From assembly GCF_038592905.1 (NCBI RefSeq), contig NZ_CP151943.1:5231871-5295870 (forward strand): DNA of 64,000 nt, in the 5' to 3' direction. Below, one piece after another: positions 1 through 64,000 of the stretch. How positions within the stretch are numbered: position 1 is the first letter of the stretch; every line of letters begins with the position of its first letter. The notes under the pieces were generated by a model. The model was not told where the DNA came from. It made no database searches and worked only from the letters and a program-made list of their open reading frames with translations. The stretch comes from Neobacillus sp. FSL H8-0543. Its GTDB lineage: Bacteria; Bacillota; Bacilli; Bacillales; Cytobacillaceae. The translations under genes were made by a program, and so were the position numbers.

Positions 1-1
1 T

Positions 2-319
2 ATTGGGTTAGTATTATTTACTAATAGTGCCTTTCCTTATGCAACCTTGCTAGTAAATCTAATTGGAAGTTTTGTGTTAGCATGGTTTGCCACCAATGTA
101 TTTATAAAGATGTCTTTATCACCTCTAATTAAAACCACAATAGGAACAGGATTTGTTGGCTCCTTTACGACCTTTTCAACGTTGAGTGTAGAAACGATTA
201 CTATGTTTGAGAAGGGAGAGTTATTATTAGCTATTACATATGTCTCTGTGAGTGTTTTAGGAGGTTTTTATTTGAGTCGATTAGGCTTTAAAGTCAATAC
301 GGCGGTACACAAATCGTGA
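2..319 (+). CDS. crcB: FluC/CrcB fluoride channel subunit, 5' end cut by window edge
   Basis: Fluoride-specific export channel subunit of the cytoplasmic membrane. The frame is open from base 2, so the true start lies before the window and about 106 codons are visible. Family marks seen are the asparagine-containing LLVNLIGSF helix and the [11 protein letters not shown] segment, which in FluC proteins forms the central pore and sodium site. The downstream subunit gene starts inside the stop of this one, so the two are translationally coupled. Bacilli usually carry two unlike FluC genes side by side whose products pair. A fluoride riboswitch, if present, would lie upstream of the window. Confidence 0.9.
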
Positions 320-684
320 GTCTAATACATATTATAATGGTTGGTATCGGGGGTTTTTTTGGTGCAATCGCCCGACTTTCAATAAGTAACCAATTAAATA
401 AAAAATTTAAGACTAAACTACCGTTAGGAACATTAACAGTTAACCTATCTGGGGCTTTTCTCTTAGGTATTCTTCTTGGGGCTAAAGTAGATGTAATGGT
501 TATATTGTTACTAGGTACCGGATTTTTGGGTGCATTTACAACCTTTTCTACCTTAAAGTTAGAAATGGTGCAAATGCACTTAAAAAAATACAATAAAGAA
601 TTTTTCCTTTATTTATTTACAACTTATGGTATTGGATTGCTGCTGGCGTATTTAGGATTTTGGATAGGAGGGTATCTTCAATAA
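316..684 (+). CDS. crcB: FluC/CrcB fluoride channel, second subunit
   Basis: 122-residue membrane protein of the FluC/CrcB family, which exports fluoride. It has the expected four hydrophobic segments, the conserved asparagine in [11 protein letters not shown] and the signature [13 protein letters not shown]. The start is a GTG at 316 whose bases overlap the stop codon of the preceding copy, a typical coupled arrangement. The two proteins are homologous but clearly diverged, which suggests a heterodimeric channel. Length fits the family. Assignment is firm; which subunit contributes which pore is not visible. Confidence 0.93.
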
Positions 685-748
685 CTGAGTTTTAAAAAGC
701 ATATCATTGTTATTGGTGTAAATACTAACTTAAAAAGGGGCTTATAAA

Positions 749-1501
749 ATGAAACAAACACTTGACTCTAAAGTACTTTCGGTTTTAGAAGATAAAATAC
801 AATTAATCAAAACAGATGCGGGAGCGATCTATTTAGTCGGTCCAATCCGGCTTCCAGTTAATTTATATGGGGAAACGGTTGTCTTTCAATGGTATTGTTG
901 GTTAAACTGTGGGGAAGTAACCGAGGATTTTGAACGAATTATTGATAAATTATCTTCTAAAAATTTAGCTGAGTTTCAACAATCCAGCGTCTTAGTATAT
1001 GGAGACTTTGAATTTGGTGAGGATGCCATTATTAGAATGCATTCTATTTGTCATACGGGTGATATATTTGGAAGTAAGCGCTGTGATTGTGGATACCAGT
1101 TAAAACAGTCGATGAAGATGATTACAGAACATGGAACAGGGGCATTATTTTATCTAGCGAACCATGAAGGCAGAGGAATTGGTTTATTCAGTAAGGCCAT
1201 GGCATATGTTCTTCAAGAAAACGGCTATGATACAGTAGAGGCGAATGAAGGTCTAGGTTTTGTTGACGATTCCAGAAACTATGGTGATGCTATTCAAGTC
1301 CTAAAAGCATTGCGGTCAAAACCAGTAACGTTAATGACAAATAATCCGAAAAAATTAGAAGCATTAAGAAGTGCTGGATTAAAGGTTTCTGGAAGACAGC
1401 CTTTATGGGGAGATGTATCAGAGTATAATGAAAAATACCTTCAAACTAAAATTAACAAGTCAGGTCACATGGATTCTAAGGGGGTAAGTCAAAATGACTA
1501 A
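749..1501 (+). CDS. ribA: GTP cyclohydrolase II domain protein (RibA-like)
   Basis: 250-residue stand-alone GTP cyclohydrolase II-type protein. The family opens GTP to the pyrimidine that begins riboflavin synthesis. The zinc-binding cysteines are visible around residues 101-114 (HSIC, then CDC), followed by the substrate and catalytic stretch HEGRGIGL and the TNNPKK motif near residue 200. There is no fused dihydroxybutanone phosphate synthase domain, unlike Bacillus RibBA, and the first 85 residues are not a standard RibA start. It may therefore be an accessory cyclohydrolase rather than the main riboflavin gene. It is followed by a coupled short reading frame and an HAD phosphatase gene, perhaps one operon. 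Confidence 0.85.
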   Translation: MKQTLDSKVLSVLEDKIQLIKTDAGAIYLVGPIRLPVNLYGETVVFQWYCWLNCGEVTEDFERIIDKLSSKNLAEFQQSSVLVYGDFEFGEDAIIRMHSICHTGDIFGSKRCDCGYQLKQSMKMITEHGTGALFYLANHEGRGIGLFSKAMAYVLQENGYDTVEANEGLGFVDDSRNYGDAIQVLKALRSKPVTLMTNNPKKLEALRSAGLKVSGRQPLWGDVSEYNEKYLQTKINKSGHMDSKGVSQND

Positions 1502-1541
1502 ACATTGGGATTCGAATGATTCAAATGAGGGGATTTTCTAA
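1494..1541 (+). CDS. 15-codon reading frame bridging two genes
   Basis: A 15-residue frame whose ATG overlaps the end of the cyclohydrolase gene and whose TAA shares a base with the ATG of the HAD gene (TAATG). It contains no recognisable motif. Its value is probably as a coupling device that carries ribosomes from one gene to the next. It could also be chance, because the downstream gene has its own purine-rich GAGGGGAT stretch. Confidence 0.3.
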   Translation: MTKHWDSNDSNEGIF

Positions 1542-2107
1542 TGAGATTTGGTTTTGATATTGATGATACATTAATAAATCTAAGAGAGCATGCCTTTACG
1601 ATTTATAATAAAAAGCTCAATCAATCTGTTTCAATGGAGGAGTTTAATAATCTAAAAAGAATTGAAATACATGAACCCTTCGGATTATCGGATGAACAAG
1701 GAAAAGAAATGTGGAATAGTTCATTAGAAGAAATTTATTATACCTCCTGTCCTGCTTTTCCAAATGCGGTTGAAACATTACATAATTTAGAGAAACAGGG
1801 ACATGAAATTTTCTATATTACAGCAAGACCTAAGGAACATGGTGAACGAACAAAGGTATGGTTAAAAGAAAATGGTTTTCCTGTTCATGACGCGAGATTT
1901 TTTTATGGAATGCAGGATCATGAGAAGGTAGAGATAATAAAAAAATTAAAACTTGATTACTACTTCGATGACAAACCAGAGGTTTTAAATACATTATTAA
2001 ACGAAAAATTAAAGGCAATTATAAGAGACCAATCATATAATCAACATTCGAATTTACCGCGAATTAAACATTGGAGCGACCTTGAGGAAATAATGAAAGA
2101 ACATTAG
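1541..2107 (+). CDS. HAD-superfamily phosphatase/nucleotidase
   Basis: 188-residue HAD hydrolase. Motif I is FDIDDTL with the nucleophile Asp6 and acid Asp8. The ITARP segment near residue 93 serves as motif II, and YFDDKPE near residue 148 as the acidic motif IV. The cap is small and helical, as in 5-prime-nucleotidase-like members of the family such as the B. subtilis YqfW type. The substrate cannot be read from sequence. Its position behind a GTP cyclohydrolase II gene would allow a role in dephosphorylating a flavin precursor, but that is inference. A strong terminator follows. Confidence 0.75.
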   Translation: MRFGFDIDDTLINLREHAFTIYNKKLNQSVSMEEFNNLKRIEIHEPFGLSDEQGKEMWNSSLEEIYYTSCPAFPNAVETLHNLEKQGHEIFYITARPKEHGERTKVWLKENGFPVHDARFFYGMQDHEKVEIIKKLKLDYYFDDKPEVLNTLLNEKLKAIIRDQSYNQHSNLPRIKHWSDLEEIMKEH

Positions 2108-2123
2108 CTAATTTAATGGAACG

Positions 2124-2157
2124 AAAAAAGCTGTTGAGAATCCTCAACAGCTTTTTT
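2124..2157. terminator. Bidirectional terminator
   Basis: Stem AAGCTGTTGAG/CTCAACAGCTT with a 4-base loop, flanked by an A-run and a T-run. It can end transcription from both sides, between the HAD gene and the converging small-protein gene. Confidence 0.9.
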
Positions 2158-2473
2158 AATTGTCCCAATATTTAACGGTCTCCATTTTAGAAGTAGGATT
2201 TCTTTTTATAACCTTACCGTCTTTATCGTAGAAGACTTCGTATTCCTGATAGGTTTCCACAATATACCCATCGATTCGTTCGACATTGTCAAGTCTTTGC
2301 TCTAGTACAGGTAATTTAAGCGGTTGTTCTACATCAACGGGTTGAGCTACTGCTTGTTCACTGGTCATGTAGGAATAGTCATTATTAACAAACGAAAAGG
2401 GGGAATCAAGATAGGCTGTTAAGGCTAATAGAAAGAAAAGGATTGTAAGCATCGTAAAAGTTTGTAATTTCAT
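2156..2473 (-). CDS. Hypothetical membrane-anchored protein
   Basis: 105 residues with one hydrophobic segment at about residues 5-22, which is a signal anchor or uncleaved signal peptide. A polar extracytoplasmic part follows. The second half, with VERIDGYIVETYQEYEVFYDKDGKV, resembles a small beta-sheet domain but matches no family I can name. An AGGAGCT ribosome site precedes the ATG. It is transcribed alone, between a terminator and the MFS gene on the same strand. Function unknown. Confidence 0.6.
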   Translation of the reverse strand: MKLQTFTMLTILFFLLALTAYLDSPFSFVNNDYSYMTSEQAVAQPVDVEQPLKLPVLEQRLDNVERIDGYIVETYQEYEVFYDKDGKVIKRNPTSKMETVKYWDN

Positions 2474-2540
2474 TTTACCTAGCTCCTTTAACTATGTAAG
2501 TCCTCGTAACCTATCTTATGCATGTCCTTTCGTCCTAATG

Positions 2541-3746
2541 CTAGTTTGTTTTGGCAACTACTGCTTTTGATTTTGAGCGATAAACCTGAAAAAGAATAAA
2601 TGCCAGGATAGAGATAATCGCTCCAGATATATACGGAAGACCAATTGCTAGCGAAAATAACCAGCCTCCCAAGGGAGGACCTATAATCCTTCCTAGTGAG
2701 TCAAAGGAGGATAATAACCCTGTTGCACTGCCATGTCCAGTCGTTGAGGTTTTCGTAAGTAATGAAGAAACACTAGGACGAATGACACCATTTCCGATAC
2801 CGAAAATGGTTAAAAAGATCGCGGCGGTTGTAAAACTATCGACAAGAAGGATTAAACCAAAGCCAATGGCTGAAACAATAATTCCACCTTGGATTACTTT
2901 CCCTTCGCCGTACTTTTTGGTTAATCTGCCAACTAAGCCACCTTGTACAATGGCTCCCGCAAACCCCATAATCATGAATATGTACCCAAGGCTTACAGCA
3001 TTTAGCCCGGCTTTTTCTGCCGCAAAATAGGCAAAAGTTGCTTCTAAGCCTGATAATGACAGCGAGATAAGCAGCTGTAATAAAAATAGAACAGTGGCAG
3101 CGCCACTAAAGGCCTCCCATAATGATTGTTTTTTCGCCATAGGAGCATTCTCGGCCTTTTTCTGGATTGTTTCTTTTAATAAGAAAAACACAAGTACTAA
3201 AGTGATTAAAGAAGAAAATCCGGCAATGAAGAAGGGCAAGCTCATACTGGTTTTTGAAAAGATCCCGCCAATGGCTGGGCCAAAGACAAAGCCAAGTCCG
3301 ACAGCAGCACCGATGATTCCCATACCTTTACCGCGATTTTCAGGCGTAGTAATATCAGCCACATAGGCCATTGCGGTTGGCATATTAGCTGAGGAAAGAA
3401 TTCCTCCAATAATCCGTGCGGCAAATAACATCCAAAGATCAGTTGCCAATGCTTGCATAAAAAATGATAAAGCTAATCCTGCAATACCAATCATCATGAT
3501 TGGCTTTCTTCCGATCCGGTCGGATAATTTACCCCAGAAAGGTGCAAAAATAAGCTGCATTAGTGAATATACGGCCATTAATAAACCTAGTTGAGTTGGA
3601 TTTGCTCCGATTTCCTCCGCATAAAAGGGAAGGACGGGAATAATGATTCCAAAGCCAATCATCACTAAAAACATAACTAAAAATAAAATCGGCAGTGCTC
3701 TTTTTGTTTCCAAGGGCTTTTCCACTCCTAAATGATTTGAACCCAT
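2541..3746 (-). CDS. MFS drug-efflux-type transporter
   Basis: 401-residue major facilitator of the 12-helix DHA1 group, the group of Bmr, Blt and NorA. Seen directly: the motif A loop GKLSDRIGRKP between helices 2 and 3 at about residues 72-82, a GPAIGGI motif C in helix 5 (about residue 157), and a central basic loop near residues 190-210. It exports small hydrophobic compounds by proton antiport; the substrate is not predictable. No regulator gene is adjacent. The chosen ATG has only a weak AGAGAG ribosome site, so a slightly internal start is possible. Confidence 0.85.
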   Translation of the reverse strand: MGSNHLGVEKPLETKRALPILFLVMFLVMIGFGIIIPVLPFYAEEIGANPTQLGLLMAVYSLMQLIFAPFWGKLSDRIGRKPIMMIGIAGLALSFFMQALATDLWMLFAARIIGGILSSANMPTAMAYVADITTPENRGKGMGIIGAAVGLGFVFGPAIGGIFSKTSMSLPFFIAGFSSLITLVLVFFLLKETIQKKAENAPMAKKQSLWEAFSGAATVLFLLQLLISLSLSGLEATFAYFAAEKAGLNAVSLGYIFMIMGFAGAIVQGGLVGRLTKKYGEGKVIQGGIIVSAIGFGLILLVDSFTTAAIFLTIFGIGNGVIRPSVSSLLTKTSTTGHGSATGLLSSFDSLGRIIGPPLGGWLFSLAIGLPYISGAIISILAFILFQVYRSKSKAVVAKTN

Positions 3747-4056
3747 TCAAATCTCTCTGTTATATTTAGTATTGCTGTAGTATGTACAAATTTCTTCACA
3801 TGCTAAGAATAATAGAAAACGTTAATACATTACAAGTATTTAGAAGGATTTAAAGTCAATTTAGTAACTACTATAGTATCTTATCCTTAATCAGACCAAA
3901 TAGTAATATATTAGGACTATAGAATGACGACAAACTGTGTACTTAATTAATCGTGTAATAAGATAGTCTCCATATAGCAATTGCTAGCAGAAAGAAAGTG
4001 ATTAGCTAGCGAAGAGATGCAAAGAGCGCATATCCTTATTTAAGGACATGCGCTCA
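3747..4056. other. Intergenic region between MFS and phosphonate genes
   Basis: About 310 AT-rich bases with no coding signal. It should hold the promoter of the leftward MFS gene. Its right end carries the hairpin at 4024-4055 that follows the phosphonate operon. Nothing else recognisable. Confidence 0.5.
4024..4055 (-). terminator. Probable terminator of the phn-type operon
   Basis: A 12-bp stem (GAGCGCATATCC/GGACATGCGCTC, one mismatch) with an 8-base loop, directly after the stop codon of the permease gene. The following T-run is short and interrupted on the minus strand, so termination may be partial. Confidence 0.65.
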
Positions 4057-5697
4057 CTACTTAACCGCTTTTCTTGTTGTTTCTGAAGCAAAGTCAGCAA
4101 TTACCACCAGTATCATATAACAAAGGAGCAACAAAGTGATTTCTGTGTAATTGAAGTAACTCATTGCAAGTTTGAAGTCCATACCAAGACCGCCCGCTCC
4201 TACAAATCCAACTACAATTGTTGTTCTCATGATTACTTCCCAACGATAAAGAATATAGGTTAAGAATCTGGGCATCACTGTTGGCAAAATTCCATAGAAG
4301 AAGATTTCAATTTTAGAAGCACCAGCAGTTGCTAAATTACGAATGGGTCTAGGATCCATGTCCTCAATCACTTCGGCCCAAAGTTTACCTAGTATGCCAA
4401 AGTTATGAAGGGCAAGGGCAATCGCACCTGGCAATAAGCCTGGCTTCAAAATAAAAATAATCATCATCGCCCAGACTAATTCTGGAACGGATCGTGAAAA
4501 AATATAAGAAAGACGAACGATTCCATATAAAATCCAGTTATACCACTTTTTTTCTGATGTAAGGCTGCCATTAGCAATATTTCTTGCAGCAGGAATGACG
4601 GTTAAAAACGCAGCAATCGTTGAGAAACCAATGGCCATGATACTCATTTCTAGCGTCTCTACGGTAAGCGTTAATGCAGATGCCCAGCTGCTTGCATTAA
4701 GAAAGGCAGGGTTCTCTTGATTGACCCCAATTAGTCCACCGAAAAACCTTGTAGCATATTCAATATTTTTATCAGAAAGTAATTCGAACAGATTTGCATT
4801 CTCGGCAAGTACGATATACATCCAAGAAACAATAATTAATAAGACAGCAAAAAGGGAAGAGCACCACCCAGAACTTAGGCCTTTTTTTCGCTTATGGTCT
4901 GTCAACCCTTTCCGAACTAGGCTGCTCCATAAGTCCACAAATAAGACAAGACCAATTAAGAAAAAGACATAGGTCCAAACTGATTCATATTTTAAATCCG
5001 CAAGTGATAATTGAATTTGAAAACCGAGACCACCCAGTCCAACAAAGCTCATTATGGCCGACGATCGGATGGCGCATTCAAAGCGGTACATGGTATAACT
5101 GATAAAATCAGCCCAAACTAAAGGTAAATAACCATAAACAAGAGTTTGTAGCCGAGAAGCACCCGTCGATTTTAGGGCCTTTATGGGTTGCTCAGGGACA
5201 TCTGTCAGCATATCAGCAAATATTCGCCCAAGAATTCCACCATATGGAATAGCTAGGGCAAAAATAGCGGCAAACGGAGAAAGACCGATCGCTGCCACAA
5301 ACAACCATGCCCAGATTAACTCGTGAATGGACCTGGTGAAACCGAGGACACCTCTAAAAAATATTTTATTAATAAGCCGTGAGAATCTGCTAGAAGTTAG
5401 CATTCCAGATGCAAGTATTCCAACTATAAATGCATAAATAATGGCTAACGACATGCCCGCAACAGCATAGGCAAAGGTAATCCATGCTGATTCAAAACCG
5501 ATAATTAATGTACTAGGTGCTAAATCCGGGTGAATTAATCCTTCGAAGATTTGCAGCATCGTAGGTACCCCGCCAGCATGTATTAAATCATCCGCACTCC
5601 ATTGAATGGAGGACAAGCTCCAGACGAAAACGAAAATCAACACACAGGTAAGAGAAAAACGTTTGTGTAAACGGATAAAAGGGATCAGTTTCGTCAT
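4057..5697 (-). CDS. phnE: Phosphonate-type ABC permease, two PhnE domains fused
   Basis: 546-residue inner-membrane permease built of two homologous PhnE domains, at about residues 70-260 and 335-535, joined by a linker after a KGLTDHKRKKG basic segment. Each half ends in a recognisable permease motif: SFVGLGGLGFQIQLSLADLKY in the first and GFVGAGGLGMDFKLAMSYFNY in the second. Each also carries the cytoplasmic EAA-like loop (ALKSTGAS and NLATAGAS). In most systems these are two genes or a homodimer; here one chain supplies the whole pore. It is the last gene of a phnD-phnC-phnE operon and starts one base after phnC ends. The substrate could be phosphonate, phosphite or hypophosphite. Confidence 0.9.
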   Translation of the reverse strand: MTKLIPFIRLHKRFSLTCVLIFVFVWSLSSIQWSADDLIHAGGVPTMLQIFEGLIHPDLAPSTLIIGFESAWITFAYAVAGMSLAIIYAFIVGILASGMLTSSRFSRLINKIFFRGVLGFTRSIHELIWAWLFVAAIGLSPFAAIFALAIPYGGILGRIFADMLTDVPEQPIKALKSTGASRLQTLVYGYLPLVWADFISYTMYRFECAIRSSAIMSFVGLGGLGFQIQLSLADLKYESVWTYVFFLIGLVLFVDLWSSLVRKGLTDHKRKKGLSSGWCSSLFAVLLIIVSWMYIVLAENANLFELLSDKNIEYATRFFGGLIGVNQENPAFLNASSWASALTLTVETLEMSIMAIGFSTIAAFLTVIPAARNIANGSLTSEKKWYNWILYGIVRLSYIFSRSVPELVWAMMIIFILKPGLLPGAIALALHNFGILGKLWAEVIEDMDPRPIRNLATAGASKIEIFFYGILPTVMPRFLTYILYRWEVIMRTTIVVGFVGAGGLGMDFKLAMSYFNYTEITLLLLCYMILVVIADFASETTRKAVK

Positions 5698-5698
5698 T

Positions 5699-6451
5699 TT
5701 ATACCTGCTCCTTTAGCTGATAAAGCTCGGCTAGCAGGTCATCCGTTACTTCTTCTGTCGGTAAATCAAAAAAGATTTCTCCATTCTTTAAAGCAATAAT
5801 CCTTGTAAAATATTTACGTGCGTATTCAACTGAGTGCAAACTTGTAAGTAACGTTTGGTTTTCTTCTGCAATGATTTTAGTTAGCATTGCAAGCACATCA
5901 TCCGCCCGTGCGGGGTCAAGGGAGGCAACCGGTTCATCTGCTAGGATAATCTCAGGTTGTTGTACCATCAATCTAGCCATGGCCACCCGTTGCTGTTCAC
6001 CTCCCGATAAAGTAGAGGTTAACTCGTACGTTTTATCGGCAAGACCGACCCGTTCTAATGCTGTAATTGCTATATCTTTATCTTGAGGGACGAGTAAAGA
6101 AAACAAGGACTTCGCGAATCCCCATTCGGACAATTTTCCAGCAAGGACATTATGAATAACCGCAAGTGGTCCAATCAAATCGAACTGTTGGCGTATGACT
6201 CCTACTTTTTTGGCAAACAGTTTCCCTTTTTTATAGTAGGAAAGAGGTTGGCTATCGATTAGAAGCTCACCACTTTGAAGTGAAACCAAGCCTGCAATTG
6301 AATTTAATAAGGTTGTCTTGCCAGCACCACTCGGTCCGATCAAGGCAACCAGTTCGCCTTTTTTTATAGAAAAAGAAAGGGAAGATAAGGCTATCTTCCG
6401 CTCAAAGTGTTTTGATATATTTTTAGCTTCTATCATCATTTTTGCAGACAT
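5699..6451 (-). CDS. phnC: Phosphonate-type ABC transporter ATPase
   Basis: 250-residue cytoplasmic ATPase subunit that powers uptake of a phosphonate-like anion. Walker A is GPSGAGKTT (about residue 39), the ABC signature LSGGEQQR lies near residue 143, and Walker B is IILADEP followed by a D-loop SLD. The protein sits between the binding protein gene (13-base gap) and the fused permease gene (no gap), so the complex is encoded in the order D-C-E. The start has an AGGTG site seven bases upstream. Confidence 0.92.
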   Translation of the reverse strand: MSAKMMIEAKNISKHFERKIALSSLSFSIKKGELVALIGPSGAGKTTLLNSIAGLVSLQSGELLIDSQPLSYYKKGKLFAKKVGVIRQQFDLIGPLAVIHNVLAGKLSEWGFAKSLFSLLVPQDKDIAITALERVGLADKTYELTSTLSGGEQQRVAMARLMVQQPEIILADEPVASLDPARADDVLAMLTKIIAEENQTLLTSLHSVEYARKYFTRIIALKNGEIFFDLPTEEVTDDLLAELYQLKEQV

Positions 6452-6464
6452 CTTTAAACACCTA

Positions 6465-7364
6465 CTACTTAATAATCTCTAATTCTTTCGCCACTTGTTC
6501 AATCTTTTTGTAATTCTCATTTTTTGTTTCTACAAACTTGTCAGTTTGGAATAAATCTGCAATTTCTGTTTGCTCGCCTGTCATTGAAAGCAGAGCATCC
6601 TTAACTTTGCCCTTAACGCCTTTTCCAAAGACTTCTTCAACATTACTATTAATCGTCCAGTTATAGTCGTAATAAGGTGGAGTCGTGTAAAAAACTTTCA
6701 CTTTACTTGTATCTACTTTAGCTTCTTTAACAGCTGCTTCCCAAACGGAAATATTTAATGCACCTGCTTTAAAGGCACCTGATTCAACTAACTTATAGGT
6801 TGTGTCATGTGATCCAGAGAAGTTTGGCTTCCCATCAAGGTCCGTATTTGCGTCAATCCCTGCTTCTGATAGAAAATATCGTGGCATTAAATGCCCAGAA
6901 GTTGAGCTTTCACTGCCAAATGTTAAGGAATTACCTTTTAAATCCTCAAGTGAATTAATTCCAGAACCCTCTTGGGTAATGAATACTGACTTGAATTCTG
7001 CGTCACGTGGTCTTTGGACGATTGATTCAGCATCAGGAACTAGGTTTCTTGCTTGAACACTTGTTAAGCCACCAAACCAAGCTAAATGAATCTCACCACG
7101 TTGGAAGGCAGTTACTAATGCAGCATAATCAACTGTCGGAACAAATTCCACTTTGAACCCTGTTTTTTCATTTAGATGTTTTGCGACTGCGTCCATTCCT
7201 TTTTGAAGGTCAGCAGCGTTTTGATCAGGAATCGCACCGATTTTTAACACCTCTGTTGTTTTTGTTTCTTTCGTACCTTCATTTGCTTTATCATCCTCTT
7301 GACCACAAGCAGCCAATGTAATTAGAAGCATAGAAATAATAATTGCAGATAACCATTTTTTCAT
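6465..7364 (-). CDS. phnD: Phosphate/phosphonate-binding lipoprotein (PhnD family)
   Basis: 299-residue solute-binding lipoprotein of the PhnD family. The first residues form a lipoprotein signal with lipobox LAAC, after which the cysteine would be lipidated and anchor the protein outside the membrane. The ATG at 7364 is chosen because GAGGAG lies just before it; an upstream ATG has no such site. Internal family marks include GAIPDQNAADLQ and GNSLTFGSESSTSGHL, the latter typical of the oxyanion-binding loop. It leads the three-gene uptake operon. No phosphonate degradation genes are visible, so the substrate remains open. Confidence 0.92.
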   Translation of the reverse strand: MKKWLSAIIISMLLITLAACGQEDDKANEGTKETKTTEVLKIGAIPDQNAADLQKGMDAVAKHLNEKTGFKVEFVPTVDYAALVTAFQRGEIHLAWFGGLTSVQARNLVPDAESIVQRPRDAEFKSVFITQEGSGINSLEDLKGNSLTFGSESSTSGHLMPRYFLSEAGIDANTDLDGKPNFSGSHDTTYKLVESGAFKAGALNISVWEAAVKEAKVDTSKVKVFYTTPPYYDYNWTINSNVEEVFGKGVKGKVKDALLSMTGEQTEIADLFQTDKFVETKNENYKKIEQVAKELEIIK

Positions 7365-7554
7365 ATTGTATTCTCCTCTTAGTTTGTGTTTTTTGTGGTA
7401 GATAATAGTCTTAACCTTTTTCATTATAAGTGGATGGTTTTTTTAAATAAATTCATTTTATCTATATATTCAATTGTTATTCATCGATAAAATCAATAGG
7501 TAAATAAGGATTCAGCATATTGGAATTATTTTCTCCCAAAAATGAACAGAAAAA

Positions 7555-7576
7555 CCCCTGCTATGCTTAGCAGGGG
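7555..7576 (-). terminator. Terminator after the ABC-F relic
   Basis: Perfect 9-bp stem CCCCTGCTA/TAGCAGGGG with a 4-base loop, followed on the minus strand by TTTTCTG. It ends whatever transcription crosses the truncated ABC-F-like frame. Confidence 0.85.
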
Positions 7577-7710
7577 ACAAGTGATACGTTACGATTGAGC
7601 TGCTTTTGACGGCTCTTCGCACGACCAGTTGTAGAATAGCGCGCTTTATTTTTGGCAATAAAGTCTTCTTGTTTTTTAATGAATTCCTTTTGCTTTTCAT
7701 AAAAATACAT
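7567..7710 (-). pseudogene. Relic of an ABC-F ATPase (inter-domain linker only)
   Basis: A 47-codon frame whose residues 10-38 read like the linker between the two ATPase domains of YfmM-type ABC-F proteins (FIKKQEDFIAKNKAR, then TTGRAKSRQKQL). Full ABC-F proteins exceed 500 residues and neither ATPase domain is present. A ribosome-site-poor ATG starts the frame and a strong terminator overlaps its end. I read it as the leftover of a deleted ABC-F gene with its original or a new terminator attached. A functional micro-protein derived from the linker is possible but unsupported. Confidence 0.6.
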
Positions 7711-7866
7711 TCCTACATCATACTAGATTTTTTAGGATTTGACTATATTTTCTCCCTAGTATTACTGGGATTAAAAGGTAAAAAATGAGGTTTTAGTTCA
7801 GATCAAGTGACAAGTTCTAAACTTGTACATAAAATAATAGGACAACCAATGGGAGGGAGTTATCTA

Positions 7867-8088
7867 ATGTCTGTTAATCAAGATGGTGTAACGATTGGTA
7901 CAGTCTCTGGAGGGATAGTTAACTTTGGCGGGGCGGTGTATATTTCTCCGATATCCGTTACAAAAGCCAACTCTGGAGCGGGTGATAATAATACTGGTGA
8001 AGAGGTCACAGCATGCCTGGAGAGAAATCGAACAAATCAAAAAAGTGTGACAGAATTACTTGAATTAATAAAGACGATGCTGGGATGA
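7867..8088 (+). CDS. GerPA/GerPF-type spore germination protein
   Basis: 73-residue protein of the GerPA/GerPF family, whose members help germinants pass the spore coat. Family marks are SGGIVNFGGAVYISPIS near residues 14-30 and the small-residue-rich stretch SGAGDNNTGE that follows. The ATG at 7867 has a GGGAGGGAG ribosome site; an upstream GTG would add 20 residues that look unlike the family. It stands alone rather than in a gerPABCDEF operon. A polar 25-residue C-terminal tail is slightly unusual. Mother-cell (SigK) expression is expected from the family, but I could not fix a promoter. Confidence 0.8.
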   Translation: MSVNQDGVTIGTVSGGIVNFGGAVYISPISVTKANSGAGDNNTGEEVTACLERNRTNQKSVTELLELIKTMLG

Positions 8089-8102
8089 GCATCGTCTTTA
8101 TT
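8067..8102. terminator. Bidirectional terminator between gerP-like gene and pbuX
   Basis: Perfect 14-bp stem AATAAAGACGATGC/GCATCGTCTTTATT with an 8-base loop. It begins inside the last codons of the GerP-like gene and serves the convergent pbuX gene too. Confidence 0.88.
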
Positions 8103-8107
8103 AATTC

Positions 8108-9414
8108 TTAAGAAACTTTAAGTTTTTGCGCTGAAGACTGAGTTTGTTTCTGTGGTTTAGCCACATTAAAAACAATATTTAAGAAAATTGCTGTTAGGCT
8201 ACCGGCAACTATTCCATTGCTGGAGAGGATTTTGATGCTTTCCGGCAGTTGGGCAAATAAATCCGGAACAGCCGTTACACCAAGTCCCATTCCTACTGAA
8301 CAAGCAATAATCAAAAGATTTTCTTGTGAAGCAAACTCCACCTTGCTAAGCATTTTGATTCCGTATGCGATGACCATTCCAAACATAGCAACCATCGCAC
8401 CGCCTAATACAGGTGTTGGAATCACAGTAGTAAGGGCACCCATTTTAGGGACAAACCCTAGGACTACTAACATAACTCCCATTGTATAAATAACATTTTT
8501 CCCCTTTACACCAGAAAGTTGAACAAGCCCGACATTTTGTGAGTAGGTGGTATATGGGAAGGCATTAAACAGACCGCCTAGAATAATCGCCAAACCTTCG
8601 GCACGATAACCCTTAGATAAATCCTTTTCAGTAAGTTTTTTTCCAGTGATATCACTAAGTGCAAAATAAACGCCAGTTGATTCAACAAGGCTAACAATTG
8701 CTACAAGTGTCATTGTAATAATCGGTGTCCATTCAAAGGTTGGCAGACCGAAATAAAATGGCTTTACCATATGAAACCATGATGCATCCCCAACAGCTGC
8801 AAAATTGACTTTTCCCATGAGAGAAGCAGCTATGGTACCAGCAGCTAGTCCTAATAAAATTGCAATCGAACGGATGAACCCTTTTGTAAAACGATAGAGC
8901 AAAATGATAAATAGTAAAGTTCCAAATGCTAGACTAATATTTGATAGACTGCCAAAATCAGGGCTGCCTTGACCTCCAGCAATATTGTTCATGGCAACGG
9001 GAATAAGTGTAATCCCGATAATGGTAACCACGGAGCCTGTGACAACTGGCGGGAAAAATTTAAGTAATTTGCCAAAGAATTGTGAAATAAGTACGACTAC
9101 TAAGCCAGAAATTAGAATCGATCCATAGATAGCGGATATCCCGAACTGTCCACCGATAGCGATCATCGGCCCAACAGCTGTAAAGGTACAGCCGAGGACG
9201 ATGGGTAAACCGATTCCGAAAAAGCGATTCTGCCAAACTTGTAATATCGTCGCAATACCACACATTAAAATATCAATCGAAACGAGGTAGGTTAATTGTT
9301 CACCAGTTAAATTTAACGCACCGCCAACAATAAGAGGGACGATTACCGCACCTGCATACATTGCTAATACATGCTGAATACCTAGAGAGGCGATTTTAAA
9401 TGGGTTCTGTTTCA

Positions 9415-9415
<1 letters not shown>
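8108..9415 (-). CDS. pbuX: Xanthine permease (NCS2 family)
   Basis: 435-residue membrane protein of the nucleobase:cation symporter 2 family, which imports xanthine. Marks include the GLQHVLAMYAGAVIVPL-like first helix (here GIQHVLAMYAGAVIVPLI), the helix 3 segment GCTFTAVGPMIAIG, and FNAFPYTTYSQNVGLVQLSGV around the substrate site of helix 10. Its ATG shares one base with the stop of xpt (TAATG), so the two are translated together. The pairing with xpt and the guanine riboswitch upstream make xanthine much the likeliest substrate. Confidence 0.94.
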
Positions 9416-10095
<680 letters not shown>

Positions 10096-10144
10096 ATAAA
10101 CCAAATAGAATGGACGCTAAAAGAAAAAGCGCCATTGCATTACC

Positions 10145-10215
10145 CACTCATAGTCAGATTGTTAACGGCAATCCGGTAGAAACTTGCAGGCCATAACCCT
10201 GCGATTATATGAGTG
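10145..10215 (-). promoter_or_regulatory. Guanine-class purine riboswitch aptamer
   Basis: On the minus strand the conserved core is present: P1 arms CACTCATA and TATGAGTG, the TATAATC and GTTTCTACC junction strands, and two hairpins with the kissing-loop sequences. The junction base that selects the ligand lies in GACTATG and is a cytosine, which specifies guanine, hypoxanthine or xanthine rather than adenine. Its position before xpt-pbuX matches the classical B. subtilis case. Confidence 0.96.
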
Positions 10216-10235
10216 AACCATATGAATTTATTCAC

Positions 10236-10264
10236 ATTATACTCGTGACAAAAACACAAATCAA
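10236..10264 (-). promoter_or_regulatory. SigA-type promoter of xpt-pbuX
   Basis: On the minus strand TTGATT and TATAAT are separated by 17 bases and lie about 20 bases upstream of the aptamer, exactly where the riboswitch transcript should begin. Confidence 0.75.
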
Positions 10265-10583
10265 CCTTAAATTATAAAAAGGACGAATGAAAGAGTATGA
10301 TTTTAAGTTTATGTTCGTCTTTTGGAAGCGGTTCCCGAACGGGTTATATTCAAAAAATTAGTGAGGATTTAATAAATAAAAAATATCCTTAATTCAAATT
10401 GGTTATTCAAAAAGGGGAGTCTAAAATTTTTTTTACAGAATGTCCGCTTGATATGAACATATTTAAAAAAGTGTGATAAAGTATAGTACAGAAAAGCTTT
10501 AATACTAGTAATTGTCCATGATTCAATTGTCCGCCTGTGACGGACAATTGTTTTTCTATAAGCGACAAAAAGGGGGAATTTAC
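10265..10583. other. Leader/intergenic region upstream of kbl
   Basis: Divergent control region between xpt and kbl. It contains the kbl leader hairpin at 10524-10556. The eight bases AATTGTCC occur twice, at 10511 and 10525. No coding signal. Confidence 0.5.
10524..10556 (+). terminator. Leader hairpin with T-run before kbl (attenuator-like)
   Basis: Perfect 10-bp stem CAATTGTCCG/CGGACAATTG, 7-base loop, followed at once by TTTTTCT and only about 28 bases before the GTG of kbl. It has the form of an intrinsic terminator inside the leader. An upstream duplicate of AATTGTCC could compete for the 3-prime arm. Confidence 0.6.
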
Positions 10584-11774
10584 GTGTCCAGCAATACTTT
10601 GGAACAATTCTTAAACGAAAACCTGGCCGATTTAAAAACTAAGGGTCTTTATAATGTCATCGATCCATTAGAAAGTGCAAATGGACCAGTGATCACAATA
10701 AATGGGAAGAAATTAGTTAATCTTTCATCAAATAATTATTTAGGATTAGCAACCGATGAACGGTTAAAACAGGCAGCAACAGACGCAATTAAGAAATTTG
10801 GAGTCGGTGCTGGTGCTGTACGGACCATTAATGGAACACTTAAATTACATGTGGAATTGGAAGAAAAATTAGCTGAATTCAAGCATACAGAAGCTGCTAT
10901 TGCCTATCAATCCGGTTTTAACTGTAATATGGCGGCTATTTCCGCTGTTATGGATAAGAATGATGCGATCCTATCCGATGAGTTGAACCATGCTTCTATT
11001 ATCGATGGCTGCCGCCTTTCTAAAGCAAAAATCATTCGTGTCAATCATTCAGATATGGCTGATTTACGTGCGAAAGCAAAAGAAGCAAAGGAATCAGGTC
11101 TATATAATAAAATCATGGTCATTACCGATGGGGTATTCTCAATGGATGGCGACATTGCTTTATTACCTGAAATCGTTAAGATTGCAGAGGAATTTGATCT
11201 TATTACATATGTAGATGATGCCCACGGCTCTGGCGTTTTAGGTGAGGGCGCAGGAACAGTAAAACATTTCGGTCTTTCTGATAAAATTGATTTTCAAATT
11301 GGTACCCTGTCTAAGGCAATTGGGGTCGTTGGAGGATATGTTGCAGGCAAAAGGAATTTAATTGATTGGTTAAAGGTACGTAGCCGTCCATTTTTGTTCT
11401 CTACATCACTAACACCTGCCGACGTCGCTGCAAGTATTAAATCGATTGAACTCTTAATGGAAAGCACAGAATTAAACAAAAAACTTTGGGAAAATGGCGA
11501 TTATCTAAAAAAAGGTTTGAAGGACTTAGGATTTAATATTGGAAACAGCGAAACACCTATTACGCCATGTATTATTGGTGACGAAAGTCTAACTCAACAA
11601 TTCAGCAAACGCCTTAATGATGAAGGAGTATACGCAAAGGCGATTGTCTTCCCAACTGTTCCACAGGGTACCGGACGTGTCCGCAATATGCCAACCGCTG
11701 CCCATACAAAAGTAATGCTTGATCAGGCAATTGCTATATACGAGAAAGTAGGCAAGGAAATGGGAATTATTTAA
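10584..11774 (+). CDS. kbl: Glycine C-acetyltransferase (2-amino-3-ketobutyrate CoA ligase)
   Basis: 396-residue PLP enzyme that splits 2-amino-3-oxobutanoate with CoA to glycine and acetyl-CoA, the second step of threonine breakdown. Seen: the alpha-oxoamine synthase motifs [31 protein letters not shown] and [16 protein letters not shown], and the PLP lysine in [16 protein letters not shown] at about residue 242. The GTG at 10584 is chosen because AGGGGG lies just upstream; more distal starts would begin within the leader hairpin. Length is that of the family. It is followed after 43 bases by the dehydrogenase of the same pathway. Confidence 0.93.
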
Positions 11775-11817
11775 TTCTTAGATTCACGCTAGACATAAGC
11801 GAAGAGGACGGAGAAGC

Positions 11818-12765
11818 ATGAAGAAGATTTTAATTACAGGTGCATTAGGTCAAATTGGATCCGAACTAACGATGAAGTTAAGGGAGATCTATGGTTCCAA
11901 TAATGTCATCGCCACAGATATAAAAAGGAACGATAGCGAGGCTGCACAAAATGGGCCGTTTGAAATCGTTGATGTGACTGATTTGAACCGAATGGGCGAG
12001 GTTGCAAAAAAATATAATGTCGATACGGTGATGCATTTGGCGGCACTCTTATCTGCCACAGCAGAAGCAAAACCTGTTTTTGCCTGGAATTTAAATATGG
12101 GTGGCTTGATGAATGCACTCGAAACGGCAAGAGAACTCAATGCACAATTTTTCACACCAAGTTCTATTGGTGCTTTTGGTCCATTGACACCCAAAGACAG
12201 TACTCCACAGGATACCATCATGCGCCCGACAACTATGTATGGTGTAAATAAAGTAGCTGGAGAACTCCTTGCTGATTATTATTTCCATAAATTTGGAGTG
12301 GATACTCGCGGTTTGCGTTTCCCTGGCTTAGTTTCTTACGTTGCACTACCAGGCGGAGGGACAACAGACTATGCGGTTGAAATTTATTATGAAGCGATTA
12401 AAAACAAGAAATATATTTCATATATTGATAAAGGCACATATATGGACATGATGTATATGCCTGACGCTTTAACAGCAATCATTGATTTAATGGAGTCGGA
12501 TCCAGCTAATCTTGTTCACCGTAACTCCTTCAATGTTACTGCGATGAGTTTTGCCCCTGAAGAAATTGCTCGAGAGATTTCTCTGCATGTTCCTGGCTTT
12601 GAGATAACCTATGCAGTTGATCCTGCTCGTCAAAAAATTGCAGACAGCTGGCCAAACTCGATTGATCCCACCGCCGCAAGGGAAGAATGGGGCTTTAAAT
12701 CAGAATATGATTTAGCCAAAATGACTAAAGATATGATTGAAAAGTTAACAAAAAAAATCTTATAA
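11818..12765 (+). CDS. tdh: L-threonine 3-dehydrogenase, short-chain (SDR) type
   Basis: 315-residue NAD-dependent dehydrogenase of the extended SDR (epimerase-like) fold. The dinucleotide motif is GALGQIG at residues 8-14, and the catalytic pair is YGVNK at about residues 140-144. This is not the zinc MDR-type Tdh of B. subtilis or E. coli. It matches the SDR-type threonine dehydrogenase known from psychrophiles and archaea, including the GLRFPGLVSY and PGGGTTDYAVE segments. Being downstream of kbl strongly supports threonine as substrate: together they turn threonine into glycine and acetyl-CoA. A terminator follows directly. Confidence 0.88.
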   Translation: MKKILITGALGQIGSELTMKLREIYGSNNVIATDIKRNDSEAAQNGPFEIVDVTDLNRMGEVAKKYNVDTVMHLAALLSATAEAKPVFAWNLNMGGLMNALETARELNAQFFTPSSIGAFGPLTPKDSTPQDTIMRPTTMYGVNKVAGELLADYYFHKFGVDTRGLRFPGLVSYVALPGGGTTDYAVEIYYEAIKNKKYISYIDKGTYMDMMYMPDALTAIIDLMESDPANLVHRNSFNVTAMSFAPEEIAREISLHVPGFEITYAVDPARQKIADSWPNSIDPTAAREEWGFKSEYDLAKMTKDMIEKLTKKIL

Positions 12766-12770
12766 ATGCG

Positions 12771-12799
12771 TCCCGGGCTTAATAGGCTCGGGATTTTTT
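12771..12799 (+). terminator. Terminator of kbl-tdh
   Basis: Stem CCCGGGC/GGCTCGGG (one G-U pair) with a 6-base loop and a run of six T. Confidence 0.85.
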
Positions 12800-12842
12800 G
12801 ATTATGTCTATATGCGTTGTAACTGAAAACTATCTTACAAAA

Positions 12843-13005
12843 CTATAGGTTCCTCTCAAACAAAATCCCCACTCGTTCTACCATAACTTTTGGAGTGTAG
12901 GGTTTTCCATTCTTAAACCACCATTCCATTATTCCTGCGATAGCTGCTCCAAAAGGAGATTGGCTTTTTGAGTGATTAAATCTAAAGAACCGTAATATAA
13001 CTTTT
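12843..13005 (-). pseudogene. C-terminal relic of a TetR-family regulator
   Basis: A minus-strand frame of about 50 codons ends in FGAAIAGIMEWWFKNGKPYTP followed by a short helix and stop. This is the typical last-helix region of TetR regulators (small-residue helix, W-x-x-NG, TP, then the final helix). No helix-turn-helix part is present and a TGA lies just before the fragment. It is the 3-prime remnant of a lost gene, and occupies most of the space between tdh and the germination operon. Confidence 0.55.
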
Positions 13006-13067
13006 ATTCATATTTTACCCAGTTGCGGTAACAATAATCGTAATTCAAAAATGATGGTGATTGTTCA

Positions 13068-14561
13068 ATGAAAAGATGGTTAATAAAGAAGAGCATCCAT
13101 GAAGATATAAAAAAAACAGAATGGGCACAAATATTAGCAAAATCCAATGACTTTAAAAAAGCCTTTTATTACAATCAAAAAACAAATGTGCGATTTTGCA
13201 TTTCATTTTTTAATACCTTAGTTGATGAGAAAGTCGTCCAGCAAGGTATCCTTCCTTCTTTATTGGAGGGTGATTTTCATTCGGTTGATGATATTAAGAA
13301 AATCGTTCCACTTGAAGATGTTCAAATCAGTGATAACCCTTCTAAAATTGAAGAAAATCTATGTAACGGCTATGTGCTACTGACCATTGAAACAGAGGAA
13401 AGGCAGTTTGGTTTGATCGGTGCTAAAAAGGAAATAGTCCGTAATCTTTCACCGCCCGAAGTAGAGATTTCTGTTATTGGCCCAAAAGAAGCCTTTGTTG
13501 AATCCATTTCGACAAATTTAAACTTAATTAGAAGACGATTGCCTATAAAAGAATTAATAGTGGAAGAATATACAATTGGGAGTCTATCTAAAACAAAGAT
13601 TGCTGTCTTACATATTGAAGGGATTACAAATCAAGAGAATGTGAATACTGTCAGGCAACGATTGAAAGATGTTGAATTTGATGCAATTACTGACAGTTCA
13701 TATATTGTGCAGTTCCTATCGGATAATTCGAATTCACCATTTCCTCAGTTACTAGATACAGAAAGGCCAGACCGAGTTGCGGCGATTTTGGCTGAGGGAA
13801 AGATAGCCATTTGTGTAGACGGTTCACCGCATGTTTTGATTACGCCGACTACTTTTGTTAACTTTTTCAGTGCCTTCGAAGACTATTATTTAAATTGGAT
13901 CATTGCTTCATTTTTTAGATTACTTAGGATGTTTTCCGTCTTCTTTTCCATCTTGGTTACCCCACTTTATGTAGCCGTTCTAACTTATCATTATGAAATT
14001 ATTCCACATGATTTGTTAGGGACTTTAATTTCATCAAGGAGGATTGTTCCCTTTCCGCCAGTGCTGGAGGCTGTGTTTTTAGAAATGACGATTGAATTGT
14101 TAAGAGAGGCTGGGGCGAGGTTGCCGACAAAGGTAGGACAGACAATTGGTATCGTTGGAGGGATCGTCATTGGAACTGCATCGGTTGAAGCAGGACTTAC
14201 AAGTAATGTTCTTCTCATTCTCATCGCACTCGCTGCACTTTCTTCCTTTACAACGCCAATATATAAGATGAGCAATACCATCCGTGTACTACGCTTCCCT
14301 TTTTTATTTTTTGCTCACCTTTGGGGATTGATCGGCATTTTATTCTGTTTTTGTATTTTATTGACCCACTTAATCCGCCTTACCTCCCTAGGCAGGCCGT
14401 TTTTGGATCCTTTTTATCCACCAAGGCTGGTAGACCTACAGGATTCTCTGATTAGATTTCCTTTTAGGGATCAGGGCATGAGACCAGAGTTTTTAAGAAC
14501 AGAAAATCCTATCCGCTATAGTATGAATAAGGCAAGTATTAAAAAGGATATTGAGGAATGA
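13068..14561 (+). CDS. gerKA: Spore germinant receptor subunit A (GerA/GerKA family)
   Basis: 497-residue inner spore membrane protein of the GerA family, the A subunit of a nutrient germinant receptor. The N-terminal soluble domain runs to about residue 270, followed by hydrophobic segments in the last 200 residues. Seen: ERPDRVAAILAEGKIAICVDGSP around 225, TPTTFVNFFSAFEDYY, and SSRRIVPFPPVLEAVFLEMTIELLREAGARLP near 325, all strongly conserved in GerA proteins. First gene of a three-gene A-B-C operon. Which germinant is sensed cannot be told. Forespore (SigG) expression is expected from the family. Confidence 0.93.
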   Translation: MKRWLIKKSIHEDIKKTEWAQILAKSNDFKKAFYYNQKTNVRFCISFFNTLVDEKVVQQGILPSLLEGDFHSVDDIKKIVPLEDVQISDNPSKIEENLCNGYVLLTIETEERQFGLIGAKKEIVRNLSPPEVEISVIGPKEAFVESISTNLNLIRRRLPIKELIVEEYTIGSLSKTKIAVLHIEGITNQENVNTVRQRLKDVEFDAITDSSYIVQFLSDNSNSPFPQLLDTERPDRVAAILAEGKIAICVDGSPHVLITPTTFVNFFSAFEDYYLNWIIASFFRLLRMFSVFFSILVTPLYVAVLTYHYEIIPHDLLGTLISSRRIVPFPPVLEAVFLEMTIELLREAGARLPTKVGQTIGIVGGIVIGTASVEAGLTSNVLLILIALAALSSFTTPIYKMSNTIRVLRFPFLFFAHLWGLIGILFCFCILLTHLIRLTSLGRPFLDPFYPPRLVDLQDSLIRFPFRDQGMRPEFLRTENPIRYSMNKASIKKDIEE

Positions 14562-14597
14562 CTGCAAGATATGGAATAAATAGGGAGGTGAATCAAT

Positions 14598-15689
14598 ATT
14601 CAAGAGCAAACTATTCCTGACAGGCTGAAAATCTCCCCCTTCTTAATTTATTATTCGATTATGTCCATGCAAATCGGACTAGGCGCTTTTAATTTTCAGC
14701 GTAGAATCGCAAAAGCAACTGGCTATGACGCTTGGATTTCTATATTATTCGCAGGGATATGCCTTCATATTATTCTCTGGATGATTTATAAAATTGCAGA
14801 AACTGTCAACGGAGATATCGTTTCAGCACATACGTATGTAGCGGGGAATTTTCTTGGGAAGCTATTAAGTATTCCTTTTATTGGATATTTTCTCATGCAT
14901 TCTTTGGCTACTCTTCGTTCATTCATTGAAATTATCCAGGTTTGGATGTTTCCTGAATTAAGCATTTTCTGGTTCACCTTCAGCTTTATGCTGCTCTGTA
15001 TGTATGTTGTATTTGGCGGACTCCGAGCAGTCGTTGGAATGGCTTTTTTCAGTATCGTCTTGCCTGGATACTTAGTGTTTACTTTTGGTTTTAATTTACC
15101 CTATACTAACTTTGAAAATTTATTGCCTATTTGGGATCATTCCGTAATAGACTTGTTAAAAGGTTCCTTTCAAATGACGCTTTCTTTTATAGGCTTTGAA
15201 ATTGTGCTGTTTCTTTACCCCTTTATTAAGGATCCGCAAAGGTCCAAAAAATGGGCCCATTTTGCGATATTAACGACCACGCTCCTATTTACAGTTTTTG
15301 CGATCGTAACTTTTGCTTACTTTTCGGAAGAACAACTACAAAAAGCACTATGGCCAACGTTGTCGATGTGGAAGATTCTGAAACTCTCTTTTGTAGATCG
15401 CTTTGAATTCATTGGAATTGCAAACTGGAATTTAATTATTCTTCCCAATGTTTGTCTCTCCATCTGGATCGGCTCTAGGCTAGTGAATAGGATTTTTAAT
15501 ATCAGGCAGAAAAAGGGTGTTTATTTGTTTATTATTCCCCATTTGGCAGCCATTAATTTTATTCATACACGGGAAGGAATTGACTTGTTAAATCAGAGTG
15601 TGGCGAAAATAGGATTTGTTTTTACGATGCTGTACATTCCTTTATTATTCATTGCTGTCCAGATTGCTAAGAAGGTGAAGACAAAATGA
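14598..15689 (+). CDS. gerKB: Spore germinant receptor subunit B (GerB/GerKB family), ATT start
   Basis: 363-residue polytopic membrane protein of the GerKB/spore permease family within the amino acid-polyamine transporter superfamily. It provides the membrane core of the receptor. Family similarity clearly begins before the first ATG (14661): the in-frame segment ISPFLIYYSIMSMQIGLGAF is the usual first helix. The only well-placed start is ATT at 14598, nine bases after a GGAGG site; no ATG, GTG or TTG exists between the upstream stop and 14661. ATT starts are rare. A sequencing error of ATG to ATT is an alternative. Its stop overlaps the start of the C-subunit gene. Confidence 0.85.
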   Translation: MQEQTIPDRLKISPFLIYYSIMSMQIGLGAFNFQRRIAKATGYDAWISILFAGICLHIILWMIYKIAETVNGDIVSAHTYVAGNFLGKLLSIPFIGYFLMHSLATLRSFIEIIQVWMFPELSIFWFTFSFMLLCMYVVFGGLRAVVGMAFFSIVLPGYLVFTFGFNLPYTNFENLLPIWDHSVIDLLKGSFQMTLSFIGFEIVLFLYPFIKDPQRSKKWAHFAILTTTLLFTVFAIVTFAYFSEEQLQKALWPTLSMWKILKLSFVDRFEFIGIANWNLIILPNVCLSIWIGSRLVNRIFNIRQKKGVYLFIIPHLAAINFIHTREGIDLLNQSVAKIGFVFTMLYIPLLFIAVQIAKKVKTK

Positions 15690-16753
15690 AAAGACTTTTT
15701 TTGGTTTTAGCCTTATTATTACAACTATCAGGATGTGTTGAAAAAAAAGTCATTGATGATATTAATATCGTCATTGGTATCGGATTCGACCATTCACGAG
15801 ATAAACAAATTCTGGGCACTTTTCTAACACAAACTTACAACGCTGATAAAAGTATCGGTAATCAAACGTTTTCATCTAAAGCCATTTTGAGAAGAGATCT
15901 CTTAATAAAAGCGAATAGACAATCCTCTCAACCACTTGTTACCGGCGGTTTGGGGGTGACAGTAGTCGGGGAGGAGCTCGGAAAGCGAGGAATGAAAGAT
16001 ATACTAGATGTATATCAAAGAGATGTGGCCATAGGGGCCAGAAACTTTTTTGCAATTTCGGAAGGAAAAGCTCAAAATATTTTACAAGGAAAATATGGAA
16101 CAGAGGGAAGCGGAAATTATTTATACACTCTTCTGGATACCCATATTAAAACTAAAGATTTACCTAAAACGAATCTCCATTTGTTATTACGTGATTATTA
16201 TCAAACAGGAAAGGATATTTACCTTCCTCGGCTAAAACAAATAAGTAATGACCAGGTCGAAATAAGTGGGATTAGTCTGTTTAATGAAGATAAAGTAGTA
16301 GGTATTATTCCTTCAGAAAAAATGTTTTTTTTCAGGCTGTTGGTAGACAAGTACAGTAATGGCAATTTTTCAGTCCCAAAGGAAAAGGACGGTAAGGCAT
16401 CCATTAAAAGCATCCATTCCAAACATAAATTTAAAATTTCAAAAAAGAATCCTTCTGAAGTTACTATTCACATTAGAATTAAGGGAACAATCCAAGAATA
16501 TACAGGAAAGGAGATGCAAGAAAAAAAAGAAATAGAGAAGATTCGGAAAGAGTTGGAAAAGGAAGTCGAAAAGGAATGCTTACAGCTAGTAAAGCACTTT
16601 CAGGAACAGGAAATCGATCCGATTGGATTAGGACAATTTTATAAAAGTAGGAATCGGGGTTTTGACTTCAAAAAATGGGAAGATGATTACAAAAATCTGA
16701 ATGTTAAAATAGTCTGCAATGTCATAATTGAGGGTACTAGCATTATTAGTTAA
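15686..16753 (+). CDS. gerKC: Spore germinant receptor subunit C (GerC/GerKC lipoprotein)
   Basis: 355-residue lipoprotein subunit of the germinant receptor. The signal ends in the lipobox LSGC at residues 14-17, so the mature protein is anchored by a lipid at the outer face of the inner spore membrane. The first 190 residues contain the family signature segments IVIGIGFDHS, TGGLGVTVVGEELGKRG and the DVYQRDVAIGARNFFA helix. The start overlaps the B-subunit stop by four bases. Last gene of the operon; no clear terminator follows directly. Confidence 0.92.
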   Translation: MKRLFLVLALLLQLSGCVEKKVIDDINIVIGIGFDHSRDKQILGTFLTQTYNADKSIGNQTFSSKAILRRDLLIKANRQSSQPLVTGGLGVTVVGEELGKRGMKDILDVYQRDVAIGARNFFAISEGKAQNILQGKYGTEGSGNYLYTLLDTHIKTKDLPKTNLHLLLRDYYQTGKDIYLPRLKQISNDQVEISGISLFNEDKVVGIIPSEKMFFFRLLVDKYSNGNFSVPKEKDGKASIKSIHSKHKFKISKKNPSEVTIHIRIKGTIQEYTGKEMQEKKEIEKIRKELEKEVEKECLQLVKHFQEQEIDPIGLGQFYKSRNRGFDFKKWEDDYKNLNVKIVCNVIIEGTSIIS

Positions 16754-17031
16754 GGTAAATCAATGGGCATACAAGGATTCTGACAAAAGAGGAGTTGCAT
16801 TCGATGATGCGAAGAAGTTATTGAGACGAATACGTTAGTTACATGTCGTCAATGTAAAAGCTTATGAAATAAAGACCTTTTACTCCCAAATATTGATAAC
16901 CGCATTTTGATGATGCTACCTCTATTAGTGAAAATACCGGATAAAATGCTCCATTTTAGCAAACGATACTATTGATATTCACAAGTGAATATCAAGTCCG
17001 TTTCAACCTATCCTAACCAAGAGGTGATTCG
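16754..17031. other. Intergenic region after the ger operon
   Basis: No convincing gene. The only structured element is the palindrome at 16972-16995, some 37 bases before the YpzG-like start. A short purine-rich site then serves that gene. Confidence 0.4.
16972..16995. repeat. Perfect palindrome, 11-bp arms
   Basis: TTGATATTCAC and its exact reverse complement separated by AA. It lies just upstream of the small YpzG-like gene. The form suits an operator for a dimeric regulator; no T-run makes it a terminator. Confidence 0.6.
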
Positions 17032-17187
17032 ATGAGTTACAGAGAGCGTTTAGATCAGCACTCAGGACTTTTCCACCAGGCACATACTAGGCGGAAGCAT
17101 TTGAATTCTCAGGTGAATGGTGAAACACAGGTTACCCATAATACCATCTTAGCAAGAGGCAATGCCAAAGCTCATAGGATGTCTTGA
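17032..17187 (+). CDS. YpzG-like small protein
   Basis: 51-residue basic, histidine- and glutamine-rich protein. Residues 22-35 (RKHLNSQVNGETQV) match my memory of the YpzG-like family of sporulating bacilli, where a KH-x-x-x-QVNG-x-TQ core is typical. An AAGAGGTG ribosome site precedes the ATG by seven bases. Function is unknown; small proteins of this type are often made late in sporulation. It stands between a palindrome and a bidirectional terminator. Confidence 0.65.
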   Translation: MSYRERLDQHSGLFHQAHTRRKHLNSQVNGETQVTHNTILARGNAKAHRMS

Positions 17188-17202
17188 TAACGGGCAAGAA
17201 AT

Positions 17203-17232
17203 GAAAAAAGACGCAAATTTGCGTCTTTTTTC
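17203..17232. terminator. Bidirectional terminator
   Basis: Perfect palindromic stem GAAAAAAGACGCAAA/TTTGCGTCTTTTTTC between the YpzG-like gene and the end of selD. Confidence 0.9.
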
Positions 17233-17257
17233 ATGTAACCGTTGCTAAGCAATCATG

Positions 17258-18310
17258 TTACCTGCTTACATAAATTAATTTCTCTTTCTTCTCTGTTACT
17301 TTCCCAACAATCGATGCAGCAGCGACCCCTTTAGACTGGAGTCTGTCTACGTACATTTTTGCTTCTTCTTCACTAATTGCAATCAATAGTCCTCCAGATG
17401 TAATAGCATCACAAAGGACAAGCTGTTCTTCAGGCAGGATTTCCTCATAAACCACATCATCCTTTAACCAAGAATGATTAGATTTGGATCCGCCTGGTAC
17501 AACTCCCTGCTTGGCTAATTCAAGCGCACCTTCAAGCACGGGTACCTTTGAAATAGAAATTTCAAAGCTAACTCCACTGCCGCGGGCCATTTCACTTCCA
17601 TGCCCCATTAATCCAAAACCAGTCACATCGGTGACAGCATGGGGCTGAAATTCTGTTAGTGTTTCAGCAGCTACTTTATTTAATGTTGCCATTGTCTCTG
17701 TGACAATTTGTTCTTGTAACGATGTAACTACATTTCTTTTAATACCTGTTGTGATAATCCCGACACCGATTGGCTTCGTTAGAACAAGGACATCACCTGG
17801 CTTGGCACCAACATTTTTCCAAACTTTATCTGGATGTACAATACCCGTAACGGACAGACCAAATTTCGGCTCTTGGTCATCAATGGAATGTCCGCCAACT
17901 GTTATCGCCCCAGCTTCCTTCACTTTATCTGCGGCACCGCGCAGAATGTCTGAAAGAACCTCGGCACCTAGTTTTTTAATAGGAAAACCAACAATGTTTA
18001 GAACAGTTTTTGGTTCTCCGCCCATCGCATAAACATCACTTAAAGCATTTGCGGCAGTAATTTGTCCAAACATATAAGGGTCATCCACGATTGGGGTAAA
18101 ATAATCGACTGTCTGAATTAGAGCAATCGTATCGGTTAATCGGTATACACCAGCATCGTCTGATGTTTCATGTCCAACTAATAATTCAGGTACAGGATCT
18201 TGCTTAGGCAAAAGACGCAAAACTTGCGCCAGGTCTTCAGGACCAATTTTACAGCCTCAACCAGCTTTAGAGGATAAAGAGGTTAGGCGAATTTTCTCTA
18301 GTTTACTCAT
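17258..18310 (-). CDS. selD: Selenide, water dikinase (SelD), itself a selenoprotein
   Basis: 350-residue SelD, which makes selenophosphate from selenide and ATP. Conventional reading would start at 18220 and lose the active site. Read from the ATG at 18310, the frame gives KAG-UGA-GCKIGPEDL, with UGA at 18257-18259 as residue 18. That is exactly the catalytic cysteine/selenocysteine position of SelD (motif G-U-G-C-K, lysine 21). The rest is canonical, including TVDYFTPIVDDPYMFGQITAANALSDVYAMGG (shown in part) with the ATP/Mg aspartates. A ribosome site GGAGGTG precedes the ATG. A hairpin CGCAA-GUU-UUGCG lies about 30 bases after the UGA. selA and a SelW-like gene are nearby. Confidence 0.95.
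18210..18259 (-). promoter_or_regulatory. Putative bacterial SECIS element in selD
   Basis: Downstream of the UGA (18257-18259), the minus strand folds into a small hairpin CGCAA/UUGCG with loop GUU, with a second stem GGUC/GACC before it. The loop G is about 34 bases after the UGA, in the usual range for a SelB-binding bSECIS. The same GUU loop occurs in the SelW-like gene. Confidence 0.55.
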
Positions 18311-18456
18311 TGATACACCTCCATTTAAATAGTATACATGTTTCGCTTTAAAAGCGCACTTCTTGTACAGTCAAAAAATTTGCGGAATAGTATGTGTTAA
18401 GTTAAAATGTTTTTACTATCGAGATATAGTTAAGTGAATGTGCAGGAGGTCCAAAA

Positions 18457-18696
18457 ATGAAGAATTATCAGGTTACCGTTGAATTTTGCATGCAATGAAA
18501 CTATGCACCAAAGGCCGCGAGTTTCGCGGAGGAGCTATTTAACCATTTTAACAGGAATATTACTAAAATGGAGCTAATTCCAAGCACTGGAGGGGTTTTT
18601 GAAGTGACTGTGGATGGCAATAAAATCTATTCAAAATTGGATACAGGTCTATTTCCTGACACGGAGGAAATCATTAACAAAATAGAGACAATGTAA
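18457..18696 (+). CDS. Selenoprotein W-like (Rdx family), UGA as selenocysteine
   Basis: 79-residue Rdx-family protein when the in-frame TGA at 18496-18498 is read as selenocysteine. It gives the redox motif C10-M-Q-U13 region (EFCMQ-U-NYAPKA), the CxxU of SelW/SelT/SelH proteins. The conserved back half, GGVFEVTVDGNKIYSKLDTG-LFPD, is plain. (By codon count the UGA is codon 14 and the cysteine codon 11 or 10 depending on start; the CxxU spacing is exact in DNA.) AGGAGG precedes the ATG by seven bases. A perfect hairpin CCGCGA-GUU-UCGCGG begins 17 bases after the UGA. Divergent from selD. Likely a thioredoxin-like oxidoreductase; substrate unknown. Confidence 0.92.
18496..18540 (+). promoter_or_regulatory. 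Putative bacterial SECIS element in the SelW-like gene
   Basis: Perfect 6-bp stem CCGCGA/UCGCGG capped by loop GUU, with the loop G about 23 bases after the UGA. Position and G-U loop bases fit recognition by SelB. Confidence 0.65.
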
Positions 18697-18734
18697 AAAA
18701 GCACCTCAAATCCAAAAGGATATGAGGTGCTTTT
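18696..18734. terminator. Bidirectional terminator after the SelW-like gene
   Basis: AAAAAGCACCTCA pairs with TGAGGTGCTTTT around a partly paired AATCC/GGAT interior. It separates the SelW-like gene from the convergent Hsp20-like gene. Confidence 0.85.
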
Positions 18735-18791
18735 ATATCGCATAATAACATTATGTCAACTATCAGATAAAAAATGAAACCAAAAGCTCAC

Positions 18792-19184
18792 TTAAGGCAA
18801 TGTAATAAAGCGATTTTTACCTAATCCATTTTCTGTTTTTGAAATGAATACCTCTAATATTCCATTGAAAAAGACTGCGGTTACATTTTGATTTATAACT
18901 CGAAAAGGGAAATGGATGGATCGCATCTTTTTAATTTGATTGGAAGATTTGGATTGTTTCCCAGCAGAAATAACAAGTTTCATTTCTTCAATGAAAACCT
19001 TAATCTCCGAACAGTCAAACTCGTCTAATAAAGCCTCAACAATCCATTCCGTATCCGTTTCGTAAAGATCGATGCGAAACTGTGTAAGGTCGTCTTGTGT
19101 TGTTAAAGGGTCAAGAATGTAGTTTTCCAGCCACTTTTCCACAAGGTTAAAATCAATTGGCTGGAAATTTTTTTTAGACTTCAT
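18792..19184 (-). CDS. Hsp20/alpha-crystallin-like protein
   Basis: 130-residue protein whose last 90 residues follow the alpha-crystallin (Hsp20) pattern: FRIDLYETDTEWIVEALLDEF for the first strands, and FPFRVINQNVTAVFFNGILEVFI for the last, with the typical strand pair around the NGILEV-like turn. The ATG at 19184 is preceded by AAGGGGG; an upstream ATG would add 11 residues with no ribosome site. Members in bacilli include small heat-shock proteins and the spore-coat CotP type. It lies between selW-like and selA genes but has no evident selenium link. Confidence 0.65.
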   Translation of the reverse strand: MKSKKNFQPIDFNLVEKWLENYILDPLTTQDDLTQFRIDLYETDTEWIVEALLDEFDCSEIKVFIEEMKLVISAGKQSKSSNQIKKMRSIHFPFRVINQNVTAVFFNGILEVFISKTENGLGKNRFITLP

Positions 19185-19278
19185 AACAATCCCCCTTGCT
19201 TGGATTATTTTATTCATATAACCTAAAAATGTGAAATGGTATAATAGGACTTAAGAAGGAATAGTGAAGGAGTTTTTG

Positions 19279-20685
19279 ATGGTGAAAGAATGGTTACGCT
19301 CAATTCCTGCTATCCATGAATTGCAAAGTCATGGACAGTTTATAACTCTTCTTGAAGAGAGTCATCTGGATGTTACTCAATTAACAAAACAGCTAAAAGA
19401 AATAATCAGTCATATAAGGACATTGCTCGTTAAGGAACAATGGCAAGGTTCAATGCCGGGAACGAATCAATTTACCGATGAAATGTTTCATTTACTTGAA
19501 AAACAGATTAATAAGCAGTTTTCATTTACAATCGAAAAGGTAATTAATGCAACAGGAACGATTTTACATACGAATCTTGGAAGAGCCAGATTAAGTGATA
19601 ATGCGATAAATCATGTGATTGAAACGGCTCGTAATTATTCAAACTTAGAATATAAGTTAAATGAAGGTGAACGCGGTTCAAGACATAGTCATGTCGAAAC
19701 CCTAATTAAGGAAATCACGGGTGCAGAGGCAGCGATGGTGGTAAATAACAATGCTGCAGCTGTGTACCTTGTGTTACGAGCGCTTGCCGAAAATAAAGAA
19801 GTAATTGTATCTAGGGGACAATTAGTAGAAATTGGCGGTTCTTTTCGGATTTCGTCAATAATGGAAGAAAGTGGCGCAGCACTAATTGAAGTTGGGACAA
19901 CCAATAAGACTCACTTATATGATTATGAAAAAGCGATTCAACCTGAAACGGCGATTGTCATGAAAGTACATACAAGTAATTTTAAGGTAGTCGGATTTAC
20001 AAAATCCGTTGAAACAGAAGAATTAATTCAATTGTCTAAAGAGAATAATTTGATTTTTTATGAAGACCTTGGCAGCGGCGCACTGTACGACTTTAGAAAG
20101 CATGGAATTGGCGAAGAGCCGGTAGTTAAAGAAGTAATTGAAATGGGTGCTGATATTGTTAGCTTTAGTGGCGATAAACTGCTAGGCGGTCCCCAAGCAG
20201 GTATCATTGCAGGAAAAAAGAAGATGATCGACAGATTAAAGAAACATCAATTAGCAAGGGTTCTCCGTGTAGATAAAATGACGCTCGCCGCACTTGAAGG
20301 GACGTTACTTGATTATGCACGCGGTGAAAAGGGAATTCAGAACATTCCAACCCTCCGTGATTTATTAGTTAGTCTTGATGTATTAGACGATCGGTCACAA
20401 GGTTTTGTTACAAAATTGTTACATGAGACAGATAAATATTTGGCAGAAGTTTTACATGATATGAGCCAAGTTGGCGGGGGGACGATGCCTGATGTCCAAC
20501 TTCCAACAATGGTTGTAGCAGTGAAACATCATCAATTAACTGCCGAGCAACTTGGCAGAAGGTTACGAACTGAATGTAAACCAGCTATCGTTGGCCGAAT
20601 CCAAAAAGATGCTTTTATCATTGATTTAAGAACAGTAACACTTGAGGAAGAAAAACTCCTGCTCCAAGCATTAATCAATATATAA
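19279..20685 (+). CDS. selA: L-seryl-tRNA(Sec) selenium transferase
   Basis: 468-residue PLP enzyme that converts seryl-tRNA(Sec) to selenocysteyl-tRNA(Sec). Seen: the N-terminal tRNA-binding helical domain, INATGTILHTNLGRA near residue 90, GARHSH-like nucleotide region (GSRHSHVE), and the PLP lysine in FSGDKLLGGPQAG at about residue 300. The ATG at 19279 follows an AAGGAG site by six bases. Together with selD it supplies two of the four parts of selenocysteine decoding. selB, which often follows selA directly, and the tRNA gene selC are not in the window: a strong terminator follows selA. Confidence 0.95.
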   Translation: MVKEWLRSIPAIHELQSHGQFITLLEESHLDVTQLTKQLKEIISHIRTLLVKEQWQGSMPGTNQFTDEMFHLLEKQINKQFSFTIEKVINATGTILHTNLGRARLSDNAINHVIETARNYSNLEYKLNEGERGSRHSHVETLIKEITGAEAAMVVNNNAAAVYLVLRALAENKEVIVSRGQLVEIGGSFRISSIMEESGAALIEVGTTNKTHLYDYEKAIQPETAIVMKVHTSNFKVVGFTKSVETEELIQLSKENNLIFYEDLGSGALYDFRKHGIGEEPVVKEVIEMGADIVSFSGDKLLGGPQAGIIAGKKKMIDRLKKHQLARVLRVDKMTLAALEGTLLDYARGEKGIQNIPTLRDLLVSLDVLDDRSQGFVTKLLHETDKYLAEVLHDMSQVGGGTMPDVQLPTMVVAVKHHQLTAEQLGRRLRTECKPAIVGRIQKDAFIIDLRTVTLEEEKLLLQALINI

Positions 20686-20724
20686 AAACGCCCCCCTCTG
20701 CACATCATAGGGGGGCGTTTTTTG
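20685..20724 (+). terminator. Terminator of selA
   Basis: Very GC-rich stem AAAACGCCCCCCT/AGGGGGGCGTTTT with an 11-base loop and a T-run. It can also serve the convergent sspP. Confidence 0.92.
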
Positions 20725-20733
20725 TTTTAATAC

Positions 20734-20871
20734 TCACATATCATGATGGGAATTATGTTTTTGACGCGTATGGTTACGATTTTTCACTTTTTTTGATCCG
20801 CTCAGGGGCTCTGGCTGGCCGGACTGTTTTGGCTGATTTCTTCTCATATCCTTACTATCGTTCTTGTTCAT
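20734..20871 (-). CDS. sspP: Small acid-soluble spore protein P
   Basis: 45-residue minor small acid-soluble spore protein. The core [20 protein letters not shown] and the histidine-rich end match B. subtilis SspP (CotL) closely. The ATG at 20871 is chosen over one nine bases upstream because AGGAGGG then has proper spacing. Made in the developing spore under sporulation sigma factors in B. subtilis; its role in the spore core is minor. It lies near sspO and citB, as in B. subtilis. Confidence 0.9.
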
Positions 20872-20986
20872 TTTCTTCATCCCTCCTATTGTTAGGATGC
20901 AATGTCACGGCGTTTTTATGCTGAATATTTTCTGTTCAAGCTGTGCAATTTAACGATAAAGAAAATGAAAGGGGAGTGAAAAAGCG

Positions 20987-21256
20987 ATGCAACAATATCC
21001 ATACAACAAAGATAAGCAGCAAGCTTTCCAAGCAGCCCAGCAAGGGTATGAGGAAGCACAGGGGCTTTTTAATGTTATTATCAGTGATAGTGATAGCTAT
21101 GGCCATCAGTTGAAGCATTTAAAGAATGAAGTAAATGAAGCCTATCAACAAATAGAAAACGCCTTAGAAGTTGCCTCTGAACACCAGAGAGCTCAACTAG
21201 AGCGGTTTCAACAAGATTTAAACAGTATTGTTTCTGAAGTAAATTTACCTGAGTAA
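20987..21256 (+). CDS. Hypothetical helical protein between sspP and sspO
   Basis: 89-residue hydrophilic protein, rich in Gln and Glu, predicted to be largely alpha-helical. Heptad-like patterns run through residues 38-85 (LKHLKNEVNEAYQQIENALEV and onward). A GGGGAGTG ribosome site precedes the ATG. I do not recognise the family. It lies between two spore protein genes on the opposite strand, in a place where other bacilli have small conserved genes. A sporulation role is possible but unsupported. Confidence 0.65.
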   Translation: MQQYPYNKDKQQAFQAAQQGYEEAQGLFNVIISDSDSYGHQLKHLKNEVNEAYQQIENALEVASEHQRAQLERFQQDLNSIVSEVNLPE

Positions 21257-21263
21257 ATAAAAT

Positions 21264-21290
21264 AAAGCAGGGGGGATACCTCCTGCTTTT
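21264..21290. terminator. Bidirectional terminator
   Basis: AAAGCAGGGGGG/CCTCCTGCTTT hairpin between the helical protein gene and the convergent sspO; the sspO stop overlaps it. Confidence 0.85.
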
Positions 21291-21438
21291 ACTGATTCTT
21301 CTTGCGTTTTTTATTGTTCTTTTTTTCCTTTATTGTTAACGGTTCATTGGCCATTTCCTCGTTAAAGCCTGCGCCTTGCCCTTGACCTTTCGCAGCATTT
21401 GCCCCTGGGATTACATGATTTGACTTCCGCCTTTGCAT
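21289..21438 (-). CDS. sspO: Small acid-soluble spore protein O
   Basis: 49-residue spore protein. [23 protein letters not shown] followed by a lysine-rich tail closely resembles B. subtilis SspO (CotK), which starts VKRKANHVI and has a GKGAGY segment. An AGGTGAT site precedes the ATG. In B. subtilis sspO and sspP are adjacent; here the 89-residue gene has been placed between them. Position next to citB is conserved. Confidence 0.9.
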
Positions 21439-21766
21439 ACCAATCACCTCCTACTAGTGATAATATTTCCTTTAAAACTAAATTAATGACAAAAAAAAGT
21501 TTTTTTGCGATAATTAATGAGAAACCAATTCTAATCTTAGTGGTTGAAAGGATATACGCCCTGATTGATTATCTAAATATTTCGAAGATTTAGTATCAAA
21601 TTACATAAGAAAAACTTATCAATCACAATAACTTTCTTGTTATTTACTTATGTTAAAGGTTGTATTAAGATTAGAATTGTGAGAAAAGTAGGAATGGATA
21701 TGAATATTCAGACTTTTCGACTTTTCGTTTATTTTGATTTATTATGACGAATGAGGGGGTTTTTAC
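21439..21766. other. Control region of citB
   Basis: About 330 AT-rich bases between divergent sspO and citB. It contains the probable CcpC box and promoter noted separately. No other gene seen; a 60-codon open stretch at 21399-21593 lacks coding character. Confidence 0.5.
21605..21619 (+). promoter_or_regulatory. Probable CcpC operator upstream of citB
   Basis: ATAA-N7-TTAT (ATAAGAAAAACTTAT), the exact dyad bound by the citrate-responsive repressor CcpC in front of B. subtilis citB. A likely -35 TTGTTA follows at 21638, with a TTAT half-site in the spacer, as in B. subtilis. Confidence 0.6.
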
Positions 21767-24475
21767 ATGGTGAGAAATGATGTTTTTAACGCACGGTCTT
21801 CTTTTGAAGCAAATGGTAAACGCTACCACTATTACCGTTTAAGTGCACTTGAAGAGGCTGGTATTGGCAAAGTTTCTAAATTGCCATATTCTGTAAAAGT
21901 ATTACTTGAATCTGTTCTTCGCCAATATGATGGGCGTGTAATCGCAAAAGAGCATGTTGAAAATTTAGCAAAATGGGGTACGGCTGAGCTTAAAGAGGTG
22001 GACGTTCCTTTTAAGCCATCTCGGGTTATCTTACAAGACTTCACAGGTGTACCAGCTGTCGTTGACCTTGCATCTTTAAGAAAAGCAATGGCTGACCTTG
22101 GTGGGGACCCAGATAAAATCAATCCAGAGAAAACAGTCGACCTTGTTATTGACCACTCTGTACAGGTTGACGCTTATGGTTCAAATGATTCTTTACGCGT
22201 AAACATGGATTTAGAATTTGAACGGAATGCTGAGCGTTATCAGTTCCTAAGCTGGGCTCAGAAATCCTTTAATAATTATCGTGCTGTTCCGCCGGCAACA
22301 GGAATCGTTCACCAAGTTAACCTTGAATACTTGGCAGATGTTGTCCACGTATCTGAGAACGCTGATGGTGAATTAGAAGCTTATCCTGATACACTAGTAG
22401 GTACTGACTCTCATACAACGATGATCAATGGTCTTGGTGTACTTGGATGGGGCGTTGGCGGTATCGAAGCGGAAGCTGGAATGCTAGGTCAGCCTTCATA
22501 CTTCCCAGTACCTGAAGTAGTCGGTGTTAAATTAGTTGGTGAAATGCCAAACGGCGCAACTGCTACAGATCTTGCGTTAAAAGTAACTCAAGTTCTTCGC
22601 AGCCATGGCGTAGTTGGTAAATTCGTTGAGTTCTTCGGACCTGGCGTATCTGTTCTTCCATTAGCAGATCGTGCAACGATTGCAAACATGGCTCCTGAAT
22701 ATGGCGCTACTTGCGGTTTCTTCCCGATTGATGACGAATCACTTGCTTATATGCGTTTAACTGGCCGTGAAGAAGACGATATCAATGTAGTAGAACAATA
22801 CTGCAAAGCAAACGGTTTATTCTTCGATCCAGCATTAGAGCCAGTTTATACAGACGTAGTAGAAATTGATCTATCTGGAATTGAAGCTAACCTTTCTGGT
22901 CCTAAGCGTCCACAGGATTTACTTCCACTTTCAAAAATGAAAGAAGAGTTTGTTAAAGCTGTTTCTGCTCCACAAGGAAACCAAGGCTTTGGTTTGCAAG
23001 CAGACGAGTTAGAAAAATCTGCAGTAATTAAATTTACTAACGGCGAGGAAGCAACGATCAAAACCGGTGCTGTTGCCATTGCTTCGATAACAAGCTGTAC
23101 AAACACTTCCAACCCATATGTTTTAGTAGGTGCTGGATTGGTTGCTAAAAAAGCAGTTGAATTAGGAATGGAAGTTCCCAAATTCGTAAAAACTTCTTTA
23201 GCACCGGGTTCTAAAGTAGTAACTGGATATCTTCGCGATTCAGGCTTACTCCCATACCTAGAAGACATCGGTTTCAACCTTGTTGGTTATGGCTGTACAA
23301 CTTGTATCGGTAACTCTGGTCCATTAAAAGAAGAAATCGAAAAAACAATCGCAGAAAACGACCTATTAGTTACATCTGTACTATCAGGTAACCGTAACTT
23401 TGAGGGACGGATCCATCCGCTTGTTAAAGCAAACTATCTTGCTTCACCACCACTTGTTGTGGCTTATGCTCTTGCTGGAACGGTTAATATCGATTTTGCA
23501 TCTGAGCCGCTTGGTAAAGATAAAGACGGCAATGATGTATTCTTCAAGGATATTTGGCCAACAACTGCAGAAGTAAATGATGTGGTTAAGCGCACTGTTA
23601 CACCTGAACTATTCCGCAGAGAATATGCAAATGTTTTTGGCGATAATGAGCGTTGGAACGAAATCAAAACAAGCAATGAGCCTTTATATACATTTGATGA
23701 GGATTCTACTTATATTGCAAATCCACCATTCTTTGAAGGTTTATCACCAGAACCTGGTGAAGTTGAGCCGTTAACAGGTCTGCGCGTTGTAGCTAAGTTT
23801 GGGGATTCTGTTACAACTGACCATATTTCACCTGCAGGAGCGATTGGTAAGAATACTCCAGCTGGAAAATATCTGCTTGAAAAAGGCGTTCAACCGCGTG
23901 ACTTTAACTCTTACGGTTCGCGCCGCGGTAACCACGAAGTTATGATGCGTGGAACGTTTGCAAACATTCGTATTCGCAACCAAATTGCACCAGGTACAGA
24001 AGGTGGAGTAACTACTTACTGGCCAACGGGCGAAGTGACACCAATCTATGATGCTTGTATGAAGTACAAAGAAAACGGCACTGGCTTAATCGTTCTAGCT
24101 GGTAAAGATTACGGAATGGGTTCTTCACGTGACTGGGCTGCGAAAGGTACAAACCTTTTAGGCATTAAAACAGTCCTAGCTGAAAGCTTCGAGCGTATTC
24201 ACCGTTCAAATCTTGTGTTAATGGGCGTACTTCCACTTCAATTTAAAGATGGTGAAAGTGCTGAAACACTTGGCTTAACTGGTAAAGAAACAATCGATGT
24301 ACTTGTTGACGAAAACGTTAAAGCTCGTGACTTGCTAAAAGTTACGGCAACTGACGAAGCAGGCAATAAGAAAGAATTTGAAGTACTCGTTCGCTTCGAT
24401 TCAGAAGTTGAAATTGACTACTACCGTCATGGCGGTATCCTGCCAATGGTACTTCGTGAAAAATTAAAAGCTTAA
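21767..24475 (+). CDS. citB: Aconitate hydratase A (citrate cycle)
   Basis: 902-residue aconitase that interconverts citrate and isocitrate in the TCA cycle; the family also binds RNA when iron is short. The [4Fe-4S] ligands are the cysteine in [11 protein letters not shown] (about residue 444) and the pair in [12 protein letters not shown] (about 510 and 513). The swivel domain contains [12 protein letters not shown] and [19 protein letters not shown] precedes the ATG. Codon use is strongly biased, as expected for a highly expressed gene. The CcpC-type box upstream suggests repression when citrate is low. Neighbours sspO, yneN, sspN and tlp reproduce the B. subtilis order. Confidence 0.97.
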
Positions 24476-24488
24476 TTTCTAAAAAATA

Positions 24489-24526
24489 AAACACCATGTC
24501 AATTTATTGACTTGGTGTTTTTTTTA
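24489..24526 (+). terminator. Terminator of citB
   Basis: ACACCA-T-GTCAAT paired with ATTGAC-T-TGGTGT, followed by a run of eight or more T. Confidence 0.88.
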
Positions 24527-24808
24527 GAAGTATTGACAATTTTGTTATCCTTCAAATAAAATAACAGTAACAAACAAAAAGGAATGGTACAGAGGGATGA
24601 AGTTATAATCTTATTTTTAGCACATTATTTCGAATAAACGAAAAATGTTGAACCTGATGATAAGATTAGTCTGCCCTTTTTTATCTCCTAATCGTAAATA
24701 CGATTAAAACAAGTTAGATTTGCCTTTTTATAGGTTTATTTGACTTATTTAGGACTTAAAACTTTAATGCAGATATCCTCTTCAGGTTCTTACGAAGGGG
24801 ATTTTTTT
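24527..24808 (+). promoter_or_regulatory. Long leader of the ABC-F gene
   Basis: About 280 bases without a real gene. It contains a possible 17-codon leader frame (24584-24637), a short hairpin TAATCG/CGATTA near 24690, and at its end the attenuator at 24775-24808. The layout matches antibiotic-induced ABC-F leaders. Confidence 0.5.
24775..24808 (+). terminator. Attenuator directly before the ABC-F start codon
   Basis: ATCCTCTTC pairs over nine bases with GAAGGGGAT (one G-U), followed by TTTTTT and then the ATG at 24809. The 3-prime arm is also the ribosome site, so the hairpin can both end transcription and hide the start. Confidence 0.75.
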
Positions 24809-26527
24809 ATGACCAAAAATAATTTAATGATGATAAAAGTTATTGGAATAACAAAAAGCTTTAATTTAAGAAAAGTACTAGATAATATCCAATTTGAAAT
24901 TAAAAATGGAGAAAGGATTGGTCTTGTCGGTTATAATGGCACAGGCAAAACAACCTTAGCCAATATCCTTGCAGGCAAACTGATGCCTGATTCTGGAAAC
25001 ATTGAAAAACCAAAGGATTTGAAAATAGGCTATCTTACACAATCCATAGATTACACGGTAAGTAATTTTCAAGAAACTTTTACTAGTAATGAAAACAGTG
25101 AAATATTCCATCATGCAAGTGAGTTAGGATTAAATAAGACCTATAGTTGGGAGGAGAAACGGATTGAACATTTGAGCGGAGGAGAAAAGCTAAAACTAGC
25201 TCTATCAATGGTATGGGCGACAAATCCTGGGTTCCTAATCCTGGATGAACCGACAAATCACCTAGACTTTTACGGGATCGATTGGCTGATTACAGAATTA
25301 GAAAAATTTCAAGGCCCTGTTTTAATAATTTCTCATGATCGTCGTTTCTTGGATAAGACGGTCAATCGGGTATTTGAGATAGAAAATGCTAAGATCAATT
25401 TATACAATGGGAATTATAGTGACTATCAAAAGGAAAAACAGCTGCGTGTGCAAACTCAGCTTCACCACTATACGGTACAGCAGCGTCAGATAGAAACGAT
25501 TGAAATGCAAATGGAGCAATTAACGTCCTGGTCTGAAAAGGCTCACCGAAGTTCAACGAAGCAAGAGAGAGATCATGGTCCTAAAGAATACCATCGGGCA
25601 AAGGCTAAAAAACGAGACCAGCAGGTGAAATCAAAAATGAAACGCCTGCAAAACGAGTTGGAGAGAAATAAGATTGAAAAACCGAAAGAAGAAGCAAAAG
25701 TTCAGTTTCAATTCGATAGTCAAGGAAAAAGAGGTAAACGGATAATTGAGGCTAAAAACCTTTCAAAATGCTTCTATGAAAGAACGCTTTTTCACAACTC
25801 CCACTTTTACATTAATCACGGGGAGCGAATGGGCTTGCTTGGCGAAAACGGCTGTGGCAAAACGACTCTAATTAAGATGATTCTGGGCGAAAAGTCTGTT
25901 TCAAGTGGAGAGCTGTGGAAGAGTGATTCCTTAAGGATCGCCTACCTAAGTCAGGATGTCGCGGATTTACCTGCTGAAAAAAATGCACTCGAAGCATTAG
26001 GGTTTACAGATAGAGAAAAAATTCTCCAGGCACGAACACTATTTGCTAATTTAGGATTAAAGGAACCACTGATTACAAAGCCGATTGCGACACTAAGTCT
26101 AGGTGAACGAACTAGAGTAAAACTCGTCGATATTTTAATGAAAGAATACGATGTTCTTATCCTGGATGAACCGACAAATCACCTTGATTTACCAAGCAGG
26201 GAACAACTAGAAAAAACGCTGAACGAGTTCTCTGGAACGATTATAACTGTCTCACATGATTTTTACTTTCTAAATAAACTTTGTGAGCAGTTACTCATTT
26301 TTGAAAATCAGCAAATAAAGCGTGTAGAAATGAAGCCTGAGGAGTATTTTGAAAGAAAAACTAATCCACAGCAGGCTAATGATGATAAAGAAAGTTTGAT
26401 GGTTATTGAAAATAGAATAGCAAATATTCTTGGAGAATTATCGTTAATAGATCAAAAACACCCTAAATATAATCAGCTAGATCTTGAGTTTAAGGAGTTA
26501 TTGGCTGAAAAAAGAAAATACAACTGA
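24809..26527 (+). CDS. ABC-F ATPase, probable ribosome-protection (antibiotic resistance) type
   Basis: 572-residue cytoplasmic protein with two ABC ATPase domains and no membrane part. Walker A motifs are GYNGTGKTT (about residue 50) and GENGCGKTT (about 355). Signatures are LSGGEKLKLAL and LSLGERTRVKL, and both Walker B sites end in LDEPTNHLD. A charged helical linker of about 80 residues (about 220-305) separates the domains, and a helical C-terminal tail ends the protein. This is the layout of Vga/Lsa/VmlR-type factors that release antibiotics from ribosomes. The start is the ATG at 24809 right after the attenuator; a TTG farther upstream lies in the hairpin region. Drug spectrum not predictable. 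Confidence 0.88.
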   Translation: MTKNNLMMIKVIGITKSFNLRKVLDNIQFEIKNGERIGLVGYNGTGKTTLANILAGKLMPDSGNIEKPKDLKIGYLTQSIDYTVSNFQETFTSNENSEIFHHASELGLNKTYSWEEKRIEHLSGGEKLKLALSMVWATNPGFLILDEPTNHLDFYGIDWLITELEKFQGPVLIISHDRRFLDKTVNRVFEIENAKINLYNGNYSDYQKEKQLRVQTQLHHYTVQQRQIETIEMQMEQLTSWSEKAHRSSTKQERDHGPKEYHRAKAKKRDQQVKSKMKRLQNELERNKIEKPKEEAKVQFQFDSQGKRGKRIIEAKNLSKCFYERTLFHNSHFYINHGERMGLLGENGCGKTTLIKMILGEKSVSSGELWKSDSLRIAYLSQDVADLPAEKNALEALGFTDREKILQARTLFANLGLKEPLITKPIATLSLGERTRVKLVDILMKEYDVLILDEPTNHLDLPSREQLEKTLNEFSGTIITVSHDFYFLNKLCEQLLIFENQQIKRVEMKPEEYFERKTNPQQANDDKESLMVIENRIANILGELSLIDQKHPKYNQLDLEFKELLAEKRKYN

Positions 26528-26563
26528 TACAACAAGGAGAACATATAGTTGCTCCTCATTTTA

Positions 26564-26592
26564 GCTCCTTCTGAAGGGGCTATTATTATTCT
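26564..26592 (+). terminator. Terminator of the ABC-F gene
   Basis: TAGCTCCTTC paired with GAAGGGGCTA, 2-base loop, followed by TTATTATT. The T-run is interrupted. Confidence 0.65.
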
Positions 26593-26752
26593 ATCAACGA
26601 AACGAATTAATAAGCAACTTATGCACTGACCGAACAAAACGGAAATGTATTGCATAAACCATTAATATTGTTAAAATAACAATGGTAGAAGGTTTATTAA
26701 AATGAAATGCTTCCTTTGAAGCTTATACATACAGAAGAGGAGATGTTCATTC

Positions 26753-27799
26753 GTGTCAGAGTCATTATTGCAATCTGTTTATTTTGAAAATGGAGTATTA
26801 AAAATACTCGATCAAACAAAAATACCAACAATTACAGAATTTCTTGATATAACTAAAATAGAAGATGCCTGGGATGCTATCAAGCAATTGAAGGTACGCG
26901 GTGCACCTGCAATTGGCATCGCTGCTGCTTATGGTTTACTGCTTGGGATAAAGACTGCACCTGAAACCTCATTTGAAGAATTCTACTCAGCATTTAAAGC
27001 CCATTCTGATTATTTAGCCACTTCACGACCTACTGCAGTTAATTTATTTTGGGCACTAAAAAGAATGAATGACCGTGTACTAAAAGATAAGAATTTACCT
27101 GTTTCAAAAATTAAAGAAGCTTTAATAGAGGAAGCTCACTTGATCCGAACCGAAGATGAGGAAGTATGCCGAACAATCGGAGAACATGCCTTAACACTGC
27201 TAAGTGATGGAATGGGTATCCTTACACACTGTAATGCAGGTGGAATTGCAACGGCAAGGTATGGTACAGCACTTGCACCGCTGTATTTAGCGAAAGAAAA
27301 GGGTTGGGACATTAAAGTGTTTGCCGACGAAACTCGACCGCTTCTGCAGGGTGCTCGATTAACGGCTTGGGAATTAATGCAAGCTGGAATTGATGTCACG
27401 CTAATCACGGACAGTATGGCAGCAATGGTCATGCAAAAAGGCAAGGTACAAGCCGTAATCGTCGGCTGTGACCGTGTTGCTGCTAACGGGGATGTAGCGA
27501 ATAAAATTGGTACGTATGGTGTAGCATTATTAGCTAAAGCTCATAACATCCCATTTTATGTTGCAGCGCCAATGTCAACGATTGATTTGGAAACAAAGAC
27601 TGGGGCAGATATCCCTATTGAAGAAAGAGATGCGACAGAAATTACTGAAGGCTTTGGAAAAAGAACGGCACCAGAAGGAGTAAAAGTCTTTAATCCCGCA
27701 TTTGATGTAACACCACATCATCTGGTTACTGCGATTATTACAGAAAAGGGCATCCTAACAAATAACTTTCAAGAGGAGCTTCCAAAACTTTTTATATGA
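26753..27799 (+). CDS. mtnA: MtnA-like aldose-phosphate isomerase (5-methylthio- or 5-deoxyribose-1-phosphate)
   Basis: 348-residue isomerase of the MtnA/eIF2B-like family. Seen: [14 protein letters not shown] (about residue 48), the catalytic cysteine in [16 protein letters not shown] (about 160), and the catalytic aspartate region [19 protein letters not shown] (about 240). GTG start with an AGAGGAG site. Classical MtnA acts on 5-methylthioribose-1-phosphate in methionine salvage. Here no mtnK, mtnB, W, X or D is present and no SAM riboswitch precedes it. Instead a class II aldolase gene follows after 24 bases, the layout of the DrdI-DrdA pair that handles 5-deoxyribose-1-phosphate in Bacillus thuringiensis. 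It may do either or both. Confidence 0.9.
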
Positions 27800-27823
27800 T
27801 ATAGAAGCGAAAGCAGGGTAGCT

Positions 27824-28606
27824 ATGATTATCGAGATAAAATATAAAAAACAAATCTGTGAAATTGGCAAGAGAGTATATGAAAAAGGATTCGTTGCCGC
27901 CAATGATGGTAATATTTCGGTTCGTATCGATGAAAACGAATTTCTTATCACGCCTACAGGTGTCAGCAAAGGCTCTATGACCACAGATATGATTATTAAG
28001 GTGGATGGCGATGGCAATGTACTGGAGGGGGAATATAAGCCTACCTCCGAAATGAAAATGCATCTCCTGGTCTACAAGGAACGTCCGGATATACATGCAA
28101 TTGTCCATGTTCATCCGCCATATGCTACCGCCTTTGCGATTGCAGGAATCCCTTTGGATCAAGCAATCATGCCAGAATCCGTTGTTTATTTAGGTACGAT
28201 ACCAGTGGCGGATTATGGGACGCCATCGACAGAAGAAGTACCTAATGCTGTGAAAAAGCATGTCCATAACCATCAAGGTGTATTGCTGGAAAATCACGGA
28301 GCATTAACTTGGGGCAAGGATATAGACCATGCTTATTATTTGATGGAATCCTTAGAGTTTAATGCTAAGATAAATTTTTTAGCCAAACAACTGAACGGTG
28401 ATCGGGAGTTATCTAAACAGAATGTGGCTAGGCTGTTAGAATTGAAGAAGAAGATGGAGATCATGGGCGAGTCACCTTTGGGTGTAGATGTACCCGATGG
28501 AACACATGCTATGAAAAGAGAAATGGCCACATCACTATCTGAAAAAGATATTGACACCATTGTTGAGCGAGTGACGAAAAGTATTTTAGATGCTTTTAAT
28601 AGTTAA
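27824..28606 (+). CDS. Class II aldolase (DrdA/fuculose-phosphate aldolase-like) with C-terminal helix tail
   Basis: 260-residue zinc aldolase of the fuculose-1-phosphate aldolase/RhaD family. Zinc ligands are visible in VHVHPPYAT (His about 95 and 97) and NHGALTWG (His about 157); the catalytic glutamate is in TSEMKMHL (about residue 75), and the GNISVR phosphate site near 30. With the MtnA-like isomerase it would split 5-deoxyribulose-1-phosphate to dihydroxyacetone phosphate and acetaldehyde. The core ends near 210; a proline/glycine-rich linker then leads to a terminal amphipathic helix (LSEKDIDTIVERVTKSILDAF). This resembles encapsulation peptides of glycyl-radical microcompartments, though no shell genes are present. 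Confidence 0.85.
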   Translation: MIIEIKYKKQICEIGKRVYEKGFVAANDGNISVRIDENEFLITPTGVSKGSMTTDMIIKVDGDGNVLEGEYKPTSEMKMHLLVYKERPDIHAIVHVHPPYATAFAIAGIPLDQAIMPESVVYLGTIPVADYGTPSTEEVPNAVKKHVHNHQGVLLENHGALTWGKDIDHAYYLMESLEFNAKINFLAKQLNGDRELSKQNVARLLELKKKMEIMGESPLGVDVPDGTHAMKREMATSLSEKDIDTIVERVTKSILDAFNS

Positions 28607-28730
28607 TTTGGCATGATTCTATTCGTGTGTTCTTCATTTTGTCACATATTTGGCATAGACAAATTTTATTTCAACTTACTTTATAGTGTAAAATCGATGT
28701 AGCACATATTGTTGAAGGGGGTTTAAGGGC

Positions 28731-29267
28731 ATGGTAAAAAAAATGATTGCAGCAGTCGTATTAATAACCCTACTTGCGGTTGCAATTGTTCAGGCAGTTG
28801 ATAAGAAGGCAGAGCCCGAGAACGTTAACGTTAGTCAAGAAACTGCGAATATGGGTTTAAGAACTGGTGCCAAAGCACCTGATTTTGAACTTAAAACTTT
28901 AACAGGTGAAACGGTGAAGCTATCTGAATTAAAAGGGAAAAAGGTAATGTTAAACTTCTGGGCAACCTGGTGCCCGCCTTGTAAAGCAGAAATGCCTGCT
29001 ATGGAGAAATTCCATAAAGAGGTGGGAGAAGATATCGTTATTTTGGCTATAAACATTGATCCACATCTAGATGTTAAAGCGTTTATTGATGAAAATGACA
29101 TCACTTTTTCCATTCCTTTAGATGAAGACGATAAAGTAAACGAAGTCTACCAAATAATATCAATTCCAACGACTTACTTCATAGATACAAAAGGAAACAT
29201 TGGTAACAAATATATCGGAGCAATGAATTATGAAACGATGAAGCAATATACAAATGAATTGGAGTAA
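28731..29267 (+). CDS. yneN: Thioredoxin-like TlpA/ResA-type membrane-anchored protein (YneN)
   Basis: 178-residue thiol-disulfide protein. Residues 5-23 form a signal anchor that places the domain outside the membrane. The thioredoxin-like domain starts at about 43 (GAKAPDFELKTLTGE), with the active site FWATWCPPCKAEMP near residues 75-88 and the cis-proline in SIPTTYFID (about 145). ResA/TlpA proteins reduce apocytochrome or spore-maturation disulfides. Its place between citB and sspN equals that of yneN in B. subtilis. GAAGGGGG precedes the ATG. A terminator follows. Confidence 0.9.
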   Translation: MVKKMIAAVVLITLLAVAIVQAVDKKAEPENVNVSQETANMGLRTGAKAPDFELKTLTGETVKLSELKGKKVMLNFWATWCPPCKAEMPAMEKFHKEVGEDIVILAINIDPHLDVKAFIDENDITFSIPLDEDDKVNEVYQIISIPTTYFIDTKGNIGNKYIGAMNYETMKQYTNELE

Positions 29268-29269
29268 GA

Positions 29270-29303
29270 GAAAAGACATTGGTTTTTAAGCCAATGTCTT
29301 TTC
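29270..29303 (+). terminator. Terminator of yneN
   Basis: GAAAAGACATTGG paired with CCAATGTCTTTTC, 7-base loop. Confidence 0.88.
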
Positions 29304-29414
29304 AATTGGAATAATTAAAAATTTGATTTTCGATAATTTTCAAAAAGTTGTAATAATTGCAACCGTTTTCGGACATAATACCTGTTAAGATAGTAAATAA
29401 GGAAGGTGATAATA

Positions 29415-29546
29415 ATGAGAAAACCTAGAAAACGTTCCTTTGCAGAGCTTGTTTCTGAAAATAAAAGTCAACTTTTGAAAGATAGTGCTGCAATGGAAAA
29501 AATTGAGATACGCTTAGAAGAAAAGCGACTTGGTAAAGCCGAGTAG
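29415..29546 (+). CDS. FbpB-like small basic protein
   Basis: 43-residue basic protein. The pattern RKRSFAELVSENKSQLLKD, then a helix with IEIRLEEKR, agrees with FbpB (YdbN)-type small proteins, which in B. subtilis are Fur-controlled helpers of the small RNA FsrA. GGAAGGTGAT precedes the ATG. Upstream bases 29325-29345 (TTTTCGATAATTTTC) loosely resemble a Fur box, but the match is weak. Many bacilli carry several paralogues, so iron regulation here is inference. Confidence 0.65.
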   Translation: MRKPRKRSFAELVSENKSQLLKDSAAMEKIEIRLEEKRLGKAE

Positions 29547-29612
29547 TTCACATAGATTTCCAATCATGTTCTCTCCTATTATGGACAAAATGTTATAGAG
29601 GAGGGATTAAAC

Positions 29613-29756
29613 ATGGGCAATCCAAAAAAACACAGTCAAGCATTCAGACCGAGCCATATCGGAACTCAGCCACACAGTAGTGGCGGTAACAAAGGGAAAC
29701 AAATGCAGGATACATCTGGTAAGCATGCACAAGTAATGCAAACAAAAGGCGAATGA
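29613..29756 (+). CDS. sspN: Small acid-soluble spore protein N
   Basis: 47-residue spore protein. The start MGNPKK, then [25 protein letters not shown], is the SspN pattern of B. subtilis. GAGGAGGG ribosome site. In B. subtilis sspN and tlp form one forespore (SigG) operon; here a terminator-like hairpin and 177 bases separate them. Confidence 0.92.
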
Positions 29757-29770
29757 TATTGAAATGGCAA

Positions 29771-29808
29771 AGACTCGTTTAGCACAAAAGCTAGCGGGTC
29801 TTTTTTGT
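29771..29808 (+). terminator. Terminator of sspN
   Basis: AGACTCGTTTAGC paired with GCTAGCGGGTCT (two mismatched positions), then TTTTTTG. Confidence 0.75.
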
Positions 29809-29933
29809 TAAGAAATTGAACAACTTTTTCTCTGGACAAGGCGCTTTTAGCTTTTTTATTTTTTCCTGTGATAATTTTCTTCCAAAGTTACAAACTATAT
29901 CTGTACCAGAACGACTATTAGGAGGAAAAGCAA

Positions 29934-30158
29934 ATGACTTATAACAACAAGCCAAAACCAGATGATCGCAGTGATAATGTAGAAAAACTCCAATCGATGA
30001 TTCACGATACTATCGAAAACATTGAAGCGGCTGAGGATTCACTTCAATTTACCGATAGTGCAACACAGCGTGAACAGATTGAAGCGAAAAATGAAAGACG
30101 TCGTGAAAGTATTGAAAATTTCCGCTCAGAAATTAAGGATGAAAACTCACAGAAGTAA
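29934..30158 (+). CDS. tlp: Small acid-soluble spore protein Tlp (thioredoxin-like name only)
   Basis: 74-residue hydrophilic spore protein. KPKPDDRSDNVEKLQSMIHDTIENIEAAE matches the Tlp family signature; the rest is charged and helical and ends in SEIKDENSQK. No CxxC is present, as usual for this misnamed family. AGGAGGAAAAG precedes the ATG. Order sspN-tlp is the B. subtilis order. Confidence 0.93.
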   Translation: MTYNNKPKPDDRSDNVEKLQSMIHDTIENIEAAEDSLQFTDSATQREQIEAKNERRRESIENFRSEIKDENSQK

Positions 30159-30191
30159 CAAGAAGACCAATAGTTTTTCATACACCATATG

Positions 30192-30224
30192 ACCTGTCAG
30201 TAAAAAGCTGACAGGTTCTTTTTT
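30192..30224 (+). terminator. Terminator of tlp
   Basis: ACCTGTCAG/CTGACAGGT stem with a 7-base loop and T-run. Confidence 0.9.
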
Positions 30225-30303
30225 ATTAAGTCTCTCCCATTTAGTGTGCACGATCATGTTGTGGTAAGATTAAAGGGAAATTTTAAGATAAAGAAGTGAT
30301 AAT

Positions 30304-32634
30304 GTGATACAACGGAATAATCAGCCTATAAACTCTATCGAAAAAATAGAACAATGGGAAGAAGAGCTGAGTGAATATGGGTTTATTAAGAATGAAAACC
30401 TATTACTTAAGGCGATCAGCCACGAATCAAACCCTGAAAATTTATCAAGATTGTTAACGGTGGCAGCACTTTCGCGACTGGAGCGAAATAAACAGGATTC
30501 ATTAGCAATTGCTTGGCTGGAGAAGGCATTGGACATATATCCAAACAATAATAAAGCGAAGGCCTACTTCGTTGAATTTGACTGGAAAAAGAAAAAAGAC
30601 ATATTTGATATCCTCACATTCCCAGCAATAAGGGAAACGGATAATCGAACAGCTAAGAAAAAGGTTGCCGAACAATACATAAGTATTTGCCGAGGCTTTT
30701 TGTCGGACGCAGATGAACATATAGAGGATTTACAAGAGATGTTTGACCTGGCTGCCACTTTAAATAATCGTTCGCTAATTAATCGTTACAAAAAACTCAT
30801 CGATCATCTTTCTGCAGCAGTCGATGTTACAGTCAACTTATTAAAGTCGACAGAAGAGTATCAAGAATCCATAGTAGGTGTTTTTCATACAGCTACCTTT
30901 TATGATGAGTTAAAAATTCAATTATCGAAACTCGAAGAAATGAAACAGCAATGGTATTTACAATTTATCGAAGAAGCAGCGGAAAAGAATGAACATACTT
31001 CAGAAAAGGCACTAGACCAATTAAATGAAATGATTGGAATGGATGTTGTTAAAAAGCGAGTAAATGATTATTATCGATTTTTAAAATATCAAAAGCATCG
31101 CAAACAACTGGGATTACAAATAAAGGACTCCCTTAGCCTAAATATGGTGCTGACAGGAAATCCAGGTACGGGTAAAACAACGATTGCCCGCTTACTAGCT
31201 AAAATCTATCATGAGCTTGAAGTCCTGCCGCGTGCTGAAGTTATTGAGACAGACCGCTCCCAGCTTGTCGGTGCCTATGTAGGTCAAACAGAGGAGAATG
31301 TCCGTCAGATAGTCGAGCGTGCTATTGGTGGGGTGTTATTTATCGATGAGGCCTACAGTTTAAAGCGTGAAGGACAAACAGGGAATGATTATGGACAAAC
31401 GGCCATTGACACACTAGTTTCGCTTATGACGGGAAGTGAATACGGCGGTAAATTTGCGGTTATTCTGGCTGGGTATCCTGAAGAAATGCGGACATTTTTA
31501 GATGCAAATCCAGGCTTACGGAGTCGTTTCCCACAATCAAATCTCATCCATTTACCGAATTATACAAACAAAGAATTAATTTTAATTACTGAAAAAATCG
31601 CTGCCGAAAATGATTACCTCCTTACAGAAGATGCAAAACAGGAAGTGGATTATCGAATTGATATGGAGCGCGTGGATGACACGTTTGGAAATGCTAGAAC
31701 CGTTCGGAACATTGTTTTAGAAGCAATTTTTAAAAAAGGATCGGAAAAGGCCGGCCAAAATAAGCATATTCTTGATTATACGATATTAGATAAGGAAGAC
31801 TTTGGTGTTGAGAAAACGGCAAGCTTTGAAACTCCATATGAGCATTTAGAGCGATTAATTGGTTTAAGTGCGTTAAAAGACGAGTTGCGAACACTTGTTT
31901 CATTCGTGAAAATGCAGCAATTTAGAAGGAAAAAGGGTTTGCCAACCGTTCCAATTCAACTACATTCGGTATTTACAGGGAACCCTGGTACCGGAAAAAC
32001 CACGGTTGCTAAAATCTACGCGGAACTATTAAAGGAATGTGGCATCTTAAAACGCGGTCATCTCATCATTGCAAGCAGGGCTGACTTTGTAGCAGGCTAT
32101 GTTGGACAAACCGCTGGAAAAACAAAGAAAAAAATACGAGAAGCTCTTGGTGGAGTCTTGTTTATCGATGAAGCATATTCACTACTTAGCCAAACGACTG
32201 GTGACTACGGAAAAGAAGTGGTCGATACCCTAGTGGATGAAATGACGAAGCATAATGAAAACTTGGTCATCGTCCTTGCTGGCTATCCTAATGAGATGAA
32301 CCAATTGCTTGAGAGTAATCCAGGACTTCGCTCAAGATTTAAGAAGTTTTTCTTGTTCCCTGATTATTCTGCAGAAGAGTTAGTAGCTATTATTGAAACA
32401 TATGCGGAGCGTTTTCAATACAAACTGACGGAAGAGGCAAGAAGTTTTGTTAGTGAGAACATCGAGATAGAAGATTTTAAAGGAAATGGGCGATTTGCTA
32501 CTAATTTAGTGGATGAAATGATCCAGGCTCAGGCGATGAGATTAATTGGTGTGGAGCTTGAAGAAGTATTACTTGAAAAAGCAACCTCCCTTGAAGTGGA
32601 AGATGCAGAGATAGCACTTAATAAAATGAGATAG
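30304..32634 (+). CDS. Tandem AAA+ ATPase of the SpoVK/CbbX type
   Basis: 776-residue cytoplasmic protein. An N-terminal helical part of about 240 residues with TPR-like helices precedes two AAA+ domains. Both have Walker A GNPGTGKTT (about residues 285 and 559), Walker B GGVLFIDEAYSL, and the sensor/arginine-finger segment NPGLRSRF. Domains of this kind occur singly in SpoVK (about 320 residues) and CbbX; here two are in tandem, as in larger members. GTG start; an overlapping ATG frame stops at once. It is placed between tlp and yneP where B. subtilis has no such gene. The surroundings are sporulation genes, but a role in sporulation is inference. Confidence 0.85.
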   Translation: MIQRNNQPINSIEKIEQWEEELSEYGFIKNENLLLKAISHESNPENLSRLLTVAALSRLERNKQDSLAIAWLEKALDIYPNNNKAKAYFVEFDWKKKKDIFDILTFPAIRETDNRTAKKKVAEQYISICRGFLSDADEHIEDLQEMFDLAATLNNRSLINRYKKLIDHLSAAVDVTVNLLKSTEEYQESIVGVFHTATFYDELKIQLSKLEEMKQQWYLQFIEEAAEKNEHTSEKALDQLNEMIGMDVVKKRVNDYYRFLKYQKHRKQLGLQIKDSLSLNMVLTGNPGTGKTTIARLLAKIYHELEVLPRAEVIETDRSQLVGAYVGQTEENVRQIVERAIGGVLFIDEAYSLKREGQTGNDYGQTAIDTLVSLMTGSEYGGKFAVILAGYPEEMRTFLDANPGLRSRFPQSNLIHLPNYTNKELILITEKIAAENDYLLTEDAKQEVDYRIDMERVDDTFGNARTVRNIVLEAIFKKGSEKAGQNKHILDYTILDKEDFGVEKTASFETPYEHLERLIGLSALKDELRTLVSFVKMQQFRRKKGLPTVPIQLHSVFTGNPGTGKTTVAKIYAELLKECGILKRGHLIIASRADFVAGYVGQTAGKTKKKIREALGGVLFIDEAYSLLSQTTGDYGKEVVDTLVDEMTKHNENLVIVLAGYPNEMNQLLESNPGLRSRFKKFFLFPDYSAEELVAIIETYAERFQYKLTEEARSFVSENIEIEDFKGNGRFATNLVDEMIQAQAMRLIGVELEEVLLEKATSLEVEDAEIALNKMR

Positions 32635-32662
32635 TAGCAATAATTGGGAGTGAAAGGGATGG

Positions 32663-33086
32663 ATGATGTGGACAACGTATTTATTTCAACAAGAAATTCA
32701 GCTTTATTACAGACACCGATATGATGGGTGTCATTTACCATGCGAATTATTTAAAGTTTTTGAGCTTGGCAGAACAGGATTAATTGAAGATTTAGGCTAC
32801 AGTTATCTTGAAATGGAAAACTCGGGGTATTACGCTCCAGTATACGATATTCAAATAACCTATAAAAAACCATTGCGCTATGGTGATAAGGCGTATGTTA
32901 AAACCTGGGTGGACAAAAATGATGGGATTAAGACAATATATGGTTATTCCATTTAATGGAGAGGACGAGTATGTGCCGGGAAACTCAACACATATTATTG
33001 TCAAAAAAGATAATTTTAGACCAACATCCTTTAAGAAGACATTCCCGGAATGGTTCTTGAAGTATGAGGAAATAAAGAAAAAGTAA
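32663..33086 (+). pseudogene. yneP: YneP-like acyl-CoA thioesterase, frameshifted
   Basis: Hot-dog thioesterase of the YbgC/YneP type, broken by at least three indels. The catalytic region D-T-D-M-M-G-V-I-Y-H-A-N-Y-L-K is readable only in a frame different from the start (about 32715-32757). FELGRTGLIEDLGYSYLEM then resumes in the first frame, and STHIIVKKDNFRP near the end needs another shift at about 32957. The protein sequence is otherwise well kept, with little substitution damage. Next to yneQ as in B. subtilis. First member of the frameshift-rich tract. Confidence 0.8.
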
Positions 33087-33108
33087 TTTAAGCTGGGAGG
33101 ATGACTCG

Positions 33109-33406
33109 ATGGCATTTGGAATCAAGAGGCAAGAGTTAAAAGAATGGAAGAGAAAAATTGACAGCGGTGAAATTGCTTTCACTTACGCATTATTGGCTTG
33201 ATGAGCGCTTTCCAGGCTATAAAACAGTAACAAAGGTTGGGTGTCAGGATCTAAATTTGCTGGCTAAATGGGGAGAAAAGCATGGCTTAAAAAAGGAATG
33301 GATTCATCACCGACCTGATGGATATTCGCATTTCGACTTAATTGGCGCCAGACAAAAGGAGATTTTACATAAAGAAGAATTATTTAATCATATATGGGTT
33401 GAATAA
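33109..33406 (+). pseudogene. yneQ: YneQ-like protein, frameshifted
   Basis: About 99 residues, start ATG at 33109 with GGGAGGATG upstream. MAFGIKRQELKEWKRKID reads well to about 33178. A one-base excess in TTTCACTTACG then throws the frame, after which LTHYWLDERFPGYKTVTKVGCQDL continues to a proper end. The order yneP-yneQ matches B. subtilis. Function of YneQ is unknown. The single shift could be a sequencing error. Confidence 0.75.
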
Positions 33407-33426
33407 AACAAAGGAGAGGTTAAATC

Positions 33427-34342
33427 GTGCTGAAAATAGGGATGATTGGTTTAGGGGATATTGCTCAAAAAGCTTATTTTACCCGTAATCGGTGCTCTAG
33501 ATAAGGTTGGTACTATTTACAAGGAATCAGGACAAGCTGAATGAAATCAGCAGCAAATACCGGTTCCCACACATACATGATAGCCTTACATCTTTAATTG
33601 AAAGCGGAATTAAAGGGGCATTTGTCCATTCTGCTACTGATTCACATGAGGAAATTGTAGAGAGTTATTACTGAATAACATCCATGTTTACGTTGACAAA
33701 CCGATTACCTATTATTATGAAACTGCAAAGAATCTGGTGGAGTTAGCGAAACCAGAACTTAATTCTCATGACTGGTTTTAATAGAAGATTTGCCCCTAAC
33801 TATAAGTCAATGAAACAGGTTTCTGATATCAATATGGTTATTTTACAAAAAAATCGTATTTCTCTTCCGAGTGATGCCCGGACCTTTGTCTACGATGACT
33901 TTATTCATTGTTTGGATACTGTTCGGTTTCTTATCCAGGATGAGATTGAAGATATTTTGGTTGCAGGGAGAAAGAAGGATGGACTGCTCTATCATGTGAC
34001 TGTTCAATTGCTTACCAAGGATTTAACTGTCATTGCAATTATGAATCGGGATAGCGGGATCGTTGAAGAACGCCTTGAGGTCATGGGACCTAAAGAAAAA
34101 GAGTAGTAACGGATTTATCTGAGATGACTATTTATAAAGAAGGGAAAGAAACAAAGCATTCCTTTAACAACTGGGACTCGACATTATATAAGCGAGGATT
34201 TGAACATATTATCGCTGAATTTATCGAGGCGGTTCGGACAAATAAATCTCCATCCCTCACTGCAAATGATGCATTAAAAACACACGAACTTTGTGAAGAA
34301 GTAGTCAAACGTTTAGAATGTCTTAAAGATAAACACACCTGA
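33427..34342 (+). pseudogene. Gfo/Idh/MocA oxidoreductase, frameshifted
   Basis: NAD(P)-dependent sugar/inositol dehydrogenase-like gene of normal length (about 305 codons). The start reads VLKIGMIGLGDIAQKAYF, the Rossmann motif. An extra T near 33480 shifts the frame before PVIGALDK. Further breaks lie near 33520, 33670, 33760 and 34100. The YVDKPITYYYE segment and TGFNRRFAPNYK (33765 on) are diagnostic of the family. The last part, HIIAEFIEAVRTNKSPSLTANDAL, is intact. Substrate unknown. Confidence 0.8.
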
Positions 34343-34368
34343 AAACGATCTATTCAGGTGTGTTTTTT
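34332..34368 (+). terminator. Terminator of the oxidoreductase
   Basis: ACACACCTGA/TCAGGTGTGT with an 11-base loop and six T; it overlaps the stop codon. Confidence 0.88.
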
Positions 34369-34637
34369 CTATAACCATTGGCTGTGTTATTGGACATTGT
34401 TAATTTTGGTGTACCATCAGGAAAGTGCCAATTTATAACGCTAATCCCTATGATTCAATACTTTCTTAATGAGCTTTGTATTTATTTGTCAACGTAAAAT
34501 GGCTTCTAGTTTTGGATACTCAATTGCTTTATCTATAGTAAATATTTTGAGTTAGACATGAGTATTTCAATCTTTTTTCAGACTCTTTTGATATTATTAA
34601 AGTAAACAGGACTGTAAATGAAGAAGGTGTGTACTTA
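34369..34637. other. Upstream region of the two-component genes
   Basis: About 270 bases with no gene. A promoter-like TTGATATTATTAAAGTAAACAG lies near 34587 but a clear -10 is not evident. Confidence 0.35.
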
Positions 34638-35315
34638 ATGAATATCTTATTTGCAGAAGATGATGAGGGTTTAGGAAAGTTGATTTTCCATTTACTGAAG
34701 AAAGAATTTCACAGAGTGGATTGGGTAAAGGACGGTCAAAGTGCCTATGAATACGCCATGTTGACTAATTATGATGTGATAATTCTTGATTGGATGATGC
34801 CTCAACTATGTGGAATGGAAGCATGCAAAAATATTAGAAAAAAAGGCTATAAAGGCGGAATTATATTTCTTACAGCCAAGGATTCTTTGGAGGATGTTGC
34901 CGGGATTAGACTCAGGTGCGGATGATTATCTTATCAAGCCTTTTAAGTTTGAGGAACTTGCAGCTAGGCTTCGGGCACTGTCGCGAAGGACTGAGAAACC
35001 TTTTGAAGAAATGCTTTCAATGGATGATTTGCATTTGCATCTAAATACACATGTTGTAAAACGTAATGGACAGGTAATTGAACTATCAAGGAAGGAATAT
35101 GAGTTATTGGAATTAATGCTCCGTAACAAGCACCAAGTTCTAACTAGAGAAATTATTATTGAAAGAATTTGGGGTTTGAAGTGGATATAACAGAAAATGC
35201 TCTCGATGCTTTGGTTAAGCTGGTTCGGAAAAAAGTGGACTAGCCCGGCAAGCCCTCTATTATCAAGAATATTAGAGGCGTTGGCTATAAATTGAGGGAA
35301 ACCAATGGAATTTAA
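34638..35315 (+). pseudogene. OmpR-family response regulator, frameshifted
   Basis: Receiver plus winged-helix DNA-binding regulator. Receiver residues are seen: the acidic pair in FAEDDEG, phospho-acceptor Asp in VIILDWMMPQ, and the lysine in YLIKPFKFEE. The frame is lost at an extra G near 34903 (GCCGGGATTAG), again by a missing T near 35174 (TTGGGGTTTGAAG), and a TAG sits where a leucine is expected near 35240. The end, KPSIIKNIRGVGYKLRE, is typical. Start ATG with a GAAGAAGGTG site. Its last codons overlap the kinase start. Confidence 0.85.
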
Positions 35316-36577
35316 ACCAGTTAAATCAAAACTTAACCAGATTTATACAGGTTCGCTGCTATTTATTTTAATGATTTTTATCACGGTGTTATATATTTTT
35401 ATTTCTGGAGCGATAAAAAATCAGGAAATCGAACAATTAAACCGTTTTTACGAAAAGGAAAAACATAAGAATTTGCAGAAGAGATATATAAAGACAAGCA
35501 TGAGCGAGCAGAAGAAGAATATGAAGATGATCATAAATATGAACATGTGGAATATAAACCGGAAAGGGATATGTTCTACTATGTAATTGATAGCAGTCTT
35601 AATATGGTAGAGGGAGAGGAGACAGTAAGTGGTTTAGCGCAGTATATCTGGGAAAAACCTCCATTCTCAATCTTCGAAATATATTGAAGAAGTAGAATGG
35701 AAGAAGACATCTGCTTTTAATAAATTATTCCCTCCGAAGATGATGAAATTTCCGGAACCGTCATCATCGGTATGGATATAACAGATGAAAAGCATTTAAT
35801 TCAAAATATTATATTGATTCTCCTGCTACTAACTCTTTTGTTCAGTTTACTATTTGCCGTGGCAGGCAACTTTTTTGCAGGACAGGCAATGAAACCCATC
35901 CAGAAAGCCTTCCAAACCCAACGAAAATTTGTCTCAGATGCTTCACATGAACTTAGAACCCCTTGAGCATCTTTTATAGCTCTATAGATGTACTTGCCAG
36001 GGAGGAACAGGAGTATTTAAGCCCATTTGGGAGGCAGATTTTAGAGGATGTCAAAAATGAATCTGAAATGATGAATAAACTGCTCAATGATTTATTGTTT
36101 TTGGCAAGAAATGATCGGGGTATTGTTGAATTGATTTAGAAGAACTGGATCTTTCCTCTCTTCTTCATTCTTTGTTAAATAGATTTAAAAGGATTGTTCC
36201 ACCCCATTTGTCTCTTGATGATAAGATTCAAAAAGGCGTCGTTATGAAGGGAGACAAGGTCAGAATCCAGCAGCTAGTATATATATTATTAGACAATGCT
36301 GTTCGGTATACAAAGGAAGGTTCTATTACATGTTCATTAACATTACAAGGAAAGGAAATAGTGATAGGTATAAAAGACACCGGACCTGGTATTCCTCAGG
36401 ATGATATAAGCCATATTTTCGACCGTTTTTATCGAGGGGATTTATCGAGAAAAAGATGGTTCAGGTCTTGGTCTGTCCATTGCGAAAACCATCATAGATG
36501 CCCATGGAGGGAAAATTGAAGTGAAAAGCGAGATGGGGAGAGGAACTGAATTTTTTATTAGCTTTAATAAAAAATAA
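35305..36577 (+). pseudogene. Membrane sensor histidine kinase, frameshifted
   Basis: Partner kinase. Two membrane segments (about 35340-35410 and 35800-35880) flank an extracytoplasmic part rich in E, K, D and H. Then come a HAMP-less dimerisation helix with SDASHELRTP (phospho-His, about 35935), the N box DNAVRYTKEG (36290) and G1 DTGPGIPQDD. The G2 box [13 protein letters not shown] occurs only after a further shift near 36455. At least four indels. The sensor part is acidic/His-rich, which would suit metal sensing, but this is inference. Confidence 0.85.
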
Positions 36578-36606
36578 AAACGCCGGTATTTTTTACGGCG
36601 TTTTTT
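36578..36606. terminator. Bidirectional terminator
   Basis: AACGCCG/CGGCGTT with a 9-base loop and T-run, between the kinase and the convergent membrane gene. Confidence 0.85.
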
Positions 36607-36634
36607 CACCACTCCTTTTTTGCTATTCTTTGAT

Positions 36635-37166
36635 TCACTGCGGCTCTCTAGATACCGAAAAAGCCATTAGGATCATAACCAAAATGATCCCTCCACCATA
36701 TACGGAGGCAGCCCATGGTTGAGCAGAATCTGTGCCAATGAGGATGCCATGGAGGATCATCAGGATCCATGCAGGTATAACGAGAAAGTGAATCCTTTTC
36801 CATAATGCACGTCCTAATGTTTTTATGAAAAAATCTGATGTGGCCAGTGTCAGCAAAAATAAATAATAGGATATTGTGCCGAGTGCTGAAAAGACCGGGT
36901 CATTTTTGGCTAAAAATGGGATAAATATTTCTCGGATTTGATAAGGAACATATTGATCCATCAAAAGTAATACAGCATGAAATACAACCGTCAGCATTCC
37001 TGTCCATCCACTTATTTTATGCATTTCCAGCAGAAGCAGCTTTTGTTTTTTTGAGACTGAATAAACGGCTCATCAAACCAGCTGCGACGGAAAATGTAAA
37101 AAGGAAATAGGCCAGAAAGCCGGATGTACGGATTAAATTCCAAGTGGAAAGCAAATCAAAGTTCAT
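36635..37166 (-). pseudogene. Ferric-reductase-like diheme membrane protein, one frameshift
   Basis: About 175-residue protein with five or six membrane segments. Two helices carry histidine pairs spaced for two stacked b hemes: EMHKISGWTGMLTVVFHAV (14 apart) and RIHFLVIPAWILMILHG (13 apart). This is the pattern of ferric reductase/NOX-type transmembrane domains. The first 43 residues (from ATG 37166) and the rest are in different frames, joined near 37040 at a run of A/T. No flavin or NAD domain is attached. Its ATG overlaps the end of the ApbE-like gene, so it belongs to that operon. Confidence 0.75.
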
Positions 37167-38115
37167 TTTTCACATCCTTGAATCTCAATTTCTCCACTTG
37201 TTTTCACAAGAATACAACTAAATTTAGGACTGATCTTTGAAGAACTGATTTTACAGTCTTCATATTGTCCATAAAACATATTTTTGCGCTGACTTCAGCG
37301 TCCAGGCAATGCTCCGTCAGAACCGTTGCTTGGACTATATCTGTAGCTGCAGGCATTCCGGTTCTTCCATCCAAAATATGATGTTTTTGGACTCACCCTG
37401 CATCCAGCTTCTATAAATGATATTGGATGTTGCAATTCCTCCATTTTTGATAAAAAAACCGATATGTTTTTCTTCGTCAAAAGGGTCCATAACTCCAATT
37501 TTCCAGGTTTTATCGCCATTTGACCACATTGCCATATCACCGCCTCCGTCGACAATTCCGTACTTGCTGTGAGTGTGCTTTGCAACCATTTAGAGACAGC
37601 TTCTACGGCATAGCCTTTAACCAATCCCGCCAAGGTCAATTTTTTGATCGGTTTTCTTAATGATCTGACAGCCTTCTTTAAAAAATAGGAGCCTTCCATT
37701 TATTTTGATATTGGATAATTGTCGCTTCATGATGGGCAGTCTTAAAGGGAAGGATTGATTATAACCGTGTGCTTCCAGCTGTGTCAGTATATAGGGCGAA
37801 AATCGTCCCCCCGTTATCAACCGATATTTCTCAGCCTTTCTTAAAAGGTCAAAAAGAATGGGGGAAACAACGACAACTGAATCCCTTTTTGCTTCATTTA
37901 ATCTTCTTAATTCATTGTCACTGCGAAATCTTGAAAATTCCCGATCCATATATTGGAGAAAGGATATGATTGTTTTTTTCCAATGCGTGTGATTTTCATT
38001 AGAAATCGCCATGTAAAAGGAAGTATTCATGATATTCAATCGAACAGAATCCATCATATTTTCATTATGTTCTTCTAGTAATACGGTCACTTTCATCTTC
38101 CCTTTGGTAATCATT
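37163..38115 (-). pseudogene. apbE: ApbE-like FAD:protein FMN transferase, frameshifted
   Basis: ApbE attaches FMN to threonine/serine of extracytoplasmic redox proteins. Seen on the minus strand: MNTSFYMAIS, FSRFRSDNELRRLNEA, the SPY-like FSPYILTQLEA region, IDLGGIG (then a shift) KGYAVEAVSKWLQ, GGGDMAMWSNGDKTWKIGVMDP, and HHILDGRTGMPAATDIVQATVLTE in yet another frame, the ApbE metal and substrate motifs. At least three indels. The final codons overlap the ATG of the diheme gene. It may begin farther upstream if the 84-residue frame before it (38319) is really its membrane anchor. Confidence 0.85.
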
Positions 38116-38319
38116 TGCTTGAAAAGAAAAATCGCTCCAATCAAGCTGGACAAGCTCTTTTTCCCGTTTACTCATAGAATCACTTATGTCTGCTGCTGTT
38201 AGTGTTGTATTCATTTTATCAGTAGGATTTGGATTATTGTTTAATTGACCGATCACAAAAGCAGAAAATGCAGCCCCTGAGATTCCGACAATCCATTTTG
38301 CTTTATTGTTCACTTTCAT
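38065..38319 (-). CDS. Short membrane-anchored protein or anchor of ApbE
   Basis: 84-residue frame with one hydrophobic segment at about residues 9-26 and a polar remainder. An AAGAGGTGA ribosome site precedes the ATG. The frame ends inside the start of the ApbE-like sequence in another frame. ApbE proteins usually have an N-terminal anchor, so this may be its 5-prime part cut off by a shift near 38100. Alternatively it is a separate small protein. I see no FMN-acceptor motif. Confidence 0.5.
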   Translation of the reverse strand: MKVNNKAKWIVGISGAAFSAFVIGQLNNNPNPTDKMNTTLTAADISDSMSKREKELVQLDWSDFSFQANDYQREDESDRITRRT

Positions 38320-38332
38320 ACAGTTTCACCTC

Positions 38333-39004
38333 TTATAAAATTTCTTTAAGTGTAATGGTTCCTTTTTCTTCATTCCAGTTCACTCTATAACCGAATGCGT
38401 TTGCTATCACTGATATGGGCAGAAAGATAGAGTTCTCAAAATGAAGAGCTTTTGCAGGCATTGGCGTTTTAACCATATTCTCATAAGCTGCATTTGAACC
38501 TGCACGGACAAACAGTTCCTCCTTATCATTTGAAATCTCAAGAATCTGGCTTTGCTTGTAAAATTTGTACTTAATACCAAAAAGCTGGGCCATTTTTTCA
38601 CCTGAAACGAGCAATTGGCCGTTTACGGGTACCACATAAAGACTTTCACTTTTTCCGTTCATTTCAACTGGAACTTCTTTAGCCTCCTGAAAAGGAAGAT
38701 TTTCTGTTAAGAAAGTGCTTGTATCTTTTGTCCAAACATTCCAATACGATTGTTGAAGTTGAGTTTCTTGATAGAGGGTACGTTGTTCGGCTTCCGCCGA
38801 GTCATCGTCATCTTGCCATTCATATTCCTCATCGACCCAATTATCATACTCTTCATCATCATCCCACTCATCTCTTTCATAGCTTTCATGCTCCTCATGT
38901 TCGTCACGACCATAATCGTCATCAGCCTTTACAATATTGACTGATTGAAAAATCAGAAAGAGAACGAACAGCGATAGGGTCCACTTAAATATCCTTGTTT
39001 TCAC
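38333..39004 (-). CDS. Exported acidic protein with copper-amine-oxidase-N-like stalk domain
   Basis: 223 residues. A signal peptide (about 1-27, ending in VKADD) is followed by an extremely acidic, tyrosine- and tryptophan-containing stretch to about residue 75. Next comes a linker and, from about 105 to the end, a domain with VVPVNGQLLVSGEKMAQLFG, FLPISVIANAFGYRVNWNEEKGTITL. That repeat is the copper amine oxidase N-terminal-like (stalk) domain found on many exported bacillar proteins. First gene of the leftward operon with apbE and the diheme protein. The acidic part could bind metal ions. GGAGGTGG site upstream. Confidence 0.75.
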   Translation of the reverse strand: MKTRIFKWTLSLFVLFLIFQSVNIVKADDDYGRDEHEEHESYERDEWDDDEEYDNWVDEEYEWQDDDDSAEAEQRTLYQETQLQQSYWNVWTKDTSTFLTENLPFQEAKEVPVEMNGKSESLYVVPVNGQLLVSGEKMAQLFGIKYKFYKQSQILEISNDKEELFVRAGSNAAYENMVKTPMPAKALHFENSIFLPISVIANAFGYRVNWNEEKGTITLKEIL

Positions 39005-39151
39005 CTATTCCACCTCCTTGTAAAACATATTAATCATTATTTCTGAAAAAAAAATGAAAGTCGGAAATAATAAACAAAATGTTTTTCAGACGTTTTTCAT
39101 TTTCAGAGTCTATTCTAAAGACATTAAATCGTTATTTATAAGGAGATTTTT

Positions 39152-39703
39152 ATGAAGAATTTGAAAATGTTTCTCATCTCAATTTTATTTGTCTTTGGAC
39201 TTAGTTACGTAGTAATAGAAAGCAACCAGGTTTCGGCAGATGATGATTTTGAAGAAAAATATGAAATCCATGAGGAGGATGATGACGAAGAAGGAACTTA
39301 TGAAGAAATAGGCAAAACGATTGGCTGGGGTACGGTCATTGCAATGGGAGCTGCTGGGTTAATATTTCCGATTAGAAGATCAGCGAAATGGATCATAACA
39401 AATTATCCAAAATCGAAAAACATTTTTATATCTATTTCTAAGTTTTTGGGAAAATATCATTTGTATTTAGGATTAATTGCCTTGGCATTGAGTATTTTTC
39501 ATGGAGTTGCTATGTATCTGAGTGAAGGGAAATTGGAAAGTGAAGGGATTATTGGATTAGGAGCAGTCATTTTTATGATGATTGCTGGCATTCTTGGAAC
39601 GGTCTTATTCAGGAACAAAAAAGTGAACATTCTTCGAACCACACATACGACTTTGATAGCTTTTGCACTTCTTATCGGATTTGTTCATATAATTACCTCC
39701 TAG
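39152..39703 (+). CDS. Diheme-type membrane protein with acidic N-terminal segment
   Basis: 183 residues. A signal or first helix (about 5-22) is followed by an acidic stretch (about 30-52, DDDFEEKYEIHEEDDDEE), then four membrane segments. Two carry histidine pairs 14 apart: HLYLGLIALALSIFHG and HTTLIAFALLIGFVH, the spacing for two b-type hemes, as in the unlike protein at 36635. Divergent from the acidic stalk-domain gene, 147 bases away. AAGGAG precedes the ATG. Probably a transmembrane electron carrier. I do not recognise a named family with certainty. Confidence 0.65.
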   Translation: MKNLKMFLISILFVFGLSYVVIESNQVSADDDFEEKYEIHEEDDDEEGTYEEIGKTIGWGTVIAMGAAGLIFPIRRSAKWIITNYPKSKNIFISISKFLGKYHLYLGLIALALSIFHGVAMYLSEGKLESEGIIGLGAVIFMMIAGILGTVLFRNKKVNILRTTHTTLIAFALLIGFVHIITS

Positions 39704-39766
39704 TTTAATATGGATCTTCAACAAACGTTGAACGTATAGGGAATTTATCACCAGAACAGCTTAAAA

Positions 39767-39796
39767 AGCACTCTGTTAGTTAACTAACAGAGTGCT
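39767..39796. repeat. Perfect 30-bp palindrome
   Basis: Two exact 15-base arms (AGCACTCTGTTAGTT and its complement) with no loop. It follows the diheme gene and precedes the repeat fragment. No T-run on either side, so a terminator is not certain. Confidence 0.7.
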
Positions 39797-39810
39797 AAAG
39801 TTCAAAAGAG

Positions 39811-39865
39811 AAGGGATGAGGAGACTCCAGACTGCCCGAGGAAAGCGAAGTGCCTGAAGCTCCAA
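39811..39865. repeat. Fragment resembling a dispersed Bacillus intergenic repeat
   Basis: GGAGACTCC, CCCGAGGAAAGCGAAGTGCC and GAAGCTCC in this order recall a repeat seen between genes in many Bacillus genomes. Only one copy is in this window, so this rests on memory of the family. Confidence 0.45.
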
Positions 39866-39894
39866 TAACAGTCAAGCTTAACACACCCTTATAA

Positions 39895-40659
39895 TTAAAT
39901 AGGAATAGACAGATAACCACCGATAAATAAAAGGATTATTACAAATGCATGCACAAAAATGGCAGGCAGGATACTATTTGACTTAACCGTTAAAAGGCCA
40001 AAAAGAAGTCCCATTAAGATATAAACAAACGTTAGATGTAACGAAAATCCATACATTGTCGTGTTAATTCCAAAGCCAATACTTGTGACAAGTATGCCTA
40101 TTCTGGCATTAGTTATTTTAATAATATGCGTTAACAGAATCCCCCGCCAGATGATCTCCTCAAAAATAGCGCGGGTGCTTGAGAATAATAAAAGTGAAAA
40201 AAATGTTTTGGTACCACCATGACGATTAAAATACACTAGAAGGCTACCAAGACCGATGATTGAAAGCGTCAAAAGAAAGACCTTGATTGGCACCGCCCGA
40301 AATAAGCTTAAAGAAGGTACCGTAATATAATGACTTATCTTTATTTTGAATTTCATGATAACATAATAACTGGTAATAATTGGGATGATTAATAACAGTT
40401 GACTGACAATTAGCTGTTTATATGGAGTTAAATGGGCTCCATCTAAGAATATATCAAAGTAAAAAAGGATCAAATGACCACTAAAGAATGAAATAATCAA
40501 CCAGGAAAAAAGGCGATTTTTTTCCTTAAAAAAGCCAAGTAGAAGTAATAATATAAAAAGGGATAGGAAAAATACCATGTAATAGCTTCTGCTAAATAAA
40601 TAGGTAAAGAGAATAAATAATAAACAAAGGAAAAGACCCTCATACTTCATTTGTTTCAT
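39895..40659 (-). CDS. CPBP-family intramembrane metalloprotease
   Basis: 254-residue protein with about seven membrane helices. The catalytic pattern of the CAAX-processing/Abi family is present: EEIIWRG (EExxxR, about residue 167) and later histidines in FSLHLTFV (about 207) and FVHAFVIIL (about 237). Members process prenylated or secreted peptides or protect against bacteriocins; the substrate here is unknown. It precedes nothing in the same operon with a clear link. A CapA-like gene lies upstream on the same strand. Confidence 0.8.
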   Translation of the reverse strand: MKQMKYEGLFLCLLFILFTYLFSRSYYMVFFLSLFILLLLLGFFKEKNRLFSWLIISFFSGHLILFYFDIFLDGAHLTPYKQLIVSQLLLIIPIITSYYVIMKFKIKISHYITVPSLSLFRAVPIKVFLLTLSIIGLGSLLVYFNRHGGTKTFFSLLLFSSTRAIFEEIIWRGILLTHIIKITNARIGILVTSIGFGINTTMYGFSLHLTFVYILMGLLFGLLTVKSNSILPAIFVHAFVIILLFIGGYLSIPI

Positions 40660-40686
40660 AGAAAACCGCCTTCCAAAAGACCTAAT

Positions 40687-40710
40687 AAAAGGCTCCGTAT
40701 TAACGGAGCC
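40687..40710 (-). terminator. Terminator of the CapA-like gene
   Basis: GGCTCCGT/ACGGAGCC with the stop codon in its loop, then TTTTATT on the minus strand. Confidence 0.85.
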
Positions 40711-41851
40711 ACTGTACCATATGTTCTTTTATTTCTTCATATTTCGCTGCTGCATTTTTTAGACCGTGTGAACCTGCTGATTCTAATGGAACCACCCGGT
40801 AATTTTTATATCTTTGATTTGTGACATATGTGGGAAAGAAAGCTGGATTTGATAATTCAATAGTCGTTTCCTGCTCTGAAACATGTTTAGTTATTTCTAC
40901 TGTTGCCATGCCGCCGATATCCTTATAGTCCAGTGATTGACCTGAAATGAAATTACCTAATGAATAAATCACAAAGGTTTTTCGTCCATCCTCCGTTTCA
41001 ATCCAATCCATTGGCTGCAATACGTGGGGGTGGGATCCAAAGATAATGTCAACTCCTTCATTTGCAAGGAAATTAGCCAAATCTTTTTGTTCATCCGTCG
41101 GGTATAGCTGGTATTCATTTCCCCAATGAATACTCATAACAACAACATCTGCTTGTTCCTTAGCACGATGAATCTCTTCCTTCATGATATCGCGATTGAT
41201 AAGATTGACCAGAAAGTCCTTTCCATCTGGAACAGGAATACCATTTGTCCCATAGGTGTAGGATAGAAAGGCAAGTTTGATGCCATTTTTATTCAAGATT
41301 CTTAAGTTTTGGCGATCCTGTTCATTTAAAAAGCTACCAACATGCGGCAAACCTATACTGTTTAAATATTCTGTAGCTGAAAGTATCCCTCTTTCTCCTT
41401 TATCCAAAGTGTGATTATTTGCAAGGGAAACAATATCTACACCAGTATTTACTAGGGCATCCGCCACTTCATGCGGGCTATTAAAGGTGGGATAACTGGA
41501 AACACCAATATCTAATCCGCCTAACATACTTTCCTGATTAGCGGTTAAAATATCAGGTTTTTGAAGTACACCATTAACATTTTCAAACATAGGATTAAAA
41601 TTATATTTCGTTCCATTAAAGGCGTCATTATAAACAGTGTCATGAATAAGGATATCACCAATGGCTCCAATAGTAAGTTTTTCAGTAATACTCCGTCCTA
41701 ATATAAATTGCTCTCGAAGGGAATGTTCTTTTGCAGGATGTACCTCCGCTTGAACAGCAGAGTTTTTTTGCTGCTGAATGAGCATGACGGAAGCTAAGAT
41801 GATGCATGTTGAGATGATAAGTACTGATGAAACGATAAATTTTTTATTCAT
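40700..41851 (-). CDS. CapA-family (PgsA-like) poly-gamma-glutamate-type metallophosphatase
   Basis: 383-residue membrane-anchored protein: a signal anchor at residues 5-24, then a CapA/PgsA-type calcineurin-like domain. Seen: GDILIHDTVYND (about 70), NQESMLGG, SLANNHTLDKGERG (about 143), SIHWGNEYQLYPT (about 240) and FGSHPHVLQPMDW (about 275), the metal-binding set of the family. The ATG at 41851 is chosen since AAGGAG lies upstream of it; the earlier ATG overlaps that site. No pgsBC genes are near, so capsule making is unlikely; stand-alone members have unknown roles. Confidence 0.85.
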   Translation of the reverse strand: MNKKFIVSSVLIISTCIILASVMLIQQQKNSAVQAEVHPAKEHSLREQFILGRSITEKLTIGAIGDILIHDTVYNDAFNGTKYNFNPMFENVNGVLQKPDILTANQESMLGGLDIGVSSYPTFNSPHEVADALVNTGVDIVSLANNHTLDKGERGILSATEYLNSIGLPHVGSFLNEQDRQNLRILNKNGIKLAFLSYTYGTNGIPVPDGKDFLVNLINRDIMKEEIHRAKEQADVVVMSIHWGNEYQLYPTDEQKDLANFLANEGVDIIFGSHPHVLQPMDWIETEDGRKTFVIYSLGNFISGQSLDYKDIGGMATVEITKHVSEQETTIELSNPAFFPTYVTNQRYKNYRVVPLESAGSHGLKNAAAKYEEIKEHMVQWLR

Positions 41852-41959
41852 ATGTTTCTCCTTCATTCGCTAATTTGCGAGCAAATTCATTTAAATCCTT
41901 CTTGCTTTCCTATAATATATTTAAGAACAATCTTTCATGAAAAATAAGGAGTGTCAATC

Positions 41960-42250
41960 GTGTTTACTATAACTGGAAGTGCTCACAAAGTATTAATTCA
42001 AACAATTGAAAAAGAAAGGCATACACCTGATGAGATATTGTACCTCCGGTTAAGCATGGGTATTGGTTGAGGCGGACCAAAATTAAAGCTGTCTCTGGAA
42101 GAGCAGACCATTAAAGGTGACCTCACCTATCCTTTTGAGGAATTAACAATTATCATCCATGAAAATGAATATGTTTACTTTGACCATACAAAGCTTGATT
42201 ATGTACAGGATGTATTAGGAAAGTACCATTTTCAGTTATTAAAAATATAA
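41960..42250 (+). CDS. HesB-like selenoprotein (yneR position), UGA as selenocysteine
   Basis: 96-residue HesB/IscA-like protein if the in-frame TGA at 42068-42070 is read as selenocysteine (residue 37). The context RLSMGIG-U-GGPKLKLSLEE places it at the first conserved cysteine of the HesB/IscA fold. The later cysteine pair of IscA is absent, so it is not a standard iron-sulfur carrier. HesB-like selenoproteins are a known bacterial group. GTG start with AAGGAG nine bases upstream. A hairpin CUG-U-CUC/GAG-CAG, with a bulged U, lies about 20 bases after the UGA. It sits before plsY, where B. subtilis has the HesB-like yneR. Confidence 0.88.
42068..42112 (+). promoter_or_regulatory. Putative bacterial SECIS element in the HesB-like gene
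   Basis: CTG-T-CTC pairs with GAG-CAG leaving one bulged U; the loop UGGAA has its first G about 27 bases after the UGA. Bulged U plus loop G is the feature set SelB reads in E. coli fdhF. Confidence 0.55.
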
Positions 42251-42340
42251 AAATTAAGACGCATGTACTATCCTATCATAACAAAAGAACCGAAAAAATT
42301 ACAATATCTGCAATCTAAAAAGCTGTACAAAACCATAAGA

Positions 42341-42372
42341 AAAACGAGAGATCAATTCTCTCGTTTTTCTTT
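42341..42372. terminator. Terminator of plsY
   Basis: AAAACGAGAGA/TCTCTCGTTTT hairpin with 5-base loop; usable from either side. Confidence 0.85.
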
Positions 42373-42375
42373 GTC

Positions 42376-42963
42376 TCAAAGCCATTTTATTTTTGGTTCG
42401 GTTTTATTTTTTATTCGTGTGATATTCGCACGATGTCGGTAAATCACAAACGACGCTAATAGTGTAACAGCAATTAGTAAGGGGATGTCCCAATCGATAA
42501 TTGCATAAATTACAGCGCAAACACCTGCAAGCATAGAGGATAATGAGACATATTTTGTTATGTATAAAGTTAAGAAAAAGACCACAAAGATGGTTAAAAA
42601 CATCAATGGTGCAGCAAACAATAAAACACCGCCAGACGTGGCAACGGCTTTTCCTCCGCGAAACCCGGCAAAAATTGGATAAGTGTGACCGATAACAGCG
42701 GAAACTCCTGCAAGTAAAGGATTCATGTCCTCTAGGCCGAAAAGAACAGGTAATGAAGCTGCTAGTGTACCTTTTAAGATATCAGCAAGGGTTACAGCTA
42801 TACCCGCTTTTACTCCTAATGTCCGGAAGGTGTTTGTTCCCCCTAAATTTCCACTACCGTGCTCACGAATATCTGTCTTATAAAAAACTTTACCGATGAT
42901 TAAACCGGAAGGGATGGAACCAACTAAATAGGCTAGTACCAAAACAAGAATAATTTGAACCAT
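42376..42963 (-). CDS. plsY: Acyl-phosphate glycerol-3-phosphate acyltransferase
   Basis: 195-residue membrane enzyme that makes lysophosphatidate, the first step of phospholipid synthesis. Motifs: [11 protein letters not shown] (residue 14 on), [18 protein letters not shown] (about 34-51) and [21 protein letters not shown] (about 98-118), the three conserved loops of PlsY. The ATG at 42963 follows GAAGGAG; an upstream ATG would add 24 hydrophilic residues. Divergent from the GH18 gene. In B. subtilis plsY (yneS) lies between yneR and yneT, as here. Confidence 0.95.
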
Positions 42964-43116
42964 ATACGATTTCTCCTTCAATAAATGATGCAGTTTATCT
43001 ATTTTACCATGGAATGGCCAAAAAACACCATTCAAGGTATTAATATTCTCAATATCAAAAATGCCTTCTCAAATTGATGATGATACCTTACCATAGAGGG
43101 GAGGGGGAAAGAGAAA

Positions 43117-44853
43117 ATGACACAAATAGAATATCAACAGAAGAAAAATAGAACAACCATTTGGATATTTTCAGGATTGACGATTGCTTTTTTACTAGTT
43201 ATATCTTCCATTCTCATCTATCTATACCCATTCGCTTCAAAAGAAAAGAAAACATATTTCCATGGTACGAATCCAATTCTTTTCGAAGGCACCCAGCATG
43301 GGAATGCACGAATCGAGGGAGACAGTCTTTTTATTCCGCTTACTTTTTTGCAAAAAAATATAGATAATACGATCCTTTATGATGATAAATCCGAATCGGT
43401 CATCATTACAACTGCACAGAAAGTGATTCAAATGCCTACGGACTCCTTAACCTTTTTCGTTAATGAAAAGCCCGTTGAATTGCAGGTTTCTCCTATCATT
43501 TCCGAAGAAGGAGAAACCTATGTTGCACTAGATCCGCTGCTGCCCTATTTTCCAATCGAATATAGAATATTAGACGATCAAGCAATATGGATACAAAAAG
43601 ATGGAGATAAATACTTGACAGCAAAAATTACAGCTAAAGAGGTACATGAAGAAAAGCTAAGACTGCGGACAGAACCCACATGGCAATCCCCTTATACCGC
43701 AGTAGTAAAATTCAAGGAACAGGTCATGATTGAAGGGGAAATAGAGGACTATTACTTAATTAGAAAAGAAAATGGCCTAAGCGGTTATCTAAAAAAGGAA
43801 TATGTTCAAAAGGACAAAGAAGTAATAATTGCAATCCAACAGAAAAGTGAACCCATTACGATTCCAAAAATTAATGGTCCGATTCAGCTAACATGGGAGG
43901 CTGTTTATACCAAAAATCCGGATTATTCGAAAATTCCTGAAATGAATGGTGTCAATGTTATTTCTCCAACCTGGTTCTCGCTTACGGGAAAGGATGGTTC
44001 GATAAAAAACCTAGCCTCTTTGGAATACAGTAAATGGGCCCAGTCAATGGGATATCAAGTGTGGGGATTATTTTCCAATTCATTTGACCCAGTACTTACC
44101 CATGAAGCTCTAAAAGACTTTGAAACAAGGAAAACGATTATTCGACAGTTACTTTATTTTAGTCAAATGTATCAGTTACAAGGGATAAATTTTGACATCG
44201 AAAATGTAAACCAGGAAGATGGGCCGCTTGTTACCCAATTAATGAGAGAGGCAACCCCCTATTTACACGAAGCTGGTTTAGTGGTCTCCATGGATATTAC
44301 ATTTTCCGCCGGCGACAACAATAACTGGTCATCGTTTTATGAGAGAAATAAGCTATCCACGATTGTCGATTACCTCGTCGTAATGGCTTATGATGAGCAT
44401 TGGGGACCGGCATCTGGTGCCGGAAGTGTTTCCAGTCTGCCATGGGTGGAAACAAACTTGCAAAAACTGCTCACAGAGGTACCTAATGATAAGTTAATCC
44501 TTGGAGTCCCTCTGTATACTAGACTTTGGAAAGAACAGTTGCTAGATAATGGGGAAGTTGAGGTAACAGCTAGTGCGCTGTCAATGGAAAAAGCGAAAGA
44601 ATGGATTTCCGATAAGGAATTGCAGCCAACATTTGATCCTATTAGTGGACAGAACTATGCAGAATTCTATGATGAAATGGAAAAAGCCACCTATAAAATT
44701 TGGCTTGAAGATGAGCTAAGCTTAAAAAAACGCGCGGAACTCGCAACTTCCTATCAACTTGCAGGGATAGCAACTTGGTCAAGATTTTTCGGAGATCAAA
44801 CAGCTTGGACTGCTTTAAATTTAGATGGCGATAAAGCAATAACACAAAAATAG
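43117..44853 (+). CDS. Membrane-anchored GH18-family protein with SH3-like and stalk domains
   Basis: 578-residue exported protein. One membrane anchor at residues 12-34. Next comes a copper-amine-oxidase-N-like region (about 55-140), an SH3-like domain (about 155-230; LRLRTEPTWQSPYTAVV), and a GH18 TIM barrel (about 250-570). The catalytic strand reads QGINFDIENV (about 368-377): the essential glutamate is present, but the upstream aspartates of D-x-x-D-x-D-x-E are partly replaced, as in YdhD/SleL-type peptidoglycan or spore-cortex enzymes. YLVVMAYDEHWG and TRLW are further barrel motifs. Probably acts on cell wall or cortex. Start ATG with GAGGGGGAAAG. Confidence 0.85.
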   Translation: MTQIEYQQKKNRTTIWIFSGLTIAFLLVISSILIYLYPFASKEKKTYFHGTNPILFEGTQHGNARIEGDSLFIPLTFLQKNIDNTILYDDKSESVIITTAQKVIQMPTDSLTFFVNEKPVELQVSPIISEEGETYVALDPLLPYFPIEYRILDDQAIWIQKDGDKYLTAKITAKEVHEEKLRLRTEPTWQSPYTAVVKFKEQVMIEGEIEDYYLIRKENGLSGYLKKEYVQKDKEVIIAIQQKSEPITIPKINGPIQLTWEAVYTKNPDYSKIPEMNGVNVISPTWFSLTGKDGSIKNLASLEYSKWAQSMGYQVWGLFSNSFDPVLTHEALKDFETRKTIIRQLLYFSQMYQLQGINFDIENVNQEDGPLVTQLMREATPYLHEAGLVVSMDITFSAGDNNNWSSFYERNKLSTIVDYLVVMAYDEHWGPASGAGSVSSLPWVETNLQKLLTEVPNDKLILGVPLYTRLWKEQLLDNGEVEVTASALSMEKAKEWISDKELQPTFDPISGQNYAEFYDEMEKATYKIWLEDELSLKKRAELATSYQLAGIATWSRFFGDQTAWTALNLDGDKAITQK

Positions 44854-44855
44854 AC

Positions 44856-44878
44856 AGGCATACCTGTCTTTTTTTGTT
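44856..44878 (+). terminator. Terminator of the GH18 gene
   Basis: GACAGGCATACCTGTC hairpin (GACAGG/CCTGTC) with seven T. Confidence 0.88.
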
Positions 44879-45022
44879 CACATTTTATAATATTCTGTCT
44901 AATTTAAGGCTAATTTATTACGGAAATATGGAGATTTCCTAAATCAATCTGTTATTGATTGATATGATTCGTTATTTCGAAATATAATTTACTTATAGAA
45001 AATAAGTTACAGAATAGGAATG

Positions 45023-45060
45023 AACCGGCCGATTCGACTCTATGAATGGTCGGTTTTGCT
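45023..45060 (+). promoter_or_regulatory. Leader hairpin before the GGDEF/kinase operon
   Basis: AACCGGCC-G-ATTC pairs with GAATGGTCGGTT (one bulged G, one G-U pair), followed by TTTTGCT, some 40 bases before the gene. It is separate from the GH18 terminator and so lies in the leader. No c-di-GMP riboswitch core was found. Confidence 0.5.
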
Positions 45061-45096
45061 ATATATAACACAGAGAAAAAGAATGAGGTGATATGA

Positions 45097-46395
45097 ATGG
45101 CAACAAATATTCGTCACTACCTAAACTATCAGTATCAAAATGTTAGTGTCTTGTATGTGGAAGATGAGTTGTTTTCACGCGAAAAATTATTGCGTGTTTT
45201 AAAGCGCAGGTTTGCCATGGTGCATGTGGCAATGGACGGTGAAGAGGGGTTGGAGCTGTATAAACGACACAAGACAGACATCGTCATAGCAGATATCAAA
45301 ATGAATCAGATGAGCGGGTTAGAAATGATTCAGAAAATCCGCGAAATAAACGATAAAGCGCAAATCATCGTAACCACTGCACACGATGATAATGATTTTT
45401 TTATCCAATCGATTGAGAATAATGTCAATCACTTTATCTTAAAACCGATTGACTTAGAACGCTTCTTGTTAGCAATTCAGAAGTCTGTTTATCAGATCCA
45501 GCTTGAGCAAGAATATTTGAAACAAAAAAAATTAACAAGAGCGATTTTGGATTTTCAGGATAATTTAATCTTTGTTATTGAAAACGATGAGATTGTCGAG
45601 TTTAATCAAGCATTCTCTGCCTTTACTGGCATTGAAAAAAGCCAACCAGTTCATAAATGTAAAAGCCTCAGCCGTTTTTTTGCGGAAGACCCAAATTATT
45701 ATTATCCAAAGAATGAAGAAAGTAATTGGTTAAACAGTCTTTTAACCACTGAAAAAAACTTCGCAAAAGTAAGGTGGATAGGTAAGGATGGAAGTAGCGT
45801 TATTTACTACTTAAAGGTTTCCCCTATTCCCGGTGAAAGGCAGATTTTAATAGTTTGTACAGACATTACAGCCTTGGAGGAAGAAAGTAAAAAGAACGAA
45901 ATTCTCGCAATGATGGATCCATTGACAAATAGCTATAACCGTCTAAAATTTGATGATATCTTGACAAGCGAGATTAGCCGATCTGAACGGTATAAACACC
46001 CTTTTTCGATTATCTTAATGGATATAGATTATTTTAAGGACGTAAATGATCAGTTTGGCCACCAAGCTGGAGATGAGGTGCTTGTAACCATCTCTACAAT
46101 CATCCAGCAGCGCATTCGGGAATGTGATATTTTTGCCCGCTGGGGAGGCGAGAAATTTATTTTACTAACGCCTAATACTAACGAACAAGGTGCAGCAAAG
46201 CTAGCTGAATCTATTCGGCTATTAGTGGAAAATTTTTCGTTTAATCGTATTGGACCCTTAACCTGCAGTTTCGGGGTTGCTGAGTTCGTAATAGGAAAAC
46301 CGAAAAGAGAGCTTATCCTAGAAGCAGATCAAGCACTTTACAAATCAAAGAACAGAGGGAGAAACTGTGTATCCATTTACAATTATGATAGTTAA
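45097..46395 (+). CDS. REC-PAS-GGDEF response regulator (diguanylate cyclase)
   Basis: 432-residue protein. Receiver domain (about 15-135) with acidic YVEDE, phospho-acceptor in VIADIKM (about residue 68) and lysine in ILKPID. A PAS domain (about 150-260) follows, then a GGDEF domain (about 275-430). The active-site loop reads RWGGEKFIL, GGEKF, with a lysine where the fourth position is normally glutamate; DPLTNSYNRLKF and DIDYFKDVND, the metal and guanine sites, are intact. So cyclase activity is likely but not certain. The kinase gene 12 bases downstream probably phosphorylates it, linking an input signal to cyclic-di-GMP. GAGGTGAT precedes the ATG. Confidence 0.88.
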   Translation: MATNIRHYLNYQYQNVSVLYVEDELFSREKLLRVLKRRFAMVHVAMDGEEGLELYKRHKTDIVIADIKMNQMSGLEMIQKIREINDKAQIIVTTAHDDNDFFIQSIENNVNHFILKPIDLERFLLAIQKSVYQIQLEQEYLKQKKLTRAILDFQDNLIFVIENDEIVEFNQAFSAFTGIEKSQPVHKCKSLSRFFAEDPNYYYPKNEESNWLNSLLTTEKNFAKVRWIGKDGSSVIYYLKVSPIPGERQILIVCTDITALEEESKKNEILAMMDPLTNSYNRLKFDDILTSEISRSERYKHPFSIILMDIDYFKDVNDQFGHQAGDEVLVTISTIIQQRIRECDIFARWGGEKFILLTPNTNEQGAAKLAESIRLLVENFSFNRIGPLTCSFGVAEFVIGKPKRELILEADQALYKSKNRGRNCVSIYNYDS

Positions 46396-46407
46396 GAAGG
46401 TGGCTCG

Positions 46408-47700
46408 TTGATTATATTTTATAGTTCAATAACCTTGATCATTGGCTTTACCATCGTTTTTATCTCCCACTATATTTTTAAGGGCAGTGAGCTTATGAAA
46501 AAGTTAAAGAACAGTGAAGAAGAATATCGTAAACTGGCAGAGAAGTATGAAGCAGTTGTAAGTAACATTCGAGAAGTCATTTTTCAGCTGGATGCGGATG
46601 GAGTTATATTGTATGTCAATAATTCATGGGAAAAGCTAACTGGTTTCGGACTGCAAGAGTCGATAGGGAAAAATATCCTTAATTTCTTATTGGATGAAGA
46701 AGTCAAAGGCATTAACAGCAAAGTAGATGCTAAAATGCTTAATGGTGAATTCTATATTATTACGAAGGATATGAAGACAAAAATCGTTGAATTTACAATG
46801 CTACCATTATTCACAACTAAAGGGGAAATGTCAGGCTATTCAGGTTCGATTAATGATGTAACAGAACGAAAACAGCAGGAGCTATTAATTAAAGCGGGAA
46901 AGCAATATCTTGAGTCCTTAAACCGGACTTTAGAAAAAAGAATCAAGGATGAAGTAGCTAAAAACAGGCAGAAGGATCATATTCTAATCCAGCAGTCTCG
47001 ACTTGCGGCAATGGGAGAAATGATTGCTAGTATTGGTCACCAATGGCGCCAGCCGTTAAATCGTCTCTCACTCTCGATTCAAGACGTACGGGAAGCACTC
47101 GAGTTTGGTGAAATAAACGATCAATACATTGATGGTTTTACTAGAGAAAGTATGATTCAAATAAAACATATGTCTCGTACGATTAATGATTTTCGGAAAT
47201 TCTATCGCCCTAATAAACAAAAATGCTCGTTCTCGGTTTCAGAGTCAATTGAAGATGCCTTGTCTATTTTTTCTTCCAGTTTAAAAAATCATGGAATACA
47301 GGTGGAATTTGAATACCGCGGTCAGCAAATGGCCTATGGTTTTCCCAATGAATACAGCCAAGTCGTCTTAAATATCCTGACAAACGCAAGAGATGCTTTT
47401 GTTCATAACGATATTTCCAATAGAAAAGTGACGATTACCATTGACGAATCTGGAGATAACCTAATAGCAGCGTTTACAGATAATGCTGGCGGAATTGATC
47501 CATTGCTACTCTCAAAGGTATTTGATCCCTATTTTACCACTAGGCCACATGGAACTGGACTTGGGCTGTACATGACTAAGATGATTATAGAGAATATGAA
47601 TGGCAGTGTCACCGCAGAAAATAAGGGTAATGGAACCCGTTTTTCTCTAGCTGTACCAAAAGTAACAGCAGAGATCGTTCCATCGCTTGTATCTGTCTAA
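46408..47700 (+). CDS. PAS-domain sensor histidine kinase, membrane anchored
   Basis: 430-residue kinase. One membrane segment at residues 1-22; no large external domain, so the signal is probably internal. A PAS domain (about 45-155) is followed by the phospho-acceptor helix ASIGHQWRQPLNRLSL (His about 211), of the HQWRQPLN subtype. The ATPase domain has NILTNARDAF (N box), DNAGGIDP (G1) and TRPHGTGLGLYMTKMII (G2). TTG start with GAAGGTGG upstream. Cotranscribed with the REC-PAS-GGDEF gene, its likely target. Confidence 0.88.
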   Translation: MIIFYSSITLIIGFTIVFISHYIFKGSELMKKLKNSEEEYRKLAEKYEAVVSNIREVIFQLDADGVILYVNNSWEKLTGFGLQESIGKNILNFLLDEEVKGINSKVDAKMLNGEFYIITKDMKTKIVEFTMLPLFTTKGEMSGYSGSINDVTERKQQELLIKAGKQYLESLNRTLEKRIKDEVAKNRQKDHILIQQSRLAAMGEMIASIGHQWRQPLNRLSLSIQDVREALEFGEINDQYIDGFTRESMIQIKHMSRTINDFRKFYRPNKQKCSFSVSESIEDALSIFSSSLKNHGIQVEFEYRGQQMAYGFPNEYSQVVLNILTNARDAFVHNDISNRKVTITIDESGDNLIAAFTDNAGGIDPLLLSKVFDPYFTTRPHGTGLGLYMTKMIIENMNGSVTAENKGNGTRFSLAVPKVTAEIVPSLVSV

Positions 47701-47814
47701 TATGTACTTCGTTAAAGCTTCTGGACATTTCAGGAGCTTTATTTCTTTGTATACATAAACATGTGTTATAGTTATAGAAAGCAGTTAAAATAAGGAAATG
47801 AAGGAGACGATTTC

Positions 47815-48228
47815 ATGGCAATTGAAAATCCAAGTCTTGAAGAAATTGGCGCAATTTTAAAGAAGTCAAAAAGAATAGCTGTTGTTGGATTAAGTGATAA
47901 ACCGGACCGAACTTCTTATATGGTTACAGAGGTCATGCAAAAAGCCGGGTATGAAATCATACCGGTAAATCCAACAGTTGATGAGGTTCTTGGTGTAAAG
48001 GCGGTCGCGACATTAAAGGAAATTGAGGGACATGTTGACATCGTCAATGTCTTTCGTCGTTCAGAACAATTATTAGATGTCGCAAAAGAGTTTATTGAAA
48101 TTGACGCTGACGTCTTTTGGGCACAGCAAGGCCTCGAGAATGCAGAAGCCTACCAGCTTTTAAAGGACAAGGGCTATACGGTAATCATGGACCGTTGCAT
48201 CAAGGTCATGCACGCTCTCACAAAATAA
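47815..48228 (+). CDS. yneT: CoA-binding domain protein YneT
   Basis: 137-residue small Rossmann protein of the CoA-binding family (as in the N-terminal part of succinyl-CoA synthetase alpha). SKRIAVVGLSDKPDRTSYMV (about 20-39) is the nucleotide-binding loop, and PVNPTVDEVLG and WAQQGLENAEAY are family signatures. Function is not known. Its place between plsY and parE matches B. subtilis yneT. AAGGAGACG precedes the ATG. Confidence 0.92.
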   Translation: MAIENPSLEEIGAILKKSKRIAVVGLSDKPDRTSYMVTEVMQKAGYEIIPVNPTVDEVLGVKAVATLKEIEGHVDIVNVFRRSEQLLDVAKEFIEIDADVFWAQQGLENAEAYQLLKDKGYTVIMDRCIKVMHALTK

Positions 48229-48234
48229 TAAAAA

Positions 48235-48284
48235 CATGAAAAAAAGCAGTTAAAAATTAACGGCTTTTTTTCATGTTTTTCCCA
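48235..48284. terminator. Long bidirectional terminator after yneT
   Basis: AAAACATGAAAAAAAGC paired with GCTTTTTTTCATGTTTT around TTAA/TTAA-type interior; T-rich on both sides. Confidence 0.88.
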
Positions 48285-48527
48285 TGATTTTTTGCAAAGT
48301 TTTATAAAAATATTAAATTGTTGCAAATAAGTCATTTGCCAAATTTAAATTAATCGCTAAAATAAAGCATAGACGCTTTGAGAACATGTGTTAAAATGAG
48401 GGTGTCAAACATTCGTTCTAATTATTTACAGGGTTTATTTATAATCCTACTCGAATGATTTATTAAATATAAAAAATAGCAATCAGAATGTTGTTTTCTT
48501 TTTGTAGGGAATGAAAGGGGTATTTTA
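48285..48527 (+). other. Promoter region of parE
   Basis: About 240 AT-rich bases; TTGCAA and TAAAAT-like elements occur but no single promoter stands out. No gene. Confidence 0.35.
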
Positions 48528-50507
48528 GTGGCAAAGAATCAGAAAGCTTTTGAATATAATGATGATGCCATACAGGTACTAGAGGGATTAGATGCCGTCA
48601 GAAAGCGTCCAGGAATGTATATTGGAAGCACGGACGCACGCGGCTTACACCATCTCGTATATGAGATTGTCGACAACTCTGTCGATGAGGCTTTAGGTGG
48701 ATTTGGCGATCAAATTATCGTTAAAATCCACAAAGACAATTCTATTAGTGTCACAGATAAAGGCCGCGGGATGCCGACGGGAATGCATAAGATGGGAAAA
48801 CCGACACCAGAAGTCATCTTAACTATTCTTCATGCCGGAGGGAAATTCGGTCAAGGAGGCTATAAAACAAGTGGCGGTCTCCACGGTGTTGGTGCATCAG
48901 TTGTGAATGCTTTATCGGAAATGCTCACCGTTACGATTAAACGCGACGGCTTTATTTATGAACAGCGCTTTGAAAATGGCGGAAAGCCGGTAACAACACT
49001 TGAAAAAATCGGAAAAACCAATCAAACAGGCACGACCATTCATTTTAAGCCTGATACAACGATTTTTTCGACAACCACCTATAATTTTGAAACCTTATGT
49101 GAGAGGTTAAGAGAATCTGCGTTTCTTTTAAAGGGATTAAAAATTGAAATTATAGATGACCGCAATCATTTTCATGAAGTTTTTCACTATGAAAATGGAA
49201 TACAAGCCTTTGTTGAATATTTAAATGAGGAAAAGGATGTTCTCCATCCTGTTGTCAGTCTTGAAGGCATTCATAACCGGATTGAGGTTGAATTTGCTTT
49301 TCAATTTAACGACGGTTATTCAGAAAATGTATTATCCTTTGTAAACAATGTCCGTACTAGGGATGGCGGCACGCATGAAGCAGGGGCAAAAACTGCGATG
49401 ACCAGGGTTTTCAATGATTACGCCCGCAAAGTAGCCCTCTTAAAAGAAAAGGATAAAAATTTGGATGGATCAGATATTCGCGAAGGATTATCCGCTATTA
49501 TATCTATTCGAATTCCTGAAGAGCTACTTCAGTTTGAGGGCCAAACAAAGGGGAAATTGGGGACAAGTGAAGCACGATCGGCCGTTGATGCCGTTATTTC
49601 TGAACACCTATCCTATTTTCTTGAAGAAAACCCTGAAACAAGTACATCACTCATAAAAAAATCATTAAAAGCGTATCAAGCACGTGAAGCAGCAAGAAAA
49701 GCAAGGGAGGATGCAAGAAGCGGGAAAAAACGGAAACGTTCTGAAACCTCTCTTTCTGGAAAACTGACTCCTGCGCAATCTCGAAATCCAAAAAGAAACG
49801 AACTTTATTTGGTCGAAGGTGATTCGGCTGGTGGCTCTGCAAAGCAGGGACGTGATCGCCGCTTCCAGGCGGTTTTACCACTAAGAGGTAAAGTAATTAA
49901 TACGGAAAAAGCAAAGCTAGCCGACATTTTTAAAAATGAAGAAATCAATACGATTATTTATACTGTCGGTGCGGGTGTCGGCGCAGATTTTAATATTGAA
50001 GATGTCAACTATGATAAGGTAATTATCATGACGGATGCGGATACAGATGGTGCACATATCCAAGTATTGCTGCTAACCTTCTTTTTTCGCTACATGAAGC
50101 CTCTTATCGAAGCAGGAAAAGTATATCTTGCGATGCCTCCTTTATACAAAGTAAGTAGAGGGACGGGTAAAAAAGAAGTGATAGAATATGCATGGAGTGA
50201 TGATGAATTGCAAGGAGCGATTCAAAAGATTGGCCGTGGCTATATGATCCAGCGCTATAAAGGTCTTGGCGAAATGAATGCTGACCAGCTGTGGGATACA
50301 ACAATGGATCCGGAAACTCGGACATTAATTCGCGTGAAACTTGATGATGTTGCAAGAGCGGAGCGACGTATTACCACCCTTATGGGAGATAAGGTTGAAC
50401 CGAGACGTAAGTGGATTGAAAGCAACGTCGAATTTGGATTAGAGGAAGAAGATAGGATTCTGGAAAATGAAAACATAACTGTTGCTGAGGAGGAATCTGA
50501 AGAATGA
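48528..50507 (+). CDS. parE: DNA topoisomerase IV subunit B
   Basis: 659-residue ATPase subunit of topoisomerase IV, which unlinks daughter chromosomes. ATP-binding motifs are [12 protein letters not shown] (about 46), DKGRGMPTG and [14 protein letters not shown] (about 115). The TOPRIM domain starts with [18 protein letters not shown] (about 425) and has the DADTDGAHI metal motif (about 503). C-terminal [10 protein letters not shown] motif present. GTG start with GAAAGGGG. ParE rather than GyrB is indicated by length, gene order with parC, and the B. subtilis-like neighbourhood. Confidence 0.96.
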
Positions 50508-52939
50508 GCAAAAATGAAGTATTCCGCGACCTGCCTCTAGAAGATGTACTCGGCGACCGTTTTGGAAGATATAGTAAGTATATTATTCAAGAGCGTGCCC
50601 TGCCAGATGCAAGGGATGGCTTAAAGCCAGTACAGCGAAGGATTTTATATGCGATGCATGTGGAAGGTAACACCTTTGAAAAAGGCTTCCGTAAGTCTGC
50701 TAAAACCGTTGGTAATGTCATCGGTAACTATCATCCGCATGGTGATTCATCGGTATATGAAGCAATGGTCCGATTGAGCCAGGACTGGAAACTACGAAAT
50801 GTCCTCGTTCAAATGCATGGTAATAACGGAAGTGTTGATGGTGATCCACCTGCTGCGATGCGTTATACCGAAGCACGTTTATCTGCCATTTCTGCAGAAT
50901 TGTTGCGTGATATAGAGAAAAACACAGTAGAGTTTATTCCGAATTTCGATGATACTTCGAATGAACCAACGGTATTGCCTGCTATGTTCCCGAACCTTTT
51001 AGTAAACGGTTCAACAGGTATCTCTGCTGGCTACGCCACCGATATCCCGCCACATCATCTTGGAGAGGTCATTGATGGCGTGATTATGAGAATGGACAAC
51101 CCAAATGTGACGGTTGATGAATTAATGACTGTTATTAAAGGACCAGATTTCCCTACTGGTGCCATTATTCAAGGAATAGATGGGATAAAAAAAGCCTATG
51201 AAACTGGTAAAGGCAAAATCATTATTCGCAGTAAAGCTGAAATAGAAGATGTTCGCGGAGGCAAACAGCAGATTGTGATAACCGAAATCCCTTATGAGCT
51301 TAATAAAGCGAATCTTGTTAAAAGAATTGATGAGTTTCGCCTTGACCGTAAATTAGAGGGAATATCAGAAATTCGCGATGAAACAGATCGAACGGGACTT
51401 CGTATCGTAATTGACTTAAAAAAAGATGCAGATGCTAATGGTGTCTTAAATTATTTGTATAAAAACAGCGATTTGCAAGTAGCTTACAATTTTAATATGG
51501 TAGCCATTTCTAATAAACGGCCAAAATTATTAGGCTTACGTGAATTGCTTGATGCCTATATTGAGCATCAAAAGGAAGTTGTTACAAAGAGAACACAATA
51601 CGAGTTAAACAAGGCAAAAGAGCGTCAGCATATTGTCGATGGACTAATGAAGGCCTTATCGATACTTGATGAAGTGATTGCAGCCATCCGTGCATCGAAG
51701 GATAAACGCAACGCAAAGGATAATTTAATTGCTAAATTTAATTTTACCGAACCGCAAGCTGAAGCCATTGTATCTTTACAGCTTTATCGCTTAACGAATA
51801 CGGACATTACTGCTTTAAGAAACGAGGCAGAAGAGCTTGATAAAAAAATTACGGAGTGGACAGCCATCTTAGAAAGTGAGAAAAAACTTCATTCCGTTAT
51901 TAAAAAAGAATTAAAAGATGTGAAGAAACGTTTTGCAGATGAACGCCGTTCAAAAATTGAAGCAGATATTGAGGAGATAAAAATCAATCTTGAAGTGCTT
52001 ATTGCCAGTGAGGACGTCATTGTAACAGTAACGAAGGAAGGCTATGTCAAACGGACAAGTCCGCGTTCTTTTGCTGCTTCCAATGGACAAGACCTTGCGA
52101 TGAAGGATTCGGATCGTCTCTTGTCTCAACTCGAAATGAATACGCAGGATGTCTTGTTACTTTTTACAAGTAAGGGTAATTATTTATACTGTCCTGTACA
52201 TGAACTACCTGATATTCGTTGGAAGGACCTTGGACAGCATGTTGCCAATATCATTCCAATCGAGCGCGATGAAGTAATTATTCGTGCCGTTCCAGTCAAA
52301 GATTTTGAAATCGATGCGTACCTAGTCTTTGTAACGAAAAATGGTATGGTAAAGAAAACAGAGCTCAAACAATATAAAGCCCAACGCTATTCGAAGCCAT
52401 TAGTGGGTGTAAATCTAAAGGATGATGATCGTGTCATTGATGTTCATCAAACAGATGGCACGAAGGAACTGTTCTTAATCACTCATACTGGTTACGCCTT
52501 ATGGTTCCACGAAGAAGAAATTAGTATTGTCGGAATCCGTGCAGCTGGCGTGAAAGGGATTAACCTTAAGGATGGGGATACCGTCATTGGCGGGAAAGTT
52601 ATCACCCCTGCTAGCCGTGAATCGATTGTTATCGTCACCCAACGCGGTTCACTAAAACGGATGAAACTTAAAGAATTTGAGAAGACCACACGCGCAAAAC
52701 GTGGTGTTGTCATTCTCAGAGAACTTAAGGCAAATCCACACCGCGTGATTGGCTTTGTTGTGGTCGATGAACAAGATTCTATTGTTATTCAAACCGAAAA
52801 GGGAAAAACCGAAACGGTATTAACCGCAGATATCCGTTTTAATGATCGTTATTCAAACGGTTCATTCATCATTGATGAAGCGGATAACGGAAAAATAACA
52901 ACTATCTGGAAGATAAAAGCACCAAAATCTGCAGAATAA
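50504..52939 (+). CDS. parC: DNA topoisomerase IV subunit A
   Basis: 811-residue DNA-cutting subunit of topoisomerase IV. The active-site tyrosine is Tyr121 in [11 protein letters not shown]. The quinolone-determining stretch [14 protein letters not shown] (77-90) has the usual susceptible residues. Six beta-pinwheel repeats form the C-terminal third (about 490-800), e.g. [14 protein letters not shown] and [13 protein letters not shown]. The ATG overlaps the parE stop by four bases. A terminator follows the stop. Confidence 0.96.
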
Positions 52940-52947
52940 AAGATGCG

Positions 52948-52983
52948 AAAGACTCTCAATTTTTTGAGAGTCTTTTTTCATCT
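52948..52983 (+). terminator. Terminator of parEC
   Basis: AAAGACTCTCAA/TTGAGAGTCTTT with a TTTT loop, then T-run. Confidence 0.9.
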
Positions 52984-53032
52984 TTTTTCCAAATATGGGC
53001 ATAATACTTTTATCGGATTGGAGGGGTCAGAA

Positions 53033-53791
53033 ATGAAAAAAGGATTAATATTAGCGACTGCAGCATTTTTACTTATACCAGCTTTTGCTATCACAGGTGT
53101 AAAAGCTATAAGTGAAAAAGAAGAAACTGTGATTATTTCAGAAAATAGTTCTGATATAACCGGTGATGGTGTGAATGAGAAAATCTCTCTAAATGGTGAA
53201 CCATATGAAGAAGAGGAACAGTTTTTGAAAGAAATATATATTGATGTAACGACTTCTAATGAAAAACGCTTCACCATACCTTTAGAAAGTGGAGAGAAGG
53301 CCTCATTTCAACTTATTGACTTCAATCAAGACGGGGTGAAGGATATCTTTGCCAATGTGGTTACTGGCGGTACCGATGGGGATATCTATAGTTATTTATA
53401 TACTTTGAAGGATTTTATCCGTAAAGATTTATCCGTTCCTGACCCCTTAGAAATGGATAGTAGCTTCGAAAAGGGATATAAAGCGAAATTAACGATAACG
53501 GCAACTGATAAAACCTATTTATTTGATTTAAAGGATCGAAAGAAATATTATAAAAAGCTTGGTATTTATTATAAAGGAAAACTAAATGAACCTACAGAAT
53601 TAACGGTAAACACCTTTCATTCGCTTCGGCCAGCTAATATAGGCGGCGGGGTAATTGGATTAAAGGGGATTCAAAGAGTAACTGGAGCAGCCAATACGGA
53701 CACAATCGCTATTGTGGAATCTTCTTGGAAATATGAGGATGGAAAGTGGAAATTAATAAAAGCTGAAGTTCAAAATGAGGTCAATAACTAA
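53033..53791 (+). CDS. Secreted protein with calcium-type D-x-D-x-D-G repeats
   Basis: 252 residues with a Sec signal peptide (about 1-23, FAITGVKA). Two aspartate-rich loops, SSDITGDGVNEKI (about 41) and DFNQDGVKDIFANV (about 95), are like the FG-GAP/VCBS or EF-type calcium loops of exported proteins. The rest, with FHSLRPANIGGGVIGLKGIQRV, is unassigned. GGAGGGG precedes the ATG at 53033; an upstream frame overlaps the parC terminator. Function unknown, probably outside the cell. Confidence 0.65.
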   Translation: MKKGLILATAAFLLIPAFAITGVKAISEKEETVIISENSSDITGDGVNEKISLNGEPYEEEEQFLKEIYIDVTTSNEKRFTIPLESGEKASFQLIDFNQDGVKDIFANVVTGGTDGDIYSYLYTLKDFIRKDLSVPDPLEMDSSFEKGYKAKLTITATDKTYLFDLKDRKKYYKKLGIYYKGKLNEPTELTVNTFHSLRPANIGGGVIGLKGIQRVTGAANTDTIAIVESSWKYEDGKWKLIKAEVQNEVNN

Positions 53792-53937
53792 TCAAAAAAA
53801 CACAGTGCCTCCTGTGTTTTTTTTGTTGAACGTTTTAGCACCAATATTGACAGATTTGTTTAATCGAAATATACTTAGGCTTATTAATAATTAAGTAACC
53901 TAACTAATAGTCAAGGCAAATAGGAGGGGGTATAAAT

Positions 53938-54384
53938 ATGGCTGACTTAGATAGTCCAACAGCTCAAAAACTTTTAAACACATTCATGCAATTTAAAAAA
54001 ACAGACTGGCATGATAAAAAAATCGCAGGCTATAATCCGAGTGAATTCAAGGTTTTAGCAGTAATTAAACAAGGCTGCAATGAAAAGAAGCGAGATATGA
54101 AGGTGTCAGAAATAAGTCGGAAATTACATGTCACTCCACCTACCGTGACACAAATCATTAATATCCTTGAAAAGGATGGGTTGGTTGAACGTTCGATTGA
54201 TCAAGATGATCGGCGCGCAGTAAGGATTAATATTACTGCGAAAGGAGAAAAGGTTACTAGTCAAGCTAAAAATGAGTTTACTGAAAATTTTCTGGGATTA
54301 ATAGATTATTTGGGTGATAAAGAAAGTGAACAGCTAGCTGAATTACTATCGAAAGTCATAGAGTACTACTTATCTCACAAATAA
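53938..54384 (+). CDS. MarR-family transcription regulator
   Basis: 148-residue winged-helix regulator. The DNA-reading part is MKVSEISRKLHVTPPTVTQIINILEKDGLVERSIDQDDRRAVRINIT (about 60-108), with DDRRAV in the wing. Helices at both ends form the dimer interface. It is 20 bases upstream of the ABC exporter pair and is their likely repressor. A ribosome site AGGAGGGGG precedes the ATG; the ATTAAGTAACCTAACTAATAG stretch near 53889 could hold its operator. Confidence 0.9.
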   Translation: MADLDSPTAQKLLNTFMQFKKTDWHDKKIAGYNPSEFKVLAVIKQGCNEKKRDMKVSEISRKLHVTPPTVTQIINILEKDGLVERSIDQDDRRAVRINITAKGEKVTSQAKNEFTENFLGLIDYLGDKESEQLAELLSKVIEYYLSHK

Positions 54385-54404
54385 ATTTAGGAGTGGAGTA
54401 TCGA

Positions 54405-56132
54405 TTGATTAAATTGAGCAGGTTTATAAAACCGTTTAGCCTTTCCGTTATTATCGTCCTCATACTTGTTTTTCTACAGTCACTATCTGACCTTTACCTG
54501 CCGACATTAATGGCAGATATTGTAGATAAAGGGGTTGTAACGGGTAATACAGATTATATTTGGAAAATTGGAGGGTTTATGCTCCTAGTAGCAGCTGTAG
54601 GAATGATTTGTTCGATAGCAGCAAGCTTCTATTCTGCAAAAATTGCCGCTGGCTTTGGCAGATTGCTTCGCAGCAAGATATTTTCACATGTTAGTGATTT
54701 TTCACTTAATGAATTCGATGCTATTGGGACTTCCTCGCTTATTACAAGAACAACAAACGATATCACACAAGTCCAGCAGGTATTAATAATGATCTTAAGA
54801 ATGATGATCATGGCACCAATGCTTTGTATTGGCGGTATTATCATGGCTGCCTCAATGGATTTGAAGTTAACACTTGTTTTAGCTGTAGCTTTACCAGTCT
54901 TAATTCTAGCTATTGCGCTAATTGTTAAAAGTGGACTTCCACTGTTTAAAGCAATGCAAATCAAGCTTGATACACTAAATCGAGTTTTACGGGAGAATTT
55001 AACAGGTATACGAGTAATCCGCTCATTTAACAAGATTGAACATGAGAAAAAGCGCTTTGATAAAGCGAACTACGATTTAACAGATACAGCCATAAAAGTA
55101 AACAAAATTATGGCTTCGCTTATGCCACTTATGATGATTGTGCTTAATTTAACTTCTGTAGCAATTATTTGGTTTGGCGGTATTCGTATTAGCAACGGAC
55201 ATATGCAGGTAGGGGATTTAATGGCTTTTATTCAGTACGCCATGCAAATTATGTTCTCACTTATGATGGTTTCGATGATGTTTGTGATGATTCCACGTGC
55301 TTCTGTTTCTGCTGTTCGGATAAACGAGGTACTTGATATGATGGCAGATATTAAGGACCCCGTTCAAGAGGTATCCGGCAATGGCAGAAAGGGTCTAGTT
55401 AAATTTCAAAATGTAGATTTCAGCTATCCAGGTGCGGAAATTCCAGCTCTTTCAAATATCTCCTTTACAATGAAACCAGGAGAAATGACAGCTGTTATAG
55501 GCGGAACAGGCTCTGGGAAATCAACTCTTATCAACTTAATTCCGCGGTTTTACGATACATCCAGTGGTAAGGTCCTTATAGACGGTGTTGATGTTAAGGA
55601 TATGAACCAAAAGCTGGTACGTGAAAAAATCGGCTTCGTACCGCAACAGGCTGTTCTTTTCACAGGAACGATTGCAGAAAATATTCGTTACGGTAAGGAA
55701 GATGCGACAGATGATGAAGTAAGGCATGCTGCAGAAATTTCTCAGGCAGCTGATTTTATTAATAGTATGACTGATGGGTATGAATCCATCATTGCACAAG
55801 GAGGAACGAATGTTTCAGGTGGCCAAAAGCAGCGGCTATCAATTGCACGTGCATTGGTAAGAAAACCGAAAATATATATCTTTGATGATAGTTTTTCCGC
55901 ATTGGATTTCAAAACGGACGCAAAGCTACGTGCTGCCTTGAAGAATGAAACGGTGGACTCTACGGTGCTAATTGTTGCTCAACGGGTAAGCACAGTTATG
56001 AATGCAGACCAAATCATCGTCCTAGATAATGGGGTAATTTCGGAAATCGGCACCCATAAGGATCTGATGAAATCAAGTTCGGTTTACCGGGAGATTGTCA
56101 TGTCACAGATGTCTGAGGAGGAAAGCGCCTAA
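54405..56132 (+). CDS. ABC exporter half-transporter, first subunit
   Basis: 575-residue protein: six membrane helices (about 15-300) and an ATPase domain (about 335-575). Walker A is GGTGSGKST (about 370), signature VSGGQKQRLSIARAL and Walker B YIFDDSFSAL, with aspartate in place of the catalytic glutamate after Walker B (IFDDS). This marks it as the degenerate-site partner of a heterodimer, like BmrC/TM287. TTG start at 54405 with AGGAG; an upstream GTG overlaps that site. Regulated probably by the MarR gene just before it. Confidence 0.88.
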   Translation: MIKLSRFIKPFSLSVIIVLILVFLQSLSDLYLPTLMADIVDKGVVTGNTDYIWKIGGFMLLVAAVGMICSIAASFYSAKIAAGFGRLLRSKIFSHVSDFSLNEFDAIGTSSLITRTTNDITQVQQVLIMILRMMIMAPMLCIGGIIMAASMDLKLTLVLAVALPVLILAIALIVKSGLPLFKAMQIKLDTLNRVLRENLTGIRVIRSFNKIEHEKKRFDKANYDLTDTAIKVNKIMASLMPLMMIVLNLTSVAIIWFGGIRISNGHMQVGDLMAFIQYAMQIMFSLMMVSMMFVMIPRASVSAVRINEVLDMMADIKDPVQEVSGNGRKGLVKFQNVDFSYPGAEIPALSNISFTMKPGEMTAVIGGTGSGKSTLINLIPRFYDTSSGKVLIDGVDVKDMNQKLVREKIGFVPQQAVLFTGTIAENIRYGKEDATDDEVRHAAEISQAADFINSMTDGYESIIAQGGTNVSGGQKQRLSIARALVRKPKIYIFDDSFSALDFKTDAKLRAALKNETVDSTVLIVAQRVSTVMNADQIIVLDNGVISEIGTHKDLMKSSSVYREIVMSQMSEEESA

Positions 56133-58000
56133 TGAGTAAAGATAATAAAAATCAAAAGCACGGCCCGTTAGGCGGTGGATTTGGGCCTCATGGAATGTTG
56201 CCCGTTCAAAAAGCTAAGGATTTTAAAGGTACCCTAAAAAAACTAATCGGCTACTTAAAACCCTTTAAATTTAAGTTATTAGCTGTATTAATTGCTGCCA
56301 TTTTTAGTACCGTGTTTGCAATTGTTAGCCCAAAAATTATGGGTAAGGCAACAACAAAGCTATTTGAAGGATTAATGATGAAGCTTAACGATGTACCAGG
56401 AGCTAAAATCGATTTTGACTATATTGGTCAAATTGTCCTCCTATTAATTGGACTTTATATCTTAAGTGCAGCATTCTCATATATTCAGCAATTTATTATG
56501 GCGGGAGTAGCGCAAAAAACGGTTTACAACCTGCGGAAAGAAGTAGCTGAAAAACTGAATCGTTTACCGCTTAAATATTTTGATTCCCGAACACATGGTG
56601 AAATTCTAAGCCGAGCTGTGAATGATGTTGATAATATTAGTAATACGTTACAACAGAGTTTAACACAGCTGATTACATCAGTTGTTACAATCATCGGTGT
56701 GATTGTGATGATGCTTACGATTAGTCCACTTATGACCCTAATTGTACTTCTGACACTTCCCCTCAGTGTGGTTGCAATAGCAAATATTGCAAAAAAATCA
56801 CAACTGTATTTTAAAGGGCAGCAAAAGGCACTTGGTAATCTTAATGGCCATGTTGAAGAAATGTATACGGGCCACAAAATTATAAAGGTGTTTGGTCATG
56901 AGAAGAAGTCACTCGAAGACTTTGAAGAAATTAATGAAAAACTTTACGAATCTGGCTTTAAGGCTCAATTTATCTCGGGTATCATTATGCCCATCATGAT
57001 GTTCATAAATAATATTGGTTATGTTCTTGTTTCAGTGGTCGGAGGGATATTGGTTACGAAAAAGGCGATTGAAATAGGAGACATTCAAGCATTTATTCAA
57101 TATGCAAGACAATTTTCACAGCCTATTTCACAGACAGCTAATATAGCAAATATCATTCAGTCAACGATTGCTAGTGCTGAGCGTGTATTCGAAATACTTG
57201 ACGAAACAGAGGAGGTTCCAGAAACAGTAACTGCTAAGAATCTACAAAAACCAAGAGGAGATGTACTCTTCGAACATGTTTCCTTTGGCTATAACGAAGG
57301 AGAGGTTTTAATCGATAACATGAATATCGAGGTAAAACAAGGGCAAAGTGTAGCGATTGTTGGGCCAACAGGCGCAGGCAAAACAACGTTAATCAATTTA
57401 TTGATGCGCTTTTATGAAATAAATGCTGGGAAGATCTTCATTGATAGTGTTGATATTACCGATATGAAACGTGATCATCTCCGTAAATTATTCGGTATGG
57501 TCTTGCAAGATACATGGCTTTTCAATAGTACAATACGTGATAATATTGCTTACGGCAGGGAAGGGGCTACGGAAAAAGAGGTTTATGAAGCCGCAAAAGC
57601 TGCAAATGCTGACCATTTTATTCGTACCTTGCCAGATGGCTATGACACCATTATAAATGAAGAAGCCTCAAATATTTCTCAAGGTCAAAAGCAATTATTG
57701 ACGATTGCACGGGCGATTTTAGCCGATCCAACTATATTAATCCTTGATGAAGCAACAAGCAGTGTTGATACTCGAACAGAAGTGCAAATTCAAAAAGCAA
57801 TGAATCACTTGATGAAAGGGCGAACAAGCTTTGTTATTGCACATCGGTTGTCAACAATTCGTGATGCTGATCTAATCCTAGTAATGAATAATGGCAGTGT
57901 GATTGAAAAGGGAAATCATGCTGAACTACTTGAAAAAGACGGTTTTTATGCGGAATTGTATAACAGCCAATTTACTGGAAATATTAAGGATGCAGGTTAA
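56132..58000 (+). CDS. ABC exporter half-transporter, second subunit
   Basis: 622-residue partner of the preceding half-transporter. A 30-residue polar N-terminal tail is followed by six helices and an ATPase domain. Walker A GPTGAGKTT (about 411), a signature ISQGQKQLLTIARA and Walker B ILILDEATSSVD with a catalytic glutamate, so this chain has the active ATP site. Its ATG overlaps the TAA of the first subunit. Together they resemble BmrCD/LmrCD multidrug exporters. Confidence 0.9.
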   Translation: MSKDNKNQKHGPLGGGFGPHGMLPVQKAKDFKGTLKKLIGYLKPFKFKLLAVLIAAIFSTVFAIVSPKIMGKATTKLFEGLMMKLNDVPGAKIDFDYIGQIVLLLIGLYILSAAFSYIQQFIMAGVAQKTVYNLRKEVAEKLNRLPLKYFDSRTHGEILSRAVNDVDNISNTLQQSLTQLITSVVTIIGVIVMMLTISPLMTLIVLLTLPLSVVAIANIAKKSQLYFKGQQKALGNLNGHVEEMYTGHKIIKVFGHEKKSLEDFEEINEKLYESGFKAQFISGIIMPIMMFINNIGYVLVSVVGGILVTKKAIEIGDIQAFIQYARQFSQPISQTANIANIIQSTIASAERVFEILDETEEVPETVTAKNLQKPRGDVLFEHVSFGYNEGEVLIDNMNIEVKQGQSVAIVGPTGAGKTTLINLLMRFYEINAGKIFIDSVDITDMKRDHLRKLFGMVLQDTWLFNSTIRDNIAYGREGATEKEVYEAAKAANADHFIRTLPDGYDTIINEEASNISQGQKQLLTIARAILADPTILILDEATSSVDTRTEVQIQKAMNHLMKGRTSFVIAHRLSTIRDADLILVMNNGSVIEKGNHAELLEKDGFYAELYNSQFTGNIKDAG

Positions 58001-58003
58001 AAC

Positions 58004-58046
58004 AGAGCGTTTAGGAGGGATTAATTCCTTTCTAAACGCTCTTTTT
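58004..58046 (+). terminator. Terminator of the ABC exporter operon
   Basis: AGAGCGTTTAG/CTAAACGCTCT stem extended by partial pairing, with TTTTTAG after it. Confidence 0.9.
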
Positions 58047-58055
58047 AGTAAGGTC

Positions 58056-58068
58056 ATTATGTAAACTG
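58056..58068 (+). repeat. First copy of 13-base repeat ATTATGTAAACTG
   Basis: Exact 13-base match to 58326-58338, 270 bases away in the same orientation. The inner TTATGTAAACT is the XerD-binding half of the B. subtilis dif site. Its left half does not look like a XerC arm. Confidence 0.6.
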
Positions 58069-58372
<304 letters not shown>

Positions 58373-58381
58373 AGTTTGTGC

Positions 58382-59464
58382 TTATTCATCTTTTGGCATA
58401 TCCATCTTATCTACAGCACTTTTTAGATCATCATTTCTAATGTGAGTATAGATCATCGTTGTTTGTATCGACGAATGGCCCAACTGTCGCCTTAGTTTGG
58501 GGACATCGTTGATTTCTGAGTGATAACGTGTTGCAAAGGAATGTCGTAACTTATGCACTGATAAGGACGGTTTTCCAAATGCAGTTGCGTATTTTCCAAC
58601 TAAGTTTTCTACTGATCTTGCTGTCAGTCTTCTGGATTTTCCTTTCGGACCCATTGGAGCAGAAATGAACAACGCTTTGTTATTTTTATCAACCTGGTAT
58701 TTAGTTGCTCGAATCGCTAGGTATTCTTGAAGATCATTCATAGCAATCTGGCTAAAGTAAACATATTGTTCCTTGTTACCTTTTCTAATGACTCTAGCTG
58801 AATACTTACTAAAATCGATATCATCCATATCCAAGTTAACAAGCTCCGAAAGACGTAGACCAGATCCAAGAATTAACGAAACAATGGCCGTATCTCGCTC
58901 TTGATTAAACTTATAAAAGTTATAGATTTTTTTGTTATCCTTGTTTAATTCCCCATAATCATACGCAATAAATGCCCGAAACTTCTCATATTCTTCTCCG
59001 AGCAAGATCTTGCCTTCCATTTTATTAGCTTTTGTTTCCATGCTGTCTTTCAGTTCATTAAATTCCATTTTCGCCATTACATTCCTATTAATATACGACG
59101 TTAACTCTTGTGTTTCAGCAATGTTTTGAAGATAATTAAATAGGGACTTTAGAGCAGATAATTTACGATTCACGGTAATTTCTTTGTTATTTAATTGATA
59201 ATGGAGGAAGTTTAGAAAACCATCCACCTCAAGGACCGTCAATTTTTCTAATCGATCAAGAGGGATATCCTTTAATTGGCCATCCCATAGACTCTCACTA
59301 ATCATCCAGTTAAAGAAGATTTTATAATCATGACAATAATTTAGTAACGAAGCTGCCGAAAGTTTTCGTGTCTTATGATTTATGTATTCTTCAACATACC
59401 ATGGTAGCTCGCTAAGTACTGTTTGCATTTTTTTATATGTTTGCTGCTTTATCTGATTGCTCAA
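58382..59464 (-). CDS. xerS: XerS-like tyrosine recombinase
   Basis: 360-residue integrase. The N-terminal SAM-like DNA-binding domain (about 15-145) begins ELPWYVEEYI and has a FFNWM segment. The catalytic domain (about 165-355) has the Arg of GSGLRLSELVNLD (about 206), KGNKE, HKLRHSFATR (about 305), the His of RQLGHSSIQTT (about 330) and the nucleophile Tyr of MIYTHI (about 340). PWYVEEY, the RNVMAKM stretch and length are like the single-recombinase XerS of streptococci, which resolves chromosome dimers and whose site lies next to its gene. A dif-like site lies right behind this gene. It could alternatively be an element integrase. Confidence 0.8.
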   Translation of the reverse strand: MSNQIKQQTYKKMQTVLSELPWYVEEYINHKTRKLSAASLLNYCHDYKIFFNWMISESLWDGQLKDIPLDRLEKLTVLEVDGFLNFLHYQLNNKEITVNRKLSALKSLFNYLQNIAETQELTSYINRNVMAKMEFNELKDSMETKANKMEGKILLGEEYEKFRAFIAYDYGELNKDNKKIYNFYKFNQERDTAIVSLILGSGLRLSELVNLDMDDIDFSKYSARVIRKGNKEQYVYFSQIAMNDLQEYLAIRATKYQVDKNNKALFISAPMGPKGKSRRLTARSVENLVGKYATAFGKPSLSVHKLRHSFATRYHSEINDVPKLRRQLGHSSIQTTMIYTHIRNDDLKSAVDKMDMPKDE

Positions 59465-59565
59465 CTAATTCACCTCAAAAATGTTTTGTCTTTATCCCCT
59501 ATTATAAATTCTTAATATTACTTCGTCAAATTTATATTTTACGCAGTTTTTAGTGCGGTAAAGCA

Positions 59566-60396
59566 TTAAGTTAGATCTAGCTTTAATTGTTCATCAAACT
59601 CCCCTTTATCCCAACGGCTCTTAAATATATGAAACTGTTCTAGCGTATTATTTTTCCTACCATATAATTTATGGAATAATTGATGAACATGCTTCCTTAA
59701 TGGTATACCAATAATTTCATCATGTTTTTGTTCTAATCGGTTAAAAATAGATTGCAATTCATCAACGGTATAATCATTTTTACTTATTCTTTTGTCAAAA
59801 TTTAATTCTTTTAATACTTCATCACGTAAAGCAGCAAATGATTCAGTATGATGTATTTGTAAATCATCTGTTCGTTCACCAGTAACCGCACATCTAAAGT
59901 CAAATTTAATCAAGGTTGTATATTTCCAGTTTTTCGTACACTCTCTTAGTGCTTGACTTAAAGATGTAATACCACCGTTCCAATTAGGATTCTTATTTCC
60001 ACTATACCATTTGCTTTTAGTCTCGTTATAACAATGCGGGCAACCATTTCTATTTAGTAGAGCATACAATACTATCAAATTGATATTTTCTGGATGGTTC
60101 GGACATTTATACCTCATTTTAGAAGTAGAATTCTTGTAACTTGTTTCTAATAATTGATATCCACGTTTTTCAAATTCTAATCTAACTTCATCAATTGAAT
60201 ATTTCTTACCTGAACAGCAAATACAACCAGTTTTACCTCTAAGAAAATTATCAAAAGTGGTACACTGTTCATCATTCGGATGAATCAGGCAACGGAAACG
60301 CATTTTCACACGTGTACTGACATATTCCTGCTCTAACAATTCATAGCCTTTCTCTTCGAACGCTTGTTTTACCTCATCATAAGTATATTTCCTCAT
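59566..60396 (-). CDS. HNH endonuclease with repeat zinc-finger modules and NUMOD3-like motif
   Basis: 276 residues. Two or more copies of a module, YTYDEVKQAFEEKGYELLEQEY and YSIDEVRLEFEKRGYQLLETSY, each followed by a cysteine/histidine knuckle (CLIHPND...CICC; CPNHPEN...CPHC). Then GNKNPNWNGG like the NUMOD3 DNA-binding motif (about 133), and an HNH core from CAVTGE...LQIHHTESF (about 187) to KHVHQLFHKLYG (about 243). This is typical of free-standing homing-type nucleases from phages. The stop is close to the integrase end. It is probably mobile DNA carried near the recombinase; the target is not visible. Confidence 0.75.
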   Translation of the reverse strand: MRKYTYDEVKQAFEEKGYELLEQEYVSTRVKMRFRCLIHPNDEQCTTFDNFLRGKTGCICCSGKKYSIDEVRLEFEKRGYQLLETSYKNSTSKMRYKCPNHPENINLIVLYALLNRNGCPHCYNETKSKWYSGNKNPNWNGGITSLSQALRECTKNWKYTTLIKFDFRCAVTGERTDDLQIHHTESFAALRDEVLKELNFDKRISKNDYTVDELQSIFNRLEQKHDEIIGIPLRKHVHQLFHKLYGRKNNTLEQFHIFKSRWDKGEFDEQLKLDLT

Positions 60397-60637
60397 CCTT
60401 TTTTACACCCCCATATTTACAGTATATAGGACTTTTATTTTTATCTGAATATTTATCATATTATAAATTGTCCAAACTAAAATTAAGCTTTCCTAAATCA
60501 AAATGCTCCTTACCCTTTTATATCTTTATTCATCATTTGCTTTTTCGAATATTCCCCCAATAATATGCGTTACTGTTGAAATGGTTATGGAATATGTAAA
60601 TACAAAAAAATCCACAAAGAGTGGATTTTTTTGTTCA
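60397..60637. other. Spacer between HNH and hydrolase genes
   Basis: About 240 AT-rich bases; only the hydrolase terminator at 60605-60632 is recognisable. Confidence 0.4.
60605..60632. terminator. Terminator of the alpha/beta hydrolase
   Basis: AAAAAAATCCAC/GTGGATTTTTTT with a 5-base loop. Confidence 0.9.
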
Positions 60638-61432
60638 CTATTTCAAGGTTTTCAAAAATTCCATCATCTGATTGATTAATTCAGATGGGTTTTCATACAT
60701 GCTCATATGCCCAGAATTTTCTATAAAGGCATGTTTAATATTTGATTTGCTAACTGAAAATGTCTTTTCAGGAGGGATAATTTGATCTTTTTTTCCAGCT
60801 ATTAATAGGACTGGAATTGTTGCACTTTCTAAAACACTATTACGGTCTGGACGGTTTTTCATCGCTATTAGTGTTTTTATTGCACCTTGTGATGAAGTTG
60901 TATAGCCAATTTCCTTTGCTGTTTTTATATCATTTTTATTTTTCCCTACGTTATCAGGTGAGAAAAGTTTTGGTATCAAGCCATCAATAAAAGCTGAAAC
61001 CCCTTCTTGTTTAACCTTTGCTACACCAGCTTCTCTGCCCTTTTTCGCTTCTTCTGAATCCGGGAAAGCAGTAGAATGGATCAGTGAAAATCCGTTTACC
61101 ATTTGAATATACTTCTCCGCAAAAGCAAGAGTAATATATCCCCCTAGAGAATGGCCAAACATTGTTACTTGCGGTACATTCAAATAATATAGTACATCCT
61201 TAATATGATCTGCGATATCTTCAATCGTTCCGGTTCCCTCAAGGTTAGCAGATTCACCATGACCTGGGAGGTCTAGAGCAATCACTCGGTAATGTTCTGA
61301 TAACTTTTTAATTACATTATCCCAATAGCCATTGCTGCCACAAAAGCCGTGAAGAAGGACAATTGGGCTTCCCTTCCCTTTTTCGTTGTATGAGACAGTT
61401 ATCCCATTCAAATTAACACTATTTTTTCTCAT
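60638..61432 (-). CDS. Alpha/beta hydrolase
   Basis: 264-residue alpha/beta-hydrolase fold enzyme. The nucleophile is in FGHSLGGY (Ser about 95), the acid in AGKKDQIIPPE (Asp about 215) and the histidine in NSGHMSMYE (about 242); the oxyanion hole is LLHGFCGS (about 28). Cytoplasmic, no signal peptide. Substrate cannot be assigned; esterase, lactonase or thioesterase are all possible. Ribosome site GGAGAGA before the ATG. Monocistronic. Confidence 0.85.
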   Translation of the reverse strand: MRKNSVNLNGITVSYNEKGKGSPIVLLHGFCGSNGYWDNVIKKLSEHYRVIALDLPGHGESANLEGTGTIEDIADHIKDVLYYLNVPQVTMFGHSLGGYITLAFAEKYIQMVNGFSLIHSTAFPDSEEAKKGREAGVAKVKQEGVSAFIDGLIPKLFSPDNVGKNKNDIKTAKEIGYTTSSQGAIKTLIAMKNRPDRNSVLESATIPVLLIAGKKDQIIPPEKTFSVSKSNIKHAFIENSGHMSMYENPSELINQMMEFLKTLK

Positions 61433-61567
61433 GTTCTCTCCTCCAAAACTTTTATTTATATATGTTTTATATCTTTTACAATACTTACCCTATTTTTCCA
61501 ATAAATATCAGTTATATTCCTTATTTTATTTGTGAAATACCAATGTACTTATTTATGGTAAAATAAA

Positions 61568-61623
61568 GGTCATTAACCTACAATTCTATTAATAAAGGAT
61601 AATAGAATTGTAGGTTAATGACC
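61568..61623. repeat. Perfect inverted repeat with 24-bp arms
   Basis: GGTCATTAACCTACAATTCT... and its exact complement surround an 8-base loop ATAAAGGA, 56 bases in total. No T-run follows on the plus strand and none on the minus strand. Placed between the hydrolase and the phosphatase genes. Confidence 0.85.
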
Positions 61624-61633
61624 AGCATTGATT

Positions 61634-61743
61634 ATAAGGTGTATTGGTACAATTGATTAATGGTTACGGCAGGTGCGGTAACTTCATATGGAACCCCTTC
61701 AGGATAAAAAACAAACAAATGTTCGTTCAGTGCATTCACTACT
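61634..61743 (-). pseudogene. Unassigned gene remnant after the phosphatase
   Basis: A minus-strand frame of about 36 codons ends LFVFYPEGVPYEVTAPAVTI...QYTL. It starts right after the phosphatase stop and has protein-like composition, but no start site, no ribosome site and no family I recognise. It may be the end of a lost gene. Confidence 0.3.
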
Positions 61744-62532
61744 CTACACTAAACAATATTTTTTTATCTCTTCTCGTATTTCATCGCTTATTCCAAATTC
61801 TGCTGCAATATAGCTTTTAAAATCACCAAATGTACCTAAAATGGTTTTCATCGTGGCATGCAGATATTCCTCACGTAATGGAAATGCATTTATAAATCGA
61901 GCTAACTCTTCTTTAGTAAAGAATAGAGATGCTTTTTCAAATATTTTATTATGATGATCCGCTAAAGTATGATTTGACAATAAGTAATCCTCTAAAACTG
62001 TTTCATAGGGAACACCTAGGGTCATCAAAATCAGCATTGAACCTACTCCGGTTCGATCCCGTCCACCTGTACAATGATGGACAAGAGGTAAATTTTCTTC
62101 AGGACTTTTTATCAGCGTCATTAATCTTTTAAAAGAGTTATTTTGAATGGGCATGTCGGTATAGATTTTCAAGAATCGTTCAACAGTAAATTGACTGTAA
62201 TACGCCTTGTTAAAACCCTCATCTTTCGTAAACATAGTGGTCGTAATATTTTCTTCCTTCATAACAGACACTCGCTCATTAATTGCCAAACCGATAGACG
62301 GGTCTGGTCTTCGGTCCGATTCGTCCTTCCTTCGGTAATCAAAAACACGCTTAATCTGATAAACCTGAAGTAAACGCATATCCTTTTCTGTTAGTCCCGT
62401 TAGTTCTGCTGCTCTGAATAACAATCCCTTCTTAACCCTTCTTCCATCTTCTGTCTTTGTGCCACCCATATCTCGAAAATTGACAACACCTGTTAAAGGT
62501 ACTAGACATTCTTGAATGATTTTTTCTTTCAT
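61744..62532 (-). CDS. Tyrosine-protein/lipid phosphatase (Y_phosphatase3 family)
   Basis: 262-residue phosphatase with the P-loop HHCTGGRDRTGVG (about residues 146-158), C-x5-R with an aspartate inside, as in PtpB/MptpB and IphP-type enzymes. NFRDMGGTKTEDGRRVKKGLLFRAAEL (about 18-44) is the N-terminal family signature. No signal peptide, so probably cytoplasmic. Such enzymes may act on phosphotyrosine, phosphoserine or phosphoinositides. Stand-alone; no terminator seen. Confidence 0.88.
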   Translation of the reverse strand: MKEKIIQECLVPLTGVVNFRDMGGTKTEDGRRVKKGLLFRAAELTGLTEKDMRLLQVYQIKRVFDYRRKDESDRRPDPSIGLAINERVSVMKEENITTTMFTKDEGFNKAYYSQFTVERFLKIYTDMPIQNNSFKRLMTLIKSPEENLPLVHHCTGGRDRTGVGSMLILMTLGVPYETVLEDYLLSNHTLADHHNKIFEKASLFFTKEELARFINAFPLREEYLHATMKTILGTFGDFKSYIAAEFGISDEIREEIKKYCLV

Positions 62533-62605
62533 TTAGATCTCCATTTCGTTTTGTTTTTCTGATGATATATTATATAGAAGACATTAACCTCTAAAATTAT
62601 AAAAA

Positions 62606-62830
62606 TCATTCAGAGTATTTTCTTAGTTCCAACTTTGCAACAGTTTGTTTAGGCACTTCATCCGGCCCATCTGCGATTCTGGTAATTCTGGCTCGTGAAT
62701 ACATTCTAGCCAGTGGAATACATTAATGACACCCCCGCCGCCGTGAACTTGAATGGCCCGATCGATTACTTTACATGCCTCTCAGGTGCAGCAACTTTAA
62801 TCAATACAATTTATAATTTGTATGACATCA
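62606..62830 (-). pseudogene. C-terminal relic of an acyl-CoA dehydrogenase
   Basis: On the minus strand, IKVAAPE...CKVIDRAIQVHGGGGV is readable in part, then after at least one shift LARMYSRARITRIADGPDEVPKQ, ending TVAKLELRKYSE-stop. This is the last quarter of an acyl-CoA dehydrogenase (FAD and CoA binding, as in the ACAD10/11 group). The remaining 300 residues are missing upstream, where a MaoC gene begins. It was probably once in an operon with the MaoC pair for fatty-acid breakdown. Confidence 0.7.
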
Positions 62831-62856
62831 CTTTCTATCAAACTTCAATAGATTAC

Positions 62857-63240
62857 TTAACCTTTCTTAATCTCAAAAAGTGCTTTCACTTTAACTTCTC
62901 CATCCTCGTTTACAGCTTCTGCTTCACAAATCCAACGATGCTCACTTTCACCTACTACACTGCCTTTTACGGTGATTTTTTCACCTGGTCTTGTCATGGC
63001 TTTAAAACGGGAGGAAAATTTCGCTAAATCCTTCACCGAAAACCAATTCCCTATTGCCTCACCAACAAAACCTTTGATTAGCATGCCATGTGCAATCACG
63101 CCGCCAAGTCCTGCTTCCTCCGCAAAAGGGACAACCGTGTGAATCGGATTAAAATCGCCCGATGCACCTGCATAGCGAACAAGCTGTGTATGGGTAACTT
63201 TCTCTTTTTGCAATGGTTCAAATTGATATCCAACGTTCAT
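62857..63240 (-). CDS. MaoC-like dehydratase (R-specific enoyl-CoA hydratase type)
   Basis: 127-residue hot-dog fold hydratase. YAGASGDFNPIHTVVPFAEEAGLGGVIAHGML (about 24-55) holds the catalytic aspartate and histidine (D31, H36) of the family. Likely adds water to a trans-enoyl-CoA. Its start is 11 bases after the stop of the next gene upstream, which encodes a related but divergent dehydratase half. Together they probably form a two-chain hydratase as in HTD2/MaoC pairs. GGAGGGAAGA precedes the ATG. Confidence 0.88.
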   Translation of the reverse strand: MNVGYQFEPLQKEKVTHTQLVRYAGASGDFNPIHTVVPFAEEAGLGGVIAHGMLIKGFVGEAIGNWFSVKDLAKFSSRFKAMTRPGEKITVKGSVVGESEHRWICEAEAVNEDGEVKVKALFEIKKG

Positions 63241-63251
63241 CTTCTTCCCTC

Positions 63252-63659
63252 CTAATGTCTTTCGATAATAGTTTGCCGACAGATTAATACTCGTTCACCA
63301 TGTTGATTGAAAAACTCCTTTTTTAAAATGACAAAATTCATTTTAGCTTTCGTATAAGCATCTTCGACTACTGCACTTACAGTTATCTCATCACCTGGTT
63401 TAATTTCGCCTAAATATTCATACTCTTGTTCTCCATGAAGTACTTTTTTCACGTTTAATCCTAAATGATTTGAAAATGATCCCTGACCACCCCAAAACTC
63501 GATTACGGTTGGAAAAGTTGGTAAAACACATTCTCCATTCAGATATTCTTCTTTCAAATCACCTATAGCTAATGCAAGTTCTTTAATTTTCCCTTTTTCA
63601 ACCTTGAAGGTATAGGACTCTGTTTTCATTCCAATTTTTTCTTCCAATTGTGCAGCCAT
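63252..63659 (-). CDS. MaoC-family N-terminal-type dehydratase subunit (FAS1-like)
   Basis: 135-residue hot-dog domain of the N-terminal half type: TFKVEKGKIKELALAIGD near the start, PTFPTVIEFWGG, and the end IVEDAYTKAKMNFVILKKEFFNQ...GERVLICRQT. The catalytic D-x-x-x-x-H of the partner is absent, so it is probably the substrate-binding half. The ATG at 63659 is chosen because AAAGGGAGTGGG precedes it; an upstream ATG gives an unusual 28-residue head. Operon with the next gene and with the acyl-CoA dehydrogenase relic. Confidence 0.85.
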   Translation of the reverse strand: MAAQLEEKIGMKTESYTFKVEKGKIKELALAIGDLKEEYLNGECVLPTFPTVIEFWGGQGSFSNHLGLNVKKVLHGEQEYEYLGEIKPGDEITVSAVVEDAYTKAKMNFVILKKEFFNQHGERVLICRQTIIERH

Positions 63660-63759
63660 CCAACCCACTCCCTTTTTTAATATTAAGATAACCCTTTGCC
63701 CACTATGGGAATAAATGAAACGCACTGCATCGGCGTTCCACACAGATTGTGTGTATCTC

Positions 63760-64000
63760 CTTCTTCAGTTTTAAAATTCAATTCAAAACTTTTTTATTTC
63801 TATTATGGTTAGATGCCTTGCACCAATTCCTTAAATTTCCGGCTTTCGCCAACGTATGTAGTCTCCATTTTCAGGTTCCTCTATACTTCCTTGACCCTAT
63901 TGCACTTAAAGGATTCAATGATAAGGCATTCGCAATCTCTGCAACTGTGCTTTCCTGGAAACGGTTTCTACTTAATAATCGCAGAATCTAAAAAAGCATT
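63760..64000 (-). pseudogene. Degenerate fragment, possibly enoyl-CoA hydratase end
   Basis: On the minus strand VAEIANALSLNPLSAIGSRKYRGT reads like the helix before the C-terminal part of an enoyl-CoA hydratase/isomerase (A-x-x-I-A-x-x-x-x-x-x-P-L-x-x-x-G-x-K). Stops and shifts break it on both sides, and it runs off the window. The location next to fatty-acid genes fits, but the match is short. Confidence 0.3.

Follow-up and report, generated by a model that had tools for sequence, protein, structure and literature searches.

What does the ApbE enzyme encoded at this locus flavinylate, and on which side of the membrane? The window, a stretch of 64,000 nucleotides from Neobacillus sp. FSL H8-0543, had been read in a preliminary description as holding a candidate extracytoplasmic redox system with no flavin-acceptor motif protein. 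The leftward set on which that reading was built (acidic exported protein, anchor, ApbE, and diheme membrane protein) lies where it had been placed, as does the convergent regulator/kinase pair (see the table). The translations also bear out the described spacing of 13 to 14 residues between paired histidines, which is 14 and 13 in the first membrane protein and 14 and 14 in the second. Matches to Response_reg and Trans_reg_C fall on separate pieces of the regulator (intact relative, L015:2511-3191), and those to HisKA and HATPase_c fall on separate pieces of the kinase (intact relative, L015:3175-4452).

Table. Features of the gene set in the window and the state of each in this assembly
Feature	Position	Strand	State or evidence
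OmpR-type response regulator	34629..35190	+	overlapping pieces 34629-34925 and 34810-35190; end out of frame
Sensor histidine kinase	35305..36519	+	several pieces
MsrQ-like diheme membrane protein	36635..37166	-	two pieces; PF01794, E 4.4e-6 (larger piece)
ApbE-family FMN transferase	37204..38153	-	three pieces, each with a PF02424 match
84-aa one-helix anchor, proposed flavin acceptor	38065..38319	-	intact open frame
Proposed flavinylation tail of the anchor (its last seven codons, D-R-I-T-R-R-T)	38068..38088	-	sequence and family statistics
Acidic exported protein; CuNIN (copper-amine-oxidase-N, stalk) domain at the C terminus	38333..39004	-	intact; PF07833, E 3.1e-16
Divergent exported acidic four-helix diheme-type protein	39152..39703	+	intact; PF01794, E 2.9e-4, below cut-off

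The regulator, kinase, ApbE, and diheme genes are split between frames in this assembly. Coverage by open reading frames (ORFs) of at least 150 aa is 0.28 at 32 to 40 kb, the lowest among eight 8-kb blocks; it is also low at 16 to 24 kb (0.39) and 24 to 32 kb (0.52), and the other five blocks range from 0.66 to 0.83. Either genuine decay or a faulty assembly could account for the breaks. We regard it as evenly balanced whether the set in this strain is a decaying pseudogene cluster without present function. Four genes are broken where ORF coverage is lowest, and the genome search turned up no further ApbE or diheme gene of the same kind; however, the anchor, the acidic protein, and the divergent diheme gene are still open frames, and a local assembly problem would give the same picture. 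Decay in this strain would in any case leave the family-wide reading untouched.

In Bacillus timonensis (L015), the set is intact, with the same gene order and orientation. The comparison sample comprised 28 other Bacillaceae genomes carrying a close ApbE. All 28 have the acidic protein and the anchor, 27 the regulator and kinase (the contig of the 28th is only 4 kb), and 26 the diheme gene at the locus. Split copies occur in relatives' own assemblies as well (ApbE in L068, the acidic protein in L075, and the diheme gene in L079). Across 193 genomes, 64 combine this kind of ApbE with the diheme gene, 1 and 2, respectively, have one alone, and 126 have neither; hence, 64 of the 67 genomes with either have both. 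Three genomes without the diheme gene at the locus have one elsewhere. An anchor of this kind is present in 30 of the 193 and adjoins ApbE in all 30. Related genomes and operon inheritance inflate these counts, and the genome lists behind the co-occurrence and FMN_bind counts were compiled by hand. The set thus recurs in other bacilli, contrary to the possibility, raised in the preliminary description, that relatives never keep these genes together.

A single ApbE locus was found in the genome of the window, and it matches PF02424 with 79.6 bits across the broken frame; the B. timonensis enzyme scores 147.4 bits (cut-off, 25.6), and ApbEs in the PDB were matched with E values down to 3.1e-21. 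A Ser and a His are invariant in 123 of 123 aligned rows; the same alignment did not show the third catalytic residue, Asp, to be invariant. Characterized ApbEs usually carry an export signal or a lipid anchor. We divided the 123 loci (L015 and L060 to L181) by the presence of a downstream ORF of 130 to 240 aa, not by tail, into groups of 104 and 19, with L073, L083, L103, and L119 added and L139, L140, and L148 removed by hand. A crude hydropathy test for an N-terminal export signal found a hydrophobic 15-mer in 1 of the 104. This absence is not specific, since 11 of the 19 other Bacilli ApbEs compared also have none. Because the ApbE has no recognizable export signal, an extracytoplasmic ApbE is not supported; an extracytoplasmic carrier is. 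What stands of the system first described is a membrane electron-transfer set, linked to ApbE and heme and conserved in bacilli.

A conventional carrier was sought by means of the substrate family FMN_bind. No FMN_bind protein was found in the genome of the window, and none was detected in 17 of 36 genus genomes having this ApbE. The anchor, which is 67% identical to its B. timonensis counterpart, has no Pfam or NCBIfam family match. However, its last seven residues have the same spacing as the published minimal flavinylation motif, D-x-x-[S/T]-G-A-[S/T], also of seven residues, in which FMN is attached to the last, so that a protein with flavin-acceptor motif spacing is present in the window after all. 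Judging by this C-terminal tail, the anchor is probably the flavin acceptor of ApbE. Small anchors of this sort occur in many spore-forming bacteria.

Anchors at the other loci were picked by rule as the longest upstream hydrophobic ORF other than CuNIN, with L087 and L091 added by hand. Among 103 anchors, 94 end in S/T, 87 end in [ST]xx[ST], and 75 end in [DE]xx[ST]xx[ST], compared with 49, 3, and 1, respectively, of 593 mechanically defined background ORFs. The rule yielded no anchor for L125, whose frame appears interrupted; a start and an FDTTTGGT tail are still readable there. A further 24 class-level anchors (four duplicate loci dropped; L193 and L199 without a pick) include 23 that end in [ST]xx[ST], 4 of them exactly in [ST]GA[ST]. 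The exact ending T-G-A-S is present in some relatives, and 1 of the 103 anchors has [ST]GA[ST] one residue before its end. Most tails have R-R, G-G, or another pair in place of the central G-A; single changes at G-A already reduced flavinylation in a tested enzyme. The terminal [ST]xx[ST] is absent in 16 of the 103, several of which end in ...SR or ...GGTNF. An SGAA string in the anchor was rejected as a flavin site: it lies within the membrane helix, and the Ser/Thr that follows it is not kept. A phylum-level search gave matches in 191 of 398 genomes, and 24 loci were read. Tails with a diheme gene were found at L222, L223, and L229 (and in repeats L225 and L227), whereas at L226 and L231 the diheme protein is larger and no tail was recognized. 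At 12 of the 24, the ApbE N terminus is strongly hydrophobic and there is no diheme neighbor; nothing clear was found at L224, L235, L238, L241, and L245.

We think it likely that the anchor tail is outside the cell. The same parts would also allow the opposite arrangement, in which a cytosolic tail is flavinylated in place and feeds electrons from cytosolic reductases to the hemes, the anchor taking the place of a ferric reductase's FAD/NAD domain, which is missing here. The 103 of 104 ApbE loci without a hydrophobic N-terminal stretch, the cytosolic ApbE with a cytosolic target known in Klebsiella, and the lack of an NAD-binding domain in the diheme protein are all consistent with that arrangement. 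Nevertheless, it is unlikely: in 100 of 103 anchors, the flank N-terminal to the helix is richer in K/R, which by the positive-inside rule indicates C-out, and the linkers (5% K/R, 56% NQSTGP; proline-rich in L196) resemble wall linkers.

Less probable still, the tail might not be a substrate at all but reflect the overlapping ribosome-binding site and start of apbE, or a protein contact, with ApbE modifying some other target. In tails of the TGGT subtype, a Shine-Dalgarno-like string is found in 27 of 27 and the last codon is always ACC, as expected under this explanation; however, D-T-T-T codons vary even within that subtype. In RRS-type tails, the string is found in only 11 of 46, and both the final Ser/Thr and the Thr/Ser at -4 are encoded by many different synonymous codons, so the RRS tail is conserved as protein rather than as DNA. 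The tail is retained in four anchor-diheme paralogue pairs that have no ApbE beside them but whose genomes have one elsewhere, although these losses may be recent, and the FMN_bind search gave no match in the strain's own genome. Tail type requires 9 changes on the ApbE tree (minimum, 8; shuffled mean, 67.9), an agreement also expected from related genomes and operon inheritance alone. Two acidic ApbE columns track the tails (L015 residue 215 is E/D in 44 of 46 RRS loci versus 0 of 29 TGGT loci), but we did not use them as evidence because they are confounded by descent.

The intact diheme protein of B. timonensis matches PF01794 with 33.1 bits (cut-off, 28). Two His pairs within an ORF of 120 to 260 aa were found in 122 of 130 loci, compared with 13 of 73 control ORFs; the control ORFs come from loci chosen for diheme relatives, and the control figure is biased upwards. 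A DUF4405 cytochrome was rejected, as neither B. timonensis membrane protein matches PF14358 and the sole weak match in the genome lies elsewhere. Predicted structures were set aside at a mean pLDDT of 50.7 (A1, the B. timonensis protein and the two separate window pieces) and 46.5 (A2, the second membrane protein of the window and of B. timonensis). Of 46 loci with an RRS-type tail, 43 also have the CuNIN protein; its profile was built from 29 close loci, and 15 of the 18 other RRS loci have it. The second diheme-type protein (39152) is present and divergent as first described, but its membership of the unit was not borne out. Only the window and B. timonensis have it next to the set; in G024, G031, and G021, close relatives of this protein are encoded apart from the set. 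We therefore rejected it as a core part; judged by gene neighborhood, it is a loose neighbor.

We propose that the set probably encodes a membrane-tethered, C-terminally flavinylated electron carrier that works with an MsrQ-like cytochrome. The core would be three genes, for the one-helix anchor, the ApbE without an export signal, and the MsrQ-like diheme membrane protein, whose His pairs would be loaded with heme. ApbE would transfer FMN from FAD to a Ser/Thr at or next to the anchor C terminus. The anchor would be oriented N-in/C-out and hold the flavin on a linker of 41 to 211 residues; because this linker is flexible, the FMN could swing between the outer heme and a putative acceptor in the wall, the presumed direction of the electrons. 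Most simply, the tail would receive its flavin in the cytosol, where FAD is available, and only then cross the membrane. We lean slightly toward flavinylation before export, and to our knowledge there is no precedent for export of a flavinylated tail, with a cytosolic ApbE and the tail outside. In the subtype of the window, the acidic and possibly metal-binding CuNIN protein would be the likely next partner, and the two-component pair would control the set. A role in metal or cell-surface reduction is a tentative suggestion.

MsrQ-like flavinylation systems (Meheust et al. 2021, PMC8238504) likewise have ApbE beside a PF01794 transmembrane diheme protein and their proposed function is transmembrane electron transfer to a flavinylated carrier. 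In contrast, the set described here has, instead of an FMN_bind carrier, a one-helix anchor that matches no Pfam family and bears its motif at the C terminus, its ApbE has no export signal, and its diheme protein has no NAD-binding domain. The set is very unlikely to be an ordinary system of this kind with an overlooked flavin carrier: the pairing of a PF01794 protein with ApbE is indeed the published one, but published clusters typically have an FMN_bind gene, none of which was found in the window's genome or in 17 of 36 related ones, and the published filter demanded an export signal. To be kept in the survey, ApbE or a known substrate gene had to have a signal peptide or a lipidation site. 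Here, the hydropathy test detected no export signal in ApbE, and a search of the strain's own genome for the substrate family FMN_bind found no member. Sets of the present kind would tend to drop from the published survey because genes and clusters without an export signal were removed.

Three other known systems show partial similarity. Extracellular electron transfer in Listeria (FmnB/PplA, with FAD export by FmnA/EetB; PMC9973259) shares a Gram-positive host, an ApbE-type enzyme, and a membrane-held flavinylated carrier such as we propose. There, FAD must be exported for an ApbE that acts outside, and PplA carries flavin at two sites, whereas here ApbE has no export signal and one terminal site is proposed. 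The Klebsiella cytosolic ApbE likewise has no signal peptide, but its target is a soluble enzyme, fumarate reductase, rather than a membrane anchor (review, PMC12052999). ApbE-linked FMN_red proteins (PMC11334425) also carry the motif in a flexible C-terminal stretch, an unstructured extension; their flavin redocks into a flavin-binding domain, whereas the anchors show none.

We give slightly less than even weight to the broadest form of the proposal, that in Bacilli and a few other Bacillota a cytosolic ApbE flavinylates the last Ser/Thr of a bitopic substrate without a folded flavin domain, the covalent flavin then leaving the cytosol on an unfolded tether and being wired to a diheme cytochrome. 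If true, this would reverse the accepted order, in which protein, enzyme, and FAD are exported first and flavinylation follows. Proteins that have no other distinctive feature but carry the motif at their extreme C terminus would form an additional class of ApbE substrate, which would explain ApbE genes without a known partner, as in 17 of 36 genomes here. The site of flavinylation would then become directly testable.

The gene set proposed in the preliminary description is present in the window (see the table). Four of the genes are split between frames as assembled. Open reading frame (ORF) coverage falls to its lowest value, 0.28, at 32-40 kb and is also low in the 16-24 and 24-32 kb blocks (0.39 and 0.52); the remaining five blocks reach 0.66-0.83, and loci from 42 relatives have a median of 0.77. 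The window lies at the end of a single 5.3-Mb contig. To the left of the set (32663-34342), genes that by eye are thioesterase-like and oxidoreductase-like are apparently split between frames, so the frame damage extends beyond the set. We left the broken frames unrepaired and used intact relatives instead.

Gene set in the window
Feature	Position	Orientation
Exported protein with long acidic stretch and copper-amine-oxidase-N (CuNIN) domain	38333-39004	leftward
84-residue anchor with single N-terminal helix	38065-38319	leftward
ApbE, in pieces	within 37204-38153	leftward
Diheme-type membrane protein, in pieces	36635-37166	leftward
Response regulator and kinase, in pieces		convergent to the set
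Second diheme-type protein	39152-39703	divergent

The same set was found in another bacillus: Bacillus timonensis (L015) has all seven genes, intact and in identical layout. With the L015 ApbE as the query against 193 family genomes, 29 genomes scored at least 277 bits and the others no more than 135, leaving a clear gap; the window's broken copy scored 314. Among the 28 genomes with a close ApbE (window's genome excluded), all have the acidic protein and the anchor, 27 the regulator and kinase, and 26 the diheme gene. The second diheme protein, counted in the preliminary description as part of the system, does adjoin the set in the window and L015, but only there; a search of 61 genus genomes turned up close relatives in three more, one of them broken, and these stand apart from the set. 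Nine further genus genomes hold weaker relatives. Members of this family of acidic, exported, four-helix diheme proteins (L016, L017, and L018) are mostly encoded by a lone gene. Beside a lone diheme gene in G141, the reading frames at L220:392-2120 are filled with one repeated string, which we take to resemble translated CRISPR repeats.

The ApbE of the set matches solved ApbEs. All 123 aligned rows keep the catalytic Ser and His; the catalytic Asp is not invariant in the alignment used. Two His pairs lie within a short ORF at 122 of 130 loci. In 100 of 103 anchors, Lys/Arg residues are commoner before the helix than after it, and the linkers (41 to 211 residues) are 5% K/R and 56% N/Q/S/T/G/P. 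From these sequence features we interpret the anchor as a tether with its N terminus inside and its C terminus outside; the structure models of the two membrane proteins were of too low quality to be informative.

A review (PMC12052999) gives the published ApbE motif as seven residues, D-x-x-[S/T]-G-A-[S/T], with FMN on the final one. The window anchor ends in D-R-I-T-R-R-T, and those of its close relatives, with few exceptions, in D-R-x-[TS]-[RS]-R-[ST] (the RRS subtype). A second form (TGGT), reached through ApbE relatives scoring below 135 bits, has ApbE and the diheme gene preceded by a small anchor ending in F-D-T-T-T-G-G-T. We picked 103 anchors from 104 loci that had a short diheme gene or were placed by hand. 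Endings were compared with 593 background ORFs: a terminal Ser/Thr was found in 94 anchors versus 49 ORFs, [ST]xx[ST] in 87 versus 3, and [DE]xx[ST]xx[ST] in 75 versus 1, counts that are not independent events because many of the 103 rows are close kin. There are 51 distinct last-eight strings. The pattern persists across many families at the order and class levels. Of 24 nonduplicate class-level anchors, 23 end in [ST]xx[ST], 4 have the exact [ST]GA[ST], and only 4 keep D/E at -7. Pooling all 127 anchors gave Ser/Thr at -1 in 117 and at -4 in 112, and D/E at -7 in 81; two more cases (L222 and L223) lie outside the class. Over 600 sampled pairs of the 46 RRS-type anchors, the last seven residues had a mean pairwise identity of 0.66, compared with 0.39 in the helix and 0.30 in the linker. 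Judged from sequence, the small anchor is likely the acceptor of the ApbE flavin.

A conserved tail could also reflect constraint on the DNA. TGGT tails overlap the apbE ribosome-binding site, with such a string in 27 of 27 cases; the final codon is always ACC, and the D-T-T-T codons vary. The G-G and last Thr of this form could thus be held by DNA needs. RRS tails carry a ribosome-binding-site string in only 11 of 46 cases, and their codons vary both for the last residue (TCA, TCT, TCC, TCG, ACA, and ACG) and at -4 (ACA, ACC, ACT, ACG, and TCA). We concluded that in the RRS form it is the protein, not the DNA, that is conserved. Four loci (L212, L213, L214, and L216) have an anchor and a diheme gene without an adjacent ApbE and keep the FDTTTGGT end; these are paralogous anchor-diheme pairs, with ApbE elsewhere in the same genome. 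The ApbE losses may be recent; L212 retains the apparent first codons of an ApbE.

On a quick ApbE tree of 122 rows, the nine tail groups required 9 changes, one more than the minimum of 8, against a mean of 67.9 after shuffling. This agreement fits coevolution, but plain operon inheritance would yield the same. The window-type anchor occurs in 30 of 193 genomes and adjoins ApbE in all 30. By genome lists typed by hand from search results, 64 of the 193 have both this kind of ApbE and the diheme gene, 1 has ApbE alone, 2 have the diheme gene alone, and 126 have neither. G030, G125, and G126 have no diheme gene in the set but have one elsewhere in the genome. In three split systems (L103 with L217, L073 with L219, and L083 with L218), anchor and ApbE are together and the diheme gene is elsewhere in the same genome. 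G027 has no such ApbE at the search cutoff, and its anchor is cut off after the helix; a single deletion could account for both. Of the 36 genus genomes that carry this ApbE, 17 have no detected FMN_bind protein, the typical carrier in published clusters; the window's genome is one of the 17.

The CuNIN protein was found at 43 of 46 RRS-type loci, at 1 of 28 loci with other tails, and at none of the 29 TGGT loci or the 19 other ApbE loci; its profile was built from 29 close loci, and among the 18 RRS loci outside these it was found in 15. It has a stretch rich in Asp/Glu/His, and metal sensors are among the many named models nearest to the kinase, all of which score below their cutoffs. Together these give a hint of metals, no more.

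Of the ApbEs at 104 tail loci, 1 has a hydrophobic N-terminal stretch. Its absence is not unique to the tail kind, since 11 of 19 other Bacilli ApbEs also lack it. Among 24 loci read across the phylum, the ApbE N terminus is strongly hydrophobic in 12, and none of these 12 has a diheme neighbor. A 2021 flavinylation survey (PMC8238504) discarded genes that lacked a predicted export signal and retained those clusters in which ApbE or a known substrate gene had such a signal. None of the titles and abstracts surveyed in the open literature describes a C-terminal tail substrate. At L143, L150, L179, and L181, an ApbE without the hydrophobic N terminus lies beside an FMN_bind-type anchored protein with an N-terminal helix (identified by position for the first two and by eye for the others). 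Judging by these loci, the question of where in the cell flavinylation takes place may extend beyond the tail kind in Bacilli.

In our working model, menaquinol or a cytosolic donor would supply electrons to the diheme protein; these would cross the membrane through the two hemes and reach FMN at the end of the tether, which would hand them on to a wall or surface acceptor.
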